Source: Desulfocapsa sp. (GTDB lineage: Bacteria > Desulfobacterota > Desulfobulbia > Desulfobulbales > Desulfocapsaceae). Taken from it: a stretch of 64,000 nucleotides of DNA. Below, piece by piece: positions 1 to 64,000 of the stretch (positions are counted from its first letter, which is position 1; each line of letters begins with the position of its first letter). The notes beneath the pieces are model-generated. The model had not been told where the DNA came from and ran no database searches. It worked only from the letters and a program-made list of their open reading frames with translations. The stretch lies in contig VMSP01000170.1 in NCBI GenBank assembly GCA_013792135.1, positions 1 to 64,000 on the forward strand. The letters run 5' to 3'. A program made the position numbers and the translations under genes.

Positions 1-350
1 AATACAAGGTTTTTTCTCTTTTTTGCTCCACCAGCAACATGAGTGGCCGTGAAAAGGCTTGCACAGGTCACTTCATACAGAAACAGAGGTTTACTATACA
101 GTTTTTGAAGATATGATCTTCCCATATCGGGAATAGCTGACGTTTTGCCAATGTCTTGGTGATGACAGGCAGGTAACCTTAGTGGAATGTTAGCATTCTT
201 GGTTCGTGCCAGTGTATGTCTGGATTGGGAGACTTTTCCTTTTACTGGTGTATTGGGGAATCTGCTGCAGGTGAAGCAATATCTGCGGTTTGTTTATTGC
301 TATTAGAAATGAAAAATGTGGGACAGGAGTGGGATAGAGCGCCGCAAATG
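1..350. other. Intergenic stretch without recognised gene
   Basis: I see no convincing coding region, RNA or repeat in this stretch, which ends at the tRNA-Gln terminator. The short open frames lack ribosome binding sites and recognisable protein features. Confidence 0.5.
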
Positions 351-386
351 AAAAAAGCACATAGGGCTGAAAACCTCTAAGTGCTT
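351..386 (-). terminator. Intrinsic terminator after tRNA-Gln
   Basis: On the minus strand an imperfect stem (AAGCAC pairing with GTGCTT at its base, with further pairing inside) is followed by six Ts. It sits just past the tRNA 3' end and would end the tRNA transcript. Confidence 0.55.
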
Positions 387-395
387 GAATTTCTG

Positions 396-469
396 TGGCT
401 GGGGGACGAGGGCTCGAACCTCGATAAGCGGAGTCAGAGTCCGCTGTCTTACCATTAGACCATCCCCCA
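396..469 (-). tRNA. tRNA-Gln (CTG anticodon)
   Basis: The minus strand folds as a full cloverleaf. It has a 7-bp acceptor (TGGGGGA with TCCCCCA), a D arm GTCT/AGAC, a 5-bp anticodon stem GCGGA/TCCGC around loop CTCTGAC (anticodon CTG), and a T arm CGAGG-TTCGAGC-CCTCG. Discriminator G and an encoded CCA follow. It lies 91 bp downstream of the MEMO-like gene on the same strand and has its own terminator. Confidence 0.95.
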
Positions 470-560
470 GCAGGTTGATACGATGATAACGCAATGAATT
501 TGTTTATTTAGAAAATCTCTGCCTTTATGTCAAGGAAAAAGAGGACGGAACAAGGAACCA

Positions 561-1370
561 TCAGGAAATTATTACTCCCGCATAGCCCACAACCTGACTG
601 ATGTCGCCGCTCACAGCCCCGGAATCAGTATAGCGAACGAGTTCTGTTTTTGTCGCGCCAAGAGCCATTGCTGCAATGAGGGCGATGGTCACCGGCATAA
701 TGCCACACATGGATATATTGTAGTCAAGAATTGCATGGTACAGGGTGGAAGGATCCATATCGGCAAGTTTCTTCAGGGCATAATGGTCTTTTTTGTCAGC
801 TGCTGTCCGCGGTTCGTAATGGGTCATATCGCTGGAGGCCACAATCAGGATTTCTTTGCCTACTTCGGCGATGACCTTGGCAATGGCTGTTCCCACCTCC
901 AGACACAGGGGGTAGGAGATGTGTGAAACGACCAGAGGAACGATGGAGAGGTTTTTTTGTCTTGCCTGCAGGAAAGGCACCTGTACTTCCAGAGAGTGTT
1001 CAAAACGGTGGGCCGTCTCATCTACAGTGATGACGGAACATGTATTGAGAAGGGCTTCTGTGATGGCAGTGTCAATGGGGACCAGGCCCATGGGCATCTG
1101 CCAGGGTGTGGTGGAGAGCGCTATCGGTGCGCCCTGGCCTTGATGATTGGGGCCCAGGATGATGACTGTTTCCGGGACACGCACTTGTGCAAAGGTTTCA
1201 CCGGCCACAGCTCCTGAGTACATATAGCCTGCATGTGGTGAAACAACGGCATGGGCTTTCTGTGCAGGTGTTGCGGATTGAGTCAGTTCCTGGATTTCCC
1301 GGGAGAGAATCTCCGGATTGCCAGGGTAGAAACGGTCTGCCACTGCTGGTGTTCGGATTATGGTATGCAT
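561..1370 (-). CDS. MEMO-like protein (AmmeMemoRadiSam system protein B)
   Basis: A 269-residue protein of the MEMO1 family, which shares its fold with class III extradiol dioxygenases but has no settled bacterial function. Diagnostic motifs are SPHAGYMYSG near residue 44, GPNHQG, EHSLEVQVPF and SSDMTHY. They supply the conserved His/Asp residues of the pocket. Family members usually sit beside an AMMECR1-domain protein and a radical SAM enzyme; neither is in this window. It starts 7 bp after the cysS stop and is probably co-transcribed with it. Family assignment is firm; the reaction is unknown. Confidence 0.85.
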   Translation of the reverse strand: MHTIIRTPAVADRFYPGNPEILSREIQELTQSATPAQKAHAVVSPHAGYMYSGAVAGETFAQVRVPETVIILGPNHQGQGAPIALSTTPWQMPMGLVPIDTAITEALLNTCSVITVDETAHRFEHSLEVQVPFLQARQKNLSIVPLVVSHISYPLCLEVGTAIAKVIAEVGKEILIVASSDMTHYEPRTAADKKDHYALKKLADMDPSTLYHAILDYNISMCGIMPVTIALIAAMALGATKTELVRYTDSGAVSGDISQVVGYAGVIIS

Positions 1371-1377
1371 GATGATA

Positions 1378-2850
1378 TCAACTCCGTTTGATCTCCCAGG
1401 TTGTGCCGCTTGAACTATCCTTCAGCTCAATTCCCATGGCCAGTAACTGGTCGCGGATAGTGTCGCCGCGAGCCCAGTCTTTTGCCGCTCGTGCATCCTT
1501 ACGTTCTTGAATCAATTGTAGGATTTTCTGCTCACCGATGTCAAGACCATTTAATAAGGCTGCCTTCTTCTGCTGGAGATATTTTCTGGCGTCTTCCTGT
1601 AGTAGCCCCATGATAGCGGCTAATTTTTTAATGATCACCCCTGATTCTTTCAGCAGGGTTATATCTGGCTGGCTTGGATTTACTGGGAGTTGCTGACAGA
1701 TTTTATTGATGACCTTGACCGCATCAAAAAGGATGCCCATGGCCATGGCCGTGTTAAAATCATCGTCCATCGCCTTCTGGAAACGCTCTTCAATGGTGTG
1801 CAGTTTCTTGCTGTCTTTTGGGGAGGCAGTCGCTGTTTTTTCTTCGCTTATTCCGGCATCACTTAGATCGTCGATGGTGGCCATGCATTCATAGAGTCTG
1901 TCAAGACCAGCTGTGGCATCCGCCATGGCTGTCTCGGAAAAATCGAGAGGGTTGCGATAGTGGGTGGAGAAGATGAAAAAACGCAAGACCTCTGGGTGGT
2001 AATGTTTCAGCACATCTCTGATAGTGAGGAAGTTGCCCAGCGATTTTGACATCTTTTCATCGCTGATGGTGACAAATCCGTGATGGATCCAGGTGTTGAC
2101 AGATTTCTTGCCGCTGGCTCCTTCACTTTGGGCCACTTCATTTTCGTGATGTGGGAAAATGAGATCCTTGCCGCCACCATGGATGTCAAAGGTGTCGCCC
2201 AGATATTTCCGGCTCATGGCTGAGCATTCTATGTGCCAGCCCGGACGGCCTGGTCCCCAGGGGCTGTCCCAGATTGGTTCACCGGGTTTTGACCCTTTCC
2301 ACAGGACAAAGTCCATGGGATTAGTCTTGTTCTCATTAATGGCGATGCGGGCGCCTGCCTGCATGTCATCCAGGTTGCGGCCCGAGAGCTTGCCGTACTC
2401 TGGAAAGCCATTCACCGAATAATAGACATCGGATCCTGAGGGATAGGCAAGTCCTTTATCTATGAGTTCTGTGATCAGGTCAATCATCTCCTGAATGTGC
2501 TCAGTGGCACGGGGCTCAAAGGTCGGGCGGTCGACACCCAGCCTGTCCATATCCACATAAAACTCATCGATAAAGCGCTGGGCCAGGGCGCTGGCATTGG
2601 TACCCTGTTCTGCTGCCCGGTTGATGATTTTGTCGTCAATGTCGGTAAAGTTACGGATATAGGTGACGGTATACCCCCGATAGCGCAAATAGCGGACGAT
2701 CATGTCGAAGGCAAGGGCTGATCTGGCGTGTCCTATGTGGCAGAGATCATAGGAGGTGATTCCGCAGACATAGAGTTTGATCTGACCGTTCTCCAGCGGT
2801 TTGAGAGGTTCTTTCCTGCGGCTTAAGGTGTTGTATGTTTGTATGGGCAT
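1378..2850 (-). CDS. cysS: Cysteinyl-tRNA synthetase
   Basis: A class I aminoacyl-tRNA synthetase that charges tRNA-Cys in the cytoplasm. The protein is 490 residues, the normal bacterial length. The HIGH-type motif reads HIGHARS near residue 40 and the KMSKS loop reads KMSKSLGNF near residue 268. The zinc-binding region shows CG near residue 29, WHIECSAMS and [12 protein letters not shown] place the start at the ATG of MPIQTYN; a TTG three codons upstream is also open but less likely. The MEMO-like gene follows after 7 bp. The AmpG-type transporter is divergent, 125 bp away. Confidence 0.97.
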
Positions 2851-2975
2851 GGGGATCAAAAGGTCTTTATCGCTTGCTCTGCGGCGATGATTTCAGTAGT
2901 AAAAGAAACGTATTTGTTTTTGAGAAGATCATGAAGAGATCTCCTCAAAGAGTATATGTAGCATAACCATATTGA

Positions 2976-4661
2976 ATGGAAAAGACAAGAATGAGCAAGA
3001 AAAATGAGTTTACACCGGCTACGTATTCGCCGGTCGCTCATCCTCCATCCGCAAAGAGCACTTCCGGCGGGGCGTCCACTTCGCCAGCGACACCAGGGGG
3101 GGGATGTCCTGCTGTCCGTGACAGAATACTTAAGGCCTGGCTGCATCCCAAGGTTCTGGCCATGTTTTTTCTCGGGTTTTCCGCAGGTATTCCCATCCTG
3201 CTTATTTTTTCCACCCTTTCTGTCTGGTTGCGTGAGGCCGGGATTGACCGGGAAGCGGTTACTTTTTTCAGTTGGGCCGCCCTTGGCTATTCCTTTAAAT
3301 TTGTCTGGGCACCGCTTGTCGACAAGATGCCACTGCCTCTCCTCACCAGCATCTTGGGCCGACGGCGCGGCTGGCTGCTTATGGCCCAGTTGTCAGTTAT
3401 GACCGCCATTGCGTGGATGGCCTGTATCAATCCGGTGCTGGGCGAGTGGAGTATGATTGCGATGGCCTTTGCTGCAGTTCTGCTTGGATTTTCTTCTGCC
3501 ACTCAGGATATTGTCATTGATGCCTATCGCATCGAATGCATTGATGTCTCCATGCAGGCGCTGTTGGCGTCAAGTTATGTCGCTGGTTACAGGGTCGGAA
3601 TGCTGGTTGCCGGGGCCGGGTCGCTGTATCTGGCAACCCTCTTTGGAACCACCCGGGAACTATATCGTTTTGAGGCCTGGCAGGCGACCTATCTGATTAT
3701 GGCCGGGATCATGTCTGTCGGGGTGATGACTACCCTGTGTATTACTGAACCCGAGATAAATGATGGTGACAACAGGCACCATTACTCTTTGCGTCACTAT
3801 CTGCGCTTCCTGATCCTTTTTTTACTGGTTGCAGCCTCTTTCGGCGGCAGCTTTTTTGCAAGTGACTCGTTGTTTTCTTCAATAAAGGAGGCCTTTATCC
3901 AAGGGGATGAAGGCCATGTTCAGCTGGTCGAATTTGTAGTGGAATCCTGTCATCTGCTTCTGGCCTTAGGCTTTATGGTGCTTGTTGCCAGAGTTGCTGT
4001 CCTGCTGGGTATTGTTGATCAGGAGGTGGTGCGTGAGACCTATGTTGCCCCGCTGCGTGATTTTTTTGTCAGATATGGGGCCAAAGCAGCGATCCTGCTT
4101 CTGATTCTGGTCGGTTTTTACCGGGTCTCTGATATTGTTCTCGGGGTGGTGTCCAATGTTTTTTATCTTGATATGGGCTTCAGTAAAAATGTGATTGCCA
4201 CGGTCACCAAGACCTTTGGCCTGGGAATGACCTTGCTCGGCGGTTTTATGGGTGGTGTGCTGACTGTACGTTTCGGGGTCTATGCCATTCTTCTTTCCGG
4301 GGCGCTGCTCGCTGCCGGAACCAATCTCCTGTTTATGCTTCTGGCCCAAAGTGGTGCTGACTTGACCATGCTGACTGTGGTCATTGGCGCGGATAGTTTT
4401 TGTGCCGGACTGGCCAGCACCGCCTTTATTGCATTTCTTTCCAGTCTGACCAATATCTCTTTTACCGCTGTCCAGTATGCCCTGTTCAGCTCACTCATGA
4501 CTCTGTTTCCCAAACTCATTGGCGGCTATTCCGGGACGGTTGTTGCCTCATGGGGCTATGAATCATTTTTCTTCATGACGGCGCTGATGGGTCTTCCTGT
4601 GTTGCTGCTGGTATGGTTGGCCCGTGGGGTCATTCAACTGAAAGGAGATGATGTCGCATAA
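2976..4661 (+). CDS. AmpG-type muropeptide/MFS transporter
   Basis: A 561-residue polytopic inner-membrane protein of the major facilitator superfamily that resembles AmpG permeases, which import anhydro-muropeptides for wall recycling. The first 50 or so residues are hydrophilic and rich in Ser, Pro and Gly. After them come helical pairs typical of the family, with FLGFSAGIPILL near residue 68 and FKFVWAPLVDKMPLP near 110. The loop GFSSATQDIVIDAYRIE near residue 173 is the signature I relied on. An internal ATG at 2991 is an equally possible start, since neither start has a strong Shine-Dalgarno. No beta-lactamase or wall-recycling gene lies nearby, so the substrate is inferred from family only. 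Confidence 0.8.
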   Translation: MEKTRMSKKNEFTPATYSPVAHPPSAKSTSGGASTSPATPGGGCPAVRDRILKAWLHPKVLAMFFLGFSAGIPILLIFSTLSVWLREAGIDREAVTFFSWAALGYSFKFVWAPLVDKMPLPLLTSILGRRRGWLLMAQLSVMTAIAWMACINPVLGEWSMIAMAFAAVLLGFSSATQDIVIDAYRIECIDVSMQALLASSYVAGYRVGMLVAGAGSLYLATLFGTTRELYRFEAWQATYLIMAGIMSVGVMTTLCITEPEINDGDNRHHYSLRHYLRFLILFLLVAASFGGSFFASDSLFSSIKEAFIQGDEGHVQLVEFVVESCHLLLALGFMVLVARVAVLLGIVDQEVVRETYVAPLRDFFVRYGAKAAILLLILVGFYRVSDIVLGVVSNVFYLDMGFSKNVIATVTKTFGLGMTLLGGFMGGVLTVRFGVYAILLSGALLAAGTNLLFMLLAQSGADLTMLTVVIGADSFCAGLASTAFIAFLSSLTNISFTAVQYALFSSLMTLFPKLIGGYSGTVVASWGYESFFFMTALMGLPVLLLVWLARGVIQLKGDDVA

Positions 4662-4764
4662 ATTCTCAAATACTGCGTCGCATTCCTCTGGATTCTGCGT
4701 CTCGCAGGCTCGCTTACCTGTGCGCCTTGTGACTTTGTGCCTTTCTGTATGGTGATTTCCTTGA
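4662..4764. repeat. Dispersed intergenic repeat, copy A
   Basis: This gap between the convergent AmpG-type and mutY genes resembles the gap upstream of rsmD (16720-16845). Both open with CAAATACT, continue with a GCATTCCTC or GCATCCCTC block, and then share a CTCAGGCT or CGCAGGCT...GCGCCT block. The match is imperfect and was made by eye. It may be a degenerate repeated element and may act in termination. Confidence 0.4.
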
Positions 4765-5883
4765 TCAAATTTGTCCTGTACCTTTTACCGGTTGAACTCC
4801 TTGCATGAACTCGATGAGCTTCCTGTGTCCTGCCGGGAAGGCAAAGTTGGCCAGTTCCGGAAAGAATACCCAACGATATTCCTGGGCCGCGTAGAGAATT
4901 GGATCCTGGGATTCATCTGACTCAAGGAGGTCAAGGGAGCAGAGAAAGCAGTGGAGAATGACCCTATAGCGAGTGTAATGATGGATGGTGGTTGTTATTT
5001 TTTTATCGACCCGCACGCTGAATCCGGTCTCCTCGAAAAACTCACGGATTACGGCTTGATCTGGACTTTCCGAGTGCTTGAGCCTGCCGCCTGGAAATTC
5101 CCAGAGACTGCCCCAGACTTCATCGGCCAGTCGTTGCTGGATGAATAGCCGGCCCTTGTCTTGTGGATGGCTTAAAACACCGGTTGCCATTTCTATAGTG
5201 GTTATTGTTTTGCCCTTTTGCGGGATTGGACGGGACAGGATTAGATCGTCCCTGTAAGCGATACAGAAGGGCCTCAAAGGACATTCCGGGCAGACAGGAT
5301 TTTTCGGGGTGCAGATCAGCGCTCCCAGTTCCATCAATCCCTGGTTAAAAGAGCGGGCTTGGTCCTGAGGAACCAGTTCTTCCGCTTTTTGCCAGAGTGA
5401 ATTCTGAGCCTGCGACAAGGGGATGTCGATATTGAAGAGTCGGGCAAAGAGTCGGCCAATATTGGCGTCAACCAGGGGGACCGGGAGATTGTAGGCGATG
5501 GAGGCGATGGCCCCGGCAGTATAGGGGCCAATCCCTGGCAGTGCCAACAGAGACTTCCGGGTGCTGGGAATGACCCCATTATGGTCTTGGACAATGATCC
5601 GGGCGCATTTTAGGATATTTCTGGCTCGACTGTAATAGCCCAGTCCTTCCCATTGCTTAAGTACTTTATCTTCCGAGGCCAGAGCCAAAGAATGGATGTC
5701 CGGGAACTCCTGCAGCCAGCTGTTAAAGAAGAGGGTGACTCGTTCCATCTGGGTCTGTTGCAGCATGATTTCAGAGATCCATATCTGGTAAGGGATATAC
5801 CCTTTGCGCCAGGGAAGAGCGCGTTGTTCTCTGTGAAACCAAGCAATCAGTGCTTGTTGGAATAGGGTGAGAGAAACGGACAT
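4765..5883 (-). CDS. mutY: A/G-specific adenine glycosylase MutY
   Basis: A base-excision repair enzyme that removes adenine paired with 8-oxoguanine. The N-terminal HhH-GPD domain has the catalytic Glu38 (ISEIMLQQTQ), the hairpin LPGIGPYTAG (residues 115-124) and the catalytic Asp139 (LVDANIGR). The [4Fe-4S] ligands are Cys191, Cys198, Cys201 and Cys207 in the expected 6-2-5 spacing. The C-terminal 8-oxoG-recognition region keeps a full Nudix-like box (GGRLKHSESPDQ followed by REFFEETGF), which many MutY proteins have lost. At 372 residues it is normal length. It is monocistronic and convergent with the AmpG-type gene. Confidence 0.96.
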   Translation of the reverse strand: MSVSLTLFQQALIAWFHREQRALPWRKGYIPYQIWISEIMLQQTQMERVTLFFNSWLQEFPDIHSLALASEDKVLKQWEGLGYYSRARNILKCARIIVQDHNGVIPSTRKSLLALPGIGPYTAGAIASIAYNLPVPLVDANIGRLFARLFNIDIPLSQAQNSLWQKAEELVPQDQARSFNQGLMELGALICTPKNPVCPECPLRPFCIAYRDDLILSRPIPQKGKTITTIEMATGVLSHPQDKGRLFIQQRLADEVWGSLWEFPGGRLKHSESPDQAVIREFFEETGFSVRVDKKITTTIHHYTRYRVILHCFLCSLDLLESDESQDPILYAAQEYRWVFFPELANFAFPAGHRKLIEFMQGVQPVKGTGQI

Positions 5884-6066
5884 AGTGATAGTGACGGCAA
5901 AGATATGGAAGATGTTTTTTTGGGTAAATGCACAAAATGTTCTTGAGAAAGAGAGTGTGACCTTTTATCATTATTATTCTTTATTCATACTATAAAAGAA
6001 GGGTTTTGTAAAAAAATAGGAGCCGTCATAATCAGAGAAGGGCAACCGTAATACCAAGGAGAAATC

Positions 6067-6555
6067 ATGAAAAGTCTAGTCGTTTATTCATCAAAGAGCG
6101 GGAATACCAGGAAACTGGCAGAGGCTGTACATGGATATTTGAGAGGGGACAAGGAGATTGCAACAATTGCTGATGCCCCGGATCCAGCCGGATACGCTTT
6201 TGTGGCCGTGGGCTTCTGGTTCAAGGCCGGTCAGCCAGGTCCAGACTCTCAGGCTTTTCTAGCCAGATTGACGGGGGAGCAAGATGTGTATCTCTTTGCC
6301 ACTCATGGAGCGGCAGCAGGATCGGTGCATGATGCTAAAAATGGTATGAAAAAAGCGAATGAACTGGCAGTCGGAGCCCATGTAGTGGCTACTTTTTCCT
6401 GTTCTGGGGAAGTGGATGCCAAGTTTATGGAAGTCGCAGCCAAGAAAAACCCACAGCCTCCCTGGCTTGTCGATGCTCAGGCTGCCAAGGGGCATCCGGA
6501 TGCCAATGACCTGAAAATGGTGGTCCGGATGCTGGAGGAGCTTGATCTTCCCTGA
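6067..6555 (+). CDS. Flavodoxin-family protein
   Basis: A 162-residue soluble FMN-binding protein of the Flavodoxin_3 type. The phosphate-binding loop YSSKSGNTRKLAEAV lies at residues 7-21, and a second flavin loop is seen around FATHGAAAGSVHD (near residue 78). A good Shine-Dalgarno (AAGGAG) precedes the ATG by 7 bp. Such proteins carry electrons to unidentified reductases; a BilS-like role is possible, but no partner gene is adjacent. A hairpin terminator follows immediately, so it is likely transcribed alone. Confidence 0.85.
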   Translation: MKSLVVYSSKSGNTRKLAEAVHGYLRGDKEIATIADAPDPAGYAFVAVGFWFKAGQPGPDSQAFLARLTGEQDVYLFATHGAAAGSVHDAKNGMKKANELAVGAHVVATFSCSGEVDAKFMEVAAKKNPQPPWLVDAQAAKGHPDANDLKMVVRMLEELDLP

Positions 6556-6587
6556 TTTTTCAGTTTTTCCATCAAGATGGAAGTGCG

Positions 6588-6616
6588 AAGGCGGGAGAGA
6601 TGTTTCTCCTGCCTTT
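6588..6616 (+). terminator. Hairpin terminator after flavodoxin gene
   Basis: An 11-bp stem (AAGGCGGGAGA with TCTCCTGCCTT, one G-T pair) and 6-nt loop sit 33 bp past the flavodoxin stop. The following T tract is weak (TTTGTTCATTTT). Confidence 0.55.
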
Positions 6617-6618
6617 GT

Positions 6619-7041
6619 TCATTTTGGGGGAAAATTAAAGGGCGGGTGACCTGTTTTTTGTCGAATCCAGTTCAGCGCGTGTTGAAGGGCCGGTCGGTGG
6701 ATCAGTGCGTTCATTACTTTTTGTCTTCCCGGGACGTCAAGGAGAGAAATCCCAATCAGGATGGTGAGCACGCCTTGGCCTGGGAGAAAAAGCATCATGA
6801 ATCCGGCAAGACAAAGGAAACATCCCAGACTGTTTCTGATAATCTTGATCAAGAGGGCGATGGCGGGATGTCGCTTATGCCGCTGCTCGACAATCGTGGC
6901 ATGGGTGAGAAAATAATCGCTGGAGGCCTTGGAGATCAGAAAGGGGATGAGCAGCAGGCTGATCAGAAAGGTTGCTGCCGAAAGAAGGCCCAGTCCTTCA
7001 AAGAGTGTGGTGTACGATATCTGAAAAGGCAGAGCTTTCAT
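6619..7041 (-). CDS. PGPGW-motif transmembrane protein
   Basis: A 140-residue inner-membrane protein with hydrophobic segments near residues 13-35 and 66-98. The block FLPGQGVLTILIGISLLD followed by VPGRQ matches the PGPGW family of uncharacterised membrane proteins (PGQGV in place of PGPGW). Its ATG overlaps the stop of the DUF748 gene by four bases (ATGA), so the two are translationally coupled and probably act together. Function is unknown. Confidence 0.7.
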   Translation of the reverse strand: MKALPFQISYTTLFEGLGLLSAATFLISLLLIPFLISKASSDYFLTHATIVEQRHKRHPAIALLIKIIRNSLGCFLCLAGFMMLFLPGQGVLTILIGISLLDVPGRQKVMNALIHRPALQHALNWIRQKTGHPPFNFPPK

Positions 7042-10000
7042 GGTCCTTGTGGTTCAACATACTTGAACTCAATCTGCACTTGATGGCCTGGCGTCTCCGG
7101 GGGAGCCAGCGAGGCCTTTTCCTGGAGAGTGATCCGCTGCGAAGCGATGCCAAGATCAGTAGTGCAGAAATCATAGACCTGCAGGGCCCGCTCTTGGGCA
7201 AGGTCCTGAAGAACGGTATCTGAAACTGTGATCGGTTCGGGTGCAAGAGGAGCTGGTGGTGGCTCTTGTTTGGGTATATCCTGTTCTAATATTTTTCCCG
7301 GAACCGGGACTGGGGGAGCTGGTTGCAGCTTTTGTTTCTGCCTGTTCCTCCATTTCTGTAACCGTTGCTCATTTTCTAGTGCCACCCGTTTTTCTTCTTT
7401 TTCTTCCAGTTTTGTCAGAATCGCATTGCGGTCATGGATCGGGTCTGCCATGCCCGTGAGAGTCAGGCCAAGATGAGGGTGAGCGGCCAACAGGGTGGCA
7501 AAACGCTGTAATGTATCCTTGGCGCTCACGCCAGTAGGCCATCCTTGGGTTTCGCTGGTGCCGTTGATATCAAGTTCGCTCTCGCCCGGGGGGAAGAGGA
7601 GATGCTGCTTCTCCTGAAGATCTACAAACTCTGCACCTGCCAGTAATAATGGCGCCACTTCGGCCTTGACCATCAAGGTCTTGAACGCGGCTATGGTCTG
7701 GTTGAACAGAGGTTGGGCGCTGTTCCTGACAAGGGGAATCACCACTTTTATTTGATCCTGGCTATCTGCAAGCAGGGCCAAGGGCAGGGCTGTATCAGAC
7801 TGTGTTGAATCAGGACGGAGCGTGGAGAAGAGAAGGGTGGCCTCTCCCTGTTCTTCTCCGTTTTGTCGGTTGTGGTTGAGAGAGAGATCAAAGCTGCCGG
7901 ATTGGGGGTTGAGATCAAGAAGCGGGGTGATCTGAGCTGACAGGGGCAGGAGTGGGAACCCTTTGAGCTCAAGCTTGGTTGTGAAATTATTCTGGCTGAT
8001 GAGAAAATCGGCGGAACCGGACAGAGTGAAAGGAGTTGAATCGGTCAGGCCTGAAAAATCAAAGCTTGCGCCGGAGTCAGCCTTCTCGTGCAGATTGTTG
8101 ATTTGACCTTTGATCTCACTGATCTCCGATGACCAGGGCGGGTTGAGCCGCTGATCCACATGAATGATAATTCCGTTTTCAATGATGATCTTCTGAATTG
8201 CAGGCAGTGCGGAAATGTTACCATCTTGCTGTTGTCCGCTATTATTTTGTGGTTGCGAAACAAGGCTTCGGAGAAAGGATCCGATCTGGGCATAGGGCTC
8301 GGCGCCGCCTGAATCCTGCAGCCAGGTGAGCTTCGGACCATCGAGAATCAGTTCGTTCAACCCGATACGCAGTGGCCTGACCTTGATAGTGACATCATTC
8401 AGTTCGGCCTTATTTACAGTCAATCCGGAACTCTTTGCACTGTCCCGGATCAGGGCGGAGTCAAGTTGCACTTTGCCGTTAAAACTGGATTCAGGATAGC
8501 GGTATGTCCCTTGGCCATTTACTGTTGCTCTGCTTTGTTGAAACAGGGGAGCATCAGGAAGCCAGGGCGCGATTTGCTCTGAGTTGATGGCGGCGAAGGC
8601 CAGGGAAAGGGAAGTTCGCAGCGGGGAAAGAGTGGCCAGCCCCTGAGCCTTGAGCATTCCAGTCTGGTTGATCCGGGCTGCAAGCTCGAAGTTGTTCTGA
8701 CTGTTGCTCCTTGCCGTCAGGTTACTGGCTTTTATCGTCAGCTCAGTCAGTTGCAGGGCCGGAGCCTTCTCTTTCTGTGGATGTAGAGTGGCGTTGCCGG
8801 AAAAATCAAGACCTTGAATCAGGATCGCATTATTTTTGTCGCCGAAATTCTGCAGCAATTGAGGGAGCTTATCCTGCTGAAGGGTGAGGCTACCGTCTTT
8901 GATCGTGATGGTGCCAAAATCAAGTTCTTCTCCCTTGAACTTTGTGCCTTTGATCTGTGTTGTTTTGGCCGAGAGCCAGACTTTTTTTCGGTCAAGCAGG
9001 TTCAGATCATGGAATTCGGTGCTGGCGTCGATCAAGGTAGCCATAGCGGAGTTCCGCGCTGTCGGGTCAAAGCTGAAGTGGCCATGCAGATTGGCAGATC
9101 CGGATGCCTCTGCCGCCTGTCCCGGGTCAATGAAGGAGAGGAGGGTAGCAGCCTCGATATTGCTCAGTTGCAGGGCGCCACCCGGTATCCCTTTGCTGTC
9201 AAAAGATCCCTGCCAGGTTATGGAGGCGTCTGTTTTTTCCTGTGTGGAGCTGAGGGTAAACGTGCCCTTGTCTCTAGTCTGGTCCGGGACGAGCTTGAAA
9301 TTTTTCACATTGAGCTCAATGGATTTCCAGGGTGGGGAGGCGGAGTCCTTTTGCTTTTTATTGTCGAGTTGCAGGGTACCATCTTCCACAATGAGGGAAT
9401 CAATATCCAGGTGATTTTCTTGTCCTGTCGTCTCCTGACTGCTGGCAGAGGCGGGAAAGAGCTGAGACATATCCTGTCCAAAGTGGGTCTGGTTTGCTGA
9501 AAATTGGGGCTGCAGAATGTGCAGGTTCTGGATGTGCAGACCGCCGGCAAGTGGCTGCAGGCTTCCCTTAATCTCCATTGTGGGCGCGGTCAGAGACAGG
9601 GTCTGTTCCGTGTTGCCCAGCACGATTTCCGTTGTCGTGAGTTGAAAAGCAAGGCTGAGGTGGCCTCCTTTTTTGCCTTCGGGGATAAAGGAGATCTGGA
9701 TCTTGCCATTCCCTTTTCCCTGGCTGAGAATCAGGGGAAGGGTTTTCGGCAGGTAGGCAAAATAGAGGGGAAGATCGAGATTCTGGACTTTGCAAGCCAG
9801 ATTGGTCTTCAGTCCATTCTGGCCGTTTTCTCCAGGTAGTGCTGCCTCTCCGGTGAGTTCCAGAGGGCTGCCGTTGATGACTGCCGAAAAATGGGGACGG
9901 ATATATTCCTTGGCGGCAAAAGAATAATTGGAGAGGGTCGGAAGATCGAGTTTGATCTGTTCTACGCTGTGTTTTTTGCCGGTGAGACGGTCATCAAAGA

Positions 10001-10607
10001 GAATGCTGCTGTCGCTGATGGTGATATTGTTCAGAGAAAAGAGCAGTGGCAGACGGGATAGAGAAAGGTGTTCTTTCTCGGTCTCCGGGTTAGTCTCAGA
10101 AACAAGATTAGGCAGGTTGTACGATTTGTCCGGGTGGCGGATGAGGGACAGGGTCAGTCCCTGGATTTCCAGACGGTTGCAGGCAATTCCGTTGCGCAGC
10201 AGAGCCGTCAGGTTCAGGTCGATGAGGAGGTGGTCAATCTTCAGAAGCGCGGCCTCCGGGTCCGGGCTTTGAGAGCTGTCTGTCGTGGCAACATTGCGCA
10301 GTTGCAGTTGCAGGGTAAAGGGATTAAAGCGTGCCTCGCCGGTGGTCAGGCCAAGGTTGGTGCTTTGTTGGAGAGAGTTTGAAAGATAGCCCGTGAGCAG
10401 GGAAGGACCGAAGAAAAAGCCACCTGCTCCATAGGCACTTATCAGAAAAACCGGGATGATGAACAGGAATAGCCAACGTTTGGATTTTGTCTGGTTCGGT
10501 GCTGATTTTTTTGGTTTTGACCGTCTTCCTGGTTTTTGTCTCCTGGACCGCTGAGTTGGAGCGTCAGGTTCATGATTGATGGAGATAGTGCCAAAATGAT
10601 TGGACAT
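7038..10607 (-). CDS. Large AsmA-like DUF748 envelope protein
   Basis: A 1189-residue protein with a basic, proline-rich cytoplasmic N terminus and one signal anchor near residues 44-66. A very long periplasmic part follows, made of repeated beta-rich segments of the AsmA/DUF748 kind (patterns such as LEIQGLTLSLIRHPD and IDHLLIDLNLTALL). The C-terminal part is charged and proline-rich, and the final 70 residues (LAQERALQVYDFCTTDLG) resemble the OmpA-like end seen in several DUF748 proteins. The family is thought to work in outer-membrane biogenesis or lipid transfer between membranes. It overlaps the small PGPGW membrane gene downstream and is divergent from cdaA. Confidence 0.8.
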   Translation of the reverse strand: MSNHFGTISINHEPDAPTQRSRRQKPGRRSKPKKSAPNQTKSKRWLFLFIIPVFLISAYGAGGFFFGPSLLTGYLSNSLQQSTNLGLTTGEARFNPFTLQLQLRNVATTDSSQSPDPEAALLKIDHLLIDLNLTALLRNGIACNRLEIQGLTLSLIRHPDKSYNLPNLVSETNPETEKEHLSLSRLPLLFSLNNITISDSSILFDDRLTGKKHSVEQIKLDLPTLSNYSFAAKEYIRPHFSAVINGSPLELTGEAALPGENGQNGLKTNLACKVQNLDLPLYFAYLPKTLPLILSQGKGNGKIQISFIPEGKKGGHLSLAFQLTTTEIVLGNTEQTLSLTAPTMEIKGSLQPLAGGLHIQNLHILQPQFSANQTHFGQDMSQLFPASASSQETTGQENHLDIDSLIVEDGTLQLDNKKQKDSASPPWKSIELNVKNFKLVPDQTRDKGTFTLSSTQEKTDASITWQGSFDSKGIPGGALQLSNIEAATLLSFIDPGQAAEASGSANLHGHFSFDPTARNSAMATLIDASTEFHDLNLLDRKKVWLSAKTTQIKGTKFKGEELDFGTITIKDGSLTLQQDKLPQLLQNFGDKNNAILIQGLDFSGNATLHPQKEKAPALQLTELTIKASNLTARSNSQNNFELAARINQTGMLKAQGLATLSPLRTSLSLAFAAINSEQIAPWLPDAPLFQQSRATVNGQGTYRYPESSFNGKVQLDSALIRDSAKSSGLTVNKAELNDVTIKVRPLRIGLNELILDGPKLTWLQDSGGAEPYAQIGSFLRSLVSQPQNNSGQQQDGNISALPAIQKIIIENGIIIHVDQRLNPPWSSEISEIKGQINNLHEKADSGASFDFSGLTDSTPFTLSGSADFLISQNNFTTKLELKGFPLLPLSAQITPLLDLNPQSGSFDLSLNHNRQNGEEQGEATLLFSTLRPDSTQSDTALPLALLADSQDQIKVVIPLVRNSAQPLFNQTIAAFKTLMVKAEVAPLLLAGAEFVDLQEKQHLLFPPGESELDINGTSETQGWPTGVSAKDTLQRFATLLAAHPHLGLTLTGMADPIHDRNAILTKLEEKEEKRVALENEQRLQKWRNRQKQKLQPAPPVPVPGKILEQDIPKQEPPPAPLAPEPITVSDTVLQDLAQERALQVYDFCTTDLGIASQRITLQEKASLAPPETPGHQVQIEFKYVEPQGP

Positions 10608-10689
10608 GATGAATCAGTGTTCTGAGGAGAGGGTAAAAAAAGGTTTTTCAGTTAAAAAAAAATAAACAATATGGACGCAATCTAACATC

Positions 10690-10896
10690 TTTAACTTTCA
10701 ACTTTCAACTTTTTACTTTCTTGTTAAGTATGTATTGAAAGAAGCAGAGAAAATGCTGTACACTAAAAAATAGAATGCGCCGGTTCCGTAACGGCTTAAG
10801 ATGCTGGAGGTGTAGGGATTGTCAACCATCTGATTTATGGATGACGGATCTTTCTTGTTTCCTCTTTTCTGTCCCCTGTTTCCTGTTTTCCCTTTA
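10690..10896. repeat. Low-complexity direct repeats upstream of cdaA
   Basis: The divergent region between the DUF748 gene and cdaA has short direct repeats near 10690-10720 (units close to TTTCAAC/TTTAAC). A pyrimidine-rich stretch at about 10850-10896 repeats CCTGTTT-like units and runs up to the cdaA start. I see no clear promoter or Shine-Dalgarno here. Confidence 0.45.
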
Positions 10897-10898
10897 TT

Positions 10899-11690
10899 AT
10901 GCTTGAGATACTCAAATTTCTTCGCTGGCAGGATATCCTGGATATCTTGGTGGTGTCGTTTATCATTCATCAGCTTATCCTGATTATCAAGGGCACGCGT
11001 TCTGTGCAGATGATCCTTGGACTGGTGGTGCTCAGTGCTGTCTATTTCATGTCCATAGCCCTCGATATGGCAGCCCTGCAATGGTTGCTGAAAACCTTTC
11101 TCAGCTCTCTGTTGTTGATTGTGGTCATCGTTTTTCAGCATGATATCCGCATGGCCCTGACCCAGGTGGGAAAATCTCCTTTTCAAAAAAATATGGATAT
11201 GGCCGAGAAGGAACTGGATGAAATTATCCGGGCGGTCTTTTATCTGTCCAAACGGCGTATTGGTGCCCTGATTGTTCTGGAGCGGGAAATTGGCTTGCGT
11301 GACTTTGTGGAATCCGGCTCTGATCTTGATGCCAGTTTGAGTAAGGAACTGTTGATCTCTATCTTTATGCCTGTCTCCCCTTTGCATGATGGTGGGGTGA
11401 TTATCCATAAAGGACGGATTCAGACGGCAGGATGTATCCTCCCCTTGACTAAAAATCCTTATATCAATAAACGATTTGGCACCAGGCATAGGGCGGCAAT
11501 CGGTCTGTCGGAAGAAACTGACGCTGTGGTAATCGTAGTGTCTGAGGAGACTCAGGAGGTTTCACTGGTGCAACATGGAGCGCTGACGCTCATGGGTGAC
11601 GAAATGACCCTGACCAAAGGACTCCATGCCATTTTTGTGGCGAAAGAAACGCAGGCACAGGCCTGGAAGAATTGGGTGGGCAGATCATGA
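10899..11690 (+). CDS. cdaA: Diadenylate cyclase CdaA
   Basis: A membrane-bound enzyme that joins two ATP molecules into cyclic di-AMP. Three hydrophobic N-terminal segments (about residues 13-31, 36-55 and 63-80) precede a DisA_N catalytic domain from about residue 105. The RHR motif is intact (GTRHRAAIG, 196-198). The DGA motif reads LHDGGVII, so the Ala is Gly at residue 166. Length, 263 residues, is normal. It overlaps cdaR and is followed by glmM, the conserved Firmicute-like order, in which CdaR and GlmM modulate CdaA. No clear Shine-Dalgarno precedes the ATG. Confidence 0.92.
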   Translation: MLEILKFLRWQDILDILVVSFIIHQLILIIKGTRSVQMILGLVVLSAVYFMSIALDMAALQWLLKTFLSSLLLIVVIVFQHDIRMALTQVGKSPFQKNMDMAEKELDEIIRAVFYLSKRRIGALIVLEREIGLRDFVESGSDLDASLSKELLISIFMPVSPLHDGGVIIHKGRIQTAGCILPLTKNPYINKRFGTRHRAAIGLSEETDAVVIVVSEETQEVSLVQHGALTLMGDEMTLTKGLHAIFVAKETQAQAWKNWVGRS

Positions 11691-12700
11691 AACTGTTTAC
11701 TAAACCATTGAATGTCGATGACTTCAGGCGGTGGCAGGAGATGTGGCCGAAGGATTGGACCCTTCGTTTTATCTCCCTGGTTCTGGCCGTGGTCCTTTGG
11801 TATTTTGTCGGTGGTGATGATACCGTGGATAAGAATGTGATGGTTCCCCTTGAGGTTATTAATCTGCCCAGAGATCTGGTTATTTCCAATCAGTTCAAGC
11901 GGGAGATTGAAGTCACGGTCAGTGGACCCCGCAGCTTGGTCTTGAAGATTGAGAAGGGAGACATAACCAGACAGGTGGATCTCGGCCATGCCGTTGCCGG
12001 AACTATGGTGATAAAAAATGAGAATCATTTAATTCCTGTGCCGCGTGGAATGAAAGTCCTGCGGACGCAGCCTGATTCTATTATCTTCTCACTCGATAAA
12101 CTTATCCAGAAACAGCTTGAAGTAAAGCCGGAAACCAAAGGCAGTCTGGCGTCTCATCATATCCTGCAGGAGATTGTGATGAAACCGGAAACAATATCTA
12201 TTACCGGACCACAGGCAGTATTGTCGCAACTGAGCTTTTTGCAGACGCAGGTGATTGATATCAGTGGAATGGATAAACCAATCCAGTTGCAGGTACCCCT
12301 GGATCTCAGCACGGCCCTTCTCGATTTGATCGGTGAAACCTCGGTGACCGCCGATCTGGTTATTGTTGAAGAGACGGTGGAGAAGAGGATCTCCGGGGTG
12401 CCCATTGAAATGGATATCCAGGGAAAGGCACGGCGAATTACCCCAACCTCGGTTACGGTTACCGCAACCTTGCCCAGGAGTCTGGCCCGTGAAAATAAGG
12501 AGCTTCATTCCCTGTTCAAGGCGACTGTTATTGATGGGGGTGATGAAGGACAGATGACGGTCAGGGTCGTCCCCCGGGAAACCACCTTGGCTCCGATAGA
12601 GATTGTTAAGGTTGAGCCCCCGGTTGTGACTTTTACTGAAGAAAAGCCTGAACCCTTACCGCCTTTGCCAAAGCTGGACGAGATTCCCCCTAAAAAATAG
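11687..12700 (+). CDS. cdaR: YbbR-domain protein CdaR
   Basis: A regulator of the CdaA cyclase with one N-terminal membrane anchor (about residues 26-42, LRFISLVLAVVLWYFV) and roughly four extracytoplasmic YbbR-like repeats. The C-terminal tail is rich in Pro and Glu. I start it at the ATG that overlaps the cdaA stop (ATGA) rather than at the codon 15 bp upstream, because the overlap implies translational coupling. The protein is 337 residues. glmM starts 140 bp later. Confidence 0.88.
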   Translation: MKLFTKPLNVDDFRRWQEMWPKDWTLRFISLVLAVVLWYFVGGDDTVDKNVMVPLEVINLPRDLVISNQFKREIEVTVSGPRSLVLKIEKGDITRQVDLGHAVAGTMVIKNENHLIPVPRGMKVLRTQPDSIIFSLDKLIQKQLEVKPETKGSLASHHILQEIVMKPETISITGPQAVLSQLSFLQTQVIDISGMDKPIQLQVPLDLSTALLDLIGETSVTADLVIVEETVEKRISGVPIEMDIQGKARRITPTSVTVTATLPRSLARENKELHSLFKATVIDGGDEGQMTVRVVPRETTLAPIEIVKVEPPVVTFTEEKPEPLPPLPKLDEIPPKK

Positions 12701-12840
12701 ATTGGTTTTTATTACGGTTTATCGTCCGGAGCCTGCATGGTGGATGGATGTGTAGATTGTGTTCGGTGTGTTATTGTGACATCACACCGCATAATCATTG
12801 TAATATTAAACCTTTATGAAAAGCGAAAGAGAAAATAAGA

Positions 12841-14193
12841 ATGAAAAAATTATTTGGAACAGATGGAATACGCGGGGTGGCGAACATCTACCCTATGACT
12901 ACGGAGATAGCCATGCAAGTTGGCAGGGCCATTGCCTTTCAGGTCAAAGACCGGGCCAAGGGGCATCGGATCGTTATTGGCAAGGACACCCGGCTCTCAG
13001 GGTATATGCTTGAAAATGCCCTGGCCGCCGGAATTTGTTCAATGGGTGTGGATGTACTTCTTGTCGGCCCTTTGCCCACACCGGGTATTGCCTTTATCAC
13101 CACCTCCATGCGGGCTGATGCCGGAGTGGTTATTTCGGCCTCCCATAATCCCTTTCAGGACAACGGGATCAAAATCTTTTCCAGTGATGGATTCAAGCTG
13201 TCGGATGAGTATGAGGCGGATATCGAAGAGTTGATTTTCTCGCAGAAGATGGCGGCTCTCAGGCCAGTGGCCGATGAAGTAGGCCGGGCGCGTCGTATCG
13301 ACGATGCCAGAGGTCGATATATCGTTTTTCTAAAAAACACCTTTCCCCAAAAATTTACACTCGATGACTTCCATATTGTCCTTGATTGTGCCCATGGTGC
13401 AACTTACGGTGTGGCTCCTCATGTTTTTGAGGAGCTGGGGGCAAAAGTCACTACCTTTGGGGTGAATCCGGATGGAAAGAATATCAACAAGGATTGCGGG
13501 GCATTACACCCGCAACACATGGCGGAGGTGGTGCGTCAAACCGGTGCCGATATCGGCATTGCCCTCGATGGCGATGGTGATCGACTCATTGTTGCCGATG
13601 AAAATGGACGGATCATTGATGGCGATCATGTCATGGCCATCTGTGCCGCCGAACTGATGAGGCAGCGGAAGCTGAAGAAGAAGACCCTGGTAGCGACCGT
13701 AATGTCAAATATGGGTCTGGAAGTGGCCATGCAACAGATGGGCGGGCGGATGGTGCGCACCAAGGTCGGTGACCGGTACGTGGTCGAGGAGATGCGGAAG
13801 AATGGCTATTCCTTTGGCGGAGAGCAGTCCGGGCATCTGGTCTTCCTCGATCAGATTACCACCGGGGACGGTAACCTTGCGGCCCTGCAACTGCTTGCCA
13901 TTATGAAAAAACAGCGCAAACCCCTGTCTGAACTGGCCACTATCATGGAGAGCTTCCCGCAGGTATTGAAGAATGTCCGCACGTCTTCACAGATAGATGT
14001 GAATCATATCCCTGATTTTACGGCTACAGTCCAGAAAATGGAGCATAAATTAGGGGATAGCGGCCGCATTTTGGTGCGTCCTTCAGGCACTGAGTCGTTG
14101 ATCAGGGTGATGATTGAAGGACAGGATGAGAAGGTGATTCAGACTATGGCCGATGAACTGTGCGCCATGGTAAGCAGTGCGGACCAAGGATGA
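12841..14193 (+). CDS. glmM: Phosphoglucosamine mutase
   Basis: Converts glucosamine-6-phosphate to glucosamine-1-phosphate on the way to UDP-GlcNAc for peptidoglycan and LPS. The phosphoserine loop VVISASHNP places the catalytic Ser at residue 101. The metal loop DGDGDR lies near residue 242. The sugar-binding GGEQSGH is near residue 327, and the C-terminal phosphate-binding loop RPSGTE is near 418. At 450 residues it is full length. It follows cdaA-cdaR, consistent with c-di-AMP control of wall-precursor supply. Confidence 0.96.
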
Positions 14194-14202
14194 GCGGTGT
14201 TA

Positions 14203-14240
14203 GTTACTTGTTAAGGACGTTACGAAATTAACCAAGTAAC
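14203..14240. terminator. Possible bidirectional hairpin between glmM and cyt b gene
   Basis: GTTACTTG (14203-14210) pairs with CAAGTAAC (14233-14240), with partial pairing continuing inward. It lies between convergent genes. There is no T tract on either side, so a terminator role is only suggested by position. Confidence 0.4.
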
Positions 14241-14246
14241 CAGTTC

Positions 14247-15092
14247 TTAGCGGCACAAGGCAATAGCGGTGAGAAGGGTGTAGATACATAGCCAGCCTAG
14301 GATAAAGGTGAGGAGGCGCGGATAATATCTGTTGTGTCGTTGCAGGAAGAAGAGGGCCAAAAGCAGGGTGCTGGGGAAGATAACACCGGCGAGCAGGGGA
14401 GGGAAAAATCTGAGCAGTTCCTGGAGACCGAGGAAAAACCAGGGGCCATTGATGTGAAAAACCCCAAGTTTTTCCGGGTCAAAGGGGGCGGCGGTCAGCA
14501 GGCAGCAAAGAAGGATGATGGCGGTCAGCAAAGGATGATCCCGGAAAGAGGTCCTGTATTTTCGTAGATGTTCCCAGGCAAGAATGCCCCATATAATTCC
14601 GAACCCGATGACATGGTTGACATAGACCCGCTTCATGCCGTCATCGGTGATGGAAAAGAGGAGATCATTCAGGGTTGTGCCCACTCCGGGAATGGCGGTG
14701 ATGATATTTTCGGCGATCAGACCGGCAGAGGCGCCGGTACTGTCTGCCCGCAGGACATAGCCGGTAAAAAGAAGGAGCAGGGCCACGGGCAGTGTCGCAG
14801 TCAGTCTGATCCACTGGGCCCGGCTATAGGTATCAGCGCGTTCAAAGATGGCCCAGAGGTGGATAAGGGTGAGCAGAAAGAACAGTTGGCTGGAATAGAA
14901 ATGCAGTGAACGGAAATAGTCGCCAAAGGGAACCAACAGATCGAGAGAGCCGGTAGAGTAGAGCGGAGTTGCCGGATCGTACTGGAATGCCACCAAGATG
15001 CCGGAAAGCACGGAGATAAAAAGGGTAATCAGGCTCCATTCTCCCCATTTCACGGTGCTCAATAAGGCGCTCTTTTTTAATATGTCATTCAT
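14247..15092 (-). CDS. Cytochrome b of a Rieske/cytochrome b complex
   Basis: A 281-residue membrane protein with about seven hydrophobic helices, matching the cytochrome b N-terminal (b6-like) family. Candidate haem ligands are the His pair in RSLHFYSSQ and LTLIHLW (about residues 63 and 77) and a second pair in YVNHVIGFG and AWEHLRK. The segment GPWFFLGLQELLRFFPP near residue 220 is like the start of a subunit IV region. It is 20 bp downstream of the Rieske gene, and together they would form a quinol oxidoreductase core. No cytochrome c subunit is adjacent. Confidence 0.87.
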   Translation of the reverse strand: MNDILKKSALLSTVKWGEWSLITLFISVLSGILVAFQYDPATPLYSTGSLDLLVPFGDYFRSLHFYSSQLFFLLTLIHLWAIFERADTYSRAQWIRLTATLPVALLLLFTGYVLRADSTGASAGLIAENIITAIPGVGTTLNDLLFSITDDGMKRVYVNHVIGFGIIWGILAWEHLRKYRTSFRDHPLLTAIILLCCLLTAAPFDPEKLGVFHINGPWFFLGLQELLRFFPPLLAGVIFPSTLLLALFFLQRHNRYYPRLLTFILGWLCIYTLLTAIALCR

Positions 15093-15112
15093 GAGGAATT
15101 GCGCAGTGATCG

Positions 15113-15523
15113 TCAGATGGTGACGATGTAGCCACCTGCATTGTCGATCTTTTCAACCTTGAAATGGGGGAGTGATTTTTTGGCAGGACCATGGATAACT
15201 TCGCCCTGCGGGGTGAAACGGGATTGGTGGCAGGGGCATTCCATAAACCCTTCTTTCTCACGATAATTGATCTTGCAGCCGAGATGGGTACATTTTCGTG
15301 ATACGGCCCAGGGGCCTTGTTCGCTCTCAAAGAGAATGAAGTCAGGTCCAATAAAAAACGCGCCTGGGCCAAGGGTGGCCTTGACCTCAATCAGGCGTGG
15401 TTGCCTTGGAACCTTGTATCCCAGAAAACGCAGGATTGGATAGCAGAGGGCAAGCAGACCCAGCCAAAGAAAAAAGCGGCGTGGGGGGCGGGGCAGCAGG
15501 TGAGTTTTTTTTGCGGGCGGCAT
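15113..15523 (-). CDS. Rieske [2Fe-2S] protein
   Basis: A 136-residue protein with a basic N terminus, one membrane anchor (about residues 17-34) and a C-terminal Rieske domain. The cluster motifs are CTHLGC (Cys78, His80, with Cys83 for the disulfide) and CPCH (Cys96, His99, with Cys98). It is the electron-transfer partner of the cytochrome b encoded next and would pass quinol electrons to a periplasmic carrier. Its stop and the cytochrome b start are 20 bp apart, and coaD lies just upstream on the same strand. Confidence 0.92.
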   Translation of the reverse strand: MPPAKKTHLLPRPPRRFFLWLGLLALCYPILRFLGYKVPRQPRLIEVKATLGPGAFFIGPDFILFESEQGPWAVSRKCTHLGCKINYREKEGFMECPCHQSRFTPQGEVIHGPAKKSLPHFKVEKIDNAGGYIVTI

Positions 15524-15543
15524 GAGAGTGGTGCTTGCGGGTT

Positions 15544-16047
15544 TCAGGCTGAAGAAGAAAATACGTCTATCAGGAGCTGATTCACGTGCGCTGGAACAAG
15601 CTCGCTCACATCCCCGCCGTGTCTTGCCGCATCTTTGATAATTGAAGAGCTGATATAAATCCAGCGGAAGCCAGGCATCAGGAAAATGGTATCCACCTTT
15701 CGTTCCAGCTTTCGATTCATCAGTGCCAGTTGCAGTTCGTAATCAAAGTCTGACACCGCTCTCAGCCCACGAATAATTGCCTTGGCACCACGTTGTACAG
15801 CGTAGTTGACAAGAAGACCGGAGACCGTAGCGATTTCGATACGCGGGTGTTCTTCGGGGAAACATTTTTGGATCATCTCTATCCGCTGATCCAGGGTGAA
15901 TAGCGGTATCTTCCCGGGATTGATGGCAATGGCGATAATAATGCGGTCAAAGAGATTCAAGGCCCGGTTGATGATGTCTATGTGGCCCATGGTGATAGGG
16001 TCAAAGGTACCGGGATAAATTGCGAGGGTTGGTGATTGGAGGATCAT
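15544..16047 (-). CDS. coaD: Phosphopantetheine adenylyltransferase
   Basis: The penultimate enzyme of coenzyme A synthesis; it adenylates 4'-phosphopantetheine. The nucleotidyltransferase motif reads YPGTFDPITMGH (residues 12-23), and the C-terminal motif YISSSIIKDAARHGGDVSE near residue 132 is typical. Its 167 residues fit the family. It begins one base after the rsmD stop, the common rsmD-coaD pairing, and so is probably translated by coupling. Confidence 0.96.
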   Translation of the reverse strand: MILQSPTLAIYPGTFDPITMGHIDIINRALNLFDRIIIAIAINPGKIPLFTLDQRIEMIQKCFPEEHPRIEIATVSGLLVNYAVQRGAKAIIRGLRAVSDFDYELQLALMNRKLERKVDTIFLMPGFRWIYISSSIIKDAARHGGDVSELVPAHVNQLLIDVFSSSA

Positions 16048-16048
16048 C

Positions 16049-16693
16049 TCAGGTTATCTCTTCCTGCATCGGTGGTTGATAAAACCAGAAACCGGCCTCA
16101 CCATATTTACGCTGATCCACCAGAGTCAGTCTAGTCAGATGTTCCGGCAGAGATTCTTTGGCACGATCTTCGACGATGAGCAGGGTGTGCTCATGGAGAA
16201 GGGAACTGCTATCAAGGGCACGTAGTAACTGAATGGACAGCCCTTGGGAATAAGGGGGGTCAAGGAAAATCAGATCAAAAACCGGTCTGGTCTGCAGATT
16301 TTTTGAAAAATAAGGCAAGCCTTTTCGCAGGTCATGTTTGATTACTGAGACAGGTCTGGCTTCCTCCGGATTGATGCTGGTTGTAGTCTTATTATAACCT
16401 TGTTGTTGCTTGTTGAGGGAGTCCATGCAGATCTGAATATTCCTGCTTATAAGATCAAGGGCTTGGGGGTGATAATCAACAAAATAAACATTTTTAGCCC
16501 CACGGCTCAGCGCCTCAATGCCCAAAGCCCCTGTCCCGGCAAAGAGATCGAGGACAGAGGCCCCCTGGACCTGATCGGCTATGATATTAAAGAGCGCTTC
16601 ACGTGCTCGGTCTGAGGTCGGACGAATAATATTCTCACGGGCTGGAGGTGGAATAAGTTTTCTGCCCTTGGCATACCCGCTTATAATTCTCAC
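16049..16693 (-). CDS. rsmD: 16S rRNA (guanine966-N2)-methyltransferase
   Basis: A SAM-dependent rRNA methyltransferase. It has the family N terminus MRIISGYAKGRKL, RPTSDRAREALFNI near residue 25, the SAM loop DLFAGTGALGIEAL near residue 49, and the catalytic motif IFLDPPYSQG near residue 146. The start codon is GTG. The 214-residue length is a little above the usual 190-200, because of an insert rich in Asn, Gln and Thr near residues 95-115. It is the first gene of the rsmD-coaD pair. Confidence 0.93.
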   Translation of the reverse strand: MRIISGYAKGRKLIPPPARENIIRPTSDRAREALFNIIADQVQGASVLDLFAGTGALGIEALSRGAKNVYFVDYHPQALDLISRNIQICMDSLNKQQQGYNKTTTSINPEEARPVSVIKHDLRKGLPYFSKNLQTRPVFDLIFLDPPYSQGLSIQLLRALDSSSLLHEHTLLIVEDRAKESLPEHLTRLTLVDQRKYGEAGFWFYQPPMQEEIT

Positions 16694-16719
16694 TTATTTA
16701 TGGTGGTCCCCCAAAAAAA

Positions 16720-16845
16720 ACCAAATACTTCATTGCGCTGCATCCCTCGTCACTGTGGCGTACAGAAAAGTACGATTCGCTTCTCAGGCTTTGCGCCTCT
16801 AATCTTTGGACCTTGTGGCGTAACCATCCCCCTTTATAATTTTCA
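16720..16845. repeat. Dispersed intergenic repeat, copy B
   Basis: This is the intergenic stretch between asd and rsmD. It shares the CAAATACT opening, the GCATCCCTC block and the CTCAGGCTTTGCGCCT block with 4662-4764. I see no open frame with a ribosome binding site, so it looks like a decayed repeat and not a gene. Confidence 0.4.
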
Positions 16846-16857
16846 TGAAACAAATAC

Positions 16858-17886
16858 TTATTTGTAGTTGGCGATAAAATATTCAGCGATCTGGACGGCG
16901 TTGAGAGCTGCTCCCTTGAGGATATTGTCAGAGACTACCCACATGTTGATGCCATTGGGGATGGATTCATCCTCGCGTATTCTTCCCACCAGCGTCTCGA
17001 ACTTTCCTTCACAGTCAATGGCCAATGGGTAACGGGCCAGGGTCGGCTCATCTACCAGCTGGACGCCAGGGGCATGGGCTAAAAGCTCTTTGACCTCGGC
17101 GGCGCTGATCTTCTGCTTGGTCTCAATGTTTACCGCCTCGGAGTGTCCGTAGATGACCGGTACCCTTACTGCAGTGGCAGTGACGCCGATAGTGTCGTCT
17201 TCAAAGATCTTCCTGGTCTCGTTGACCATCTTCATCTCTTCTTTGGTGTAACCGTTGTCAAGAAAGCTGTCAATGTGGGGCAGGCAGTTGAAGGCAATCT
17301 GGTGGGGATAGACCTTGTGTTCCATGGGTTTGCCTGCGGCATAAGCACGGACTTGAGCCTTGAGTTCGTCAATGGCTTTGGTACCGGTACCAGAGACTGC
17401 TTGATAGGTTGAGATCACCAGTCGCTTTATGCCGACTTTGTCATAGATTGGTTTCAGGGCAACCAGCATCTGGATAGTGGAGCAGTTTGGGTTGGCAATT
17501 ATCCCCCGCTTGGTGTATCGCGCTATGGCATGAGGGTTTACTTCGGGAACGACCAAGGGGATTTCGGGATCCATGCGGAAGGCGCTGGAATTATCGATGA
17601 CCACCGCGCCTGCAGCAGCGGCAGCGGGTGCGAAATCGAGGGAACGCGCCGCGCCGGCTGAAAAAAGTGCAATATCAATGTCTGTAAAGGAATCTTTGGA
17701 GAGGAGTTGTACGGACAGTTCCTGGTCACCAAACATGATCTTTTTACCAACGGAGCGTTCGGAGGCAAGGAGTCGTAACTCACCCACGGGAAAATTTTTC
17801 CGGCGTAATACGTCAAGCATTGCACCACCAACGGCTCCGGTGGCACCGGCGATGGCAACGTTATATTTTTTTTGTTCACTGCCCAT
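16858..17886 (-). CDS. asd: Aspartate-semialdehyde dehydrogenase
   Basis: Reduces aspartyl phosphate to aspartate semialdehyde, the branch point to lysine/DAP, threonine and methionine. NADP-binding GATGAVGG is near residue 14, and the catalytic Cys lies in NPNCSTIQM near residue 130. Substrate-binding residues follow in YQAVSGTGTKAIDEL. I use the ATG of MGSEQ; an in-frame TTG two codons upstream is less likely. The protein is 342 residues, normal for this family. It lies 67 bp after pssA on the same strand. Confidence 0.96.
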   Translation of the reverse strand: MGSEQKKYNVAIAGATGAVGGAMLDVLRRKNFPVGELRLLASERSVGKKIMFGDQELSVQLLSKDSFTDIDIALFSAGAARSLDFAPAAAAAGAVVIDNSSAFRMDPEIPLVVPEVNPHAIARYTKRGIIANPNCSTIQMLVALKPIYDKVGIKRLVISTYQAVSGTGTKAIDELKAQVRAYAAGKPMEHKVYPHQIAFNCLPHIDSFLDNGYTKEEMKMVNETRKIFEDDTIGVTATAVRVPVIYGHSEAVNIETKQKISAAEVKELLAHAPGVQLVDEPTLARYPLAIDCEGKFETLVGRIREDESIPNGINMWVVSDNILKGAALNAVQIAEYFIANYK

Positions 17887-17953
17887 GTTCAATTTTCCCT
17901 ATGAAGATGCTGGTATATTTCGCGTTCCTTGTTTTCAAGGTACTGTTGTGTGT

Positions 17954-18709
17954 TTACGACGGATGGTGAGAAGAGATCTGTTCTTTTTTCAGTCCTCGAA
18001 TCCTGTTGTACACAGCCATTCCCGGGCCTGAAGCGATATAGATCAGACAAATTAGAAAAAGCATGACCTCGGGTTCAGCCGCAATGAGGACAAAAAGGAG
18101 AAGCATCCCGACCAGGATCTGAAAGGTCTTAAATCTCCCTGCACTTGGTTTCTTAAAACTGAGGTATCGATGGGTGGAGACCATCAGGTAGGAGAGCAGA
18201 TAGACAAGCAGCAGAAGGGAAATGTGCTTTACCTCCCCGGTGATGCCAAGATAATGGCAAAAAAGAACACTGGTGACGACCATGGCAGCGGCGGCAGGAC
18301 AAGGCAGGCCGACGAAATCCTTACTGTCAGACTTTGTGTCTTGGGAGTTGAAACGGGCCAGACGTAAAGAGGTCATGGCCACATAGAGAAATGCGGCCAG
18401 CCAGCCATAGCGGCCATAGGGATTCAGGGCCCAGAGATAAGCCAGGAGTCCGGGAGCGACACCGAAGGAGACCATATCACAGAGGGAGTCAAGTTCCACT
18501 CCGAATTGACTGGTGGTTCTGGTCATCCGCGCGACCCGGCCGTCAAGGCCATCAAAAATTGCTGCCACCAGGATGGCGATGGCCGCGGTCTTAAAATCTT
18601 TATTGACCGAGGCGATCATAGAGTAAAATCCACAAAAAAGACTGGCGAGGGTAAACATACACGGAAGTGGATAAAACTTTGAACTCATTTCTGGTGGAGT
18701 TTCTGACAT
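17954..18709 (-). CDS. pssA: CDP-diacylglycerol-serine O-phosphatidyltransferase
   Basis: Makes phosphatidylserine from CDP-diacylglycerol and serine at the inner membrane. The CDP-alcohol transferase signature is intact near residues 55-80 (DGLDGRVAR, then GVELDSLCDMVSFG). About seven hydrophobic helices are visible. I start at MSETPP because a strong AGGAGG precedes that ATG. The open frame extends 35 codons upstream, but that part overlaps psd and has no ribosome site. It follows psd in one transcript, so both steps to phosphatidylethanolamine are encoded together. Confidence 0.93.
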   Translation of the reverse strand: MSETPPEMSSKFYPLPCMFTLASLFCGFYSMIASVNKDFKTAAIAILVAAIFDGLDGRVARMTRTTSQFGVELDSLCDMVSFGVAPGLLAYLWALNPYGRYGWLAAFLYVAMTSLRLARFNSQDTKSDSKDFVGLPCPAAAAMVVTSVLFCHYLGITGEVKHISLLLLVYLLSYLMVSTHRYLSFKKPSAGRFKTFQILVGMLLLFVLIAAEPEVMLFLICLIYIASGPGMAVYNRIRGLKKEQISSHHPS

Positions 18710-18797
18710 GATAGATTTCCTCCTGTGAGGATGGCTGCTAGGATATACCGGAAAAAGATGTCTCGGAGATGGATAGCTGCGCCTATCTCCCCTTTTT

Positions 18798-19442
18798 TTA
18801 GGGAAGATAGCCAATTACTGACTCGCCGGCCCTTACTTTCTGACCGACTGTAATCTCGAGTTGGGTCTGGGTGGGGATATAGAGATCAACACGGGAACCA
18901 AAACGGATAAGGCCGAAGCGCTGTCCCCGACGAACCTGATCATCAGCTTCCAGCCAGCAGACAATTCTTCTGGCAATAAGCCCTGCTACCTGGACAAAGG
19001 CAAGTCGGTGCCCACTTGTGCTTTGCACAATGGTGGCGCAATGTTCATTGTGCATGGCGCCACGATTGGAGTCTGCCGAATAGAATTCTCCGGGAGTATA
19101 AATGATCTTCTCAACAGTGCCGCTCACGGGGGCACGATTGACATGGACGTTAAAGACGTTCATGAAGATTGAAACCTTGTACACCTGGCCCAGAAGATAT
19201 TGGCCATCAATGATCTTTTCAATCAGAATGACCTTTCCATCGGCAGGCGAGATCAACGCATCTTCGCTGATTGGGCCGATGCGTTCCGGGTCCCGGAAGA
19301 AACAAAGCACAAAAGTAGTAATCGCCAACGCCGCGAGAGCGAAAATATCATAGCCTAAAACAGCAATGATCAAGGTGACAAAGGCGCTGAAGGCAATGAA
19401 AGGATATCCTTCCTTGGCTATAGGGATCTGCGGAGATTTCAT
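18798..19442 (-). CDS. psd: Phosphatidylserine decarboxylase (short form)
   Basis: Converts phosphatidylserine to phosphatidylethanolamine. It is the short 214-residue bacterial type with two N-terminal membrane helices. The self-cleavage site is Gly182-Ser183 in RFGSRVDL, which would generate the pyruvoyl cofactor. The motifs ALISPADGKV near residue 62 and FNVHVNRAPVSG near residue 97 fit the family. Its ATG overlaps the ilvH stop (ATGA), coupling lipid and branched-chain amino acid genes in one transcript. Confidence 0.95.
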   Translation of the reverse strand: MKSPQIPIAKEGYPFIAFSAFVTLIIAVLGYDIFALAALAITTFVLCFFRDPERIGPISEDALISPADGKVILIEKIIDGQYLLGQVYKVSIFMNVFNVHVNRAPVSGTVEKIIYTPGEFYSADSNRGAMHNEHCATIVQSTSGHRLAFVQVAGLIARRIVCWLEADDQVRRGQRFGLIRFGSRVDLYIPTQTQLEITVGQKVRAGESVIGYLP

Positions 19443-19921
19443 TTTTTGCTGGCTCTGGCCATGGCAATGGTGCCGGTACGCACGATTTCCTGAATGCCGA
19501 TTGGTTTCAGAATATCAATGATAGCCTGAACCTTTGATGCGGATCCGGTTACCTCAACCGCATAGGATTTTGGACTGACATCCACTACCTTGCCCCGGAA
19601 GATGTCAATGACCCGTAGAACTTCAGCCCTGGTTTGGGCCTCTGCCTTGACTCGGATCAGGACCATTTCTCGCTCAACATACTCACTGTCACTGATGTCG
19701 GTAACCTTGATGACATCGATGAGCTTGTGCAGTTGTTTGGTGATCTGCTCAATTATGGACTCGTCGCCACGGGTGACCAAGGTCAGGCAGGAGATACTGG
19801 GTTCAAGGGTCTCCGCAACACTGAGGCTTTCGATATTAAAGCCGCGGCCGCTGAAGAGACCGGTAACCCGTGAAAGAACTCCCGGCTTATTTTGAAGAAG
19901 TACGGAAATTGTGTGTTTCAT
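19439..19921 (-). CDS. ilvH: Acetolactate synthase small (regulatory) subunit
   Basis: The regulatory subunit that gives valine feedback control to acetolactate synthase. The N-terminal ACT domain (residues 1-75) has NKPGVLSRVTGLFSGRGFNI at the start. The C-terminal ALS_ss_C domain carries the usual IRTG-like end (IVRTGTIAMAR). At 160 residues it is normal length. It follows ilvB by 100 bp and overlaps psd downstream. ilvC, often next in related gene orders, is absent here. Confidence 0.95.
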   Translation of the reverse strand: MKHTISVLLQNKPGVLSRVTGLFSGRGFNIESLSVAETLEPSISCLTLVTRGDESIIEQITKQLHKLIDVIKVTDISDSEYVEREMVLIRVKAEAQTRAEVLRVIDIFRGKVVDVSPKSYAVEVTGSASKVQAIIDILKPIGIQEIVRTGTIAMARASKK

Positions 19922-20021
19922 CTGTTTGTCCTGTGCAAAATATAGTTAGGAGGGAGCGGATAAATAACTGACCCTTCCCTGATTCTTTCAAGGTACCTTC
20001 CATGAGGCACTAGACCGGTAG

Positions 20022-21722
20022 CTAGACCAGAAGCATCTCGGTGGTGGCCTTTCCTGCCGGCACCATTGGGAATACGCATTCCTCTCTGGCAATAACAAAA
20101 TCCATGATGACGGTATTGTCCGTGGCCAGGGCTTCTTTAATTACTGCTTCCACCTCACTTTTCTTGGTGGCCCGTAATCCGACTGCACCGTAGGCCTGAG
20201 CCAGCAGCACAAAATCAGGGGTAACCTCCATGACGGTTCCGGCGTAGCGTTTATTGTAGAAAAGTTCCTGCCACTGACGTACCATTCCCAGGTAGTTATT
20301 GTTGAGGATGGCAACCTTGACCGGACACTTATACTGTTTGGCCGTTGCCAGTTCCTGGATGTTCATCTGGATGGAGCCGTCTCCGGCCACATCAATAACT
20401 GTTTTTTCGGGGAATGCCATCTTGGCACCGATGGCAGCAGGAAGGCCATAGCCCATGGTGCCAAGGCCGCCTGATGTTGCCCACTGTCGTGGTTTGTTGA
20501 ATTTGTAAAACTGGGCTGCCCACATCTGATTCTGGCCGACCTCGGTGGTGATGATAGCATCACCATGGGTGAGCTCGTCCAACTTCTCAATGACATACTG
20601 GGGCTTAATAATATCCCCCTCATCAAGGTAGCACATTGGATGTTTTTTCGTCCATTCGTTGATGGTTGCCAGCCATGGTTCATGGCTGGCTGACACCTGC
20701 TCCCGGTTAAAATCGCTGGAGTTGTTGAACCAGGCGTTCATGGCCGTGAGGGCATGTTTGCAGTCGGCGACAATGGGGATATCAACCTTGACATTTTTGC
20801 TGATTGAAGTGGGGTCAATGTCAATATGGATGATGGTTGCATGGGGGGCAAAGGCGTCAAGGCGGCCGGTTACCCGGTCATCAAAACGGGCGCCAACGGC
20901 GATCAGAAGGTCACTGTTGGCAACGGCCATGTTGGCGGTATAACTGCCATGCATGCCGAGCATGCCCATGGAGAGCGGGTCGCTTCCTGGGAAACCGCCA
21001 AGGCCCATCAGGGTCATGGTGACTGGAATGTTGAGTTTTCTGGCCAGCTCGGTCAGCTCTTCGCTGGCATTGGAAAGAATGACACCGCCGCCGACATAGA
21101 GTACTGGATTTTTAGCCTTCAAAATCTTTTTACATGCTTTCTCTATCTGCCCTGGATGCGGTTCATAGTTGGGCTGATAGTTCTGCATCCTGATTGGCTT
21201 TTTCTCGGGAAAGTCAACCATCTTGGCCACAACATCCTTAGGCAGATCGACCAGTACCGGGCCTGGACGACCGGTGCGGGCGATGTGGAAGGCCTCGCGC
21301 AAGGTTGCCACAAGATCTTTGGCGTCTTTTACCAGGTAGTTATGTTTGGTGCAGGGGCGGGTGATTCCGACGATATCGACTTCCTGAAAGGCATCATTGC
21401 CGATCAGGGGTGTGGGCACCTGTCCGGTGAGGATGACTAGAGGGATGGAATCCATATAGGCCGTGGCAATGGCGGTGACACCATTGGTAGCGCCCGGGCC
21501 GGAGGTGAGCAGGGCGACACCGACTTCACCGGTAACTCTGGCCAGGCCGTCAGCTGCATGGACGGCGCCTTGTTCATGCCGGACAAGAACATTCGTAATG
21601 TCAGAATCCATCAGGGCGTCAAAGAGATCAATGACCGCGCCACCGGGGAAACCAAAAATAGTTTTTATTCCTTCTTCCTGAAGGCATCGTATGATGGCCT
21701 GTGAGCCGCTAATTTTTTCCAT
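20022..21722 (-). CDS. ilvB: Acetolactate synthase large (catalytic) subunit
   Basis: The TPP- and FAD-dependent enzyme that makes acetolactate or acetohydroxybutyrate for valine, leucine and isoleucine. The N-terminal PYR domain holds the catalytic Glu in LVRHEQGAVH (near residue 48). The FAD middle domain follows, and the C-terminal PP domain has the TPP/Mg motif GDGSIQMNIQELAT near residue 440. I choose the ATG of MEKISG because AAGGAAGAGG lies just before it; an ATG six codons upstream lacks a ribosome site. It heads the ilvB-ilvH-psd-pssA run and is divergent from the leuA control region. Confidence 0.95.
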   Translation of the reverse strand: MEKISGSQAIIRCLQEEGIKTIFGFPGGAVIDLFDALMDSDITNVLVRHEQGAVHAADGLARVTGEVGVALLTSGPGATNGVTAIATAYMDSIPLVILTGQVPTPLIGNDAFQEVDIVGITRPCTKHNYLVKDAKDLVATLREAFHIARTGRPGPVLVDLPKDVVAKMVDFPEKKPIRMQNYQPNYEPHPGQIEKACKKILKAKNPVLYVGGGVILSNASEELTELARKLNIPVTMTLMGLGGFPGSDPLSMGMLGMHGSYTANMAVANSDLLIAVGARFDDRVTGRLDAFAPHATIIHIDIDPTSISKNVKVDIPIVADCKHALTAMNAWFNNSSDFNREQVSASHEPWLATINEWTKKHPMCYLDEGDIIKPQYVIEKLDELTHGDAIITTEVGQNQMWAAQFYKFNKPRQWATSGGLGTMGYGLPAAIGAKMAFPEKTVIDVAGDGSIQMNIQELATAKQYKCPVKVAILNNNYLGMVRQWQELFYNKRYAGTVMEVTPDFVLLAQAYGAVGLRATKKSEVEAVIKEALATDNTVIMDFVIAREECVFPMVPAGKATTEMLLV

Positions 21723-21957
21723 GAAGCCTCTTCCTTTCATTTATTGAGGTTTTTCAGAAAAGTTGACAATCCTAAAAAAAGTCTCTGAGCTTGCCTGTCC
21801 TGATTTAAATAAAATACAACAAGTTGGTACCAAGTCTGGTCTCAACCGTAAATATTCTTTATGGTTCTTTTAAGATAAACGAAAAGCTGAATTCTTCAAG
21901 GTGTCTATATGCTAAAAAATATACTAAAAGAAGGAATATATATCGATAAGAGGACTT

Positions 21958-22107
21958 ATGTCAAGAATGAAGGTTATTTATGAGAGAAATTCCTGGAATG
22001 TTTTTTGTCTCTTCAATGACTTGAATGAGGTGACTGCCTGCCTGACTGGCTGGTGGGGTGCTGTGGCAGGAAAAGATATGAAAAAGCCGCTTGACAAGGG
22101 AAGGTAG
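21958..22107 (+). CDS. Possible small protein, 49 residues
   Basis: An open frame starting at an ATG preceded by AGAGGA at suitable spacing and ending at TAG. The product would have Trp-Trp near residue 32 and a basic tail (KKPLDKGR). I do not recognise it. It lies in the divergent ilvB/leuA control region, and its end overlaps the predicted promoter of the leuA leader, which weakens the case. It may be chance. Confidence 0.25.
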   Translation: MSRMKVIYERNSWNVFCLFNDLNEVTACLTGWWGAVAGKDMKKPLDKGR

Positions 22108-22120
22108 TCGAGTTTATTCT
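22091..22120 (+). promoter_or_regulatory. Predicted promoter of leuA leader transcript
   Basis: A perfect TTGACA (22091-22096) is followed after 18 bp by TATTCT (22115-22120). Transcription would start near 22127, about 40 bp before the leader-peptide ATG. Confidence 0.5.
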
Positions 22121-22166
22121 ATTTTATTATTATCAATAAATATTTCCTATGCGGAGCCTCTAATCA

Positions 22167-22250
22167 ATGCAAGCTTATTTTTCTCTTTTGCTGCTGCTAC
22201 CATGCGCTTATCATCCTTTTCGGACCGTGGCGAAGATAGCGAAATTTTGA
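22167..22250 (+). CDS. Leucine leader peptide (attenuator) upstream of leuA
   Basis: A 27-codon frame beginning MQAYFS and then five consecutive leucine codons (CTT TTG CTG CTG CTA, positions 7-11), ending at TGA. A GGAG lies about 11 bp before the ATG. An intrinsic terminator begins 26 bp after the stop, and leuA follows. This is the classic layout of transcription attenuation by ribosome stalling: when charged tRNA-Leu is scarce, the ribosome stalls on the Leu run and the terminator should not form. The assignment rests on sequence layout; the alternative antiterminator pairing was not computed. Confidence 0.8.
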   Translation: MQAYFSLLLLLPCAYHPFRTVAKIAKF

Positions 22251-22276
22251 TTGTTCGCAGATAACAGTAAAATCCA

Positions 22277-22309
22277 AAGGCCGCGGTTCAAAACCCCGGC
22301 CTTTTTTTT
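22277..22309 (+). terminator. Attenuator terminator before leuA
   Basis: AAGGCCG (22277-22283) pairs with CGGCCTT (22297-22303), and GG/CC extends the stem past one C-C mismatch. The loop is TTCAAAA and eight Ts follow. It sits between the leucine leader peptide and leuA. Confidence 0.85.
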
Positions 22310-22362
22310 GTTTGCGGGTTTTGCAGGTCTTAAGACCATTTTAACAAAGGAGTTTGAAGGTC

Positions 22363-24051
22363 ATGAATCCTGATGCAGTGAAAAAGTATCGCCCTTATCC
22401 CCGGTTTGATTTGCCAACCCGTACCTGGCCTGAAAAAACCATCACCAAGGCCCCTGCTTGGTGCAGTGTTGATCTGCGTGACGGCAATCAGGCCTTGGTT
22501 CAGCCCATGAATCTTGAGGAGAAACTGGAGCTTTTTCAACTGCTGGTGGATATCGGATTCAAGGAGGTTGAGATCGGTTTTCCCTCGGCATCGCAGGTGG
22601 AATTTGATTTTTCCCGGACCCTTATTGAGCGCGCCCTGATCCCCGAAGATGTGACCATTCAGATTCTGACCCCTGCCCGGGAGCATCTCATCAAGAGGAG
22701 CTTTGAGGCCTTGAAAGGGGCGAAACAGGCGGTGGTTCATCTCTACAATTCCACCTCCACCCTTCAGCGGCGTATCGTCTTTCAGAAGAACAGGGCGGAG
22801 ATTGTCGCCCTTGCCATTGAAGGGGCGCAGATTATTCGGCAGGAAGCGGCACTCTCTCCTGAGACATCTTTCCGGTATGAATATTCTCCTGAAAGTTTCA
22901 CTGGTACGGAGCTGGACTTTGCACTTGAAATCTGCGAGGCGGTCATGGGGGTATGGGAGCCGACCCCGGAGAATCCGGTGATCATTAACCTGCCCGCCAC
23001 CGTTGAGATGGCGACGCCCAATGTCTATGCCGATCAGATCGAATGGTTCTGTGAGAATATGAAGCACCGGGATTGTGCTCTTATCAGTCTTCATGCTCAC
23101 AATGATCGTGGATGCGCGGTTGCAGCGACTGAACTGGCGTTGATGGCCGGCGGTGATCGGGTGGAGGGAACCCTGTTTGGTAACGGGGAGCGCACCGGCA
23201 ATGTCGATCTTATTACTCTGGCGTTGAATATGTTTACCCAGGGTATTGATCCGGGGCTGAATCTCCATGATATCAATCAGGTGATAAGCGTCTCGGAGCG
23301 GGTGACTCGGATCCCGGTACATGTCCGTCATCCCTATGCCGGCGAGCTGGTCTATACTGCCTTTTCCGGTTCCCATCAGGATGCTATTAACAAGGGAATG
23401 AATGCCTGTGATGCCTCGGCTGACGGTATCTGGGCTGTTCCTTATCTCCCAATTGATCCCAAGGATGTCGGCCGGAGCTATGAATCCATTATCCGGATTA
23501 ATAGTCAGTCGGGCAAGGGTGGGGTTGCCTGGATCATGGACCGGGAATTTGGTTTCAAGATGCCCAAAGAGATGCATCCTGAATTTGGGGGGGTAATCCA
23601 GAAACTCACTGACCGCGATGGTCGGGAATTGCAGTTGGCCGAGGTCTGGGCTGCCTTTAAAGAGGAATATCTGACTGTTGTCCGCCCCTATGGTCTGACG
23701 AGCTTTAATGTCCTGAAGCGGCATGTGGATGCCGATGAAGAGAGCTCCTCAGCCGATGTCGAGGCTGTTATCAGTGTCAATGGTGAATCTCAAACCGTGT
23801 CGGCTATCGGCAACGGTCCGTTGGACGCCTTCTGTGAGGCCCTCAAACAGGGACTAGGTTGTGAATTTACCCTTTGCGGCTATCATGAACATGCCTTGAC
23901 CAAGGGATCGAGCTCCAAGGCCGTTGCTTATATTGAAACGGAATATCCTGACGGCAGGAAAGTCTGGGGGGCAGGGGTAGATACGGATATCATTATCGCC
24001 TCGATCAAGGCGACCCTTTGCAGTTTGAACCGGGCTGCTCATCTCTCCTGA
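22363..24051 (+). CDS. leuA: 2-isopropylmalate synthase (LeuA type 2)
   Basis: Condenses acetyl-CoA with 2-oxoisovalerate in the first committed step of leucine synthesis. The 562-residue protein fits the longer type 2 form. The catalytic/metal motif VDLRDGNQALVQPM is near residue 35, and SLHAHNDRGCAVAATELAL near residue 244 holds the metal-binding His residues. GNGERTGNVD follows, then the C-terminal allosteric LeuA_dimer domain (from about residue 430). I use the ATG at 22363 with AAGGAG upstream; a TTG three codons earlier is in frame. Expression is probably set by the leader peptide and attenuator just upstream. Confidence 0.96.
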   Translation: MNPDAVKKYRPYPRFDLPTRTWPEKTITKAPAWCSVDLRDGNQALVQPMNLEEKLELFQLLVDIGFKEVEIGFPSASQVEFDFSRTLIERALIPEDVTIQILTPAREHLIKRSFEALKGAKQAVVHLYNSTSTLQRRIVFQKNRAEIVALAIEGAQIIRQEAALSPETSFRYEYSPESFTGTELDFALEICEAVMGVWEPTPENPVIINLPATVEMATPNVYADQIEWFCENMKHRDCALISLHAHNDRGCAVAATELALMAGGDRVEGTLFGNGERTGNVDLITLALNMFTQGIDPGLNLHDINQVISVSERVTRIPVHVRHPYAGELVYTAFSGSHQDAINKGMNACDASADGIWAVPYLPIDPKDVGRSYESIIRINSQSGKGGVAWIMDREFGFKMPKEMHPEFGGVIQKLTDRDGRELQLAEVWAAFKEEYLTVVRPYGLTSFNVLKRHVDADEESSSADVEAVISVNGESQTVSAIGNGPLDAFCEALKQGLGCEFTLCGYHEHALTKGSSSKAVAYIETEYPDGRKVWGAGVDTDIIIASIKATLCSLNRAAHLS

Positions 24052-24102
24052 TGAGCTGTCTAATATGTCAAAATTTTTAGAGGATATTTAAAAGGAATAA
24101 AC

Positions 24103-24420
24103 ATGAAGATGATCCATCTGGCCGAGTCCCGGGTCTTTGAAGAGAAAGGATTAAAGCGGTTTTTGCTCCATGATTCACCTTACTTCAGGATCTTGAATTT
24201 TAACCTGCAGGCGGGGCAGATCTTTCCGGTGCACCGTCATCCGGCGGACGGTCAGGTAAGTATTCAGGTTATTGAAGGCAGCGGTCAGTTTTTGGGAGAA
24301 AATGAGACAGCTCTACCCGCCGTGGCCGGAGATATTCTGGTCAGCGATATTAACGAGCCGCATGGGGTCAAGGCCGACACCGATATGCGAATCCTGGTCA
24401 CCATTGCCCCTCCTTTTTGA
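24103..24420 (+). CDS. Small cupin-domain protein
   Basis: A 105-residue single-domain cupin. Metal-binding cupin motif 1 shows as PVHRHPADGQVSIQVIEGSG near residue 43 (His-x-His, then Gly), and motif 2 as GDILVSDINEPHGV near residue 75. AAGGAA precedes the ATG. It is 51 bp after leuA on the same strand and may be co-transcribed. Substrate unknown; such proteins range from sugar isomerases to sensors. Confidence 0.75.
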   Translation: MKMIHLAESRVFEEKGLKRFLLHDSPYFRILNFNLQAGQIFPVHRHPADGQVSIQVIEGSGQFLGENETALPAVAGDILVSDINEPHGVKADTDMRILVTIAPPF

Positions 24421-24468
24421 AAGGAAAAGGTAATCCATGGCCGGTTCGTTGGTTGAAACAGGATTTCT

Positions 24469-24726
24469 TTATAACTGCAGACCTGCTTCTTTTAAAAAAT
24501 TGTGAATTTCCGTGCGGCTGAGAAAGACGCCGCTCAGGATTTTATCGCCACTTTTCAGGGTGGGAATAAAGCGAATACCATCCTTCCATGCCCGCAGGGG
24601 GTTGGTGACAATATCCACTTCTTCAACGTGTATTTCAGGCTTGTTGTCGATTAACTCATACAGAGTTTTACGGGCCATATGGCACCGTGGGCAAAGGGCT
24701 GAACGGTAGAGAGTAATATCGATCAT
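24469..24726 (-). CDS. Glutaredoxin-like thioredoxin-fold protein
   Basis: An 85-residue thioredoxin-fold protein with the redox motif CPRC (LYRSALCPRCHMARK, near residues 6-20) and the cis-Pro region RFIPTL. I start at MIDITLY because it begins directly with the first beta strand and GGAG lies upstream. The frame stays open for 36 codons before this, with no fold-like content. It resembles glutaredoxin-family proteins, but the active site is unlike classic CPYC, so the role (thiol transfer or disulfide reduction) is uncertain. Confidence 0.7.
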   Translation of the reverse strand: MIDITLYRSALCPRCHMARKTLYELIDNKPEIHVEEVDIVTNPLRAWKDGIRFIPTLKSGDKILSGVFLSRTEIHNFLKEAGLQL

Positions 24727-24868
24727 GAGGAACGTGCTCCTGGCTGCATGTTGAAGGTACCCGAAAAGAGGATGAATACCATTTGACATCGTTTGAACAG
24801 CAGGATACACCACAAGAAAGGAATTATTCAACATCCGTTTGTTTCATGATCTTTCATCTCAGGTAACT

Positions 24869-25825
24869 ATGCCTCTTCCTTCATTGCTCACACTCATCAA
24901 CGATTCCCGTTTTCTGGATCACGATACGGGTGGTGATCACCCCGAGATCCCGGCCCGGATTCAGTCTATTCTTGCGACCCTTGAGCAGAGTGATTGTTTT
25001 GCTCTTCTGGAACAGTTTGGGAGCCGTCCGGCAGAAAGACAATGGCTGATGGCGGCTCATGACGAGGGGTGGCTCTTTCGTTTTGAAGAGGCGGTCCTTT
25101 CGGGCAAGACCTTTATTGATCATCCTGATAACCAGATCGGTTATGATTCCTATGATGTGGCAACTCTAGCGGCTGGCGCCGGGCTTACCGCCATTGATCT
25201 GCTCGAACAGCAGCAGGCGCAACAGTGTTTTGCTCTGGTGCGTCCCCCAGGGCATCATGCCGAACGGATCAGACCTTTTGGCTTCTGTTTTTTTAATAAC
25301 TGTGTGGTGGCGGCGCGCTACTGGCAGCAGCACTATGGTCGCAAGCGTGTAGTTGTTTTTGATTTTGATGCCCATCATGGCAACGGGATTCAGTCGGCCT
25401 TTGAACGGGAGGAGGATTCCTTGTATATCAGCATTCATGAACATCCCAGTTTTAGCTACCCTGGAACAGGCTATGCGGATGAAAAAGGGTTTGCTGCTGG
25501 TCGCGGTTCCATTCTTAACCTGCCGCTCTCTCCTGGTGCGGGCGATGCCCAAATTCTGGCGTTGCTTCCGGCGGTGGAAGAAAAGATTGCTCAGTGGCAG
25601 CCGGATGCCATGATTGTAGCGGCCGGATTTGACGGCCATCGAGCCGATGAGATGTCGGGCCTGCTGTACTCGACAGGGATGTTTGAAAAGATAGGAGAGA
25701 GTGTCCGCAGCTGGAGCAATCTTTACTGCCATGGAAGATTGCTTTCCATCCTTGAGGGTGGCTATGAGATGACGGTGCTGGGAGAGTCGGTTGAGGCGTA
25801 TGTGCAGGGACTATTGGCCCGGTGA
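24869..25825 (+). CDS. Histone deacetylase-family (AcuC-like) deacetylase
   Basis: A zinc-dependent deacetylase of the arginase/HDAC superfamily, 318 residues. The N terminus shows FLDHDTGGDHPEIPARI. The active site shows RPPGHHAERIRPFGFCFFNN near residue 125 (the His-His pair) and the zinc ligands in DFDAHHGNG near residue 166. AAGFDGHRADE near residue 252 supplies a further Asp. Bacterial relatives remove acetyl groups from proteins (AcuC on acetyl-CoA synthetase), polyamines or acetoin-pathway targets. The genes after it (AcuB-like, ADP-forming acyl-CoA synthetase, CoA hydrolase-GNAT) favour the AcuC-like role, by inference. Confidence 0.85.
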   Translation: MPLPSLLTLINDSRFLDHDTGGDHPEIPARIQSILATLEQSDCFALLEQFGSRPAERQWLMAAHDEGWLFRFEEAVLSGKTFIDHPDNQIGYDSYDVATLAAGAGLTAIDLLEQQQAQQCFALVRPPGHHAERIRPFGFCFFNNCVVAARYWQQHYGRKRVVVFDFDAHHGNGIQSAFEREEDSLYISIHEHPSFSYPGTGYADEKGFAAGRGSILNLPLSPGAGDAQILALLPAVEEKIAQWQPDAMIVAAGFDGHRADEMSGLLYSTGMFEKIGESVRSWSNLYCHGRLLSILEGGYEMTVLGESVEAYVQGLLAR

Positions 25826-25891
25826 TTTTTCATTGAATCAGATAAAATCCCGATAAAATTATTGAACTCTAACTTTTTCTGAATTGATGCC

Positions 25892-26527
25892 ATGTATATT
25901 TCCAGATATATGATCCGAGAACCGTTGACGGCAACGCCTGACATGTCGCTTCCTGAGGCCAGACGTTTATTGAATGAAAATCATTTCCGTCATCTGCCGG
26001 TAGTGGATGAGCAGGGACAATTGGTGGGGATGATTACCGACCGTGACCTGCGTTCGGCTTATCCTTCATCAATGCTTTCTGAAAGTGAACGTCTGCAGGT
26101 TTATGAACGGGTGGAGAAAACGATGGTGGTGGATATCATGAGCACCGAGTGTCTTTCCCTGACCCCCGAATCGACCCTTGATGATGCCCTGCTCCTTTTT
26201 GATCGCGAGGGTGTGGGAGCATTGCCGGTCCTTGAAGATGGCCAGTTGGTTGGCATTTTTTCCAGCAGGGATCTGCTTACCGCCTATAAGGAGCTTTTCG
26301 GGGTTGGCGAGATAGGATCGGTACTGCTTGGTATTGATGACGACGGCCAGAGCGGCCTTATGACCCGGATAGTCACCTTGCTTGAACTTCATAATATCCC
26401 TTTTACCCGTCTGTTGCGCATTCACGATACTGAGCATGGTAACCGGATCTATCTCCGTTTAAACACCTGCAAGATTGCTTCAGTAATAGTTTTGCTGCGG
26501 GAGGCTGGAATTCATCCGGCCTTGTGA
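25892..26527 (+). CDS. CBS-CBS-ACT protein, AcuB-like
   Basis: A 211-residue cytoplasmic protein with two CBS domains (about residues 1-60 and 75-135; HFRHLPVVDEQGQLVGMITD and GVGALPVLEDGQLVGIFSSR) and a C-terminal ACT-like part. This matches AcuB of the Bacillus acuABC operon, thought to bind adenine nucleotides. It starts 66 bp after the HDAC-family gene and precedes the ADP-forming acyl-CoA synthetase, so it may sense energy charge for that set. The architecture is clear; the function is inferred. Confidence 0.8.
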   Translation: MYISRYMIREPLTATPDMSLPEARRLLNENHFRHLPVVDEQGQLVGMITDRDLRSAYPSSMLSESERLQVYERVEKTMVVDIMSTECLSLTPESTLDDALLLFDREGVGALPVLEDGQLVGIFSSRDLLTAYKELFGVGEIGSVLLGIDDDGQSGLMTRIVTLLELHNIPFTRLLRIHDTEHGNRIYLRLNTCKIASVIVLLREAGIHPAL

Positions 26528-26681
26528 TGGGGTTTGTCGATAGCTGCAGTCTGAAAACCTTTGTGCCCTCATTTTTGGAGTACAGGAGTTATTTCGCGCA
26601 GAGGCGCTGTGAAAAGACTGTCTTAAATTGACTGATTATGTGTTGAATATATTGTGAATAATAACTTTTTTAGGAGCTGAT

Positions 26682-28805
26682 ATGAGTCTTGATTCCCTTT
26701 TTTGCCCTGAATCGGTGGCAGTGATTGGCGCCTCCAGAACCCCGGGTAAGGTTGGTCATGATATTCTGGAAAATCTGGTACAGGACGGGTTCCCCGGGGT
26801 TATTGTTCCGGTGAATCCGGCAGTTGATACCCTGTTTGATCTGCCTTGTTATCCCTCCCTTACAGCTTGGGGTAAAGAGATTGATCTGACCGTGATTGTG
26901 GTGCCGCAGGCCAAGGTTATGGCGGCGATAGAAGATAGTATCAAGGCTAAAACCAAGGCCATCATTGTTATTACTGCCGGATTTCGGGAGACCGGACCGG
27001 AAGGGCTGGTCCATGAACAAAAGATAGCTGCACTCTGTCAGCGGCACAATGTTCGGGTGTTGGGGCCAAACTGTCTGGGACTGATCAATACGGAGGCCAG
27101 GCTCAATGCCTCCTTTGCCGGCCGGATGCCGAAACCCGGTGGAATCTCAGTTTTTTCCCAATCAGGGGCTTTGTGTACCGCCATGCTTGATCTGGCTGCG
27201 GGCAGACATTTGGGACTGGCCAAACTGATCAGTATCGGCAACAAGGCGGATATCTCTGAGGTTGACCTGCTCTCATATCTTGCCCATGATGAGCAGACCA
27301 AGGTGATTGTTGGTTATCTTGAAGATATTGCCACCGGCAATAATTTTGTCAAGGCGGCGGAAGAGGCCGCTACCCGGAAACCGGTGATTATCCTGAAATC
27401 AGGAACAACAGCTGCCGGTCTGAAGGCAGCTGCGTCGCATACAGGAGTTCTGGCCGGTGTTGATACCGCCTACGGTGCGGCCTTCAAACGCTCAGGTGTG
27501 GTGCGGGCCGATACCTTTGATGCTCTTTTTGATTATGCCACGGCCCTCTCCATGCAGCCGTTGCCCAAGGGAAACCGGATTCTTATCATCACCAATGCCG
27601 GCGGGCCTGGAACCATGGCTGCCGACGCGGTGGAAAAGGCCGGGATGGAGGTGGCGGAACTAGACCGCAATACGGCCACTGCGCTTCGGGCGCAACTGCC
27701 CCTGGCGGCAAGCGTCGGCAACCCGATTGACGTGCTGGGCGATGCTGATCCCAAGCGCTATGTGGCGGCCATCGAGGCGGCTCAGACCGATCCGTCCGTT
27801 GATGCTATCCTCGTAATCCTCACTCCTCAGGCCATGACCAGGCCTGCAGAAACGGCCATTGCCATTGCCCGGGCCTTGGACGGCTCCAAGCCGGTGGTGG
27901 CCTCGTTCATGGGGGGCAGGGACGTGATGCCGGGGCGTAAGGAACTCGCTGCTGCCGGACTTCCTGATTATGAATCGCCGGAACGGGCCGTCTCCGCCCT
28001 GAAGGGGATGGTGCAATACGCGGCCTGGAAACAGCGGCCGCCTCGTCTGGTGACCAGGTTCCGGGTGAATCGGAGGCGGGTGGAACGCATTATCAGTCGC
28101 CGTCAGCGCACCGGCATGCTCCAGTTGGGCGAGGTGAAAGGAAAAGATATCCTCGGGGCCTACGGGTTCCGGGTGCAGGATGGGGCTTTGGCCGGCAGCG
28201 CTGAGGAGGCCGTGGAAATTGCCGAGCGCATTGGTTATCCCGTGGCCATGAAGATCGTTTCTCCCAATATCGTCCATAAAAGTGATCTGGGCGGAGTGAT
28301 GCTCAATATGGCCAATGGTGAGGCAGTCAGCGATGCCTACGATCTGATGATGTTGAAGATCCGCAAGCGGGTGCCGGATGCTTTGATTGAAGGGATTTAT
28401 GTGGAACAGATGGCCAAGAAGGGCTTGGAGGTTATCATCGGCATGACTCGTGATCCCCAGTTCGGGCCTATGCTCATGTTTGGTTTGGGCGGTATTTTTG
28501 TTGAGGTGATGAAGGATGTAACCTTCCATCTGGCCCCGATCACTGAAGAGGAGGCCATCCAGATGCTGAAGGCCACCCGCTCTTATGCCATGCTTGAAGG
28601 CAAGCGGGGCCAGAAAGGGGTAGATATTACGGCTATTGCTTCCGGCCTGCAGCGGATCAGCCAGTTGACCACTGATTTTCCGCAGATTCTGGAGCTTGAC
28701 ATCAATCCGTTTATTGTTGGAGAGTTTGGTACCGAACCGGTGGTGGCCGACGCGCGTATGACCCTGGCTCCGTTGCCAGAGGAGGGAGAAAAACATGGAA
28801 TATGA
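26682..28805 (+). CDS. ADP-forming acetyl/acyl-CoA synthetase (fused alpha-beta)
   Basis: A 707-residue enzyme that interconverts acyl-CoA, ADP and Pi with acid, ATP and CoA, conserving the thioester energy as ATP. Domains in order are CoA-binding (about 1-130), succinyl-CoA ligase-like (150-290), a second ligase domain (300-450) and ATP-grasp (480-700). The phospho-accepting His is His253 in ASHTGVLAG. The ATP-grasp shows GYPVAMKIVSPNIVHKSDLG near residue 518. It has no GNAT domain, unlike Pat-type acetyltransferases with the same core. A good AGGAG precedes the ATG. It overlaps the next gene by 11 bp. Confidence 0.9.
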   Translation: MSLDSLFCPESVAVIGASRTPGKVGHDILENLVQDGFPGVIVPVNPAVDTLFDLPCYPSLTAWGKEIDLTVIVVPQAKVMAAIEDSIKAKTKAIIVITAGFRETGPEGLVHEQKIAALCQRHNVRVLGPNCLGLINTEARLNASFAGRMPKPGGISVFSQSGALCTAMLDLAAGRHLGLAKLISIGNKADISEVDLLSYLAHDEQTKVIVGYLEDIATGNNFVKAAEEAATRKPVIILKSGTTAAGLKAAASHTGVLAGVDTAYGAAFKRSGVVRADTFDALFDYATALSMQPLPKGNRILIITNAGGPGTMAADAVEKAGMEVAELDRNTATALRAQLPLAASVGNPIDVLGDADPKRYVAAIEAAQTDPSVDAILVILTPQAMTRPAETAIAIARALDGSKPVVASFMGGRDVMPGRKELAAAGLPDYESPERAVSALKGMVQYAAWKQRPPRLVTRFRVNRRRVERIISRRQRTGMLQLGEVKGKDILGAYGFRVQDGALAGSAEEAVEIAERIGYPVAMKIVSPNIVHKSDLGGVMLNMANGEAVSDAYDLMMLKIRKRVPDALIEGIYVEQMAKKGLEVIIGMTRDPQFGPMLMFGLGGIFVEVMKDVTFHLAPITEEEAIQMLKATRSYAMLEGKRGQKGVDITAIASGLQRISQLTTDFPQILELDINPFIVGEFGTEPVVADARMTLAPLPEEGEKHGI

Positions 28806-30672
28806 TGTGAATTGGAAAGAGACCTACAAAGATATGATCATGACCCCGAAGAAGGCCATGGCCAATGTCCGCTCCGGCCATCGCGTCTTTCTGGGGACGG
28901 GCTGCGGTGAACCCACCGTGCTGGTACAGGCCATGACTGAGATGGCAGGCACTCTTTGCGATGTGGAGATTGTTGAGCTTTTGACCAAGGGCGATGCCCC
29001 TTATGCCGATCGGAAATATGCCGATTGCTTCAAGGTCAACTCCTTTTTTATCGGCCATAATGTCCGGGATGTGATTCAGGAGGGCCGGGGGGATTATACC
29101 CCTATCCTCATGTCGGACATCCCGGGTTTGTTGAACTCCGGACAGTTGCCCCTTGATGTGGCCTTGATCCAGGTGACTCCGCCGGATGCCCGCGGTAAGA
29201 TGAGCCTGGGGGTGTCTGTTGATATTGTCAAGGCAGCTGCCGAGAACGCCTCGCTGGTGATTGCCCAGGTCAACCCGCAGATGCCATGGACGCGAGGTGA
29301 CAGCCTGATTGATGTCGCTGATCTGGATATCCTGGTGCCGGCCGACGTGCCCCTCTTGGAGCGCGAATCGAAACCGGTACATAAGGTGAGCGCCCGGATT
29401 GCCGAACTGGTGGCTGCCTTGATCCCGAACGGCGCCACGGTTGAGTTTGGACTGGGCCGGGTTCCCGGGGTCGGCCGGGTTCCGCAGGCGGTAATGCACG
29501 CCCTGTACGACAAGCATGATCTGGGCATCCACACCGAACTGATTACCGATGAAATCCTTGACCTGATTGAGTCGGGGGCGGTGAGCGGGGCGCGCAAATC
29601 CACGGATCGGGGTAAAATCGTCACCAGTTTCTGCATGGGAACCAAGAAGCTTTACGATTTTATCAATGATAATCCCCTGTTTTCATTCCGGCCAACCGAT
29701 TATGTCAATGACTCCACAGTGATTGGTAAACAGAACCAGATGGTTGCCATCAATATGGCACTCGAAATTGATCTCACCGGCCAGATCTGCTCTGATTCCG
29801 AAGAGGGAGTTTTCTATTCCGGGATCGGCGGCCAGGTCGATTTTAATCGCGGGGCGGCCAGATCGCCTGGCGGCCGGGCGATTATTGTCATGCCGGCCAC
29901 CACCAAAGACGGCAAATCCCGTATTGTGGCCGCTCTGAGCAGCGGCTCCGGGGTGGTGATCACCCGGGGTACGGTTCACTATGTGGTCACCGAATACGGG
30001 GTGGCCTATCTGCATGGAAAATCGGTACAGGATCGCACCCTGGCGCTGGTCTCCATTGCCCATCCTGATCATCGGGAGTCGCTTTTGAAACAGGCCATTG
30101 AGGCTCGGTATCTGCGGCGGGAATTTGCCGATGTGGAAGGGAAATTTGTGGTCGCCTCCCTGGATTTGATGAAGACCAGCTCCCTGCTTGAAAATGGTAC
30201 CCAGGTTAATTTTCGGCCCGTTCATCCCACCGATGAGCCGCTGATGCGGGATCTGCTTTATGATCTCTCCAAGGAGACCCTTTATTATCGGTTCATGAGT
30301 CATAACCAGCGATTCGGCCAGAAACAGATCCAGAATTTTGTCTATGTCGATCACCGCAAGGATGTGGCCATTGTCGGCACTCTGCCTGAAGCCTATGGTG
30401 AAGATATCATAGCTGTTGGCCGTTATTATCTGGATGAGCGCACCAATATGGCCGAGGTGGCCTTTATTGTCCGGGATGAGTGGCAGAACAAGGGGCTGGG
30501 CAGCTTTCTCTTCCGCCATCTGATGACCATTGCCACGGCTAGTGGTATCAGCGGATTTACGGCCGAGGTCCTGCGTGATAACAAGCGGATGCAGGCGATC
30601 TTCAACCATTCCGGGTACAAGGTCCAGAGCCGGGTGGAAGAAGGCGTGTGCAGTTTTAAGATTGAATTTTAG
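28795..30672 (+). CDS. Acetyl-CoA hydrolase/CoA-transferase fused to GNAT acetyltransferase
   Basis: A 625-residue two-part protein. Residues 1 to about 450 are an acetyl-CoA hydrolase/transferase of the Cat1 family, with GIGGQVDFNRG near residue 343 and VTEYGVAYLHGKS near 398. From about residue 465 there is a GNAT domain, whose acetyl-CoA loop reads QNKGLGS (564-570). The fused form is known from other anaerobes, but its substrates are not established. It overlaps the ADP-forming synthetase and completes the module that begins with the HDAC-family and AcuB-like genes. Likely roles are acetate/acetyl-CoA exchange plus protein acetylation, by inference. Confidence 0.88.
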   Translation: MEYDVNWKETYKDMIMTPKKAMANVRSGHRVFLGTGCGEPTVLVQAMTEMAGTLCDVEIVELLTKGDAPYADRKYADCFKVNSFFIGHNVRDVIQEGRGDYTPILMSDIPGLLNSGQLPLDVALIQVTPPDARGKMSLGVSVDIVKAAAENASLVIAQVNPQMPWTRGDSLIDVADLDILVPADVPLLERESKPVHKVSARIAELVAALIPNGATVEFGLGRVPGVGRVPQAVMHALYDKHDLGIHTELITDEILDLIESGAVSGARKSTDRGKIVTSFCMGTKKLYDFINDNPLFSFRPTDYVNDSTVIGKQNQMVAINMALEIDLTGQICSDSEEGVFYSGIGGQVDFNRGAARSPGGRAIIVMPATTKDGKSRIVAALSSGSGVVITRGTVHYVVTEYGVAYLHGKSVQDRTLALVSIAHPDHRESLLKQAIEARYLRREFADVEGKFVVASLDLMKTSSLLENGTQVNFRPVHPTDEPLMRDLLYDLSKETLYYRFMSHNQRFGQKQIQNFVYVDHRKDVAIVGTLPEAYGEDIIAVGRYYLDERTNMAEVAFIVRDEWQNKGLGSFLFRHLMTIATASGISGFTAEVLRDNKRMQAIFNHSGYKVQSRVEEGVCSFKIEF

Positions 30673-30696
30673 TAACTGGCCGACGGTAGACTGATC

Positions 30697-30726
30697 TCTC
30701 GCAGAGACGCAGGGACGCTGAGAACG
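30697..30726. repeat. Short dispersed repeat (GACGC units)
   Basis: CTCGCAGAGACGCAGGGACG and the bases after it form repeated AGACGCAGGGACGC units of a type scattered between genes in many environmental anaerobes. It follows the CoA hydrolase-GNAT gene directly. Confidence 0.5.
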
Positions 30727-30870
30727 ACCAAAAAAAATCTTACAAAAAAAATAGTTTTTTTTTATTTTGAATAGTTACATGAATTTTTATTGTCAATTCA
30801 GGGCTTGAATTAAAAAATGCTCCCCGATATTTTCTCGAATGAGAAAATTCAGCACAAATAGCGGAATAGT

Positions 30871-30970
30871 CCACTCTCTCTGAGGGAGTGGGCTAGGGTG
30901 AAGGGGAAAGCCTGATTGTGAGCTTCTGCTGTTCCCTTCATCCGGCCTTCGGCCACCTTCTCCCTTGAGG
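30871..30970. repeat. Palindromic GC-rich intergenic repeat
   Basis: Two arms, GAGGGAGTGGGCTAGGGTGA near 30882-30901 and a complementary block near 30933-30970 ending CACCTTCTCCCTTGAGG, contain internal hairpins CTCTCTGAGGGAG and GGCCTTCGGCC. The pattern is that of widespread REP/MITE-like repeats found between genes. With 30697-30726 it fills the 390-bp gap; I see no gene there. Confidence 0.55.
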
Positions 30971-31062
30971 TTATAAGCTGAAAACACCTCTTAAGCAGGG
31001 CTTTCTGTAAATATTAAAGCGTAAACACTCAGAAACCGGGGCAGTCCGGTTGTACCAATGAT

Positions 31063-31737
31063 ATGAAGAAGGAACAACAATCAGCCTGCTTACGCTGCGG
31101 CGTATGCTGTCAGAAAGGTGGCCCGGCTCTGCATGGTCAGGATCTGGCTTTGGTGAGCGGCGGATACTTGCCCATGGAAGATCTGATTACTATCCGGCGC
31201 GGGGAGTTGGCTTATAATCCTCTTTCCGGCACAATTGAACCGGTGCTTTCGGAGTTGGTAAAGATCCGGGGCACCAGTCAGGAGTGGTGCTGCTGTTATT
31301 ATGAGCCGGCGAGCAAGGGTTGTTCCATTTATGGGAATCGGCCCTTGGCCTGCGGGGTATTGAAGTGCTGGCAGCCTGAGGAAACACTTGCCCTCGTTGG
31401 TAAGGATCTGCTCAGCCGCTTGGATATCCTGGATGATGATGACCCACTCCGGCCATTGGTGTTGGAGCATGAGCGATTGTGTCCCTGTCCTGATATGCGG
31501 GATGTTGAGAAAACACTGAGCGAACAGGCAGACAATATCTTGCAGTCACTCGAGGATAAGGTCAATACCGATCTCGCTTTTCGGGACAGGGTGGTGAAAA
31601 AATTTAACCCGCCTCTGTCCCTCGAGTTATTTCTCTTTGGTCGGCCACTTTTTCAACTGCTGCAAGCTTTTGGGGTAGCTGTTTCTGAATCTCCCCAAGG
31701 GCTGAAGTTGATAATGAGAAGAAAATTTATTAGATAA
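31063..31737 (+). CDS. YkgJ-type cysteine-cluster protein
   Basis: A 224-residue soluble protein. The first part has the metal or Fe-S-binding cysteine pattern of the YkgJ family: CLRCGVCCQKGG at residues 9-20, then CCCYYEPASKGCSIY near residue 84 and RPLACGVLKCW near 98. The C-terminal half is mostly helical with no motif I know. Family function is not settled. It stands alone, 45 bp before a hybrid kinase gene on the same strand, and may share its transcript. Confidence 0.8.
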   Translation: MKKEQQSACLRCGVCCQKGGPALHGQDLALVSGGYLPMEDLITIRRGELAYNPLSGTIEPVLSELVKIRGTSQEWCCCYYEPASKGCSIYGNRPLACGVLKCWQPEETLALVGKDLLSRLDILDDDDPLRPLVLEHERLCPCPDMRDVEKTLSEQADNILQSLEDKVNTDLAFRDRVVKKFNPPLSLELFLFGRPLFQLLQAFGVAVSESPQGLKLIMRRKFIR

Positions 31738-31782
31738 TCAAGGCTTGGTTGCCGTTCAATAATAATATTTTGAGGGCGGATT

Positions 31783-33882
31783 ATGGTGCATACACCCAGT
31801 GAATTAGACCAGAATCTGCGTCAAAAGGCTGAAGCAAAGCTCCGGGAAAGCCGGAGTGCGGTCGAAGAAAAAGTGTCAGTCGAAGAGGCGAAGCTCCTTT
31901 TCCATGAACTGCAGGTGCATCAGATAGAGCTGGAGATGCAGAATGAGGAGTTACGCCAAGCCCAGCATAAACTGGAAATCTCGCGGGCTTCTTACTTTGA
32001 TCTCTACAATCTGGCCCCGGTGGGCTTTCTGACCCTCAATAACAAGGGACTTATTGTCCAGGCCAATCTCACCAGTGCCAACCTCCTTGGCGTTGCCAGA
32101 GGCGAGCTTGTCAATCGCTCGCTCTCCCACTTTATCTTCCCTGAAGATCAGGATATCTATTATCTTTTTAGTAAGGAGATCGCTCAGGCGGAAGGGCCTC
32201 ATGTCTGTGAACTGAGAATGGTACGTGGGGATGGTTCCGTAATCTGGGTCAATCTTCAGGCGATGTCGGCACAGGAAATTGATGGTACGCCTGGATGTTG
32301 CCTGGTGATAAGTGATTGCAGCAGACAGAAACTTGCCGAGACCGAGGTGCGCACCAGTAAGGAACAATGGGAAAAATGGGAAGCAACCTTTAATGCCATT
32401 GAAGATGTCGTGACTTTGTATGATAAGGATATGCGGATCATCAAGGCCAATAAGGCAGCAGGTGATCTGTTCCAGGTGGCTCCGGCTGAACTTGTCGGTC
32501 GATATTGTTATGAGCTTTTTCGGGGGGCAAAAGAACTCTGTCTGGGTTGCCCGGATAATTGTACTGCTGTAACCCAGAAGCCTCAGCGGGCGGATATTTA
32601 CCATGAAAAACTGGGAAAAACCTTTAATGTTGTATCCTATCCCCTTATTGAGGATACAACATTTGTCGGTTTTGTTTCTGTTGCCAGAGATATCACTGAA
32701 CGACTGAAGCTGGAGGAACAACTCAAACAAGCCCGAAAGATGGAGGCCATTGGTGCTCTGGCTGGGGGTATTGCCCATGATTTCAAAAATATTCTGGTTC
32801 CGATTCTTGGCTATGCCGAACTGGCTGCGGACAGAATTTCCCAGGATGATCCCATGGCCTCAGATCTGCGGCATATTATCAAAGCTGCTCTGCGGGCCAA
32901 GGATATGATCTCACGGATACTCTCCTTCAGTAGTCAGGGGCCCAAAACCAAATATCCATTCCTGCCGCATCTGGTGGTGCTGGAGGCACTCAAACTTCTG
33001 CAGACCTCTCTGCCCTCCACCATTGAGGTCAAGACAGAGATTGACGCCGATTGCGGTACTATCCTGGCTGATCCAACTCAGCTCTATCAGATTGTCATGA
33101 ATCTCTGTACCAATGCCTATCATGCCATGCTGGAGAAGGGTGGCATACTGAGGGTGAGCCTGGCAGGAGTGAGTCTTGACGAAGAAAAGAGCAAGCTCCT
33201 CAGCTCTGATTGTGTTTCCGGTGATTATATCGTCCTTGATGTTAGTGACACCGGAGTCGGCATGGAACGCAAGATCCTCGAACGGATTTTTGAACCCTAT
33301 TTCAGTACCAAATCTGAAAAAGGGGAAGGCAGTGGCCTTGGCCTTTCCGTGGTTCATGGAATTGTCAAAGGGTATCAGGGGCAGATTACCGTGCAAAGTG
33401 AGCCTGGGGAAGGCACAAGCTTTGAGGTCTATATCCCCTGTGTTGATGAAGGATCATCCCGGAAACGAGCAGTGTGGGCTCTTTCCAAACCCACCGGTAC
33501 GGAAAGCATACTGGTGGTGGATGATGAAGAGGATAACACCGACATGTTCCAAACGATGCTCACCGGCCTTGGTTACCAGGTAGTTGTGTTCAACAACAGT
33601 CTGGAGGCCCTGGACCTTTTTACTAAGGTGCCTACCGCTTTTGATCTGCTGCTGACCGATATGAGCATGCCCCACATGACCGGTCTTGAACTGAGTAAAA
33701 AGGTGCTTGCCATGCGGCCGGACCTGCCGATCATCCTCTGCAGCGGTTTCAGTGAGCTGGTCAACAAGGGACAGGTTCAGGCACTGGGCATTAAGGTGTA
33801 CCTGGAGAAACCCGTTGCCGTCCGGCATCTGGCCATGGCAATACGTAAGGCGCTGGATGAAAAAAGAAACAATGAACAGTAA
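31783..33882 (+). CDS. Cytoplasmic PAS-PAS hybrid histidine kinase
   Basis: A 699-residue sensor kinase with no membrane segment. A charged coiled coil (residues 1-65) leads to PAS1 (about 66-180) and PAS2 (about 195-310). The dimerisation domain has His332 in AHDFKNILVP, followed by HATPase_c (N box NLCTNAYHAM) and a C-terminal receiver with phospho-acceptor Asp626 (LLLTDMSMP). PAS2 contains the cysteines of RYCYELFRGAKELCLGCPDN, a pattern shared with the next kinase. GAGGG precedes the ATG. The second kinase gene starts inside its last codons, so the pair is translationally coupled. Confidence 0.92.
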   Translation: MVHTPSELDQNLRQKAEAKLRESRSAVEEKVSVEEAKLLFHELQVHQIELEMQNEELRQAQHKLEISRASYFDLYNLAPVGFLTLNNKGLIVQANLTSANLLGVARGELVNRSLSHFIFPEDQDIYYLFSKEIAQAEGPHVCELRMVRGDGSVIWVNLQAMSAQEIDGTPGCCLVISDCSRQKLAETEVRTSKEQWEKWEATFNAIEDVVTLYDKDMRIIKANKAAGDLFQVAPAELVGRYCYELFRGAKELCLGCPDNCTAVTQKPQRADIYHEKLGKTFNVVSYPLIEDTTFVGFVSVARDITERLKLEEQLKQARKMEAIGALAGGIAHDFKNILVPILGYAELAADRISQDDPMASDLRHIIKAALRAKDMISRILSFSSQGPKTKYPFLPHLVVLEALKLLQTSLPSTIEVKTEIDADCGTILADPTQLYQIVMNLCTNAYHAMLEKGGILRVSLAGVSLDEEKSKLLSSDCVSGDYIVLDVSDTGVGMERKILERIFEPYFSTKSEKGEGSGLGLSVVHGIVKGYQGQITVQSEPGEGTSFEVYIPCVDEGSSRKRAVWALSKPTGTESILVVDDEEDNTDMFQTMLTGLGYQVVVFNNSLEALDLFTKVPTAFDLLLTDMSMPHMTGLELSKKVLAMRPDLPIILCSGFSELVNKGQVQALGIKVYLEKPVAVRHLAMAIRKALDEKRNNEQ

Positions 33883-36568
33883 AGTCGTTGTGCAGTTTAA
33901 AAGACCTGTGATGGGACTTCTGGGAGCAGTCCTCTTTATCCTTTTTGTATTCTTTTTTTTCGTCATCTTTCTGTACGAAAAACATGCGAACGAAGATGAG
34001 GTGCGGAAGCAGCTCTCGAGTGTTGACTCTTTATTCTCCCACTATGCTGAGGTTGAGCAAGAGCTTCTGGGCACATTTCTGAAAACCATTGAAAACGACA
34101 AGGTGCTGCAGCAGGCATTTCTCTCCGGTTCGCGGGAGGAGCTGTTGAAGGCGGCCTCTCCTTTTTTCTCGCGTCTTTTGGCTGAGCACGACATCAGCCA
34201 CTATTATTTTGTCAAGCCTGATCTGACCTGTTTCCTGCGGGTCCATAACCCTGGCCGTTATGGTGATCTTATTGACCGTTATACCATGCAACAGGCCGCT
34301 CTTTCCGTAAAACCATCCTACGGCATAGAACTGGGGAAATTCGGCACCTTCACCCTGAGGGTTGTCTATCCGTGGATTGTCAATAAGAAACTGATCGGCT
34401 ATGTCGAGCTGGGGCGGGAAATAGACTATATTACTCCCGAATTAAAAAAGATTCTCGGGGTTGAGTTGTTTTTTCTGGTCAAAAAGGAGTTTCTCTCCCG
34501 TGAAGACTGGCAGGAAGGGCTGCGGATGAGCGGTCGAAGCGGCAGCTGGGATGAGCTGGCGGACTATGTCGTCATAGACAGGACGCTGCCGAGAATCCCG
34601 GAGAGATTCAAAAATAAAGGGGTGGTCTTTGCGGAACATAAAAGCATGCTGGATGTTCGTCTGGGAGGAAAAGAGTATCAGGGCGGCGCTGTTCCTCTGC
34701 TGGATGCCCGAGGACAGCATATGGGGGTGATTATTTCACTGACGGACTCTACGGCAAGACAGGCTGAACAGAAAAGGATTTTCCTTCTGCTTTCAGTCTG
34801 CGTCAGTCTGGGAGGAGCAGGGTACTTTTTCTTTTATATCTCCATGGGCCGTCTGGAGGCTGGCTTGAAAAAGGCATATGGTGGTCTCGAGGAAGAAATT
34901 GAACTGCGTAAAGGCATTGAAGGAAGATTACGTGATCATGAGGAGCAACTGGAACAGCAGGTGGCAGAGAGGACGGCTGAGCTCCGGGCCAGTAACGAGT
35001 CTCTTCTGGAGGAGATGAAGGAGAGACAAGAGTCAGAAAAAAAAGTGCAGCAGGCCAGGGATGAATGGGAAAAATCCTTTAATGCCATCGGGGATCTTAT
35101 TACCATTCAGGATGTCGATATGACTGTTATCCGGGCCAACAGGGCTGCTGCTGAGTTTTTCGGGCAAGAGATGGGTCATATCCTCGGCAGAAAATGCTAT
35201 GAAATTTTTCAGGGAGGAGCAAGCCCCTGCCCTGGTTGTCCGGTCCAGGAGAGCCGCCTTGACCGCGGAAACCATACGGAAATTATAAACCATGAGCGGC
35301 TGGGGAGAATCTTTACCGTGAATTCCGCCCCCGTCTTCGATGCAGATGGCAAACTGCAATATCTTGTTCATGTCGCCCAAGATATAACACAGCAGAAAAA
35401 ACTGGAGGAGGATCTGCTCCAGGCCCAGAAAATGGAGGCCGTCGGCAACCTGGCCAGCGGCATAGCCCATGACTTCAACAATATCCTGGCAGCAATTCTG
35501 GGCTATTCTGCCTTGGCAAAACGTGATCTTCCGCCACATGCGGCGGCGCAGGAGGATATTGATCAGGTCATAGCCGCAGGACAAAGGGCCACTGCCCTTG
35601 TTCAGCAGATTCTCGACTTCAGCCGCAAGATAGAACAGACCGTGCAGCCGCTGCAACCGCATCTGATCGTGCAGGATGCCTTGCGACTGTTGCGCTCCAC
35701 CCTGCCAAGCAGCGTTGAGATTCAGGAGGACATTGATCCTGCCAGCGGGACAATCCTGGCCGATTCGACCAGGATCCATCAGATTGTCATGAACCTCTGT
35801 ACCAATGGCTTCCATGCCCTGAAGGATGAAAAAGGGATCTTGCTGGTCACGCTTTCCCGTCAGGAAAAGGCTGCAAAAGATTTACCAGCAGAGAGCACTG
35901 TCTCTCCAGGCCTTTTTGTTGTCCTCTCTGTCTGCGACACAGGACAGGGCATGGACGAGGAGACAGCGGCTCATATCTTTGAGCCCTATTTTACCACTAA
36001 AGAGAGGGGCTGTGGGACCGGGCTCGGCCTGGCTGTGGTTCATGGAATCGTTGAGGGATATAAAGGTCTGATCGAGGTGGAAAGCAAGCCGGGGCAGGGC
36101 TGCACCTTCCGTGTCTTTATCCCGGCCCTGGAAACGGAGCTCTCAGTTCCGGAAAGTGCTAAAGAGCAGGGACAGGATGCTCTGTCCACTGGCACGGAGC
36201 GGATTCTTATTATTGATGATGAACCCCTCCTGGTCAAGATAAACAAGAGGCTTCTAGAGGATTATGGCTATACGGTCACCGGGAGCACAGACAGCAGAGA
36301 GGCCCTGGAAAAGGTGTTGGCCGATCCGCAGCAGTTTGACCTTATCGTGACCGATCAGACCATGCCGGGTCTTTCCGGCTCTGAACTGGCCAAGGCCGTG
36401 CTCGAGGTCGCCCCGCACATGCCGATCATCATCTGCACCGGCCACAGTGCAGTTACCTCGAAAGAAGAGGCCATGGCCATGGGTATCAGGAAGTATCTCC
36501 ATAAACCGGTACAGAAAGATGAGCTTGCCAGAACTGTGAGGATGGTCCTGGATGAACGAAAAAAATAA
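33857..36568 (+). CDS. Membrane dCache-PAS hybrid histidine kinase
   Basis: A 903-residue sensor. One helix near residue 20 precedes a periplasmic double-Cache domain (about 45-295; [18 protein letters not shown] fits dCache_3), and a second helix lies near 305-325. A coiled coil, then a PAS domain (about 395-510) with [17 protein letters not shown], follow. His538 lies in [10 protein letters not shown], then HATPase_c, and the receiver has Asp833 (LIVTDQTMP). I start at the ATG of MKKETM, with AAGG six bases before; MNSKVV at 33872 is the alternative. Either start overlaps the previous kinase gene. Its ligand is unknown. Confidence 0.92.
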
Positions 36569-36661
36569 TCAGGAGGTGGAAACTCACCCTTTCCCGAGAT
36601 CGCCCCTATTTTGGAGAGCAGAACATTGCATCTCCCTTTTTCCCTGATGGTCAATACAGAT

Positions 36662-36691
36662 AGGCCCGGATGCCCGGCATCCTCCGGGCCT
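36662..36691. terminator. Hairpin between convergent kinase and ferredoxin genes
   Basis: AGGCCCGGA (36662-36670) pairs with TCCGGGCCT (36683-36691) around a 12-nt loop. It lies in the gap between convergent genes, so a bidirectional terminator is likely, although the T tracts are poor. Confidence 0.5.
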
Positions 36692-36722
36692 GCCTGCCTG
36701 CTCAAGCTTCAGCTCGCTTTGC

Positions 36723-37466
36723 TTACCACTGGCTGCGTCCAATTACCTCGCCCCGAGTGGAAAGGGTTATCTGCTCCACCGGAACCGTCTTCCCGGCCTG
36801 TTCCATGGCCTGCTTGATGATACCGATCATGGAGGAACAGCAGGGGACTTCCATGATCAGGATGGTCAGGCTGTTGAGATTGCAGGTGGCAATGATCTCG
36901 GCAAAACGCTGGACATAGCTCTGGGCGTCGTCAAATTTGGGACAGCCCATCATTACCACCTTGCCGGTTAAAAAGTCTGTCTGAAAATTAGGAGCAGAGA
37001 CCGCTGTGCAGTCGGCAGCAACTAACAGATCGGCATTCTGCAGGAAAGGGGCCGAAGGTGGAACCAGGCGAATCTGGACCGGCCAGTGACTGAGGGCGGA
37101 AGTGCCGCCAGTAACGGCCAATGTCGGTTTATTAGCTGATTGACAGTGTGTCTGCGGGGCAAAGTTCTGGAGCCTGGCCGATGGACAGCCGGAGGGTTTG
37201 GGGCTGGTCTTCGCGCTCTCCTGTTTCTTCTTATTGGCCAGGAATTCCTGCACGGCCTCTTCGCTGAAATCCTCGGCCTCACGTTCAATGATCTGCAGTG
37301 CGCCGGTGGGACAGGAACCAAGGCAGGCACCCAGACCGTCGCAGAGCTTGTCGGCTACCAGTCTGGCCTTGCCGTCAATGATCTGCAGTGATCCTTCTGC
37401 ACAGTCCGGTACACAAAGGCCACAACCGTTGCAGAGCTTTTCGTCTATCAATATAATTTTGCGCAT
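36723..37466 (-). CDS. Ferredoxin-domain iron-sulfur protein
   Basis: A 247-residue protein with an N-terminal 2[4Fe-4S]-like domain. Cluster 1 is complete (Cys12, 15, 18, 22 in CNGCGLCVPDC). The second site has only three of four Cys (CDGLGACLGSCP; residue 45 is Leu). A linker rich in Pro and Ser leads to a C-terminal domain with MGCPKFDD and MEVPCCSSM, whose cysteines may bind metal. Relatives are found beside hcp in sulfate reducers. A matching FNR/HcpR-type site and TATAAT lie upstream (37544-37585). I choose the ATG of MRKIILI. A redox role with Hcp is inferred. Confidence 0.85.
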   Translation of the reverse strand: MRKIILIDEKLCNGCGLCVPDCAEGSLQIIDGKARLVADKLCDGLGACLGSCPTGALQIIEREAEDFSEEAVQEFLANKKKQESAKTSPKPSGCPSARLQNFAPQTHCQSANKPTLAVTGGTSALSHWPVQIRLVPPSAPFLQNADLLVAADCTAVSAPNFQTDFLTGKVVMMGCPKFDDAQSYVQRFAEIIATCNLNSLTILIMEVPCCSSMIGIIKQAMEQAGKTVPVEQITLSTRGEVIGRSQW

Positions 37467-37543
37467 TATTTTCATTTTAATATTTTCCCGGATAAAAGGT
37501 TATGGATTAATCTCTTGTATGTGATCCTGTTTTGTATGATCCC

Positions 37544-37549
37544 ATTATA
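37544..37549 (-). promoter_or_regulatory. -10 element of the ferredoxin gene
   Basis: A perfect TATAAT on the minus strand. Transcription would start near 37537, which puts the palindrome at 37571-37584 about 41 bp upstream, the class II position for CRP/FNR activators. Confidence 0.6.
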
Positions 37550-37570
37550 GCAGAAATAATCCCTGTCACC

Positions 37571-37584
37571 TTGACTTGGGTCAA
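37571..37584. promoter_or_regulatory. FNR/HcpR-type operator before ferredoxin gene
   Basis: TTGACTTGGGTCAA, with perfect arms TTGAC/GTCAA, extended by C and G to 16 bp. This is the form expected for HcpR, the CRP/FNR-family regulator of hcp in Desulfobacterota. A near twin lies upstream of hcp at 40850-40863. Confidence 0.75.
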
Positions 37585-37597
37585 GCCTCTAATAAAA

Positions 37598-37623
37598 ATA
37601 GCCCCCGATCTTATGGGGGCTAT
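37598..37623 (-). terminator. Intrinsic terminator of the hcp operon
   Basis: ATAGCCCCC (37598-37606) pairs perfectly with GGGGGCTAT (37615-37623) round an 8-nt loop. On the minus strand it is followed by TTTTATT. It lies 83 bp after the zinc-ribbon gene and just before the ferredoxin promoter, separating the two units. Confidence 0.85.
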
Positions 37624-37705
37624 TAAAATGTTGTGATAGAAAATTCAGGTACGGGAAAAGTACTTGTTTTTTATTCTAACGGGGAGTGTTTGAACGTGTT
37701 GGTGA

Positions 37706-38356
37706 TTATTTTATTTGTGCTTTACGCCGGGTCTTAATCTCTTCCACCGTTTTTATACCTGCTTCGGTCAGGCAGGTGTTTGCCGGATCTAAGGCGAGAC
37801 CCAGGCTCATGTCGGCCAGGATACAGGCGTCATGGAAGATGGCGGCTGACTTTGCCTCTTCATCATTCATGGCAGGCTGCCGGGAGAGAAGCGCATTCAC
37901 CTTCTTGATAAGGGTTTCTTCCGCCTTCAGTTCCGTCAGCAGAGCCAGAGGCTGGTCGATCTCTGTGAGCAGGGCGGCGGCGACAATGGAGGCCATGTTC
38001 CCGCCCTCTTCCTGGCAGAGTTTTTCGCCAAATTCCGCCCTTCTGCTGAACAGAATATATTTTTGCTCATTATCCAGTAATCGTTTCCGCACTGCAATTG
38101 CCAGCCGATCCTTGAACAGGTCAGCAAGTCCGGCCCGCAGATCGGACGGCAGTGCTCCCATGCACTGTTCGGCATAGGGACAGTAGGAGGCGCAGCCAAA
38201 ATCGATCTTGGGATTTAGTGTCTTGTGTCCACACTGTTTACAGGTACGTTGACTGTCGTCCTTGAAAAATTCCAGAACATTTCCGCAGTGGGGGCAGGGG
38301 AGTTCAAAGACGGCCTCGCCGCTCCAGTATCGGCTATCCTGTCCAGGACATTGCAT
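37706..38356 (-). CDS. Zinc-ribbon protein with degenerate HD-like domain
   Basis: A 216-residue protein. The N-terminal third holds a zinc ribbon (CPHCGN near residue 21 and CKQCGH near 37) and further cysteines in FGCASYCPYAEQC. The helical remainder reads like an HD phosphohydrolase in which the usual LLHDIG is LLTEID (after GGNMASIVAAA) and the later Asp region reads FHDACILADM. The catalytic His-Asp is therefore missing, and a binding or regulatory role is more likely than hydrolysis. It follows the siroheme reductase by 20 bp in the hcp operon. I know no characterised member. Confidence 0.7.
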   Translation of the reverse strand: MQCPGQDSRYWSGEAVFELPCPHCGNVLEFFKDDSQRTCKQCGHKTLNPKIDFGCASYCPYAEQCMGALPSDLRAGLADLFKDRLAIAVRKRLLDNEQKYILFSRRAEFGEKLCQEEGGNMASIVAAALLTEIDQPLALLTELKAEETLIKKVNALLSRQPAMNDEEAKSAAIFHDACILADMSLGLALDPANTCLTEAGIKTVEEIKTRRKAQIK

Positions 38357-38376
38357 GATAAACCCTCCGGGCTGAA

Positions 38377-39003
38377 TTATTCGCTCAGGACTACTTCTTT
38401 GAAGGCGTCAATACCAAAACGCTCCATGAAGCGTGCTGTTCGTGATTTATATTTGGCATTCTGTTGATAGACGGTCAGGCATTTTTGCACGAGATCGACA
38501 ACTTGGTCGTCGGTCAGGGCTTCGGCTATGATGTCGCCAAGACGTGGATTGCCGCCGCCGTTGCCCCCAAAGACCAAGGTCCAGCCTTTTTTTGTGGCAA
38601 AGATGCCCACGTCGCGGACATAGGGTTCGGTGCAGGACATCCGGCAGCCGGAGATCCCGACCTTGACCTTGCCGGGCAGGGGTTCGGGAAAAGAAATCTG
38701 CTCAATCCTGGCGCCGAGTGCCAAGGAGTCGCTGGTACCGAATTTGCACCACTGCGAGCCGGGGCAGGCCTGGACGTAATGGACGCCGTTGACGGCCACC
38801 GGCCGGATCAGGGGGTGCAGTTCGGTCTTGAGCTTTTTCTGCTCTTCCTCATCCATGCCAAGAAGGGCCAAGCGTTGGGCCGAAGTGATCTTGGTCATGG
38901 GAACATCATATTTATTGATGATTGCAACAATTTCTTCCAGCTCTTTTGGCGAAAACAGACCCATGTTCAAACCAGGGACCACGCCGTATGTCTTTTGATT
39001 CAT
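38377..39003 (-). CDS. Small siroheme (assimilatory-type) sulfite/nitrite reductase
   Basis: A 208-residue single-chain enzyme like the low-spin assimilatory-type sulfite reductase of Desulfovibrio, about a third the size of the usual enzymes. The siroheme-[4Fe-4S] ligands are Cys80 and Cys86 (ACPGSQWCKFG) and Cys120 and Cys124 (GISGCRMSCTEP). The N-terminal half supplies the ferredoxin-like fold. I start at MNQKTY, with GAGAG upstream. It is encoded between hcp and the zinc-ribbon gene, so nitrite or NO-derived species are plausible physiological substrates, although that is inference. Confidence 0.87.
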   Translation of the reverse strand: MNQKTYGVVPGLNMGLFSPKELEEIVAIINKYDVPMTKITSAQRLALLGMDEEEQKKLKTELHPLIRPVAVNGVHYVQACPGSQWCKFGTSDSLALGARIEQISFPEPLPGKVKVGISGCRMSCTEPYVRDVGIFATKKGWTLVFGGNGGGNPRLGDIIAEALTDDQVVDLVQKCLTVYQQNAKYKSRTARFMERFGIDAFKEVVLSE

Positions 39004-39088
39004 TGTAAATTCTCTCTTGTGTAAACAGGAAAAGCAGGACACGCTGATCTGAGCCGTGTCCTGCCGGGGGGAACCAATGGTTGCTATC

Positions 39089-40717
39089 TTAGCCCAGGAT
39101 GGCCTTCAGATCAGCCTCGGGAGTGGAAACCGGTTTGACGTTGAAATTTTCCACCAATACGTTGAGGACATTGGGGGTGATGAAGGCCGGCAGCGAGGGT
39201 CCAAGATGGATGTTTTTGATTCCCAGGCTGAACAGGGTGAGAAGAATAACCACTGCCTTTTGCTCGTACCAGGAAAGAATCATGGAGAGGGGCAGATCAT
39301 TGACTCCGCATTCAAAGGCGCCGGCCAGGGCCACCGCAATCTGGATGGCGGAGTAGGCGTCATTGCACTGACCAACATCAAGGAGACGGGGGATGCCGCC
39401 GATATCACCAAGTTTTTTGTCAAAGAAGCGGAACTTGCCACAGGCGAGCGTCAGGATCATGCAGTCGGTGGGGATCTGCTCGACGATCTCGGTGTAGTAG
39501 TTGCGTCCGGGTTTGGCACCATCACATCCACCTACCAGGAAGAAGTGACGGATGGCCTTGGATTTAACGGCCTCAATCACCTTGTCGGCCACGCCCAATA
39601 CGGTGTTGCGGGCAAAGCCAACGAGGACGGAGTCATTGTCTACGGTATCGGTGAAGCCGGGCAGGGCCAAGGCACGGTTAATTACCGGGCTGAAGTCTTT
39701 GTCGTTGCCGATGTGGGCAACATCCGGCCAGCCGACCAGACCGGTGGTGAAGACATTGGCCTTGTAGGAGTCTTTTGGTTTCTGGATGCAGTTGGTGGTA
39801 AAGAGGATAGCCCCTGGAAATTCAGGCATCTCCTTTTGCTGATTCTGCCAAGCTGTGCCGAAATGGCCATAGAAATGGCTGTATTTCTTCAGCTCAGGAT
39901 AGCCGTGGCAGGGCAGCATCTCGCCGTGGGTGTAGATGTTGATTCCCTTATCTTTGGTCTGCTCCAGGAGCATGGCCAGATCTTTGAGGTCATGACCGGT
40001 GACCAGGATACACTTGCCGGGGATATGACCAAGCGGTACCGGGGTGGGGACTGGATGACCGTAGGTGCCGGTATTACCGGCATCCAATAGTTCCATGGCC
40101 CGCAGGTTAACCTCGCCGCATTTGAGGGCCAGGGCCACCAGCTGGTTGAGGTCCAGGTCGCCGGTCAGTGCGGCCATGGCTTCATGAATGTAGGCGTAGA
40201 CAGCATCATCTTCCTGGCCGAGGATGGCAGCATGGTCAGCATAGGCGGCAAGGCCGCGCAGTCCGTACATGGTGATCTGCTTGAGGGATTGCAGGTCTGG
40301 GTTGGCATCCAGGGTGTTGATGAAGTTCAGGGCGGCGCCCTGCTCTTCCAGTCCGGTCAGAGAGTCGGCCGGGGTAAAGGTGGCTGCGGCGGCGGTAAAA
40401 TCAATCTTGCCGCCAGCAGCTTTTACTTCGGCTTTCAGGGTTTCCCGCAGAGCGACGATCTTATGGATCAGGACACCAAAACGGGCGGGGTCAAAATCGA
40501 CATTGGTAAGACAGGAAAAAATTGCCTCACAGGTGAAACGATCGACAGCGTTATCTATCACTCCGACCTTACGCCCTGCGTCAGCCAGCAGGCAAAGGCC
40601 TTGGACTGCATGAGTAAGAAGATCTTCAAGGCCGGCTACAGGCTCAGTCTTACCACAGACACCGATGGTGGTGCAGGCGATTCCTTTAGCGGTTTGTTCA
40701 CATTGATTGCAGTACAT
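39089..40717 (-). CDS. hcp: Hybrid cluster protein (Hcp)
   Basis: A 542-residue iron-sulfur protein active on hydroxylamine and NO in nitrosative stress. The N-terminal cluster ligands are Cys3, Cys6, Cys15 and Cys21 (spacing 2-8-5), the Desulfovibrio/anaerobe class binding a [4Fe-4S] cluster. Hybrid-cluster ligands lie in motifs such as LPCHGYPELK and VGGCDGAKPGRNYYTE. I choose MYCNQC because AAGGAG precedes it; the 13 codons upstream are not conserved-looking. It heads an operon with the siroheme reductase and zinc-ribbon genes, and has an FNR/HcpR-type site upstream. Confidence 0.97.
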   Translation of the reverse strand: MYCNQCEQTAKGIACTTIGVCGKTEPVAGLEDLLTHAVQGLCLLADAGRKVGVIDNAVDRFTCEAIFSCLTNVDFDPARFGVLIHKIVALRETLKAEVKAAGGKIDFTAAAATFTPADSLTGLEEQGAALNFINTLDANPDLQSLKQITMYGLRGLAAYADHAAILGQEDDAVYAYIHEAMAALTGDLDLNQLVALALKCGEVNLRAMELLDAGNTGTYGHPVPTPVPLGHIPGKCILVTGHDLKDLAMLLEQTKDKGINIYTHGEMLPCHGYPELKKYSHFYGHFGTAWQNQQKEMPEFPGAILFTTNCIQKPKDSYKANVFTTGLVGWPDVAHIGNDKDFSPVINRALALPGFTDTVDNDSVLVGFARNTVLGVADKVIEAVKSKAIRHFFLVGGCDGAKPGRNYYTEIVEQIPTDCMILTLACGKFRFFDKKLGDIGGIPRLLDVGQCNDAYSAIQIAVALAGAFECGVNDLPLSMILSWYEQKAVVILLTLFSLGIKNIHLGPSLPAFITPNVLNVLVENFNVKPVSTPEADLKAILG

Positions 40718-40759
40718 GGTTTGCTCCTTGGTTGGGGTGAATGAAAAAGTTCTCAATAA

Positions 40760-40788
40760 AGTATACGTTACATTTTGGGCATTGTGAA
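40760..40788 (-). promoter_or_regulatory. Proximal promoter of hcp
   Basis: On the minus strand TTCACA (40783-40788), 17 bp, then TATACT (40760-40765). It would start transcription near 40753, 36 bp before the hcp ATG. The palindrome at 40850-40863 lies too far (about -104) for class II activation of this start; a second start near 40815 fits it better. Confidence 0.45.
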
Positions 40789-40821
40789 ATTCTTATTACA
40801 AATATGTCGTTTATGTTTGAT

Positions 40822-40827
40822 ACTCTA
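40822..40827 (-). promoter_or_regulatory. -10 element of activator-dependent hcp promoter
   Basis: TAGAGT on the minus strand. A start near 40815 would place the operator at 40850-40863 at about -41.5. There is no good -35, as expected for an activator-dependent promoter. Confidence 0.45.
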
Positions 40828-40849
40828 TCGTAGATCAGGAGATGTTTGT

Positions 40850-40863
40850 TTGATCTAGGTCAA
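40850..40863. promoter_or_regulatory. FNR/HcpR-type operator before hcp
   Basis: TTGATCTAGGTCAA, with arms TTGA/TCAA plus an inner CTAG. It matches the site before the ferredoxin gene (TTGACTTGGGTCAA) at ten of fourteen positions or more. It points to one CRP/FNR-family regulator for both units. Confidence 0.75.
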
Positions 40864-40993
40864 GGAAAGAAACTTTTTTCTGGAAAGAAGTGATTTTTTT
40901 GGGGGGAGGAGAAAGGGATAGAAAGAAGATTGCCGTATCTGAGGTTAGTACGGCATGTCAGTGAAGCTGGAGGTAGTAGGAGGAGGATGAGGT

Positions 40994-43534
40994 CTATCGT
41001 GCCAGTTCGTCTCTCACCGCTCGGCCCAACCCTTCCATGGTGTAGGGTTTTGTGATGAACTCCCCGGCCCCAAGCGCTGTCGCCTCTTCCACATCGATGC
41101 TTCTGGCGTAGCCGCTGGTAATGACCGCCTTCTGGCCGGGATGGATGGCGATGATTTGTTTGTATGTCTCCCGGCCATTTATGCCTGGAGACATAAGCAT
41201 GTCAAGAAGGATGAGATCCATCGGTTTTTCCCGGAGGAACTGCACTGCCTCTTCCCCTGAGCTCGTCGTTTCCACTGAGTAGCCAAACTGTTCCAGCATA
41301 CGTGAGGCGATATCCCGCTGCTGAGGCTCATCATCCACGACCAGAATGGATTCACCCTTTCCCTGTAATGTGGCAAGATCCGTCTGCTCTTTCCTGGTTT
41401 CGGGCTCTCCGTCCGTTGAAACTGGAAAATAGAGGGCAAAGGAAGTCCCTTTCTCGCTGCTTTCCACATTGATTCCGCCGCCATGATCCTGAACGGTGCT
41501 CCACACCACAGAGAGTCCCAGGCCCGTACCGCTTCTGCCCATGACCTTCTTGGTGTAAAACGGCTCAAAAATATGCTCCAGATCGGCCTGCGCTATGCCG
41601 GAACCGGAATCGGTCACGAGCAGCAGCGCGTATTTCCCCGGCATTATCTTCAGGGTACTGCCTGAAGATTCATCAACGTCACAGATGCTGGTGGAAACAT
41701 GGATGTTACCCGGTCCGACAATGGCCTCGGCCGCGTTGGTGATCAGGTTCATGATGCTCTTGCGGATATGCACCGGCGAACAGGAAACAGTACAGGGGGC
41801 GGGAGTTAACCTGGAGATGATCTGCACTTCTGGATGCAGGGCCTGCAGCATCATCCCTTCCGGGGATTCAAGATATTCGGTAACCAGAGTGTTGAGGTTG
41901 GCTGGTTTTTTGGTACTGGCCACTCCTCTGGCAATGGTAAGCAGGTCGGCCACAACTGCTGCGGCCCGGAGTCCGGCCTCGTGCATCAACTGCAGGGGCT
42001 TTTGCAGGTTACTGTCCTGAGGAAGTTGCCGGAGTACCAGCTCCGGGTAACCGACAATTCCGGAAAGGATATTGTTCAGATCGTGGGCCACCCCACCGGC
42101 CATGAGTCCAATGGCCTCCATCTTACTGGTTCGGGCTTGATGGTTATGCAAATCCTGCTCCACCCGTTGGAGCCGATTATAGCCGGTCTGATCGTTCAAG
42201 GTGATGATGATGGTATCATCGACCAAGGTGAAGGCCAGGATAACGTCTTTGAACGAGCCGTCTTTACAGACTATACTTCTTTCCTTGAAGGTGGCGCCTT
42301 CCCCGGTTTCTATGGCGGTGTGCAGTTTATTCTGCCAGTCCAGGAGGACTTCTTCCTGTGTTTTTTTATTGGGGAAAGTCCTGGCGAACCAGGTCCCAAT
42401 AGTTGGCACATCTTCAAGGGTGTAGCCGTAGGTGTTTTGGCATTGACCGTTGATCAGTCTTGTCTGGCCGGCAGTGCCGACAATGATAATGGGGATGTGG
42501 GAACTGTCGATAAAGCGGGAAAAGATACGTTCCTGTTCCAGTAGTCTTTGTTCAGCCTGCAACCGCTGCCTGGATTCGCGGATAATGATACGGGAACGGA
42601 GCAGAAAAGCCCCTACGGCCATAACCGTACAGAACAGAGTGACCCACCATATGCCAAAAGCATTAATTGCCTGCAAAGCTTGTCGTTCCGGGGTCGCGAC
42701 TACAACGGACCAGCGGGTCCCAGGAAGTTGAATCGGCGAATAGACGGCCTGCTTGCGGATGGTTTCGACTTGATTGTTTTTTATCCGGTCATAGTCGTAT
42801 ACTGCAGTTCCTTCATCTCCGGCCATCATCTTCCGGGCCATGAACAGCACAGAGGGAAACTGGGCAGAGGTCTCGTCTACTGTTTTGCCGATGTGACCAG
42901 GAACAGGACAGTAAAGTTCTACTCCCGCTGCGCTGATCAGCCAGGCGTACCCATCTGCTCCGATAATGATGTCCGCCAGATATCTTTTAGTAATCGTTTC
43001 GAAGGGAATCAGGATGGAGATGCAGCCGACGTACACCCCGCTGTCGAAAACAGGATAAGCAAAGGCCACGGTCCGATAGCCCTGAGCAGCCGTAAAGACC
43101 TCGCTTACCTGGGCCTGATGGGTCTGAATGATTCGCCGGTTATGCTCCTGACCGGATACATCCATGCCGAGAACTTTTGAATTGTCTGGAACGGTCGCAA
43201 GGATATGTCCGGAGGCGTCAATGCGGGTGACGGCGCTCACCGACCCTTGAGTAAAGCCATACATGTCCTCCAGGAGCTGTCTTCCCTGCCTGTCGATCCG
43301 GATAATGGAGTCCTGTTTGGCCAGATAGGCGAGGATGCTTCGATAATGGTGAAAATGTTCTTCGATCCCCTTTGCTGCCTGTCGAGCCAAAATAAGTTGC
43401 TGGGCGTTGAGCGCCTGGATGGTATTGTCACGGACTATCCGGTATGGAGGATAAAAGATGGCGGCTCCTGCCAGTAAAAGCAGGAGATAGAGGGCAACGG
43501 ATTTAAGGTTGTTAGAGACTGTTTTGTTTGGCAT
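40994..43534 (-). CDS. Membrane Cache-PAS hybrid histidine kinase
   Basis: An 846-residue sensor. A helix at about 13-31 precedes a periplasmic double Cache domain (about 40-285; SAVTRIDASGHILATVPD) and a second helix at about 292-312. A coiled coil and PAS (about 335-455) follow, then the dimerisation domain with His484 in AHDLNNILSG. HATPase_c has TNAAEAI and GTGLGLS, and the C-terminal receiver has its Asp in LILLDMLMS. The Cache domain suggests a small extracellular ligand. The hcp operon ends its promoter region 130 bp away on the same strand. Target unknown. Confidence 0.92.
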   Translation of the reverse strand: MPNKTVSNNLKSVALYLLLLLAGAAIFYPPYRIVRDNTIQALNAQQLILARQAAKGIEEHFHHYRSILAYLAKQDSIIRIDRQGRQLLEDMYGFTQGSVSAVTRIDASGHILATVPDNSKVLGMDVSGQEHNRRIIQTHQAQVSEVFTAAQGYRTVAFAYPVFDSGVYVGCISILIPFETITKRYLADIIIGADGYAWLISAAGVELYCPVPGHIGKTVDETSAQFPSVLFMARKMMAGDEGTAVYDYDRIKNNQVETIRKQAVYSPIQLPGTRWSVVVATPERQALQAINAFGIWWVTLFCTVMAVGAFLLRSRIIIRESRQRLQAEQRLLEQERIFSRFIDSSHIPIIIVGTAGQTRLINGQCQNTYGYTLEDVPTIGTWFARTFPNKKTQEEVLLDWQNKLHTAIETGEGATFKERSIVCKDGSFKDVILAFTLVDDTIIITLNDQTGYNRLQRVEQDLHNHQARTSKMEAIGLMAGGVAHDLNNILSGIVGYPELVLRQLPQDSNLQKPLQLMHEAGLRAAAVVADLLTIARGVASTKKPANLNTLVTEYLESPEGMMLQALHPEVQIISRLTPAPCTVSCSPVHIRKSIMNLITNAAEAIVGPGNIHVSTSICDVDESSGSTLKIMPGKYALLLVTDSGSGIAQADLEHIFEPFYTKKVMGRSGTGLGLSVVWSTVQDHGGGINVESSEKGTSFALYFPVSTDGEPETRKEQTDLATLQGKGESILVVDDEPQQRDIASRMLEQFGYSVETTSSGEEAVQFLREKPMDLILLDMLMSPGINGRETYKQIIAIHPGQKAVITSGYARSIDVEEATALGAGEFITKPYTMEGLGRAVRDELAR

Positions 43535-43928
43535 GGTTGTCCGTCATGGAAGTGCGCGCCTTATTTTGTACCGGTGCTGCGCTGAAACAGTCGAGGTCTA
43601 TTGATGATAAAAATATGATATCACATTTACTCCGGGATTGAGGAACATTATTTTGCTTTAAGCATGTTTGACTTGGCAGTTAAGAGCCTTAAACTTCATA
43701 CGGGACAGTATGAAAAAGAAAAATGAATCGGATTCAGCAGGCAGCTGGTTAAGGTCTTTTCGCCCCTACTGCTGTTGCAGTGAGTCAGCTTATGGGGGTA
43801 TGCTTTAGCCCTTGACACAGAGGATGACTTTTCATAGGAAAAGAGGATAGTGAGACGGTTGCACATTTAATATTCTGCTACGGTAGGTAGAAAATGTATA
43901 GAGGTGAAAGCTAAAATAGGAGGGGAAA
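43535..43928. other. Intergenic region before nitroreductase
   Basis: A 394-bp gap between divergent genes. I find an inverted repeat TTCATAC-N6-GTATGAA (43695-43714) and a TTGACA at 43812-43817, but no confident -10 and no open reading frame with a ribosome site. Confidence 0.4.
43695..43714. promoter_or_regulatory. Inverted repeat, possible operator
   Basis: TTCATAC and GTATGAA are perfect 7-bp arms with a 6-bp spacer, 120-160 bp from either flanking gene. The binding protein is unknown. It is weakly like E. coli NikR half sites (GTATGA), but the spacing is wrong. Confidence 0.3.
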
Positions 43929-44462
43929 ATGTTTATCGATCTTTTACGAGCCAGAAGAAGTATTCGCCGGTTTCAGGATCAGCCGGTTGAAAAAGAGAAG
44001 AGAGATCTTTTGCTGGAGGCCATGCTGCGTTCACCCTCCTCACGTGGTTTGAACCCCTGGGAGTTTGTTGTGGTTACAGAGAAAGAAACACTGCTCCGGC
44101 TTTCGCATGCCAAGCCGCATGGTGCATCATTTCTGAAGAACGCACCCCTGGCCATTGTGGTCTGTGCCGATCCTGCAAAATGTGATGTGTGGGTGGAGGA
44201 TTGCTCCATTAGCTCGATCCTTCTTCATCTGGCGGCAGCGGATCTTGGCCTTGGCAGTTGCTGGGTCCAGATACGGTTGCGGGAACATGACACCCGGCAC
44301 ACGGCTCAGGAATATGTGGCTGGAATCATTGGGCTGAAAGAAGGAATGGTGGTGGAGTCGATTATTGGTATCGGTTATCCGGCGGAACAATTGCCCGGTC
44401 ATTCCCGCTCGTCTCTGCAGGATGAAAAGGTGAGTTTTGAGAAATATGGGCAGAAGAAATAG
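43929..44462 (+). CDS. Nitroreductase-family protein
   Basis: A 177-residue FMN-dependent oxidoreductase. The FMN-binding start RARRSIRRFQDQPVE is at residues 7-21, RSPSSRGLNPWEFVVV at 34-49, and LAAADLGLGSCWVQIR near 100 holds the second conserved patch. ATIIGIG-like SIIGIGYPAEQ near residue 146 is typical. The A/G-rich sequence AGGAGGGG just before the ATG is a good ribosome site. Short members act on nitro compounds, quinones or enones. Its neighbours are sensory, so no substrate can be named. Confidence 0.85.
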   Translation: MFIDLLRARRSIRRFQDQPVEKEKRDLLLEAMLRSPSSRGLNPWEFVVVTEKETLLRLSHAKPHGASFLKNAPLAIVVCADPAKCDVWVEDCSISSILLHLAAADLGLGSCWVQIRLREHDTRHTAQEYVAGIIGLKEGMVVESIIGIGYPAEQLPGHSRSSLQDEKVSFEKYGQKK

Positions 44463-44479
44463 GTGGCTGTTCAGCGCGA

Positions 44480-47194
44480 CTATTCAGTAAGTATCACCTT
44501 CTCTGTGATTGGGCATGAAATTACCATTTTTTCAAGTTTATCAAGGGTGTATGCCTGATCTTCCTTTAATTCAATATGTTCTGGCTCAACGGAGATCACG
44601 GAGTCGGCGATACTGGTGAAAGAGTTAAAGGCGTCTCCTGCCAACTCAAAATGTTTTCGGGTGAGAATGGCGAAATCGTTGCCGTAGGCCCTGAAGAGCA
44701 GGGCATGAGGATAGTGTGCCTGCAGTTCAATAGCGAAATCCTGGAAAACGTGATTTCCCTGTTCCCATCCCTCACGTTTATTGTATTCGATAACGTTGGT
44801 CAGATGGAGAATATGTAGACAGGTGTATTCGTGGAGTCCCTGATTGTTCTGCAGAAAGATTTTCAGGTAGTCTTCGTTGAACAGGCCGGTCAGTCTGTCA
44901 TTAAAGAAATAAGAAAATCGTTTTTTTTCAATATCTGTACTTGGGCTCTGGGCGATGTCTACCGGGAGTGTTGTTTCTGTGAGAGCTTGAAGGGCCACGG
45001 CGACAACGTCAGGGTGAAATTGGATACCGCTGAGAGATGCCAGCTCAGCCAAGGCCTCCTTGATTTGTTTTCGTGGTTTGTAGATACGGTTGGTGGTCAT
45101 GGCATCGAAGGCATCAGCCACAGTGAGGATGCGGGAGAGAAAGGGGATATCGTCGCCGTGCAGTCCGTCGGGATAGCCCTTGCCATCATGACGTTCATGG
45201 TGGTGGTAAATGATTTCGGCCAGATCTTTATACATGTCGTTATTGGAGAGCATCTCATAGCCGGCGGTGGCATGGAGCTTGATCAGCTCATAGTCCAGGC
45301 TGTTGAGCTTTCCTGGTTTGAGAAGAACGGAGTCCGGTGTGGCTATTTTGCCGATATCATGGAGGATGGCCGCTTTGTAGAGTTTTTCTATATCCTGCTC
45401 GTCAATGCCCATTGCCTGGGCTATTTTTTGACAATAGCCGGCCACACGCTCAGTATGACCGGCGGTGTAGGTATCCCGCTGCTCGATCATGTTGACAAAG
45501 GTGAAGATTGTCTCCTGATAATTGACCGTTCGCTCAAATGTCAGTTTGGCGACTTCGTCCCGGTGGCGAAAGGAGCTGATGGCGAAACCGAGATCCCCGG
45601 CAAGTTCTTCCAGCATGGCGATTTCTTCCTGCTCAAATCCCTTTCGCATCCAGGTATAAATTGTGAGTGTGCCCAAGGGCTTGGCTGATTGTCTGGCCCG
45701 TAAAGGCAGAGCGATGGCTGACTGGAATCCCTTTATCTCGGCCTGGTCCCGCCAGGGGGTCAGATCCTGGTCATGGTAGCGATCGCTGATTACGGTGGTG
45801 TCTTCCCGAATACATCTGGCCGTCGGACTTTTATAAAAGGGGAGCTTCTGGTCATTGACTGCATACGGGGGAGGAGCCAGGTATTTTTCAAAATCATCGG
45901 AGCTGTATATCTTATAAATTTTCTCCTGATCCAGTAGACCAATCCACGCGAATCCATAGTGTCCATGTTGGACAAAGAGCTCACAGGATTTTTTGAGCAG
46001 GACTTGCAGGGTGGGAGAGGTGATCAGTAATTTGTTGATATCGGCCACGGTCTGCAGGATGCCCTTGAGATAGAGCTGCTGATCGAGAAGGGTGTTGACC
46101 TTTTCCGTTCGTTTCGCCACCTTGCTTTCCAGGGTGATGTTCAGTCTGTCCACTTCCATTTTTTTCTTTTGCAGGATGCGATTGAGGAGCAGAACGTACC
46201 AGGCGGTGGCCAGAACCAGAAGGACAGCCAAGCCCAAGAGAGTGAATTGCCGCCAGTACCGGGAGAGAACATCCGTAAGGGAGAAATTACCATAGTCTTT
46301 GTAAGGGCCGATTTTCAGGTCAAAAAGACAGTCATGCACAGGTTGATAATTGAGGGGAATGGTCCATCCTGCCGAATGACTGGCCAGGGCTGCTGGGTCA
46401 TTGCTTTCCATGGTCATCAGGGCACCGGCAACAAGACGGGAGAGCCTGTCTGGTGTCGATTTGATTGCCGCCATGGGCCATTCAGGGTAAAGGGCGGTGC
46501 TGAGGAGAAAGGGAAAGTCGTCTGCCGGCTGTTTATTTAAAATCTTTATCTGTTCCAGATGCATGGTTCCGTTTTCAGCCATGCGCTCAAGGGTGTCGGT
46601 GCGCACTGTTCCGGCATCAACGGTCCCGCTCAGGACAGCATGGACAACACCTTCATGGGTGCCGGCGTAGCGCAGAGAAGAAAAGTCGGTGTGCGGTTCG
46701 ATGTCCTGCAGAAAAAACTCCCGCCAGGCGACAATCCACCCACCGAGCGAAAGCGGATCCACAGCCATGAAGGACTTTCCTTTGAGATCAGTGAAGGTAT
46801 TGATGTCCTGGCGGTCAGCCTTGGTGAAGATAACACCGCCAAAAGTGGTGGTCTGTTGCTCAGGGAGATTCTGGTTGATCAGGGTGGCAAGGCGGCTGAC
46901 TCCGTAGAGCTTTTCCAGCTCCACATAATAGGCCGGGTTGGTCAGTACGAAATCGATCTTGCCCTGTTTTACGGTCTCATGAATTTCTTTAAATCCCAAG
47001 GGGACAATAGTGAAATGGTAATCAGGGAGAGTGGCGGAGAGATAGTCAGCCGTTGCAGTCCATTTTTGTACCGCAATATCCTCTCCGCTTTTGGCAAGGA
47101 CACCTATGGATATAGTTTGGGGGCCGGCCATCAGCAGGATTGGTTTGAACAGGAGAAACAATAATATGTAGATTGTTCTGGCGGTAATAGTCAT
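44480..47194 (-). CDS. PhnD-like sensor, GAF, HD-GYP, degenerate GGDEF protein (copy 1)
   Basis: A 904-residue membrane sensor. An N-terminal signal anchor (about 8-22) precedes a PhnD-like solute-binding domain (25-300, TISIGVLAKSG, DFVLTNPAYYVE). A helix (about 317-338), a coiled coil and GAF (385-545) follow. The HD-GYP domain has His612-Asp613 (ILHDIGKIATPDS) and HHHERHDGKGYPDG near 664. The C-terminal domain starts like GGDEF (FNDRLTGLFNEDY near 763), but the signature is RAYGNDFAIL, so cyclase activity is unlikely. It should degrade cyclic di-GMP in response to a periplasmic ligand, by family knowledge. Copy 2 lies upstream in tandem. Confidence 0.88.
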   Translation of the reverse strand: MTITARTIYILLFLLFKPILLMAGPQTISIGVLAKSGEDIAVQKWTATADYLSATLPDYHFTIVPLGFKEIHETVKQGKIDFVLTNPAYYVELEKLYGVSRLATLINQNLPEQQTTTFGGVIFTKADRQDINTFTDLKGKSFMAVDPLSLGGWIVAWREFFLQDIEPHTDFSSLRYAGTHEGVVHAVLSGTVDAGTVRTDTLERMAENGTMHLEQIKILNKQPADDFPFLLSTALYPEWPMAAIKSTPDRLSRLVAGALMTMESNDPAALASHSAGWTIPLNYQPVHDCLFDLKIGPYKDYGNFSLTDVLSRYWRQFTLLGLAVLLVLATAWYVLLLNRILQKKKMEVDRLNITLESKVAKRTEKVNTLLDQQLYLKGILQTVADINKLLITSPTLQVLLKKSCELFVQHGHYGFAWIGLLDQEKIYKIYSSDDFEKYLAPPPYAVNDQKLPFYKSPTARCIREDTTVISDRYHDQDLTPWRDQAEIKGFQSAIALPLRARQSAKPLGTLTIYTWMRKGFEQEEIAMLEELAGDLGFAISSFRHRDEVAKLTFERTVNYQETIFTFVNMIEQRDTYTAGHTERVAGYCQKIAQAMGIDEQDIEKLYKAAILHDIGKIATPDSVLLKPGKLNSLDYELIKLHATAGYEMLSNNDMYKDLAEIIYHHHERHDGKGYPDGLHGDDIPFLSRILTVADAFDAMTTNRIYKPRKQIKEALAELASLSGIQFHPDVVAVALQALTETTLPVDIAQSPSTDIEKKRFSYFFNDRLTGLFNEDYLKIFLQNNQGLHEYTCLHILHLTNVIEYNKREGWEQGNHVFQDFAIELQAHYPHALLFRAYGNDFAILTRKHFELAGDAFNSFTSIADSVISVEPEHIELKEDQAYTLDKLEKMVISCPITEKVILTE

Positions 47195-47399
47195 TACTGT
47201 TTATGTAAAAAATGAGAAAATAAAATAACATATGGAAAATGTGGTCTATTAATGGTTCGGGTAAGGTGAGCCCTTATTTTTGCAGGAGGATCGTAATAGC
47301 GACAGTTCCGCAATAATATAGATTGGTTAAATCATACGAAGTGCGATTACAATTATCATGTAGTTTTGGATCCGAAATGGCATCGGAATGCATTTACAA

Positions 47400-50117
47400 C
47401 TATATTGCCCCTATCATATTGTTCGTAAGTGGACTGGAAATTATCATTTTTTCAAGTTTATCAATGGTATAGGTTGTGTCTTTGAGTAAATCAACATGCT
47501 GGGATTCAACAGTGATTTCTGAGTTTGCTATACTGATAAAGGAATCGAAGGTACTATCTTCCATAACAAAATGTTTTCTGTTGAGAATGGAAAAATCATT
47601 TCCGTAGGCCCGGAAAATCAGGGCGTCAGGGTAATATTCCTGCAACTCGGCAGCGAATTTCTGGATGAGTTGATTTCCTTGTTCCCATCCTTGTCGTTTA
47701 TTGTATTCCAGAATATTCTGCAGATGCAGTATATGAATACATGAATATTCCTTGAGGTTCTGGTTATTCTGCAAGAATATTCTCAGGTAATCTTCATTGT
47801 ACAGTCCGGTTAATTTGTCATTAAAAAAGTAAGAAAAGCGTTTCTTTTCAATATCGGTGCTTGGTGTCTGGGTAACTGCTACAGGGCTCTGTGTATCTTT
47901 AAGTGCTTTGATGGCCGCAGTGACAACTTCCGGGTGAAACTGACTGCCGCTGAGGGATTCAAGCTCGGCCAAGGCTTCCGGGATGGTTTTCCGCGCTTTA
48001 TAGATACGGTTTGTGGTCATGGCGTCGAAGGAGTCGGCAACAGTTAATATTCTGGAAAGAAAAGGGATGTCATTGCCATGCAACCCGTCAGGATAGCCTG
48101 TTCCATCATAGCGTTCATGGTGATGGAGAATAATATCGGCCAAATCTCTGTAAGTATCAATATTGGCAAGCATTTCATAGCCGGCAGAGGCGTGGAGTTT
48201 GATCAGGGCGTAATCCAGGCTGTTGAGTTTGCCCGGTTTGAGAAGAATTGAATCCGGCGTGGCTATCTTTCCGATATCATGGAGGGTTGCAGCCTTGTAG
48301 AGCTTTTCTGCTTCCTGGTCTGCAACTCCCATTTCTATGGCTATCTGCTGGCAATATTTGGCTACACGTGCGGTATGGCCCGCGGTATAAGTGTCCCGTT
48401 GCTCAATCATGTAAACAAAAGAAAGAATCGTTTCTTTATAATTGGTTGTTCGTTCGGTCATAAGTCTGACCACTTCCTCTTTGTGTCGAAAGGAACTGAT
48501 AGCAAAACCAAGATCTCCGGCGAGTTCTTCAAGCATGTCAATTTCTTGCTGTTCAAATCCATCACGATGCCAGGTATAGATGGTGAGTGCGCCTAGTGGT
48601 TCTGTTGTTTCTTTGTTTCGTAGAGGGAGAGCTATGACAGATTGAAATCCTGTTACCTTATTCTGTTCCCGCCAGGGAGTAAGGTCCAGGCAGTTATGAC
48701 GGTGGTCGTTGATTACCGTGGTATTTTCCCGGACACATCTGGCTGTCGGGCTTTGATAAAATGGTGATTCCGGGACATTGATCGCATATGGAGGGTCGGC
48801 CAAGTATCTTTCGATATCGTCAGAACTGTATATCGTCAAAAATTGTTCCTGATCCCGCAGGCCAATCCAGCAGAAACCATAGTGGCCATGATGAATGAAT
48901 CGATCGCATGATTGTTTGAGCAGGATTTCCAGGTTAGGAGAGGTGATCAGGAGTTTGTTGATATCGGCTACGGTCTGGAGGATACCTTTGAGATAGATCT
49001 GCTGATCGAGGAGGGTGCGGATTTTTTCTGTCCGCCCGGCCACTTTGGTTTCAAGAGTGATGTTCAGTCTGTCTACTTCCAGTTTTTTCTTCTTCAGGAT
49101 TCGATTCAAAAGAAAGCTGTACCATGAAGCGGCTATGACCATGACGGCGGACAGGCCCAAGATGGTCAATTGCCGCCAATAGCGTGAGAGGACATCCTTA
49201 AGGGAAAATTTGCCAAAGTCTTTATAGGGGCCAATCTTCAGTTCAAAAAGACACTCATGTACGGATTGATAATTGAGGGGGATGGTCCATCCTGCTGATT
49301 GACTGGCCAGTGAAGCTGGATGGTCGCTACTCAAGGCCATCAAGGCGCCGGCAACCAGACGGGAAAGTTTGTCTGGTGTACTTTTGGTTGCGGCCATGGG
49401 CCACTCCGGATAGAGCGAGGTGCTGAGCAGAAAAGGAAAGTCGCATTCGGTCTGCGGATGAAGAACCTTTATCTGGTCCAGGCGGATAGATCCGTCCGCC
49501 GCCATCCGTTCAAGGAAGTCGGTGCCAACTGACCCGGCGTCAACCGTACCAGCAAGAACGGCATGAACAACAGCTTCATGGGTACCGGCAAAACTCAGGG
49601 ATGAAAAGTCGGTGAGCGGATCAATGTTTTTTCGGAAAAACTCTCGCCAGGCCACGATCCAGCCACCGAAAGCAAGCTGGTCTACTGCCATAAACGACCT
49701 TCCTTTAAGGTCGTAAAGAAGGTTGATGTCCCAGCGGGCGGCTTTAGTGAAAATCACACCGCCAAGAGTGCTAGTCTGTTGGCCGGGGAGATTTTGGTTA
49801 ATCAGGGTGCAAATTCGGATAACATTGTAAAGCTTTTCCAGTTCCACATAAAAAGCGGGATTGGCCAGAACAAAATCGATCCTGCCTAGTTGGACTGCCT
49901 TATGAATTTCTTTATAACCTAAAGGGATTATGGTGAAATGGTAATCAGGAAGGGAGGTGGAAAGATAGTCAGCCGTTGCGGACCATTTTTTTACGACAAG
50001 CTCCTCTTCACTGTTGGCAAGGACGCCTATGGATATGGTTTGGGAATCAGCTGACAGCAGTTGCGGCTGGAAGAGGATAAACAATAATAAACAGGTCATC
50101 CGGACGATTACAATCAT
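47400..50117 (-). CDS. PhnD-like sensor, GAF, HD-GYP, degenerate GGDEF protein (copy 2)
   Basis: A 905-residue paralogue of the next gene downstream, with the same domain order: PhnD-like (TISIGVLANSEEE), helix, GAF, HD-GYP (TLHDIGKIATPDS; HHHERYDGTGYPDG) and degenerate GGDEF (FNDKLTGLYNEDY, RAYGNDFSIL). I start it at MIVIVRM, which aligns with the copy 1 N terminus and has AGGAAGG just before; a codon 60 bp upstream is also open. The two copies are 205 bp apart and clearly arose by duplication. Both keep YGNDF in place of GGDEF, so the change predates duplication or is selected. Confidence 0.88.
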   Translation of the reverse strand: MIVIVRMTCLLLFILFQPQLLSADSQTISIGVLANSEEELVVKKWSATADYLSTSLPDYHFTIIPLGYKEIHKAVQLGRIDFVLANPAFYVELEKLYNVIRICTLINQNLPGQQTSTLGGVIFTKAARWDINLLYDLKGRSFMAVDQLAFGGWIVAWREFFRKNIDPLTDFSSLSFAGTHEAVVHAVLAGTVDAGSVGTDFLERMAADGSIRLDQIKVLHPQTECDFPFLLSTSLYPEWPMAATKSTPDKLSRLVAGALMALSSDHPASLASQSAGWTIPLNYQSVHECLFELKIGPYKDFGKFSLKDVLSRYWRQLTILGLSAVMVIAASWYSFLLNRILKKKKLEVDRLNITLETKVAGRTEKIRTLLDQQIYLKGILQTVADINKLLITSPNLEILLKQSCDRFIHHGHYGFCWIGLRDQEQFLTIYSSDDIERYLADPPYAINVPESPFYQSPTARCVRENTTVINDHRHNCLDLTPWREQNKVTGFQSVIALPLRNKETTEPLGALTIYTWHRDGFEQQEIDMLEELAGDLGFAISSFRHKEEVVRLMTERTTNYKETILSFVYMIEQRDTYTAGHTARVAKYCQQIAIEMGVADQEAEKLYKAATLHDIGKIATPDSILLKPGKLNSLDYALIKLHASAGYEMLANIDTYRDLADIILHHHERYDGTGYPDGLHGNDIPFLSRILTVADSFDAMTTNRIYKARKTIPEALAELESLSGSQFHPEVVTAAIKALKDTQSPVAVTQTPSTDIEKKRFSYFFNDKLTGLYNEDYLRIFLQNNQNLKEYSCIHILHLQNILEYNKRQGWEQGNQLIQKFAAELQEYYPDALIFRAYGNDFSILNRKHFVMEDSTFDSFISIANSEITVESQHVDLLKDTTYTIDKLEKMIISSPLTNNMIGAI

Positions 50118-50247
50118 GGCCTTCCTGGGATATGTGATAGGACGAGAAGAGAGCAAGGTCTCAAGCTTGATCACCATAATCTAATCTCAAGATACTTATA
50201 TGTAAAGGTATCTTTATTCCCTTTTTTAATCAAGGTGGAATCAGTGA

Positions 50248-51045
50248 TCAGTATAGATCAGCCTCGATGAACAGGCAGGTGTTTTTTCCCGGGATGAAGG
50301 ATGCGAGCTCGTAGTCGCTGAACTGCTGATAAATTCTGAATCCTGAATCGTGGAGAAATGCCTGCCATTTTTCCACGGTAAAAGCTGCAAGGTGCAAAGT
50401 GTGGCTCAGGTCTTCATTGGCCACCCCTGGTTGCCGGAGACGGACCCGATATCGCTCTTCGAGGGTGAGTTGCTCATTAGAGTAGCCGCGGCGGATTTCT
50501 TTAATGACCTTGCCGCCATCTGGTTGATCAAAGATCTGGAACTGAAAGAGCTTTTTAGAGCCCAAGTTCAGAGTGGTCAGGTCAGGGATAAAGAGTTGCA
50601 GGAGCAGTTTGCCATCCTGTTTGAAAACAGTCCTGATCTGTTGCAGGCACTTTTTTATCCTATCTGCGGTTACAAGGAGATTCAGCGTATGATAGGGAAT
50701 TATCACAGTGTCGAATTGCCGAGATAGAGCCAGTTCGGTCATATCCATGCATACATAGGAGATGTTTGTTGGCCCGGCTTTGAGCTTGGCCAGGTGCAGC
50801 ATGGAAAGGGAGAGGTCAATGGCGGTGATATCAGCCCCGGTTGCTGCCAGTTGTCGGCACAGGCGGCCGGTTCCGCAGCCAATCTCGAGGACGGTGCCGG
50901 GTACCTTGATTCTTTCCTGGTAGAAGGTGAGATCATCATTAAAATCTGCCATTTCCATGTCGTAAAACTGACAGTATCGTTCACTGCCCAGGGGCAGGAA
51001 AACCTCATCCGGCTCCTTATGAGTGGCAAAGATATCGGCTGTCAT
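50248..51045 (-). CDS. SAM-dependent methyltransferase (class I)
   Basis: A 265-residue soluble methyltransferase. SAM motif I reads VLEIGCGTGRLCRQLA near residue 54, then the acidic residue in ITAIDLS, then YVCMDMTEL. The N terminus has an unusual PLGSERYCQFYDMEMADF before the fold. The family is broad and I cannot name the substrate; no pathway gene is adjacent. It is on the same strand as mscL, 70 bp downstream of it. Confidence 0.75.
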   Translation of the reverse strand: MTADIFATHKEPDEVFLPLGSERYCQFYDMEMADFNDDLTFYQERIKVPGTVLEIGCGTGRLCRQLAATGADITAIDLSLSMLHLAKLKAGPTNISYVCMDMTELALSRQFDTVIIPYHTLNLLVTADRIKKCLQQIRTVFKQDGKLLLQLFIPDLTTLNLGSKKLFQFQIFDQPDGGKVIKEIRRGYSNEQLTLEERYRVRLRQPGVANEDLSHTLHLAAFTVEKWQAFLHDSGFRIYQQFSDYELASFIPGKNTCLFIEADLY

Positions 51046-51115
51046 TTTCTGGTGTTATCTGAACATATCTGGTTCCCATGCAGCAAGAGAACCAGATACG
51101 GTCACGTCCTGGAAT

Positions 51116-51523
51116 TTATTTTGCTTTCAGCAGGTCGCGGATCTCGGTAAGCAGCAGTTCTTCCTTGGTGGGTACGGGTTCGGCTGGAGGTTCTACTTTG
51201 GCAGCTTCCTTACGTTTCAGGGAATTTATTCCTTTGATCATCATGAAGATGGCAAAGGCGATGATGGTAAAATCAACGGCTGTCTGGACAAACTTACCAT
51301 AGGAGATAACGACCGCTTCGGTGCCCTCTGATGCCGCCTGGAGAGTGATGGCGAGTTTGCTGAAATCTATACCGCCAATGAGAAGACCAATCGGCGGCAT
51401 GATAACATCGCTCACAATGGAAGAGACGACTTTGCCAAAGGCTGCCCCGATAATAATACCAACAGCCATGTCGATAACGTTTCCTTTTACTGCAAACTCT
51501 TTGAATTCTTTGAGTAGACTCAT
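51116..51523 (-). CDS. mscL: Large-conductance mechanosensitive channel
   Basis: A pentameric inner-membrane channel that opens under osmotic downshock. The 135-residue length is normal. The N-terminal helix and TM1 are typical ([20 protein letters not shown], then [20 protein letters not shown]). TM2 is near residues 76-98 ([18 protein letters not shown]), and a charged cytoplasmic C terminus carries the helical bundle sequence [13 protein letters not shown] lies before the ATG. It appears to be transcribed on its own or with the methyltransferase. Confidence 0.96.
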
Positions 51524-51800
51524 TTTTAATTCTCCATGGATTGAGATGAAAAAAATCGCCTGCCTGTCCAGAGTAAACCAGTAGGCCCATTGTTTTTCTG
51601 CAGAACTGATTGGTTTTTAAGGGGGAGATCTCAGTGGTTTCGTTTGTTCACCTTTTGCAGATAAAGAATTATATCAAAATGCAGGAAGATTTTGCAAGGA
51701 TGAATTCTTTTGGGCATGGAGGACCACTCGGTGTCGTTTATGGGAGCGACCCTCTGCGGAGATGATGTCCATTTGTTTTCCGTATCGCTCCTGGATGATC

Positions 51801-52691
51801 TTATAGCAGATTTTTTAACGCCTCCTCTATCTTCGGAAAACTATATGGATAGTCGGCCTGTTGCAGGACTTCCGGTATTGCACGCTGAGAACCCAACAAT
51901 ACATCGGCAAATTCACCTAATACGATCTTGAGGGCAAAGCCGGGTACAGGTAGAAAAGCTGGCCGATGTAAAACTGTCGCCAGGGCATGGGTAAATTCCC
52001 GGTTGCTTACCGGGTATGGAGCCACTGCATTGACTGGGCCACGCAGGCTTGTATTATCTTTTGCATAGAGCATGATTCTTGTCAGGTCATCAATATGAAT
52101 CCAGGACATATATTGGCGGCCACTTCCCAGCCTGCCTCCCAATCCGAATTTAAAAGGAAGCAGCATTTGCGCTAATGCCCCTCCGTTATCGCCTAAAACA
52201 ACACCTGTACGGATCGTAACAACCCGGACACCATACTCTTCCGCGCGCAGTGCCTCTTTTTCCCAGTCCCTGCAGACCTTGGCAAGAAAATCATCTCCGG
52301 ATGCAGAGCGTTCAGTGAGCATCTCGTCCTTTCGTGAACCGTAATAGCCGACGGCAGAAGAAGAGATCAGGGTTGTCGGCCTGTTTTTCGATTTAGCAAT
52401 GAGGTCGACAAGGTGCCGGGTTCCTTCAACCCGGCTGGTCCGTATTCGGTTTTTCTTTTCCGTATTCCAGCGGCCGTGAAAGATCGATTCACCGGCCAAG
52501 TGGTATATCGTATCCACACCATCAAGAAAAGACGGGTCTGCGTTCTGTGAACCATCCCACTTCCTGACCTCGTTGTCGGCAAAGAGGTGTTTGATTTTTG
52601 CTGTATTACGTCCGGCAATAATCGGCTGGGATAATTTGTTTGCAAGATGTTGACCAACAAAACCTGTCCCACCAGTGATCAGTGTTTTCAT
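51801..52691 (-). CDS. TIGR01777-family NAD(P)-dependent epimerase
   Basis: A 296-residue extended short-chain dehydrogenase. NAD(P)-binding GGTGFVGQHLANKL lies near residue 7, and DTIYHLAGESIFHGRW near 60. The family core SSSAVGYYGSRKDE (with the YYG motif) is near residue 108, and a C-terminal DUF1731-like part (PVPGFALKIVLGEFADVLLG) follows. Its physiological substrate is unknown. It follows the photolyase by 136 bp in the same direction, a neighbourhood found in light-response clusters of other bacteria. Confidence 0.85.
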   Translation of the reverse strand: MKTLITGGTGFVGQHLANKLSQPIIAGRNTAKIKHLFADNEVRKWDGSQNADPSFLDGVDTIYHLAGESIFHGRWNTEKKNRIRTSRVEGTRHLVDLIAKSKNRPTTLISSSAVGYYGSRKDEMLTERSASGDDFLAKVCRDWEKEALRAEEYGVRVVTIRTGVVLGDNGGALAQMLLPFKFGLGGRLGSGRQYMSWIHIDDLTRIMLYAKDNTSLRGPVNAVAPYPVSNREFTHALATVLHRPAFLPVPGFALKIVLGEFADVLLGSQRAIPEVLQQADYPYSFPKIEEALKNLL

Positions 52692-52827
52692 GATGTTTCC
52701 TCCAGAGAAATGACATGATTGGAATTCTTTCGTTTCTTGATGCTGCCAACTATGAGGATTTAATAAGAGTGAACATGCACAACTACATGAAAAATGGGGA
52801 TTTATTCATAGTTCCTTTTTGTTGGTA

Positions 52828-54201
52828 TTATCCTGAGCTCTGCATGTTAACGCGTTGTAAATAATCAGAGATGTCAAATTTTCGCTTACAGCCATTTTTG
52901 TTCATATACCGTATTTTCCCAAAGACTTCTCGTTCCTGCCAGGCCCGGTCGTGTACTCCGCCGATGCTCCAGGCAATGCCGGCATAGCCGTTGGGGTCAC
53001 GTCCATCCAGAGAATATCTGTCGTTGAGATAAATGGCATTGATCATGGCCTCTTCCGCTGAGGCGGACCATTCCAGAATCTTTTTGGCCCAGTACATACG
53101 CAGGTAGCCATGCAGCTTTCCCCGTCCTGCCAGCTCATGCTGGCAGCCGTTCCAGAGTTCATCTTCGGTGGCTGCATTTTCCAGGGTCTGGAGGTCGGCA
53201 ATATAGAAGCGCAGATCTTTATGATGCGCGGTGAGGGTTTTCCGAGCCCAGTCGGGAAAGGCACTGGTGCGGTCATACTCAGCCGTGTAATAGCAATAAT
53301 TGTCCGACAGCTCCCGGCGAATGATCAGCTCTTCAAGATACGTATCTTTGGCCTGTTGATTAGCGTCACTCTGCCATATATCCCAGGCAACCCGCTGGGG
53401 GGCAAGCTGGCCGAAGTGAAAATAGGGTGACAGGTTGGACTGGCCATCAAGGCAGGGATTGTTGCGATCTCCGGGGTAGGATTGCAGGCGGTGTGTGACA
53501 AAATCAGCAAAGGTCTGCCTGGCTGCCTGTTCTCCAGGTTTCAGCCAGGTCACTTCTTCAACAGATTGATCCTTGATCCGGCTCAGTAATGCATGGATAT
53601 CGAGCTGTTCACTGTCATGATGCGCAGTGTTATAGGGGTGGTCTGCAAGTTCAGGAAAATCGGTGAGAAAACGGGGCAGCAGTTTTTGTATCTTTGGCCG
53701 GATGGTGTAAGCTGCATATTCCCGCTTGTCCGAAGCCAGCCAGCAAGGGACGATGTTGTGGGCGTCCACTTCATAGACGGGGAAATTGCATTGGTGGATA
53801 ATATTTTTCTTCCATTGTTGTTTTATTTGCAGAGGATCAAAATCCATGACCAGCAGGGCAGGGTCCTTTTTTTTGAGAAAGGCCGGCAGAGTTTGGGGCG
53901 GATCACCCTGAAGAAGGAAAAATGGAATTCCGTGGTCAGCAAGGCGTGCCTGCAGCTCGTATAACCCTCGGATGAGAAAGCCGAAATGGCGCAGATTAGC
54001 AGAGGGGTAGTCCAGGTCGAGACAGAAAATGACGATCAGAGGGCGCTGCAGTACCATGGCCCGTTCCTGAGCAAAAAGCAGGGCCCAGTTGTCATGAGAT
54101 CTTTGATCCCTGCTCATCCAATAGATGACCGGCCCTTCACCTTTACTGCCGTTTTGCACTAGACGGCCACGCTCCTGGTCAACGATGTATTTGAATAACA
54201 T
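52828..54201 (-). CDS. Class II CPD photolyase
   Basis: A flavoprotein that repairs cyclobutane pyrimidine dimers using blue light. The 457 residues follow the class II pattern. VIYWMSRDQRSHDNWALLFA lies near residue 26. In the FAD-binding half LEELIIRRELSDNYCYY is near residue 290, then LHGYLRMYWAKKILEW near residue 360, and DRYSLDGRDPNGYAGIAWSI near 400. It lies 98 bp after the DUF523-DUF1722 gene on the same strand, as in the ybgA-phrB pairing of E. coli. Confidence 0.93.
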   Translation of the reverse strand: MLFKYIVDQERGRLVQNGSKGEGPVIYWMSRDQRSHDNWALLFAQERAMVLQRPLIVIFCLDLDYPSANLRHFGFLIRGLYELQARLADHGIPFFLLQGDPPQTLPAFLKKKDPALLVMDFDPLQIKQQWKKNIIHQCNFPVYEVDAHNIVPCWLASDKREYAAYTIRPKIQKLLPRFLTDFPELADHPYNTAHHDSEQLDIHALLSRIKDQSVEEVTWLKPGEQAARQTFADFVTHRLQSYPGDRNNPCLDGQSNLSPYFHFGQLAPQRVAWDIWQSDANQQAKDTYLEELIIRRELSDNYCYYTAEYDRTSAFPDWARKTLTAHHKDLRFYIADLQTLENAATEDELWNGCQHELAGRGKLHGYLRMYWAKKILEWSASAEEAMINAIYLNDRYSLDGRDPNGYAGIAWSIGGVHDRAWQEREVFGKIRYMNKNGCKRKFDISDYLQRVNMQSSG

Positions 54202-54299
54202 GGGAAAGGGCTCTCAATAAAAGATTAGCGACTGGAAGCCGGGTGGATGCCGTTCGATAACAGGGCGACGGGGAGCAGTGGTTGCTTGTCGCCTGTCTG

Positions 54300-55274
54300 T
54301 CATAGGAGCTCTCTGCCTCGACCACTGTCGGAGAGGTCACTGAGCTGTGCGGGGAATGGCTGAAGGAGAACCTGTCCCAGTAAGTATTCATGGTTAAAGC
54401 GGATGGCCTGAGCCTCGATGAGCCGGGTCACTACCTGTAAAGAAACCCGTTCATCCCGATACTCCTCAATCGCATTGATGATAAAATGCTTTTCTCTGGA
54501 AGAGAGATCTTCGGAAACCCAGCCCAGGGCATGGTAGAGGGTATTGATCATGGCCTTGCTGAGAAAAGGTTTCAACAGTATTTGTCCCAGTTCCTGCTCG
54601 TATTGGTGAAAGACCTCCTTGGCTGGTAGACGTTCATGGTTGGCGACAATTTTACCGCAGAGACGAAAACGTTTCTGGTTGTAGGCGAGAAAAAGCAGTT
54701 TGTGTCTGGCATGATAGTCTACCAGGTCAGCCATCCTGGGGGTGACGGCGATGGTGCGGAAACGTGTCCAGGCAAAAAGCTTGATCAGGAAGTGTTCACG
54801 GAGGCTGCGGTTGGTCAGGCGCTGTTCATCTTCAACAGCCTTGTGGCCGAGCCCTTCAAGGATCAGTGTCCCGAAGATGCCACTGCCTCGCTGCAGGAAT
54901 TGGGGTTTGTCTGTCCCGTTGTAGATTTTGGCGTCCTGCAGAGCGCATGAGGGAGATTTCGTTTTGAGGATTGCTCCATCAAGGTTGGTTATATCCTGAG
55001 CCAGGAAAACAGCCGCCTTTTGCAGGGCATTGGTGACACATCGTGATTCTGCCGGTTGCCATACTTCAATCTTATTATCCTGCAGGCAGAGACGGATGGG
55101 AGGACGGGGAACTCCCAGTCCTGCCTCTATTTCCGGGCAGACATCAATAAAATCAACATGGTTTAGAAGTTGGGCAACAATTCTGGAATGAAGTTGCTGG
55201 CCATCGTATCGGCAGGCTGCAAAACCGAGACAGCGGCTGACAAGAACCTTTGGTCTGGGAAATGGGTGCTCCAT
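54300..55274 (-). CDS. DUF523-DUF1722 fusion protein (TudS/YbgA-like)
   Basis: A 324-residue protein. The N-terminal DUF523 domain (about 1-160) resembles the thiouracil desulfidase TudS and shows its cysteine pattern: SRCLGFAACRYDG near residue 12, VCPEIEAGLGVPR near residue 49, and SPSCALQDAK near 105, expected to bind a [4Fe-4S] cluster. The rest is DUF1722 (YbgA-like; FLAYNQKRF and QVVTRLIEAQA). I start at MEHPFPR because AGGAG precedes it; 70 upstream codons overlap the membrane gene. Pairing with a photolyase suggests a role with modified or damaged bases, by inference. Confidence 0.87.
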   Translation of the reverse strand: MEHPFPRPKVLVSRCLGFAACRYDGQQLHSRIVAQLLNHVDFIDVCPEIEAGLGVPRPPIRLCLQDNKIEVWQPAESRCVTNALQKAAVFLAQDITNLDGAILKTKSPSCALQDAKIYNGTDKPQFLQRGSGIFGTLILEGLGHKAVEDEQRLTNRSLREHFLIKLFAWTRFRTIAVTPRMADLVDYHARHKLLFLAYNQKRFRLCGKIVANHERLPAKEVFHQYEQELGQILLKPFLSKAMINTLYHALGWVSEDLSSREKHFIINAIEEYRDERVSLQVVTRLIEAQAIRFNHEYLLGQVLLQPFPAQLSDLSDSGRGRELL

Positions 55275-55285
55275 GCGTACGTCTC

Positions 55286-55708
55286 CTAAAATAATGGCAG
55301 GTGATATGCTGCTAAGCCGGTTCTGAGAAACAGCAGGCTCCAGAGCAGGGTCCTGATCCAGTTGGTAACAACCAGTCGGTTGATGGTCGATAAGACCTTG
55401 CCGTGATTCTGGAGCTGTCTGTGGCAGGGCACTGAAAGACTGAATGTGGCCAGCCAGATTAGGACAATGGGTACAATGCGCCAACAGCGGACCTCATCAT
55501 GATAGAGGAAGATTCCCTCAATTCCTGCCTGGATCAGCATGAGCGGACTGACGATCAGACCCATGAGAAAGGTGTAACGGCCATGCCACTGGATGAAATA
55601 TTCCTCATTCGTGTAGCGGAAAGAAGGGTAGATGATGAGTTGTACGAGCCAGATCAAAATAAAGAGTCCGCTGTCAACAATGATCTGTATTTCAGTCAGT
55701 CCATTCAT
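55286..55708 (-). CDS. Four-helix membrane protein, unrecognised
   Basis: A 140-residue protein with hydrophobic stretches near residues 9-27, 47-66, 80-96 and 119-138, so about four membrane helices. The N-terminal sequence ends QLIIYPSF, and GRYTFLMGLIVSP follows. I do not recognise the family. Its stop is 11 bp before the DUF523-DUF1722 start, so it is part of the photolyase transcript; similar small membrane proteins accompany photolyase clusters elsewhere. Confidence 0.65.
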   Translation of the reverse strand: MNGLTEIQIIVDSGLFILIWLVQLIIYPSFRYTNEEYFIQWHGRYTFLMGLIVSPLMLIQAGIEGIFLYHDEVRCWRIVPIVLIWLATFSLSVPCHRQLQNHGKVLSTINRLVVTNWIRTLLWSLLFLRTGLAAYHLPLF

Positions 55709-55793
55709 GCAATTTTTCTCTTATGCGCGGCAGCGACTCAGTGTCCCGATAAAGGGGGACTCATTCATCTTGCGTGGAGTTGGGGGCGGAATG

Positions 55794-56606
55794 TTACCAT
55801 AGATATGCACTTACCTGCTTTCCCAGTATTTCCCACAGAAACACCCGTCTGGCAGGAGACTGGGCCACACCATAGCATACATGTAATGGCAATAAGTGCT
55901 CTTCTCTGGGGTGACAAAATCGTGCAGCCGGTGCACTTTCCCAATGAATCAGCCTCTGTTCCCGTTCGTTTTCATTGAGTGCATGGCTGCAACATGTCTC
56001 GATCAACCACTGCTCAAAAGATTCATTCTTTGAATCTGTTGCCTCTGTCGACGGTGAAAAAAACGCTTTCAGGTTGTGGAATGAGAAACCGGAACCTATG
56101 ATAAGTATTTTCTCTTCTTGTAACCCGGCCAGGGCCTTGCCGATCTGGATATGTTTAGCAGGATCCAGATTATTGACCAGAGACAACTGGACACATGGAA
56201 TATCTGCAGCTGGGTACATGATTTTCAGTGGAACAAAAACGCCATGGTCAAAACCCCTTTCCTCCGTCAGATCCGCTTCAATTCCGTATTTGTTCAGGAT
56301 GTTGCAGATCTTCCGGGCCAGTGCAGGCTTTCCCGGTACAGGATATTGAATTTCATAGGATTCTTGTGGGAATCCAGAGTAATCGTAGAGCAGTGCAGGA
56401 TTCGCCCCACTGGTAATGGTTGCCTGATATGTTTCCCAATGGGCGCTGATAAGGATAATAGCCGAAGGTCTGTCCACAAGGGTTACAATTTTTTGAAGAC
56501 CGGCGATCATCTCTTTGTGAGAGGGCTCTCCCAATAATGGCAAGGGGCCTCCCCCATGAGAAATATATAAAATAGAAGGTGCTGATACATTTGGCTTATC
56601 AGGCAT
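55794..56606 (-). CDS. Extradiol (LigB/DODA-like) dioxygenase-family protein
   Basis: A 270-residue class III extradiol ring-cleavage-type protein. Iron-ligand motifs are ILYISHGGGPLPL near residue 12, ILISAHWETYQAT near 52 and RGFDHGVFVPLK near 116, plus a later His in GSGFSFHNL. Bacterial members include DOPA 4,5-dioxygenase-like enzymes. I start at MPDKPN, preceded by AAGGAG. It begins 17 bp after the PNPOx-like stop and forms one unit with it. The substrate is unknown; aerobic chemistry in an apparent anaerobe is notable. Confidence 0.85.
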   Translation of the reverse strand: MPDKPNVSAPSILYISHGGGPLPLLGEPSHKEMIAGLQKIVTLVDRPSAIILISAHWETYQATITSGANPALLYDYSGFPQESYEIQYPVPGKPALARKICNILNKYGIEADLTEERGFDHGVFVPLKIMYPAADIPCVQLSLVNNLDPAKHIQIGKALAGLQEEKILIIGSGFSFHNLKAFFSPSTEATDSKNESFEQWLIETCCSHALNENEREQRLIHWESAPAARFCHPREEHLLPLHVCYGVAQSPARRVFLWEILGKQVSAYLW

Positions 56607-56623
56607 TCTGTACTCCTTTCCTT

Positions 56624-57019
56624 TCAATCAATGGCTATTTCTTCGCCGCCAATGAGGCTGAGTATTTTATTTACTTTGAACCGAACAAGAAACTTTTCAC
56701 CCTGCAATCTGTCATCTTCAGGGCTGAGATGACGTCTGGTCAGGGAGGCGATCAGCTCCGGGTCGGTGCTCTCATCCAGCTTGGAAAGAAAAAGACGAAC
56801 TCCGCTGTACCCGTTTCCATCCTTAATAAAGAGATAGTTGGCATGCTTGTTTTTTTCCAGGTTCTTATGGGTCAGGCGGTCACGCATTACAAAGGCGATT
56901 TCATCTTTCCCCTGGACATGCGGCCTGGAATAAATTGCGGTGTCTACTACGCCATTTTCATCACTGGTGGCCATGACCCCGATGCCCTTCATTTCAGTGA
57001 AATAACTATTCAGATTCAT
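56624..57019 (-). CDS. PNPOx-like FMN-binding protein
   Basis: A 131-residue split-barrel protein of the pyridoxamine-phosphate oxidase-like superfamily. It starts MNLNSYFTEMKGIGVMATSD with DTAIYSRPHV and FVMRDRLTHKNLEKNKHAN following. The family binds FMN or related flavins, and a few members bind haem or F420. It is too short to be a true PdxH. AAGGAG precedes the ATG. It is co-transcribed with the dioxygenase-like gene and divergent from the PAS-LuxR regulator. Confidence 0.8.
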   Translation of the reverse strand: MNLNSYFTEMKGIGVMATSDENGVVDTAIYSRPHVQGKDEIAFVMRDRLTHKNLEKNKHANYLFIKDGNGYSGVRLFLSKLDESTDPELIASLTRRHLSPEDDRLQGEKFLVRFKVNKILSLIGGEEIAID

Positions 57020-57189
57020 CTTGTTTGTTCTCCTTGCAATTATTGTTGTGGTACTTAATTATCAGAGAGACAGCTCTGACAATCTCCAATTCTCATCTTT
57101 ACTTTGATTATAAGCTTTGATATTGAAGATATCAATGGTGGTTAAATTTGGGATAAATGATAGGGAAAACTATCATTAGGTGGTGAAGG

Positions 57190-58044
57190 ATGAAGAGTAG
57201 TATGTATGAGATTATTGTCGATTCTCTTTCTGCCCATGTTGCGGTGCTTGATGACAGGGGAGTGATCATTCAAACCAATCGTGCCTGGCAAGAGTATGCT
57301 GTCCACAACGGGATGGTAGAATACCCGGATTCCATCGGAGTGAGTTATCTTGCTATCTGTGAGGCGGCGAGCGCGAGTGGTGAGTTGGAAGGTGAACTTG
57401 TTGCTGCTGGCATAGAAAAGATATTGGCTGGAGATCTCAGGGAATTTGTCATCCAGTATCCCTGTCATTCCCCGACAAGACGTCAATGGTTCAATCTCCG
57501 GGTTCTTACTTATCTTTCGGAACTGGAACATCGGGTTCTTGTTGTGCATGAGGATATAACTTCCATAATTCTAGCTCAGGAAGAGCTGCGACAGAAAAAA
57601 GATGAACTGCGGCAGAAGAGTGAGGAGCTGGAGGAGATGAACATTGCCCTCAAGGTACTGCTTGAACACCGCGAGCGGGGTCTGGAGGAGTTGGAGCAAC
57701 GGATAGTCGGCAATATTCGCGAACTGGTACTGCCTTATACAGAGAAGCTGGGAAACAGTTTAAAGGGACACCGGGAACGGACTCTGATTGATATCGTCGA
57801 GACCAATCTCAATACTATCATCACTCCTTTTTTACATCGACTTTCCTCACTTAATCTTCTGCTGACACCGCAAGAGGTTGAGGTGGCGACTCTGATTCGT
57901 CCAGGAAAGAGCAGCAAGGAGATTGCTGATGTGCTCGGTGTGTCCGTGAGTACTGTCAGCTTCCACCGTAAGAATCTGCGCCGCAAGCTGGGCCTGGAGG
58001 ACCGATCGATGAATCTGCGCACCTATCTGTTTTCCTTGAAATGA
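57190..58044 (+). CDS. PAS-LuxR transcriptional regulator
   Basis: A 284-residue DNA-binding regulator. An N-terminal PAS domain (about residues 4-125; VAVLDDRGVIIQTNRAW) is followed by a long coiled coil (125-165, with repeated ELRQK and EELEEM). A linker and a C-terminal LuxR helix-turn-helix come next (about 222-284; LTPQEVEVATLIRPGKSSKE, then VSVSTVSFHRKNLRRKLG). GAAGG precedes the ATG. It lies 170 bp from the divergent dioxygenase/PNPOx unit, its best-placed target. The cobalamin riboswitch lies downstream. Confidence 0.88.
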   Translation: MKSSMYEIIVDSLSAHVAVLDDRGVIIQTNRAWQEYAVHNGMVEYPDSIGVSYLAICEAASASGELEGELVAAGIEKILAGDLREFVIQYPCHSPTRRQWFNLRVLTYLSELEHRVLVVHEDITSIILAQEELRQKKDELRQKSEELEEMNIALKVLLEHRERGLEELEQRIVGNIRELVLPYTEKLGNSLKGHRERTLIDIVETNLNTIITPFLHRLSSLNLLLTPQEVEVATLIRPGKSSKEIADVLGVSVSTVSFHRKNLRRKLGLEDRSMNLRTYLFSLK

Positions 58045-58188
58045 GTATATTGGCAGGGGCGTCCTCCTCTTCGCTCATGATTTTGCCAAGATGAGATGAT
58101 AAGGGAATACTGATCATGAGAGTGATGATGAGAGGCTGTTTTTGTCGTTGACTTGTGCTGGCTTTTTCAGTAATTCTTGTTAAGAAAA

Positions 58189-58360
58189 TTTCAGATGCTC
58201 ATAACAGAGCTTAAAAGGGAACCCGGTGACAATCCGGGACGGGCCCGCCGCTGTGACCGGGGACGACCGTTGCATTCAAGCCACTGACCGTATTTAATTT
58301 TTTTTGGTTGGGAAGGCGCAACAGGGAGGACGATCCGGGAGTCAGAAGACCTGTCTGAAA
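58189..58360 (+). ncRNA. Cobalamin (B12) riboswitch
   Basis: The AdoCbl-type aptamer shows its conserved blocks: AAAAGGGAA near 58213, CGGTGACAATCCGGG, ACGGGCCCGCCGCTGTGA, GCCACTG near 58279, GGGAAGGCGC and AGTCAGAAGACCTG near 58340. P1 is TTTCAGA (58189-58195) with TCTGAAA (58354-58360). A terminator follows, so bound cobalamin should shut off the TonB receptor downstream. Confidence 0.93.
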
Positions 58361-58421
58361 TCAAGAAGGATGTCTCCGAGGACAAGGGGCATACCTGTGT
58401 CATCTGTGGATAAAACAAGGC

Positions 58422-58461
58422 AATCCCCGGATCAATATATATTGGTCCGGGGATTTTTTTT
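58422..58461 (+). terminator. Riboswitch-controlled terminator
   Basis: AATCCCCGGATCAATAT pairs with ATATTGGTCCGGGGATT in one long hairpin (one T-G pair), followed by eight Ts (58454-58461). It lies between the cobalamin riboswitch and the receptor ATG, where an expression platform would be. Confidence 0.9.
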
Positions 58462-58511
58462 GCTTTTTTACTGGCCTGCCCCCGGACTGCTTTTCTTGAA
58501 GGAGAGAAGAA

Positions 58512-60566
58512 ATGAAAAAGCGGTATCCTCGGCAATGTTTTTGTTTAGTACTTTGTAGTTTGTTTTTCTCTGATGTTAGTGGCGTGCTGGCCGTTGAAGG
58601 TGGGCAACCACCGATTGATTTTGCAGCCGATGTGATGGCTGTTTCCCCGGATGTCGAGAATTTGCCACAGGCTGAGACCATCAACGGCAAGACCTATCTG
58701 ACCATCACGGCCACTCGGGTCCCGGAAAAAAGCAACGGGGTGAGCGCCAATCTTACGGTGATCGACCGTACAGAGCTTTCCCGGGCCGCGGCCGATAATG
58801 TAGGTGATCTCCTGTCTGAAAAAGGCATTGGCCATGTCCAGAAATATCCGGGGGCACTGACCACCATCGGTATTCGCGGTTTCCGAACCGAGACCCACGG
58901 CAATGACCTCCAGGGGCATGTCTTGATCCTCCTCGATGGCCGCCGGGCCGGGACCGGCAATCTGGCCAAGATCCTGACCAGAAATGTGGAGAGGATCGAG
59001 ATTATCCGCGGCCCCGCAGCTGTCCAGTATGGCTCCGGCGGTATGGGCGGTGTGGTCAATATCATCACCCGCCAGGGCCGGAATAATTCCGCCTTCCTTG
59101 AGGCTGGAGGTGGCAGCTTCGGCAAGGTAGAGGGGAGTGTCGGCGGTACCGCCAAAGAGCAGGGGGTCGATTTCGCTGGGGCCTTTTCGTCGGCCACCCA
59201 GGATGACTATAAGACGGCAAGTGGCGTCACCTTTGCCAATACAGCTCTCCATTCCCAGACCGGGGCCAGCGCCAACGTGGGTTATGAGTTTGCGCCGCAT
59301 AACCGGGTCGGGGTGATCGTCACCGACTTTGAGGCCGACAAAGCCGGCAATCCCGGCTATCTGAGTGTCAATGATACCGACAATTATACCGATAACAGCA
59401 ATTATTCTGTGGATGGTAGTTACAGCGGCCAGAACAGCTCCGGCCGCTATCAGTGGATGGGTCACTACTTCTTCGGCAGGGATAAAAATGTCTGGGTTGA
59501 CCCAATCTCATCCAACCCAACGGGCTGGGATGATGGCATCGATTCCCGCAACGCCACCGATCAGCAGGGGGCGCAGGCCCAGATCAGCGGGGCCTTTGGG
59601 TCGCTGAATTTGACCACCGGTCTGGATTGGCTTCATTATGCGGTGGAAAACAGCTGGAGCCCGCAACAGACCACCTACACCAATCCGGCCCTTTTCCTGC
59701 TGGCCAGGGTCGGCCTTCTTGATAACCGCATCATCGTTTCCGGCGGGGTACGCCAGGACTGGTATGCAGTCGAAGTGCAGCAGCCGACTGGTTCTAAGGT
59801 CGATGATTCTCATTTTACGCCGCAGCTTGGTTTGGCCTGGATAGTAAACGATGGTCTCAAACTGCGAGGCCAGGTGGCCCATGGCTTTGTCATGCCTTCG
59901 GCCGACCAGCTCGCCATCGATATGGTTTCTTTTGGCCGCCGCACCATTGGCAATCCCGACCTGAATCCAGAAAAAAGCCTGACCTGGGAGGGCGGTGCCG
60001 ATTATAGCAAAGCAGGATTTTCCAGCTCGTTCACTTGGTTTGCCACTGATTTTGAAGATAAGATTGTTACCAATAAAGTGGCCAATGGGGACACCTCCTA
60101 TACCAATCTTGGCAGTGCCACCATCAACGGTCTGGAGGCGGCACTCTCCTATGACCTCGGTGCTCCCCTGCACTGGGCCTGGGAGGTCCGTCCTTTTGTT
60201 GATATGACTTGGCTCAACCAGTATGAGGATGACGCCACCGGCCTTGATCTCACCTATGTAAGTGACCTGACCCTGTCATCGGGGCTCACCTTGTCTGATT
60301 CCGGCGCCTTTTCCGGCCGTCTCAATATGACCTATACCGGGCCGCAGCAGGTAGATGACTGGGAAGAGAGCTATAAGGTGGTGGAGAAAGGCGGCTTTGT
60401 GGTCACCGATCTGACCCTCAGCTATCGTTTCTTACAGCATGCAACCCTGGGGGACTTCACGGTGCGGGGGGAGCTGCGTAATCTTTTTGATCAGGACTAT
60501 GCCTATGTCAAGGGCTACCCAATGCCGGGGTGTTCGGCCTTTATCAGTCTGAAGTGGGAGTATTGA
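58512..60566 (+). CDS. TonB-dependent receptor (BtuB-like)
   Basis: A 684-residue outer-membrane receptor. A signal peptide covers about residues 1-28. The TonB box region reads TYLTITATRVPE near residue 60, and the plug domain has TIGIRGFRTE and RIEIIRGPAAVQYGSGGMGG near residue 160. A long beta barrel follows, ending with a C-terminal aromatic (LKWEY). A cobalamin riboswitch and terminator precede it, and a BtuF-like gene overlaps its end, so vitamin B12 or a related corrinoid is the probable cargo. No tonB or btuCD is adjacent. Confidence 0.9.
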   Translation: MKKRYPRQCFCLVLCSLFFSDVSGVLAVEGGQPPIDFAADVMAVSPDVENLPQAETINGKTYLTITATRVPEKSNGVSANLTVIDRTELSRAAADNVGDLLSEKGIGHVQKYPGALTTIGIRGFRTETHGNDLQGHVLILLDGRRAGTGNLAKILTRNVERIEIIRGPAAVQYGSGGMGGVVNIITRQGRNNSAFLEAGGGSFGKVEGSVGGTAKEQGVDFAGAFSSATQDDYKTASGVTFANTALHSQTGASANVGYEFAPHNRVGVIVTDFEADKAGNPGYLSVNDTDNYTDNSNYSVDGSYSGQNSSGRYQWMGHYFFGRDKNVWVDPISSNPTGWDDGIDSRNATDQQGAQAQISGAFGSLNLTTGLDWLHYAVENSWSPQQTTYTNPALFLLARVGLLDNRIIVSGGVRQDWYAVEVQQPTGSKVDDSHFTPQLGLAWIVNDGLKLRGQVAHGFVMPSADQLAIDMVSFGRRTIGNPDLNPEKSLTWEGGADYSKAGFSSSFTWFATDFEDKIVTNKVANGDTSYTNLGSATINGLEAALSYDLGAPLHWAWEVRPFVDMTWLNQYEDDATGLDLTYVSDLTLSSGLTLSDSGAFSGRLNMTYTGPQQVDDWEESYKVVEKGGFVVTDLTLSYRFLQHATLGDFTVRGELRNLFDQDYAYVKGYPMPGCSAFISLKWEY

Positions 60567-61426
60567 TGACCATATCACGTTTTTTTCTTTGGTTGGCACT
60601 GGCCTTGACAACTATCCTCCAGCCAGCCCTGGCGTTCAGTCAGAACGGGATCTTTCCTCAGCGGATTGTCTCACTCGGGCCGATCAATACCGAGAATGTT
60701 TTTCTGCTGGGGGCTGGGGATCGTCTGGTAGCTGATACCAGCTATTGCGTGCATCCGGATGCGGCTCGTGGCAAAGTGAAGATCGGCTCGGTGATGCAGC
60801 TCAATATCGAACAGATACTTGGGTTGCAGCCGGATCTGATCCTGGCCACCGGGTTGACCAGTCCGCAGCAGGTGGCTCAATTAGCAGCCTCCGGGGTGCG
60901 GGTGGTTCATTTTTCCCAACCCTCAAATTTTACCGCGATCTGTGATCAGTTTCTGGAGATGGGGAAGCTTCTGGGCCTTGAAACCAGGGCCCGCGAGATC
61001 ATTGCTGAAGCGCAGAAGGAAGTCCGGACCATCCAGCAGCGGGTTAGCGGGTTTCCGCAAAAGAAGGTGTTCCTGCAGGTCGGTGCCCATCCCTTGTTTG
61101 CCTCGGTGGCAAGTTCCTTTACCAATGACTATATCGTGCTGGCCGGCGGCATCAACATTGCCGCAGTCCAGCACGATGGCCGCTATAACCAGGAAAAGGT
61201 GACGGCCCAGAACCCGGATGTGATCATCATCGCGGTCATGGGCAGCGAAGGAGGGATCGGCGCCAGGGAAAAAGAGGAGTGGTTGCGCTTTGAGCCCATC
61301 TCTGCGGTACGAAACAGGCAGATCTTTGTCGTGGATCCGGATATCATCTGCAGCCCCTCGCCCCTGACCTTTGTCAAGGGACTGGCCCAGGTTGCGGCGC
61401 TCATTCATCCGCAGAAAGGGCAATAG
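60566..61426 (+). CDS. Cobalamin/iron-complex binding protein (BtuF-like)
   Basis: A 286-residue periplasmic binding protein of the BtuF/FepB type. A signal peptide lies at about residues 1-24, then QRIVSLGPINTENVFLLGAG with the two-lobe pattern joined by a long helix. NIEQILGLQPDLILATGLTS near residue 82 is typical. It starts on the last base of the TonB receptor stop (TGATG), so is translationally coupled. With the riboswitch, this indicates a corrinoid shuttle; the permease and ATPase must be encoded elsewhere. Confidence 0.87.
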   Translation: MTISRFFLWLALALTTILQPALAFSQNGIFPQRIVSLGPINTENVFLLGAGDRLVADTSYCVHPDAARGKVKIGSVMQLNIEQILGLQPDLILATGLTSPQQVAQLAASGVRVVHFSQPSNFTAICDQFLEMGKLLGLETRAREIIAEAQKEVRTIQQRVSGFPQKKVFLQVGAHPLFASVASSFTNDYIVLAGGINIAAVQHDGRYNQEKVTAQNPDVIIIAVMGSEGGIGAREKEEWLRFEPISAVRNRQIFVVDPDIICSPSPLTFVKGLAQVAALIHPQKGQ

Positions 61427-61667
61427 CAATAATATCTTTCTTGTTGATTAATGTTGCCTCGCTCCGGTGTGGGAAGGCACATTTTGTACCGAAGTGATGT
61501 GGCCAAACAGAAAACAGCCAGTTTATTTATTCCCTAAAACAGTAGCTCAAAATTTGACTATCTGAAATTGTGGTGGCATTCTAAAAAAGGACATTTTCTG
61601 AAGAGTAGCTTAGCCTTCCATGATCAGGTAATGGGTAGATGAAAAAACTTTATTCAAAGGAGTCCTT

Positions 61668-62090
61668 ATGAAAACTAAAATTCTCATTATCAGTTTGATC
61701 CTCCTGATTGCCATTCAGCTCGTCCCCTACGGCAAAGATCATGTTAATCCGCAGGTCATCGCCGAACCTCAATGGGACAGCCCCGAGACAAGAGCCCTTT
61801 TTATGAGGGCCTGCGGCGATTGTCACTCGTATGAGACAAAATGGCCGTGGTACAGCAATGTTGCACCAGCCTCCTGGCTTGTAACCAGTGACGTAAATGA
61901 AGCGCAGCAGCATTTTAACGTTTCCGCTTGGAAATATCAGGAGAAGAACAAAGGCGACGAAGCTGCTTACGAGCTGCGTGAAGGTAAGATGCCGCCGCTG
62001 CGTTATCTTGCGGCACACACTGAAGCGCGGTTAGGTGAGCAGGAAAAGGCGGCGTTACTCAAGGGGTTAAGCTCGACGTTTGGACACTAA
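61668..62090 (+). CDS. Haem-binding domain protein (Haem_bd family)
   Basis: A 140-residue periplasmic protein with a signal peptide or anchor (about residues 4-20) and a single c-type haem motif CGDCH near residue 49. ETKWPWYSNVAP follows, the signature of the small Haem_bd family. The rest is charged. AAAGGAG precedes the ATG. A role in electron transfer or haem handling is possible, but the family is poorly studied. It stands alone between the cobalamin unit and nikR; the 241 bp before it hold nothing I can identify. Confidence 0.85.
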   Translation: MKTKILIISLILLIAIQLVPYGKDHVNPQVIAEPQWDSPETRALFMRACGDCHSYETKWPWYSNVAPASWLVTSDVNEAQQHFNVSAWKYQEKNKGDEAAYELREGKMPPLRYLAAHTEARLGEQEKAALLKGLSSTFGH

Positions 62091-62231
62091 ACGCAGAGTA
62101 GTCTCTGCACCATGTCCGTGTCATCGGCACGAACATGGTGCATCTGGGCACTAAGGCTCATTTCCTATTATCTTTTGAGGAGTATAAATCCAGCTGGTAC
62201 TGTATCACCTGCCGCCTGTCAACCAGGCTGT

Positions 62232-62648
62232 TCAGTCCAGGTCATGACCGGTGGTAGTCATGACCAGTTTGCCGTGTTTGACCCCTTTGACGCCGATCAG
62301 CTCATCGGCTATCTGTCTGATCTCCTGAGCTGTTCCCTTCACCACAAGGACTTCCAGGCAGTTGTGGGCGTCCAGGTGGACGTGGAGGGAGGAAATGATG
62401 TGGTCGTGATGGGAGTGCTGCTGTTCCGTCAGTTTGTCGGAAAGATCCCGCACATGGTGGTTGTAGATGAGGGTGACGGTGCCGATGGCCTCTTCTGTCG
62501 ATTCGGACTTGTTCTCCACCAGGGACGTGCGGATGAGGTCGCGGATTGCTTCCGAACGGTTGGTGTATTTTTTCTGCTCAATCAGCTGGTCAAAGTTGAA
62601 CAGCAGTTGTTCATCCAGCGAAATACCAAATCTGACAGTCTTTCCCAT
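62232..62648 (-). CDS. nikR: Nickel-responsive regulator NikR
   Basis: A ribbon-helix-helix repressor, 138 residues. The N-terminal DNA-binding domain ([20 protein letters not shown] and [13 protein letters not shown]) precedes a C-terminal ACT-like nickel domain. Ni ligands are expected in the HHVRDL and [20 protein letters not shown] segments (His, His, Cys). I start at MGKTVRF, since AAGGAAC and the helix start fit it; 25 upstream codons are unlike the family. A matching operator lies before the divergent NikM-like gene (62834-62860). Confidence 0.94.
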
Positions 62649-62800
62649 GTTCCTTCTCTCCGATGCAATTTTTTTTTCATGACGAACTTTCCTCAAGAAT
62701 AACTGATTCTTGAGGAAAAACAATCGAATTCCCTATGCTTAAGGGGCAGGAGATGCATTTGCCTGTTTCCGGGCCTCCTGTGTTCTTGTCAGAAAAGATA

Positions 62801-62829
62801 TTGACACACGAAATATATTATCGTATCTG
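62801..62829 (+). promoter_or_regulatory. Predicted promoter of nickel transporter gene
   Basis: TTGACA (62801-62806), then 17 bp, then a weak TATCTG (62824-62829). The start would fall near 62836, inside the NikR operator, consistent with repression. Confidence 0.45.
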
Positions 62830-62833
62830 TAAG

Positions 62834-62860
62834 GTGTTACTTTCTGTAAATTTGTAACAC
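62834..62860. promoter_or_regulatory. NikR operator
   Basis: GTGTTAC-N13-GTAACAC with perfect 7-bp arms, the form predicted for NikR in deltaproteobacteria. It lies between divergent nikR and the NikM-type transporter, 45 bp before the transporter ATG. Confidence 0.85.
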
Positions 62861-62904
62861 ATATCTATCTTTTACGGCTTCGTATTATTCAGGAGGAAAG
62901 AACC

Positions 62905-63951
62905 ATGCATATGGCAGATGCGCTTTTGTCACCGGCAGTTGGGGGTACCATGTGGGGAGTTGCCGCCGGTACCATCGCCTACAGTTCCATGAAGGTGAAA
63001 AAGGAGCTTGATGACAGCAAGGTCCCGCTCATGGGTGTTCTCGGCGCCTTTATCTTTGCCGCCCAGATGATCAATTTTACCATTCCAGCTACTGGCTCCA
63101 GTGGGCATCTGGGAGGAGGGCTGCTGCTGGCGATCCTGCTCGGCCCCTATGCCGCCTTTCTCACCATCGCCTCGGTCCTGGTGGTGCAGTCGTTGTTTTT
63201 TGCCGACGGCGGCATCCTGGCCCTGGGCTGCAATATCTTCAACCTCGGCTTCTTTCCGGCCTTTATCGCCTATCCCTTCATCTACCGCAAGATAGCAGGC
63301 AGCCAGCCGGGCCGGACACGGTTGAGCGTTGCTGCCATTATTGCCGCGGTCGTCGGTCTGCAGATGGGGGCCTTCTCCGTGGTGCTGGAAACCGTCTCGT
63401 CGGGTATTTCATCCCTGCCATTCTCCACCTTTGTCGTGCTCATGCAGCCGATTCACCTGGCCATCGGTATAGTTGAAGGGCTGGTGACGGCGACGGTTGT
63501 CTCCTTTGTCGCTGCTGCCAGACCTGAGATACTGAGAGCGGCAAGCGAGTTGGTAACGCTTGGCAGCCTGCCGCTGCGCAAGGTGCTGCTCTCTTTTCTG
63601 GCGGCCTCCCTGCTTATCGGCGGCATTGTCTCCTGGTTTGCCTCGGAAAACCCGGACGGGCTGGAATGGGCCATCGCCAAAGTGACCGGCGCCGAAGAGG
63701 TGACCGGCACGGAAGAGGGTGTGCACACCATGCTGGCGTCTCTGCAGGAGAAAATCGCCTTTCTGCCCGACTACTCCTTCAAGCAGGAAGCCGCAACGAC
63801 AGCTGAAGGGGAAGTCCATGTCGATGGGGTAAAAGGGGACGAGCCGGGCAGGCTCGGCACAAGTGTGGCCGGCGGCGTCGGTGCCCTGCTTTCGCTTGCC
63901 CTGGCCTTTGTCATCGGTTTTGCCTTAAGGCGGCATCAACAGTTCGCCTGA
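62905..63951 (+). CDS. Energy-coupling factor nickel/cobalt permease, NikM-NikN fusion
   Basis: A 348-residue inner-membrane substrate-binding component of a Ni/Co ECF transporter. The N terminus MHMADALLSP is the CbiM/NikM type, whose first residues and His2 bind the metal. GSSGHLGGGLL near residue 68 supplies another His. Seven or so helices follow. The C-terminal region carries PDGLE (ENPDGLEWAIAK, near residue 249) and a last helix, the NikN/PDGLE domain fused to NikM. A NikR operator upstream makes nickel the likely substrate. A strong AGGAGG precedes the ATG. The other subunits probably lie past the window end. Confidence 0.92.
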   Translation: MHMADALLSPAVGGTMWGVAAGTIAYSSMKVKKELDDSKVPLMGVLGAFIFAAQMINFTIPATGSSGHLGGGLLLAILLGPYAAFLTIASVLVVQSLFFADGGILALGCNIFNLGFFPAFIAYPFIYRKIAGSQPGRTRLSVAAIIAAVVGLQMGAFSVVLETVSSGISSLPFSTFVVLMQPIHLAIGIVEGLVTATVVSFVAAARPEILRAASELVTLGSLPLRKVLLSFLAASLLIGGIVSWFASENPDGLEWAIAKVTGAEEVTGTEEGVHTMLASLQEKIAFLPDYSFKQEAATTAEGEVHVDGVKGDEPGRLGTSVAGGVGALLSLALAFVIGFALRRHQQFA

Positions 63952-64000
63952 TCCCAGCGTTCTTCTTTGTTGGACGTCAGAAACTGCACGAACGGTTAAA

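Follow-up and report, generated by a model that had tools for sequence, protein, structure and literature searches.

Which protein would be controlled by an acetyltransferase domain and a deacetylase whose genes lie side by side with those of two acyl-CoA enzymes? The question is raised by a locus in a stretch of Desulfocapsa sp. DNA (contig VMSP01000170.1), the whole 64,000 nucleotides of which are referred to here as the window. A first-pass annotation had read the locus as a rearranged acuABC-like module that controls its own acetyl-CoA enzymes by reversible acetylation. Its features are as follows, D and T being our abbreviations for the synthetase and the fusion protein.

24839..25825, plus strand: HDAC-family deacetylase gene (TTG start; 318 or 328 aa)
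25892..26527, plus strand: CBS-CBS-ACT (AcuB-like) gene (211 aa)
26682..28805, plus strand: D, ADP-forming short-chain acyl-CoA synthetase (707 aa), the candidate acetylation target
28795..30672, plus strand: T, fusion of a CoA-transferase and a GNAT domain (whole gene)
28795..28805, plus strand: overlap of the end of D with the start of T (11 bases)
28795..30114, plus strand: T residues 1–440, CoA-transferase domain (4-hydroxybutyrate / butyryl-CoA:acetate type)
30181..30672, plus strand: T residues 463–625, Pat-type GNAT domain, C-terminal part of the fusion
31063..31737, plus strand: CxxCxxCC-domain protein (PF03692) after T, a possible extra member

The first four genes are indeed consecutive and on the same strand, with Pfam support for each, and the last two of them overlap, as had been annotated. 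Among relatives, the spacing of D and T equals that of the window in some cases (aligned ends −7) and consists of small gaps in others. The deacetylase gene had earlier been started at the in-frame ATG at 24869, which is a likelier translation start than the TTG at 24839. A PF03692 gene is found on the same strand at most 2.5 kb downstream of T in 26 of 77 named loci, and within less than 100 bases in 12 of these 26.

The description of T as a CoA hydrolase/CoA transferase-family protein fused to a GNAT domain is borne out by its Pfam domains, AcetylCoA_hydro (E 3.9e-30), AcetylCoA_hyd_C (E 2.3e-61) and Acetyltransf_1 (E 1.1e-7). Over about residues 1–440, T shares the fold and the active-site motifs of 4-hydroxybutyrate CoA-transferases (3gk7, E 2.1e-52; 2oas), from which it differs by the extra GNAT domain. 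The latter resembles Pat domains in sequence, matching 9isq ('Protein acetyltransferase', E 1.5e-18) and 4ava ('Lysine acetyltransferase', E 2.2e-15), presumably PatZ and MtPat, respectively, as well as the family model NF058543 (acetyltransferase Pat; E 3e-26, 92 bits of the 460 bits of the cut-off). Both halves retain residues that we take to be catalytic, Glu248 in the CoA-transferase (157 of 172 relatives) and Glu554 in the GNAT domain (163 of 172, with Asp in the remaining nine). NCBI product names include one for a 'bifunctional acetyl-CoA hydrolase/transferase and GNAT' protein. No paper on a CoA-transferase–GNAT fusion or on this operon was present among the open-access literature matches listed, and such fusions are not among the five GNAT types given in one review. 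The idea that T is carried by plasmids was dropped, as none of the 310 matching plasmid records had 80% of the query covered at one place. A six-residue RVPGVG-type insert was likewise rejected as a trait of D-linked proteins, being absent from the D-linked T of locus L131.

The annotation of D as an ADP-forming acyl-CoA synthetase is supported by its Pfam domains (ATP-grasp_5, E 2.7e-81; Succ_CoA_lig, E 2.5e-52; CoA_binding_2, E 1.2e-22), by a domain order typical of these enzymes and by its nearest solved relative, the ADP-forming 4-hydroxybutyrate–CoA ligase 8wzu (E 1.9e-166), which shares this domain order and matches residues 5–693. His253 of the SHTG motif, presumably the catalytic histidine, is kept in 102 of 102 aligned relatives. 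D differs from 8wzu in being linked to T and in scoring under the NCBIfam cut-off for the 4-hydroxybutyrate ligase function (642 of 1300 bits); its score against TIGR02717 is 565.6 bits (cut-off 567.15). As regards acetate as the substrate, the family-model scores are below the cut-offs and the closest solved relatives act on 4-hydroxybutyrate. Five lysines of D are invariant (K23, K233, K403, K524 and K533) and three nearly so (K188, K239 and K488). As the motifs around them are read as sites of catalysis, ligand binding or structure, none of them stands out, and the search for one specific target lysine was dropped.

The product of the first gene is an HDAC-family deacetylase, as annotated (PF00850, E 1.1e-82), with the motifs RPPGHH and EGGY. 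It had been cast as an AcuC-like partner, which did not hold: its closest solved relatives are HDAC6 and HdaH, class I enzymes are absent from the best 60 of 137 matches, and by comparison with these solved structures it is class II-like, which led us to reject an AcuC-class assignment. HDAC genes were found in 9 of 14 control genomes and are frequent in general, so that the mere presence of one says little. There was no sirtuin match in the genome that contains the window, which does encode a PatZ-like protein and a canonical Acs.

The identification of the CBS-CBS-ACT protein as an AcuB homologue fared better. Pfam detects two CBS stretches (E 3e-34) and gives no match for the ACT domain, the presence of which is supported by the match of Geobacillus AcuB (9s4w) to residues 12–208 (E 2.7e-21) and by the AlphaFold model (pLDDT 86.3), which has the ACT order b-a-b-b-a and AcuB chains as its 18 best fold matches. 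R33, H34 and R51, the adenine-nucleotide ligands of the AcuB family, are invariant in 20 of 20 aligned sequences; their roles in nucleotide binding, and AcuB as a known deacetylase inhibitor, are described in PMC13039410 and PMC13121692. The BsAcuB ligand Lys120 aligns with Ser125, and the AcuC-contact methionine of AcuB (188/189 in PMC13039410 and PMC13121692) aligns with Cys193, where the relatives mostly have Tyr or Phe. By analogy, the protein is a putative adenine-nucleotide-sensing inhibitor of the deacetylase.

A lack of co-occurrence beyond this genome would have refuted the first-pass annotation; the four families are associated far beyond it. In 76 of the 77 named loci, the gene immediately upstream of T, on its strand, is D; this sample is biased towards kin and comprises records named for Desulfobulbaceae/Deltaproteobacteria, Actinobacteria and Planctomycetes. 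On the tree of T, the same arrangement is seen in 46 of the 49 rows of a D-linked clade (local support 99); two of the other three rows are cut by contig ends, which leaves L307 as a genuine exception. The genus shares the gene order with further genera of its family and with further families within the order, more than chance would give; one member of the genus (G005, 96% complete) has no full-length fusion. All four genes occur together at locus L096 of Desulfofustis glycolicus DSM 9705. Not every T relative is paired with D: those of less than 50% identity mostly lack it, and indeed mostly lack all the partners. As judged from sequence comparison, the D–T gene set is old and widespread, which rules out a local rearrangement of acuABC; nor does that label fit a class II-like HDAC, a fused Pat-like GNAT and an ADP-forming synthetase.

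The two regulatory genes are less constant. Upstream sequence of 4.8 kb or more is available for 62 named loci, of which 38 have an HDAC gene, 39 an AcuB-like gene and 37 both, i.e. the two travel as a pair; the other 24 have no HDAC gene beside D–T. An HDAC gene is joined in 14 of the 49 rows of the D-linked clade vs 1 of the 54 rows outside it (Fisher p 9e-5, which overstates the case because the rows are related), and this linkage changes 12 times on the T tree. Two versions occur, the class II HDAC with an AcuB-like protein, as in the window, and a class I (AcuC-class) HDAC without an adjacent AcuB, found at L131 and in the phylum of a Phycisphaerales genome; class I-like HDAC genes lie beside D–T (L131, L283, L284, L287 and L288) only in lineages other than that of the window. 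Of 12 genomes with D–T and no class II HDAC–AcuB pair beside it, eight have adjacent HDAC and AcuB genes elsewhere, in two cases beside a divergent AMP-forming synthetase with a PKTRSGK motif.

Taking together the observed gene order, domain make-up, active-site-type residues and linkage of two deacetylase classes to D–T, we consider it rather probable (about 0.58) that the four genes form one reversible lysine-acylation control module around D; what we infer is that acetylation takes place, on which target and with what effect, and in which direction nucleotides exert control. T would put one acyl-CoA pool to two uses. Its CoA-transferase half would pass CoA from one acid to another with no ATP spent. 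Its GNAT half, when acyl-CoA is plentiful, would use acetyl-CoA to acetylate D (perhaps also T) and so shut down the route that costs ATP. D would be restored by the HDAC-family enzyme, which would take the acetyl group off again. The CBS pair of the AcuB-like protein would sense an adenine nucleotide (AMP or Ap4A) and its ACT domain would block the deacetylase, keeping D off while energy is low, a direction of control taken from Bacillus AcuB. The mechanism first proposed is plausible and better supported than before. The AMP-forming synthetases next to T relatives outside the D-linked clade (L191 and L316–L319) and the lack of a sirtuin match in the genome also count in its favour. As counterpoints, the conserved lysines of D offer no distinct target and the class of the partner deacetylase differs from that of AcuC.

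In Bacillus acuABC-acsA, as here, the genes of a GNAT, a CBS-CBS-ACT adaptor and an HDAC-family deacetylase lie together with that of an acyl-CoA synthetase or next to it, and the AcuB ligand residues are kept in the window protein. However, the window GNAT is of the Pat type and fused to a CoA-transferase, with no single-domain AcuA-type protein (the two being set apart by Pfam domains and matches to Pat structures), the deacetylase is class II-like whereas AcuC is class I, the neighbouring synthetase is ADP-forming rather than AMP-forming, and the AcuC-contact residue is changed. Of the acuABC-like acetylation module, the gene association and the AcuB homologue stand, and the AcuC class, the AcuA-type GNAT and the AMP-forming neighbour do not. 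Type III GNATs (MtPat, ACT-GNAT) also have the GNAT C-terminal to a metabolite-binding domain, but in T this place is taken by a complete CoA-transferase, which in most relatives retains its presumed active-site glutamate. Type I/II enzymes (PatZ, SlPatA) have a homologous GNAT domain and likewise involve an NDP-forming acyl-CoA synthetase; theirs is fused and described as inactive in PMC8556138, whereas D is a separate gene with a catalytic-type His and the partner fused to the window GNAT is the CoA-transferase.

We think it unlikely, if worth weighing, that D and T simply serve metabolism as a pair of CoA ligase and CoA-transferase and that the GNAT domain and the HDAC target another protein, chiefly an AMP-forming Acs with the PKTRSGK lysine. 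The genome's Acs (1003 bits, above the cut-off) has GLPKTRSGKIMRR, and Pat-type GNATs are known to acetylate Acs (PMC8556138). AMP-forming synthetases adjoin T in 4 of the 54 tree rows outside the D-linked clade and also accompany the relocated HDAC–AcuB pair in the two cases above. Yet there are none in the 49 rows inside the clade, where the near-constant neighbour of T is D, and the separate PatZ-like protein could serve Acs. A split Pat appears quite improbable; in it D, homologous to the PatZ N-terminal domain, would serve as an acyl-CoA sensor that steers the GNAT of T and would not be its substrate. This reading would fit the near-constant adjacency of D and T, whose genes overlap in some cases, and the 40% identity of D to the synthetase part of the genome's own PatZ-like protein; but D is closer to the ligase 8wzu (558.6 bits) than to full-length protein acetyltransferase chains (347.9 bits), its His253 is invariant, and the CoA-binding domain already in T could do the sensing. 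Least probable of all is a detoxification or carbon-recovery operon acting on small molecules (amines, polyamines): the HDAC fold includes polyamine deacetylases, and HDAC10 chains and 3men are among the matches listed, but the closest solved relatives of the GNAT are labelled protein or lysine acetyltransferases and AcuB is known to inhibit a deacetylase (PMC13039410, PMC13121692).

A wider proposal may be made, which we rate at somewhat less than even odds: the CoA-transferase–GNAT fusion would add a sixth architecture to those of bacterial protein acetyltransferases, with a catalytic CoA-transferase as the acyl-CoA sensor. Within the D-linked clade it would acetylate D and switch it off. 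This would be an ancient acetylation circuit of the ADP-forming route, parallel to that of the AMP-forming Acs, and two HDAC classes would have joined it independently. The locus further raises the possibility that AcuB-type adaptors act on HDAC-family enzymes of class II and not on those of class I alone. The gene set predicts an acetyltransferase, its substrate, an eraser and an energy sensor within one operon, so a few purified proteins would test the whole idea. Acetylation control is known for AMP-forming synthetases; the conserved partner here is ADP-forming, an enzyme linked to cellular energy balance, and the CoA-transferase to which its predicted acetyltransferase is joined uses the same kind of metabolite.

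The module comprises four consecutive genes on the same strand, as the first-pass annotation had it, and both this order and the 11-base overlap between the last two genes (D and T) are borne out by the gene coordinates; Pfam backs each of the four:

24839-25825, + strand, HDAC-family deacetylase gene (in-frame ATG at 24869)
25892-26527, + strand, CBS-CBS-ACT gene
26682-28805, + strand, D, ADP-forming acyl-CoA synthetase gene
28795-30672, + strand, T, CoA-transferase with a C-terminal GNAT domain

NCBIfam gave no above-cut-off match for any of the four products. Consensus scans returned 10 promoter-like sites (5.9 in shuffles, sd 2.2) and 7 terminator-like sites (7.0 in shuffles), neither of which settles the transcription units. 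Downstream of T, a CxxCxxCC-domain protein (PF03692) is encoded at 31063-31737. The flagellin lysine methylase FliB bears a domain similar to it. The window also contains a cobalamin riboswitch at 58176-58372 (Rfam RF00174, 114.2 bits).

The enzymes nearest to the deacetylase are of class II (HDAC6, HdaH), with no class I chains among the best 60 of 137 matches, and it carries the RPPGHH and EGGY motifs that PMC11532494 names for robust deacetylases. In the clustering of that paper, cluster 1 holds the class II enzymes and cluster 2 holds AcuC. Judged from its solved relatives and these clusters, the window deacetylase appears closest to class II and set apart from AcuC. The genome encodes two further HDACs; a sirtuin search at E 0.001 found no match in it, with 10 of 14 control genomes positive. 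Elsewhere in this genome (contig C39, L065:5701-7754), another HDAC gene overlaps a gene that looks by eye like a small GNAT, followed by a short CxxCxxCC-like protein.

The CBS-ACT protein matches AcuB proteins of known structure (Geobacillus AcuB over residues 12-208, E 2.7e-21). In its AlphaFold model (mean pLDDT 86.3, pTM 0.65) the ACT domain runs strand-helix-strand-strand-helix, the same order as described for Bacillus AcuB in PMC13121692, and the 18 top Foldseek matches are AcuB chains, albeit with shifted domains (TM 0.57-0.64, rmsd 7.4-9.5). Arg33, His34 and Arg51, residues that in Bacillus AcuB either bind adenine nucleotides or Ap4A or take their orientation from these ligands (PMC13039410, PMC13121692), are invariant, with unchanged numbering, in 20/20 aligned relatives. 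Against this likeness, BsAcuB Lys120 corresponds to Ser125, and Met188/189, an AcuC contact according to PMC13121692, to Cys193, a position that is Tyr or Phe in most relatives.

At E 0.001, matches were found in 34 of 38 genomes (the window's own and its relatives): full-length at ≥63% identity in 30, at 36-42% identity in two and partial in two others. G005, a genome of the same genus (96% complete), gave only partial matches. At E 1e-100, 132 of 296 genomes of the phylum matched, representing 97 of 199 genera; E 1e-150 matches numbered 16/235, 12/296 and 30/294 in the phyla of loci L131, L133 and L135, respectively. Adjacency beyond this genome, the check that the first-pass annotation proposed, was confirmed. 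In a sample biased towards kin because it was retrieved with the window's own T, 76 of 77 named loci, some truncated by contig ends, have a same-strand D immediately upstream of T, the sole exception being L142. In 26 of the 77, a PF03692 protein is encoded no more than 2.5 kb after T; six of these loci are without an upstream HDAC or AcuB gene. Among the 62 loci with at least 4.8 kb upstream, an HDAC gene adjoins D-T in 38 (37 upstream; L131 downstream), an AcuB-like gene is present in 39 and both in 37. In the stretches covered, no HDAC accompanies D-T in records whose titles name Actinomycetota or Actinobacteria (L127, L129, L133, L136), Phycisphaerales (L135) and Planctomycetota (L139).

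In L131, the HDAC gene follows D-T after about a dozen bases, and the best solved relatives of its product are of class I (HDAC2, clr6, HDAC3, RPD3, HDAC1). HDACs best matching it (38-46% identity) adjoin D-T in L283, L284, L287 and L288, and one adjoins T close to a contig end in L273; these five were classed by that match, the structure comparison being of L131 alone. RPP is present in all 59 HDACs near T that best match the window's and in none of the six that best match L131's, near-duplicate loci included; motifs were read by eye, the first GGY match not being the C-terminal motif in three of the six. As the two HDAC classes are old, an HDAC must have joined D-T at least twice. A search for AcuB-like genes covered 12 genomes, with 14 loci where no class II HDAC-AcuB pair accompanies D-T (L131 having its class I HDAC instead). 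An AcuB-like gene lies elsewhere in 10 of the 12, immediately preceded in eight by an HDAC gene (39-61% identity to the window's); an AcuB-like search at E 1e-15 found no match in the genomes of L131 and L135. HDAC genes occur in 15/15 genomes (14 with D-T, plus that of L142) but also in 9/14 controls. Three relocated pairs (L334, L335, L337) lie near genes that look by eye like those for subunits of biotin-dependent acyl-CoA carboxylases or decarboxylases, hinting at control of propionyl-CoA metabolism.

A FastTree of T was built from 103 sequences (190 reduced to 172 by dropping identical, X-rich and odd-length ones, then by removing those >82% alike), with 43 of 100 inner branches starred. 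All D-linked rows fall in one 49-row clade (local support 99), of which they make up 46; L285 and L303 are truncated by contig ends and L307 has no D. A same-strand HDAC lies within 4.6 kb in 14 of these 49 rows (10 class II-like, 4 class I-like) versus 1 of 54 outside (L273), a difference whose Fisher p of 9e-5 overstates the evidence because tree rows are related. On this tree, linkage to HDAC has to change 12 times, linkage to D 4 times and linkage to Acs 3 times.

Reversible acetylation of lysines in D (or T) is the best explanation for the finding that a protein bearing an acetyltransferase domain and a CoA-activating enzyme are linked with deacetylases of two different classes. The earlier acetylation reading is partly supported: it stands as to the linkage of a GNAT-bearing T with D, an HDAC and an AcuB-like protein, but not as to an AcuC-like deacetylase, the one here being class II-like. 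Among aligned D relatives, invariant lysines single out no acetylation site, and Acs rather than D might be the true target. Five T relatives outside the D-linked clade (L191, L316-L319) adjoin AMP-forming synthetases at 27 to 1031 bases, although most have no such neighbour; in G341 and G1170 (two of the eight loci with a relocated pair) HDAC-AcuB adjoins a divergent AMP-forming synthetase with PKTRSGKIMRR, recalling the Bacillus arrangement (PMC13121692).

The GNAT part of T resembles Pat-type domains, with Glu554 in 163 of 172 relatives and Asp in the remaining nine. The best match of D is 4-hydroxybutyrate-CoA ligase 8wzu (558.6 bits, versus 347.9 for full-length protein acetyltransferases), and its His253 (SHTG motif) is kept in 102/102 relatives (from 120 sequences, after removal of identical, X-rich and odd-length ones), whereas the synthetase domains of Pat are described as inactive (PMC8556138). 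In contrast to that description, an 892-aa PatZ-like protein of the window genome (contig C80, L214:10761-13439) still has a His where synthetases carry their catalytic one (THTA). The other two rivals are that D and T together form a split Pat and that the module enzymes act on small molecules.

Residues 1-440 of T resemble 4-hydroxybutyrate CoA-transferases in both sequence and fold (model pLDDT 79.5, pTM 0.70; 3gk7, E 2.1e-52), and Glu248 is present in 157 of 172 relatives. It is replaced by Gln, Asp or Arg in 15 distant ones (L034-L037, L180, L184, L190, L193, L204, L205, L207-L211), which, to judge from this residue, may have lost transferase activity and kept a sensor domain. The CoA-transferase-GNAT fusion is the most novel feature of the module; it is absent from the five GNAT types that one review lists. 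Under reversible acetylation of D (or T), the AcuB-like sensor would, by analogy with AcuB, inhibit the deacetylase when energy is low; PMC13039410 and PMC13121692 (both 2026) disagree as to which of the two, AMP or Ap4A, signals more strongly. T could shift CoA without ATP, and its GNAT domain could signal acyl-CoA and close the ATP-linked route.
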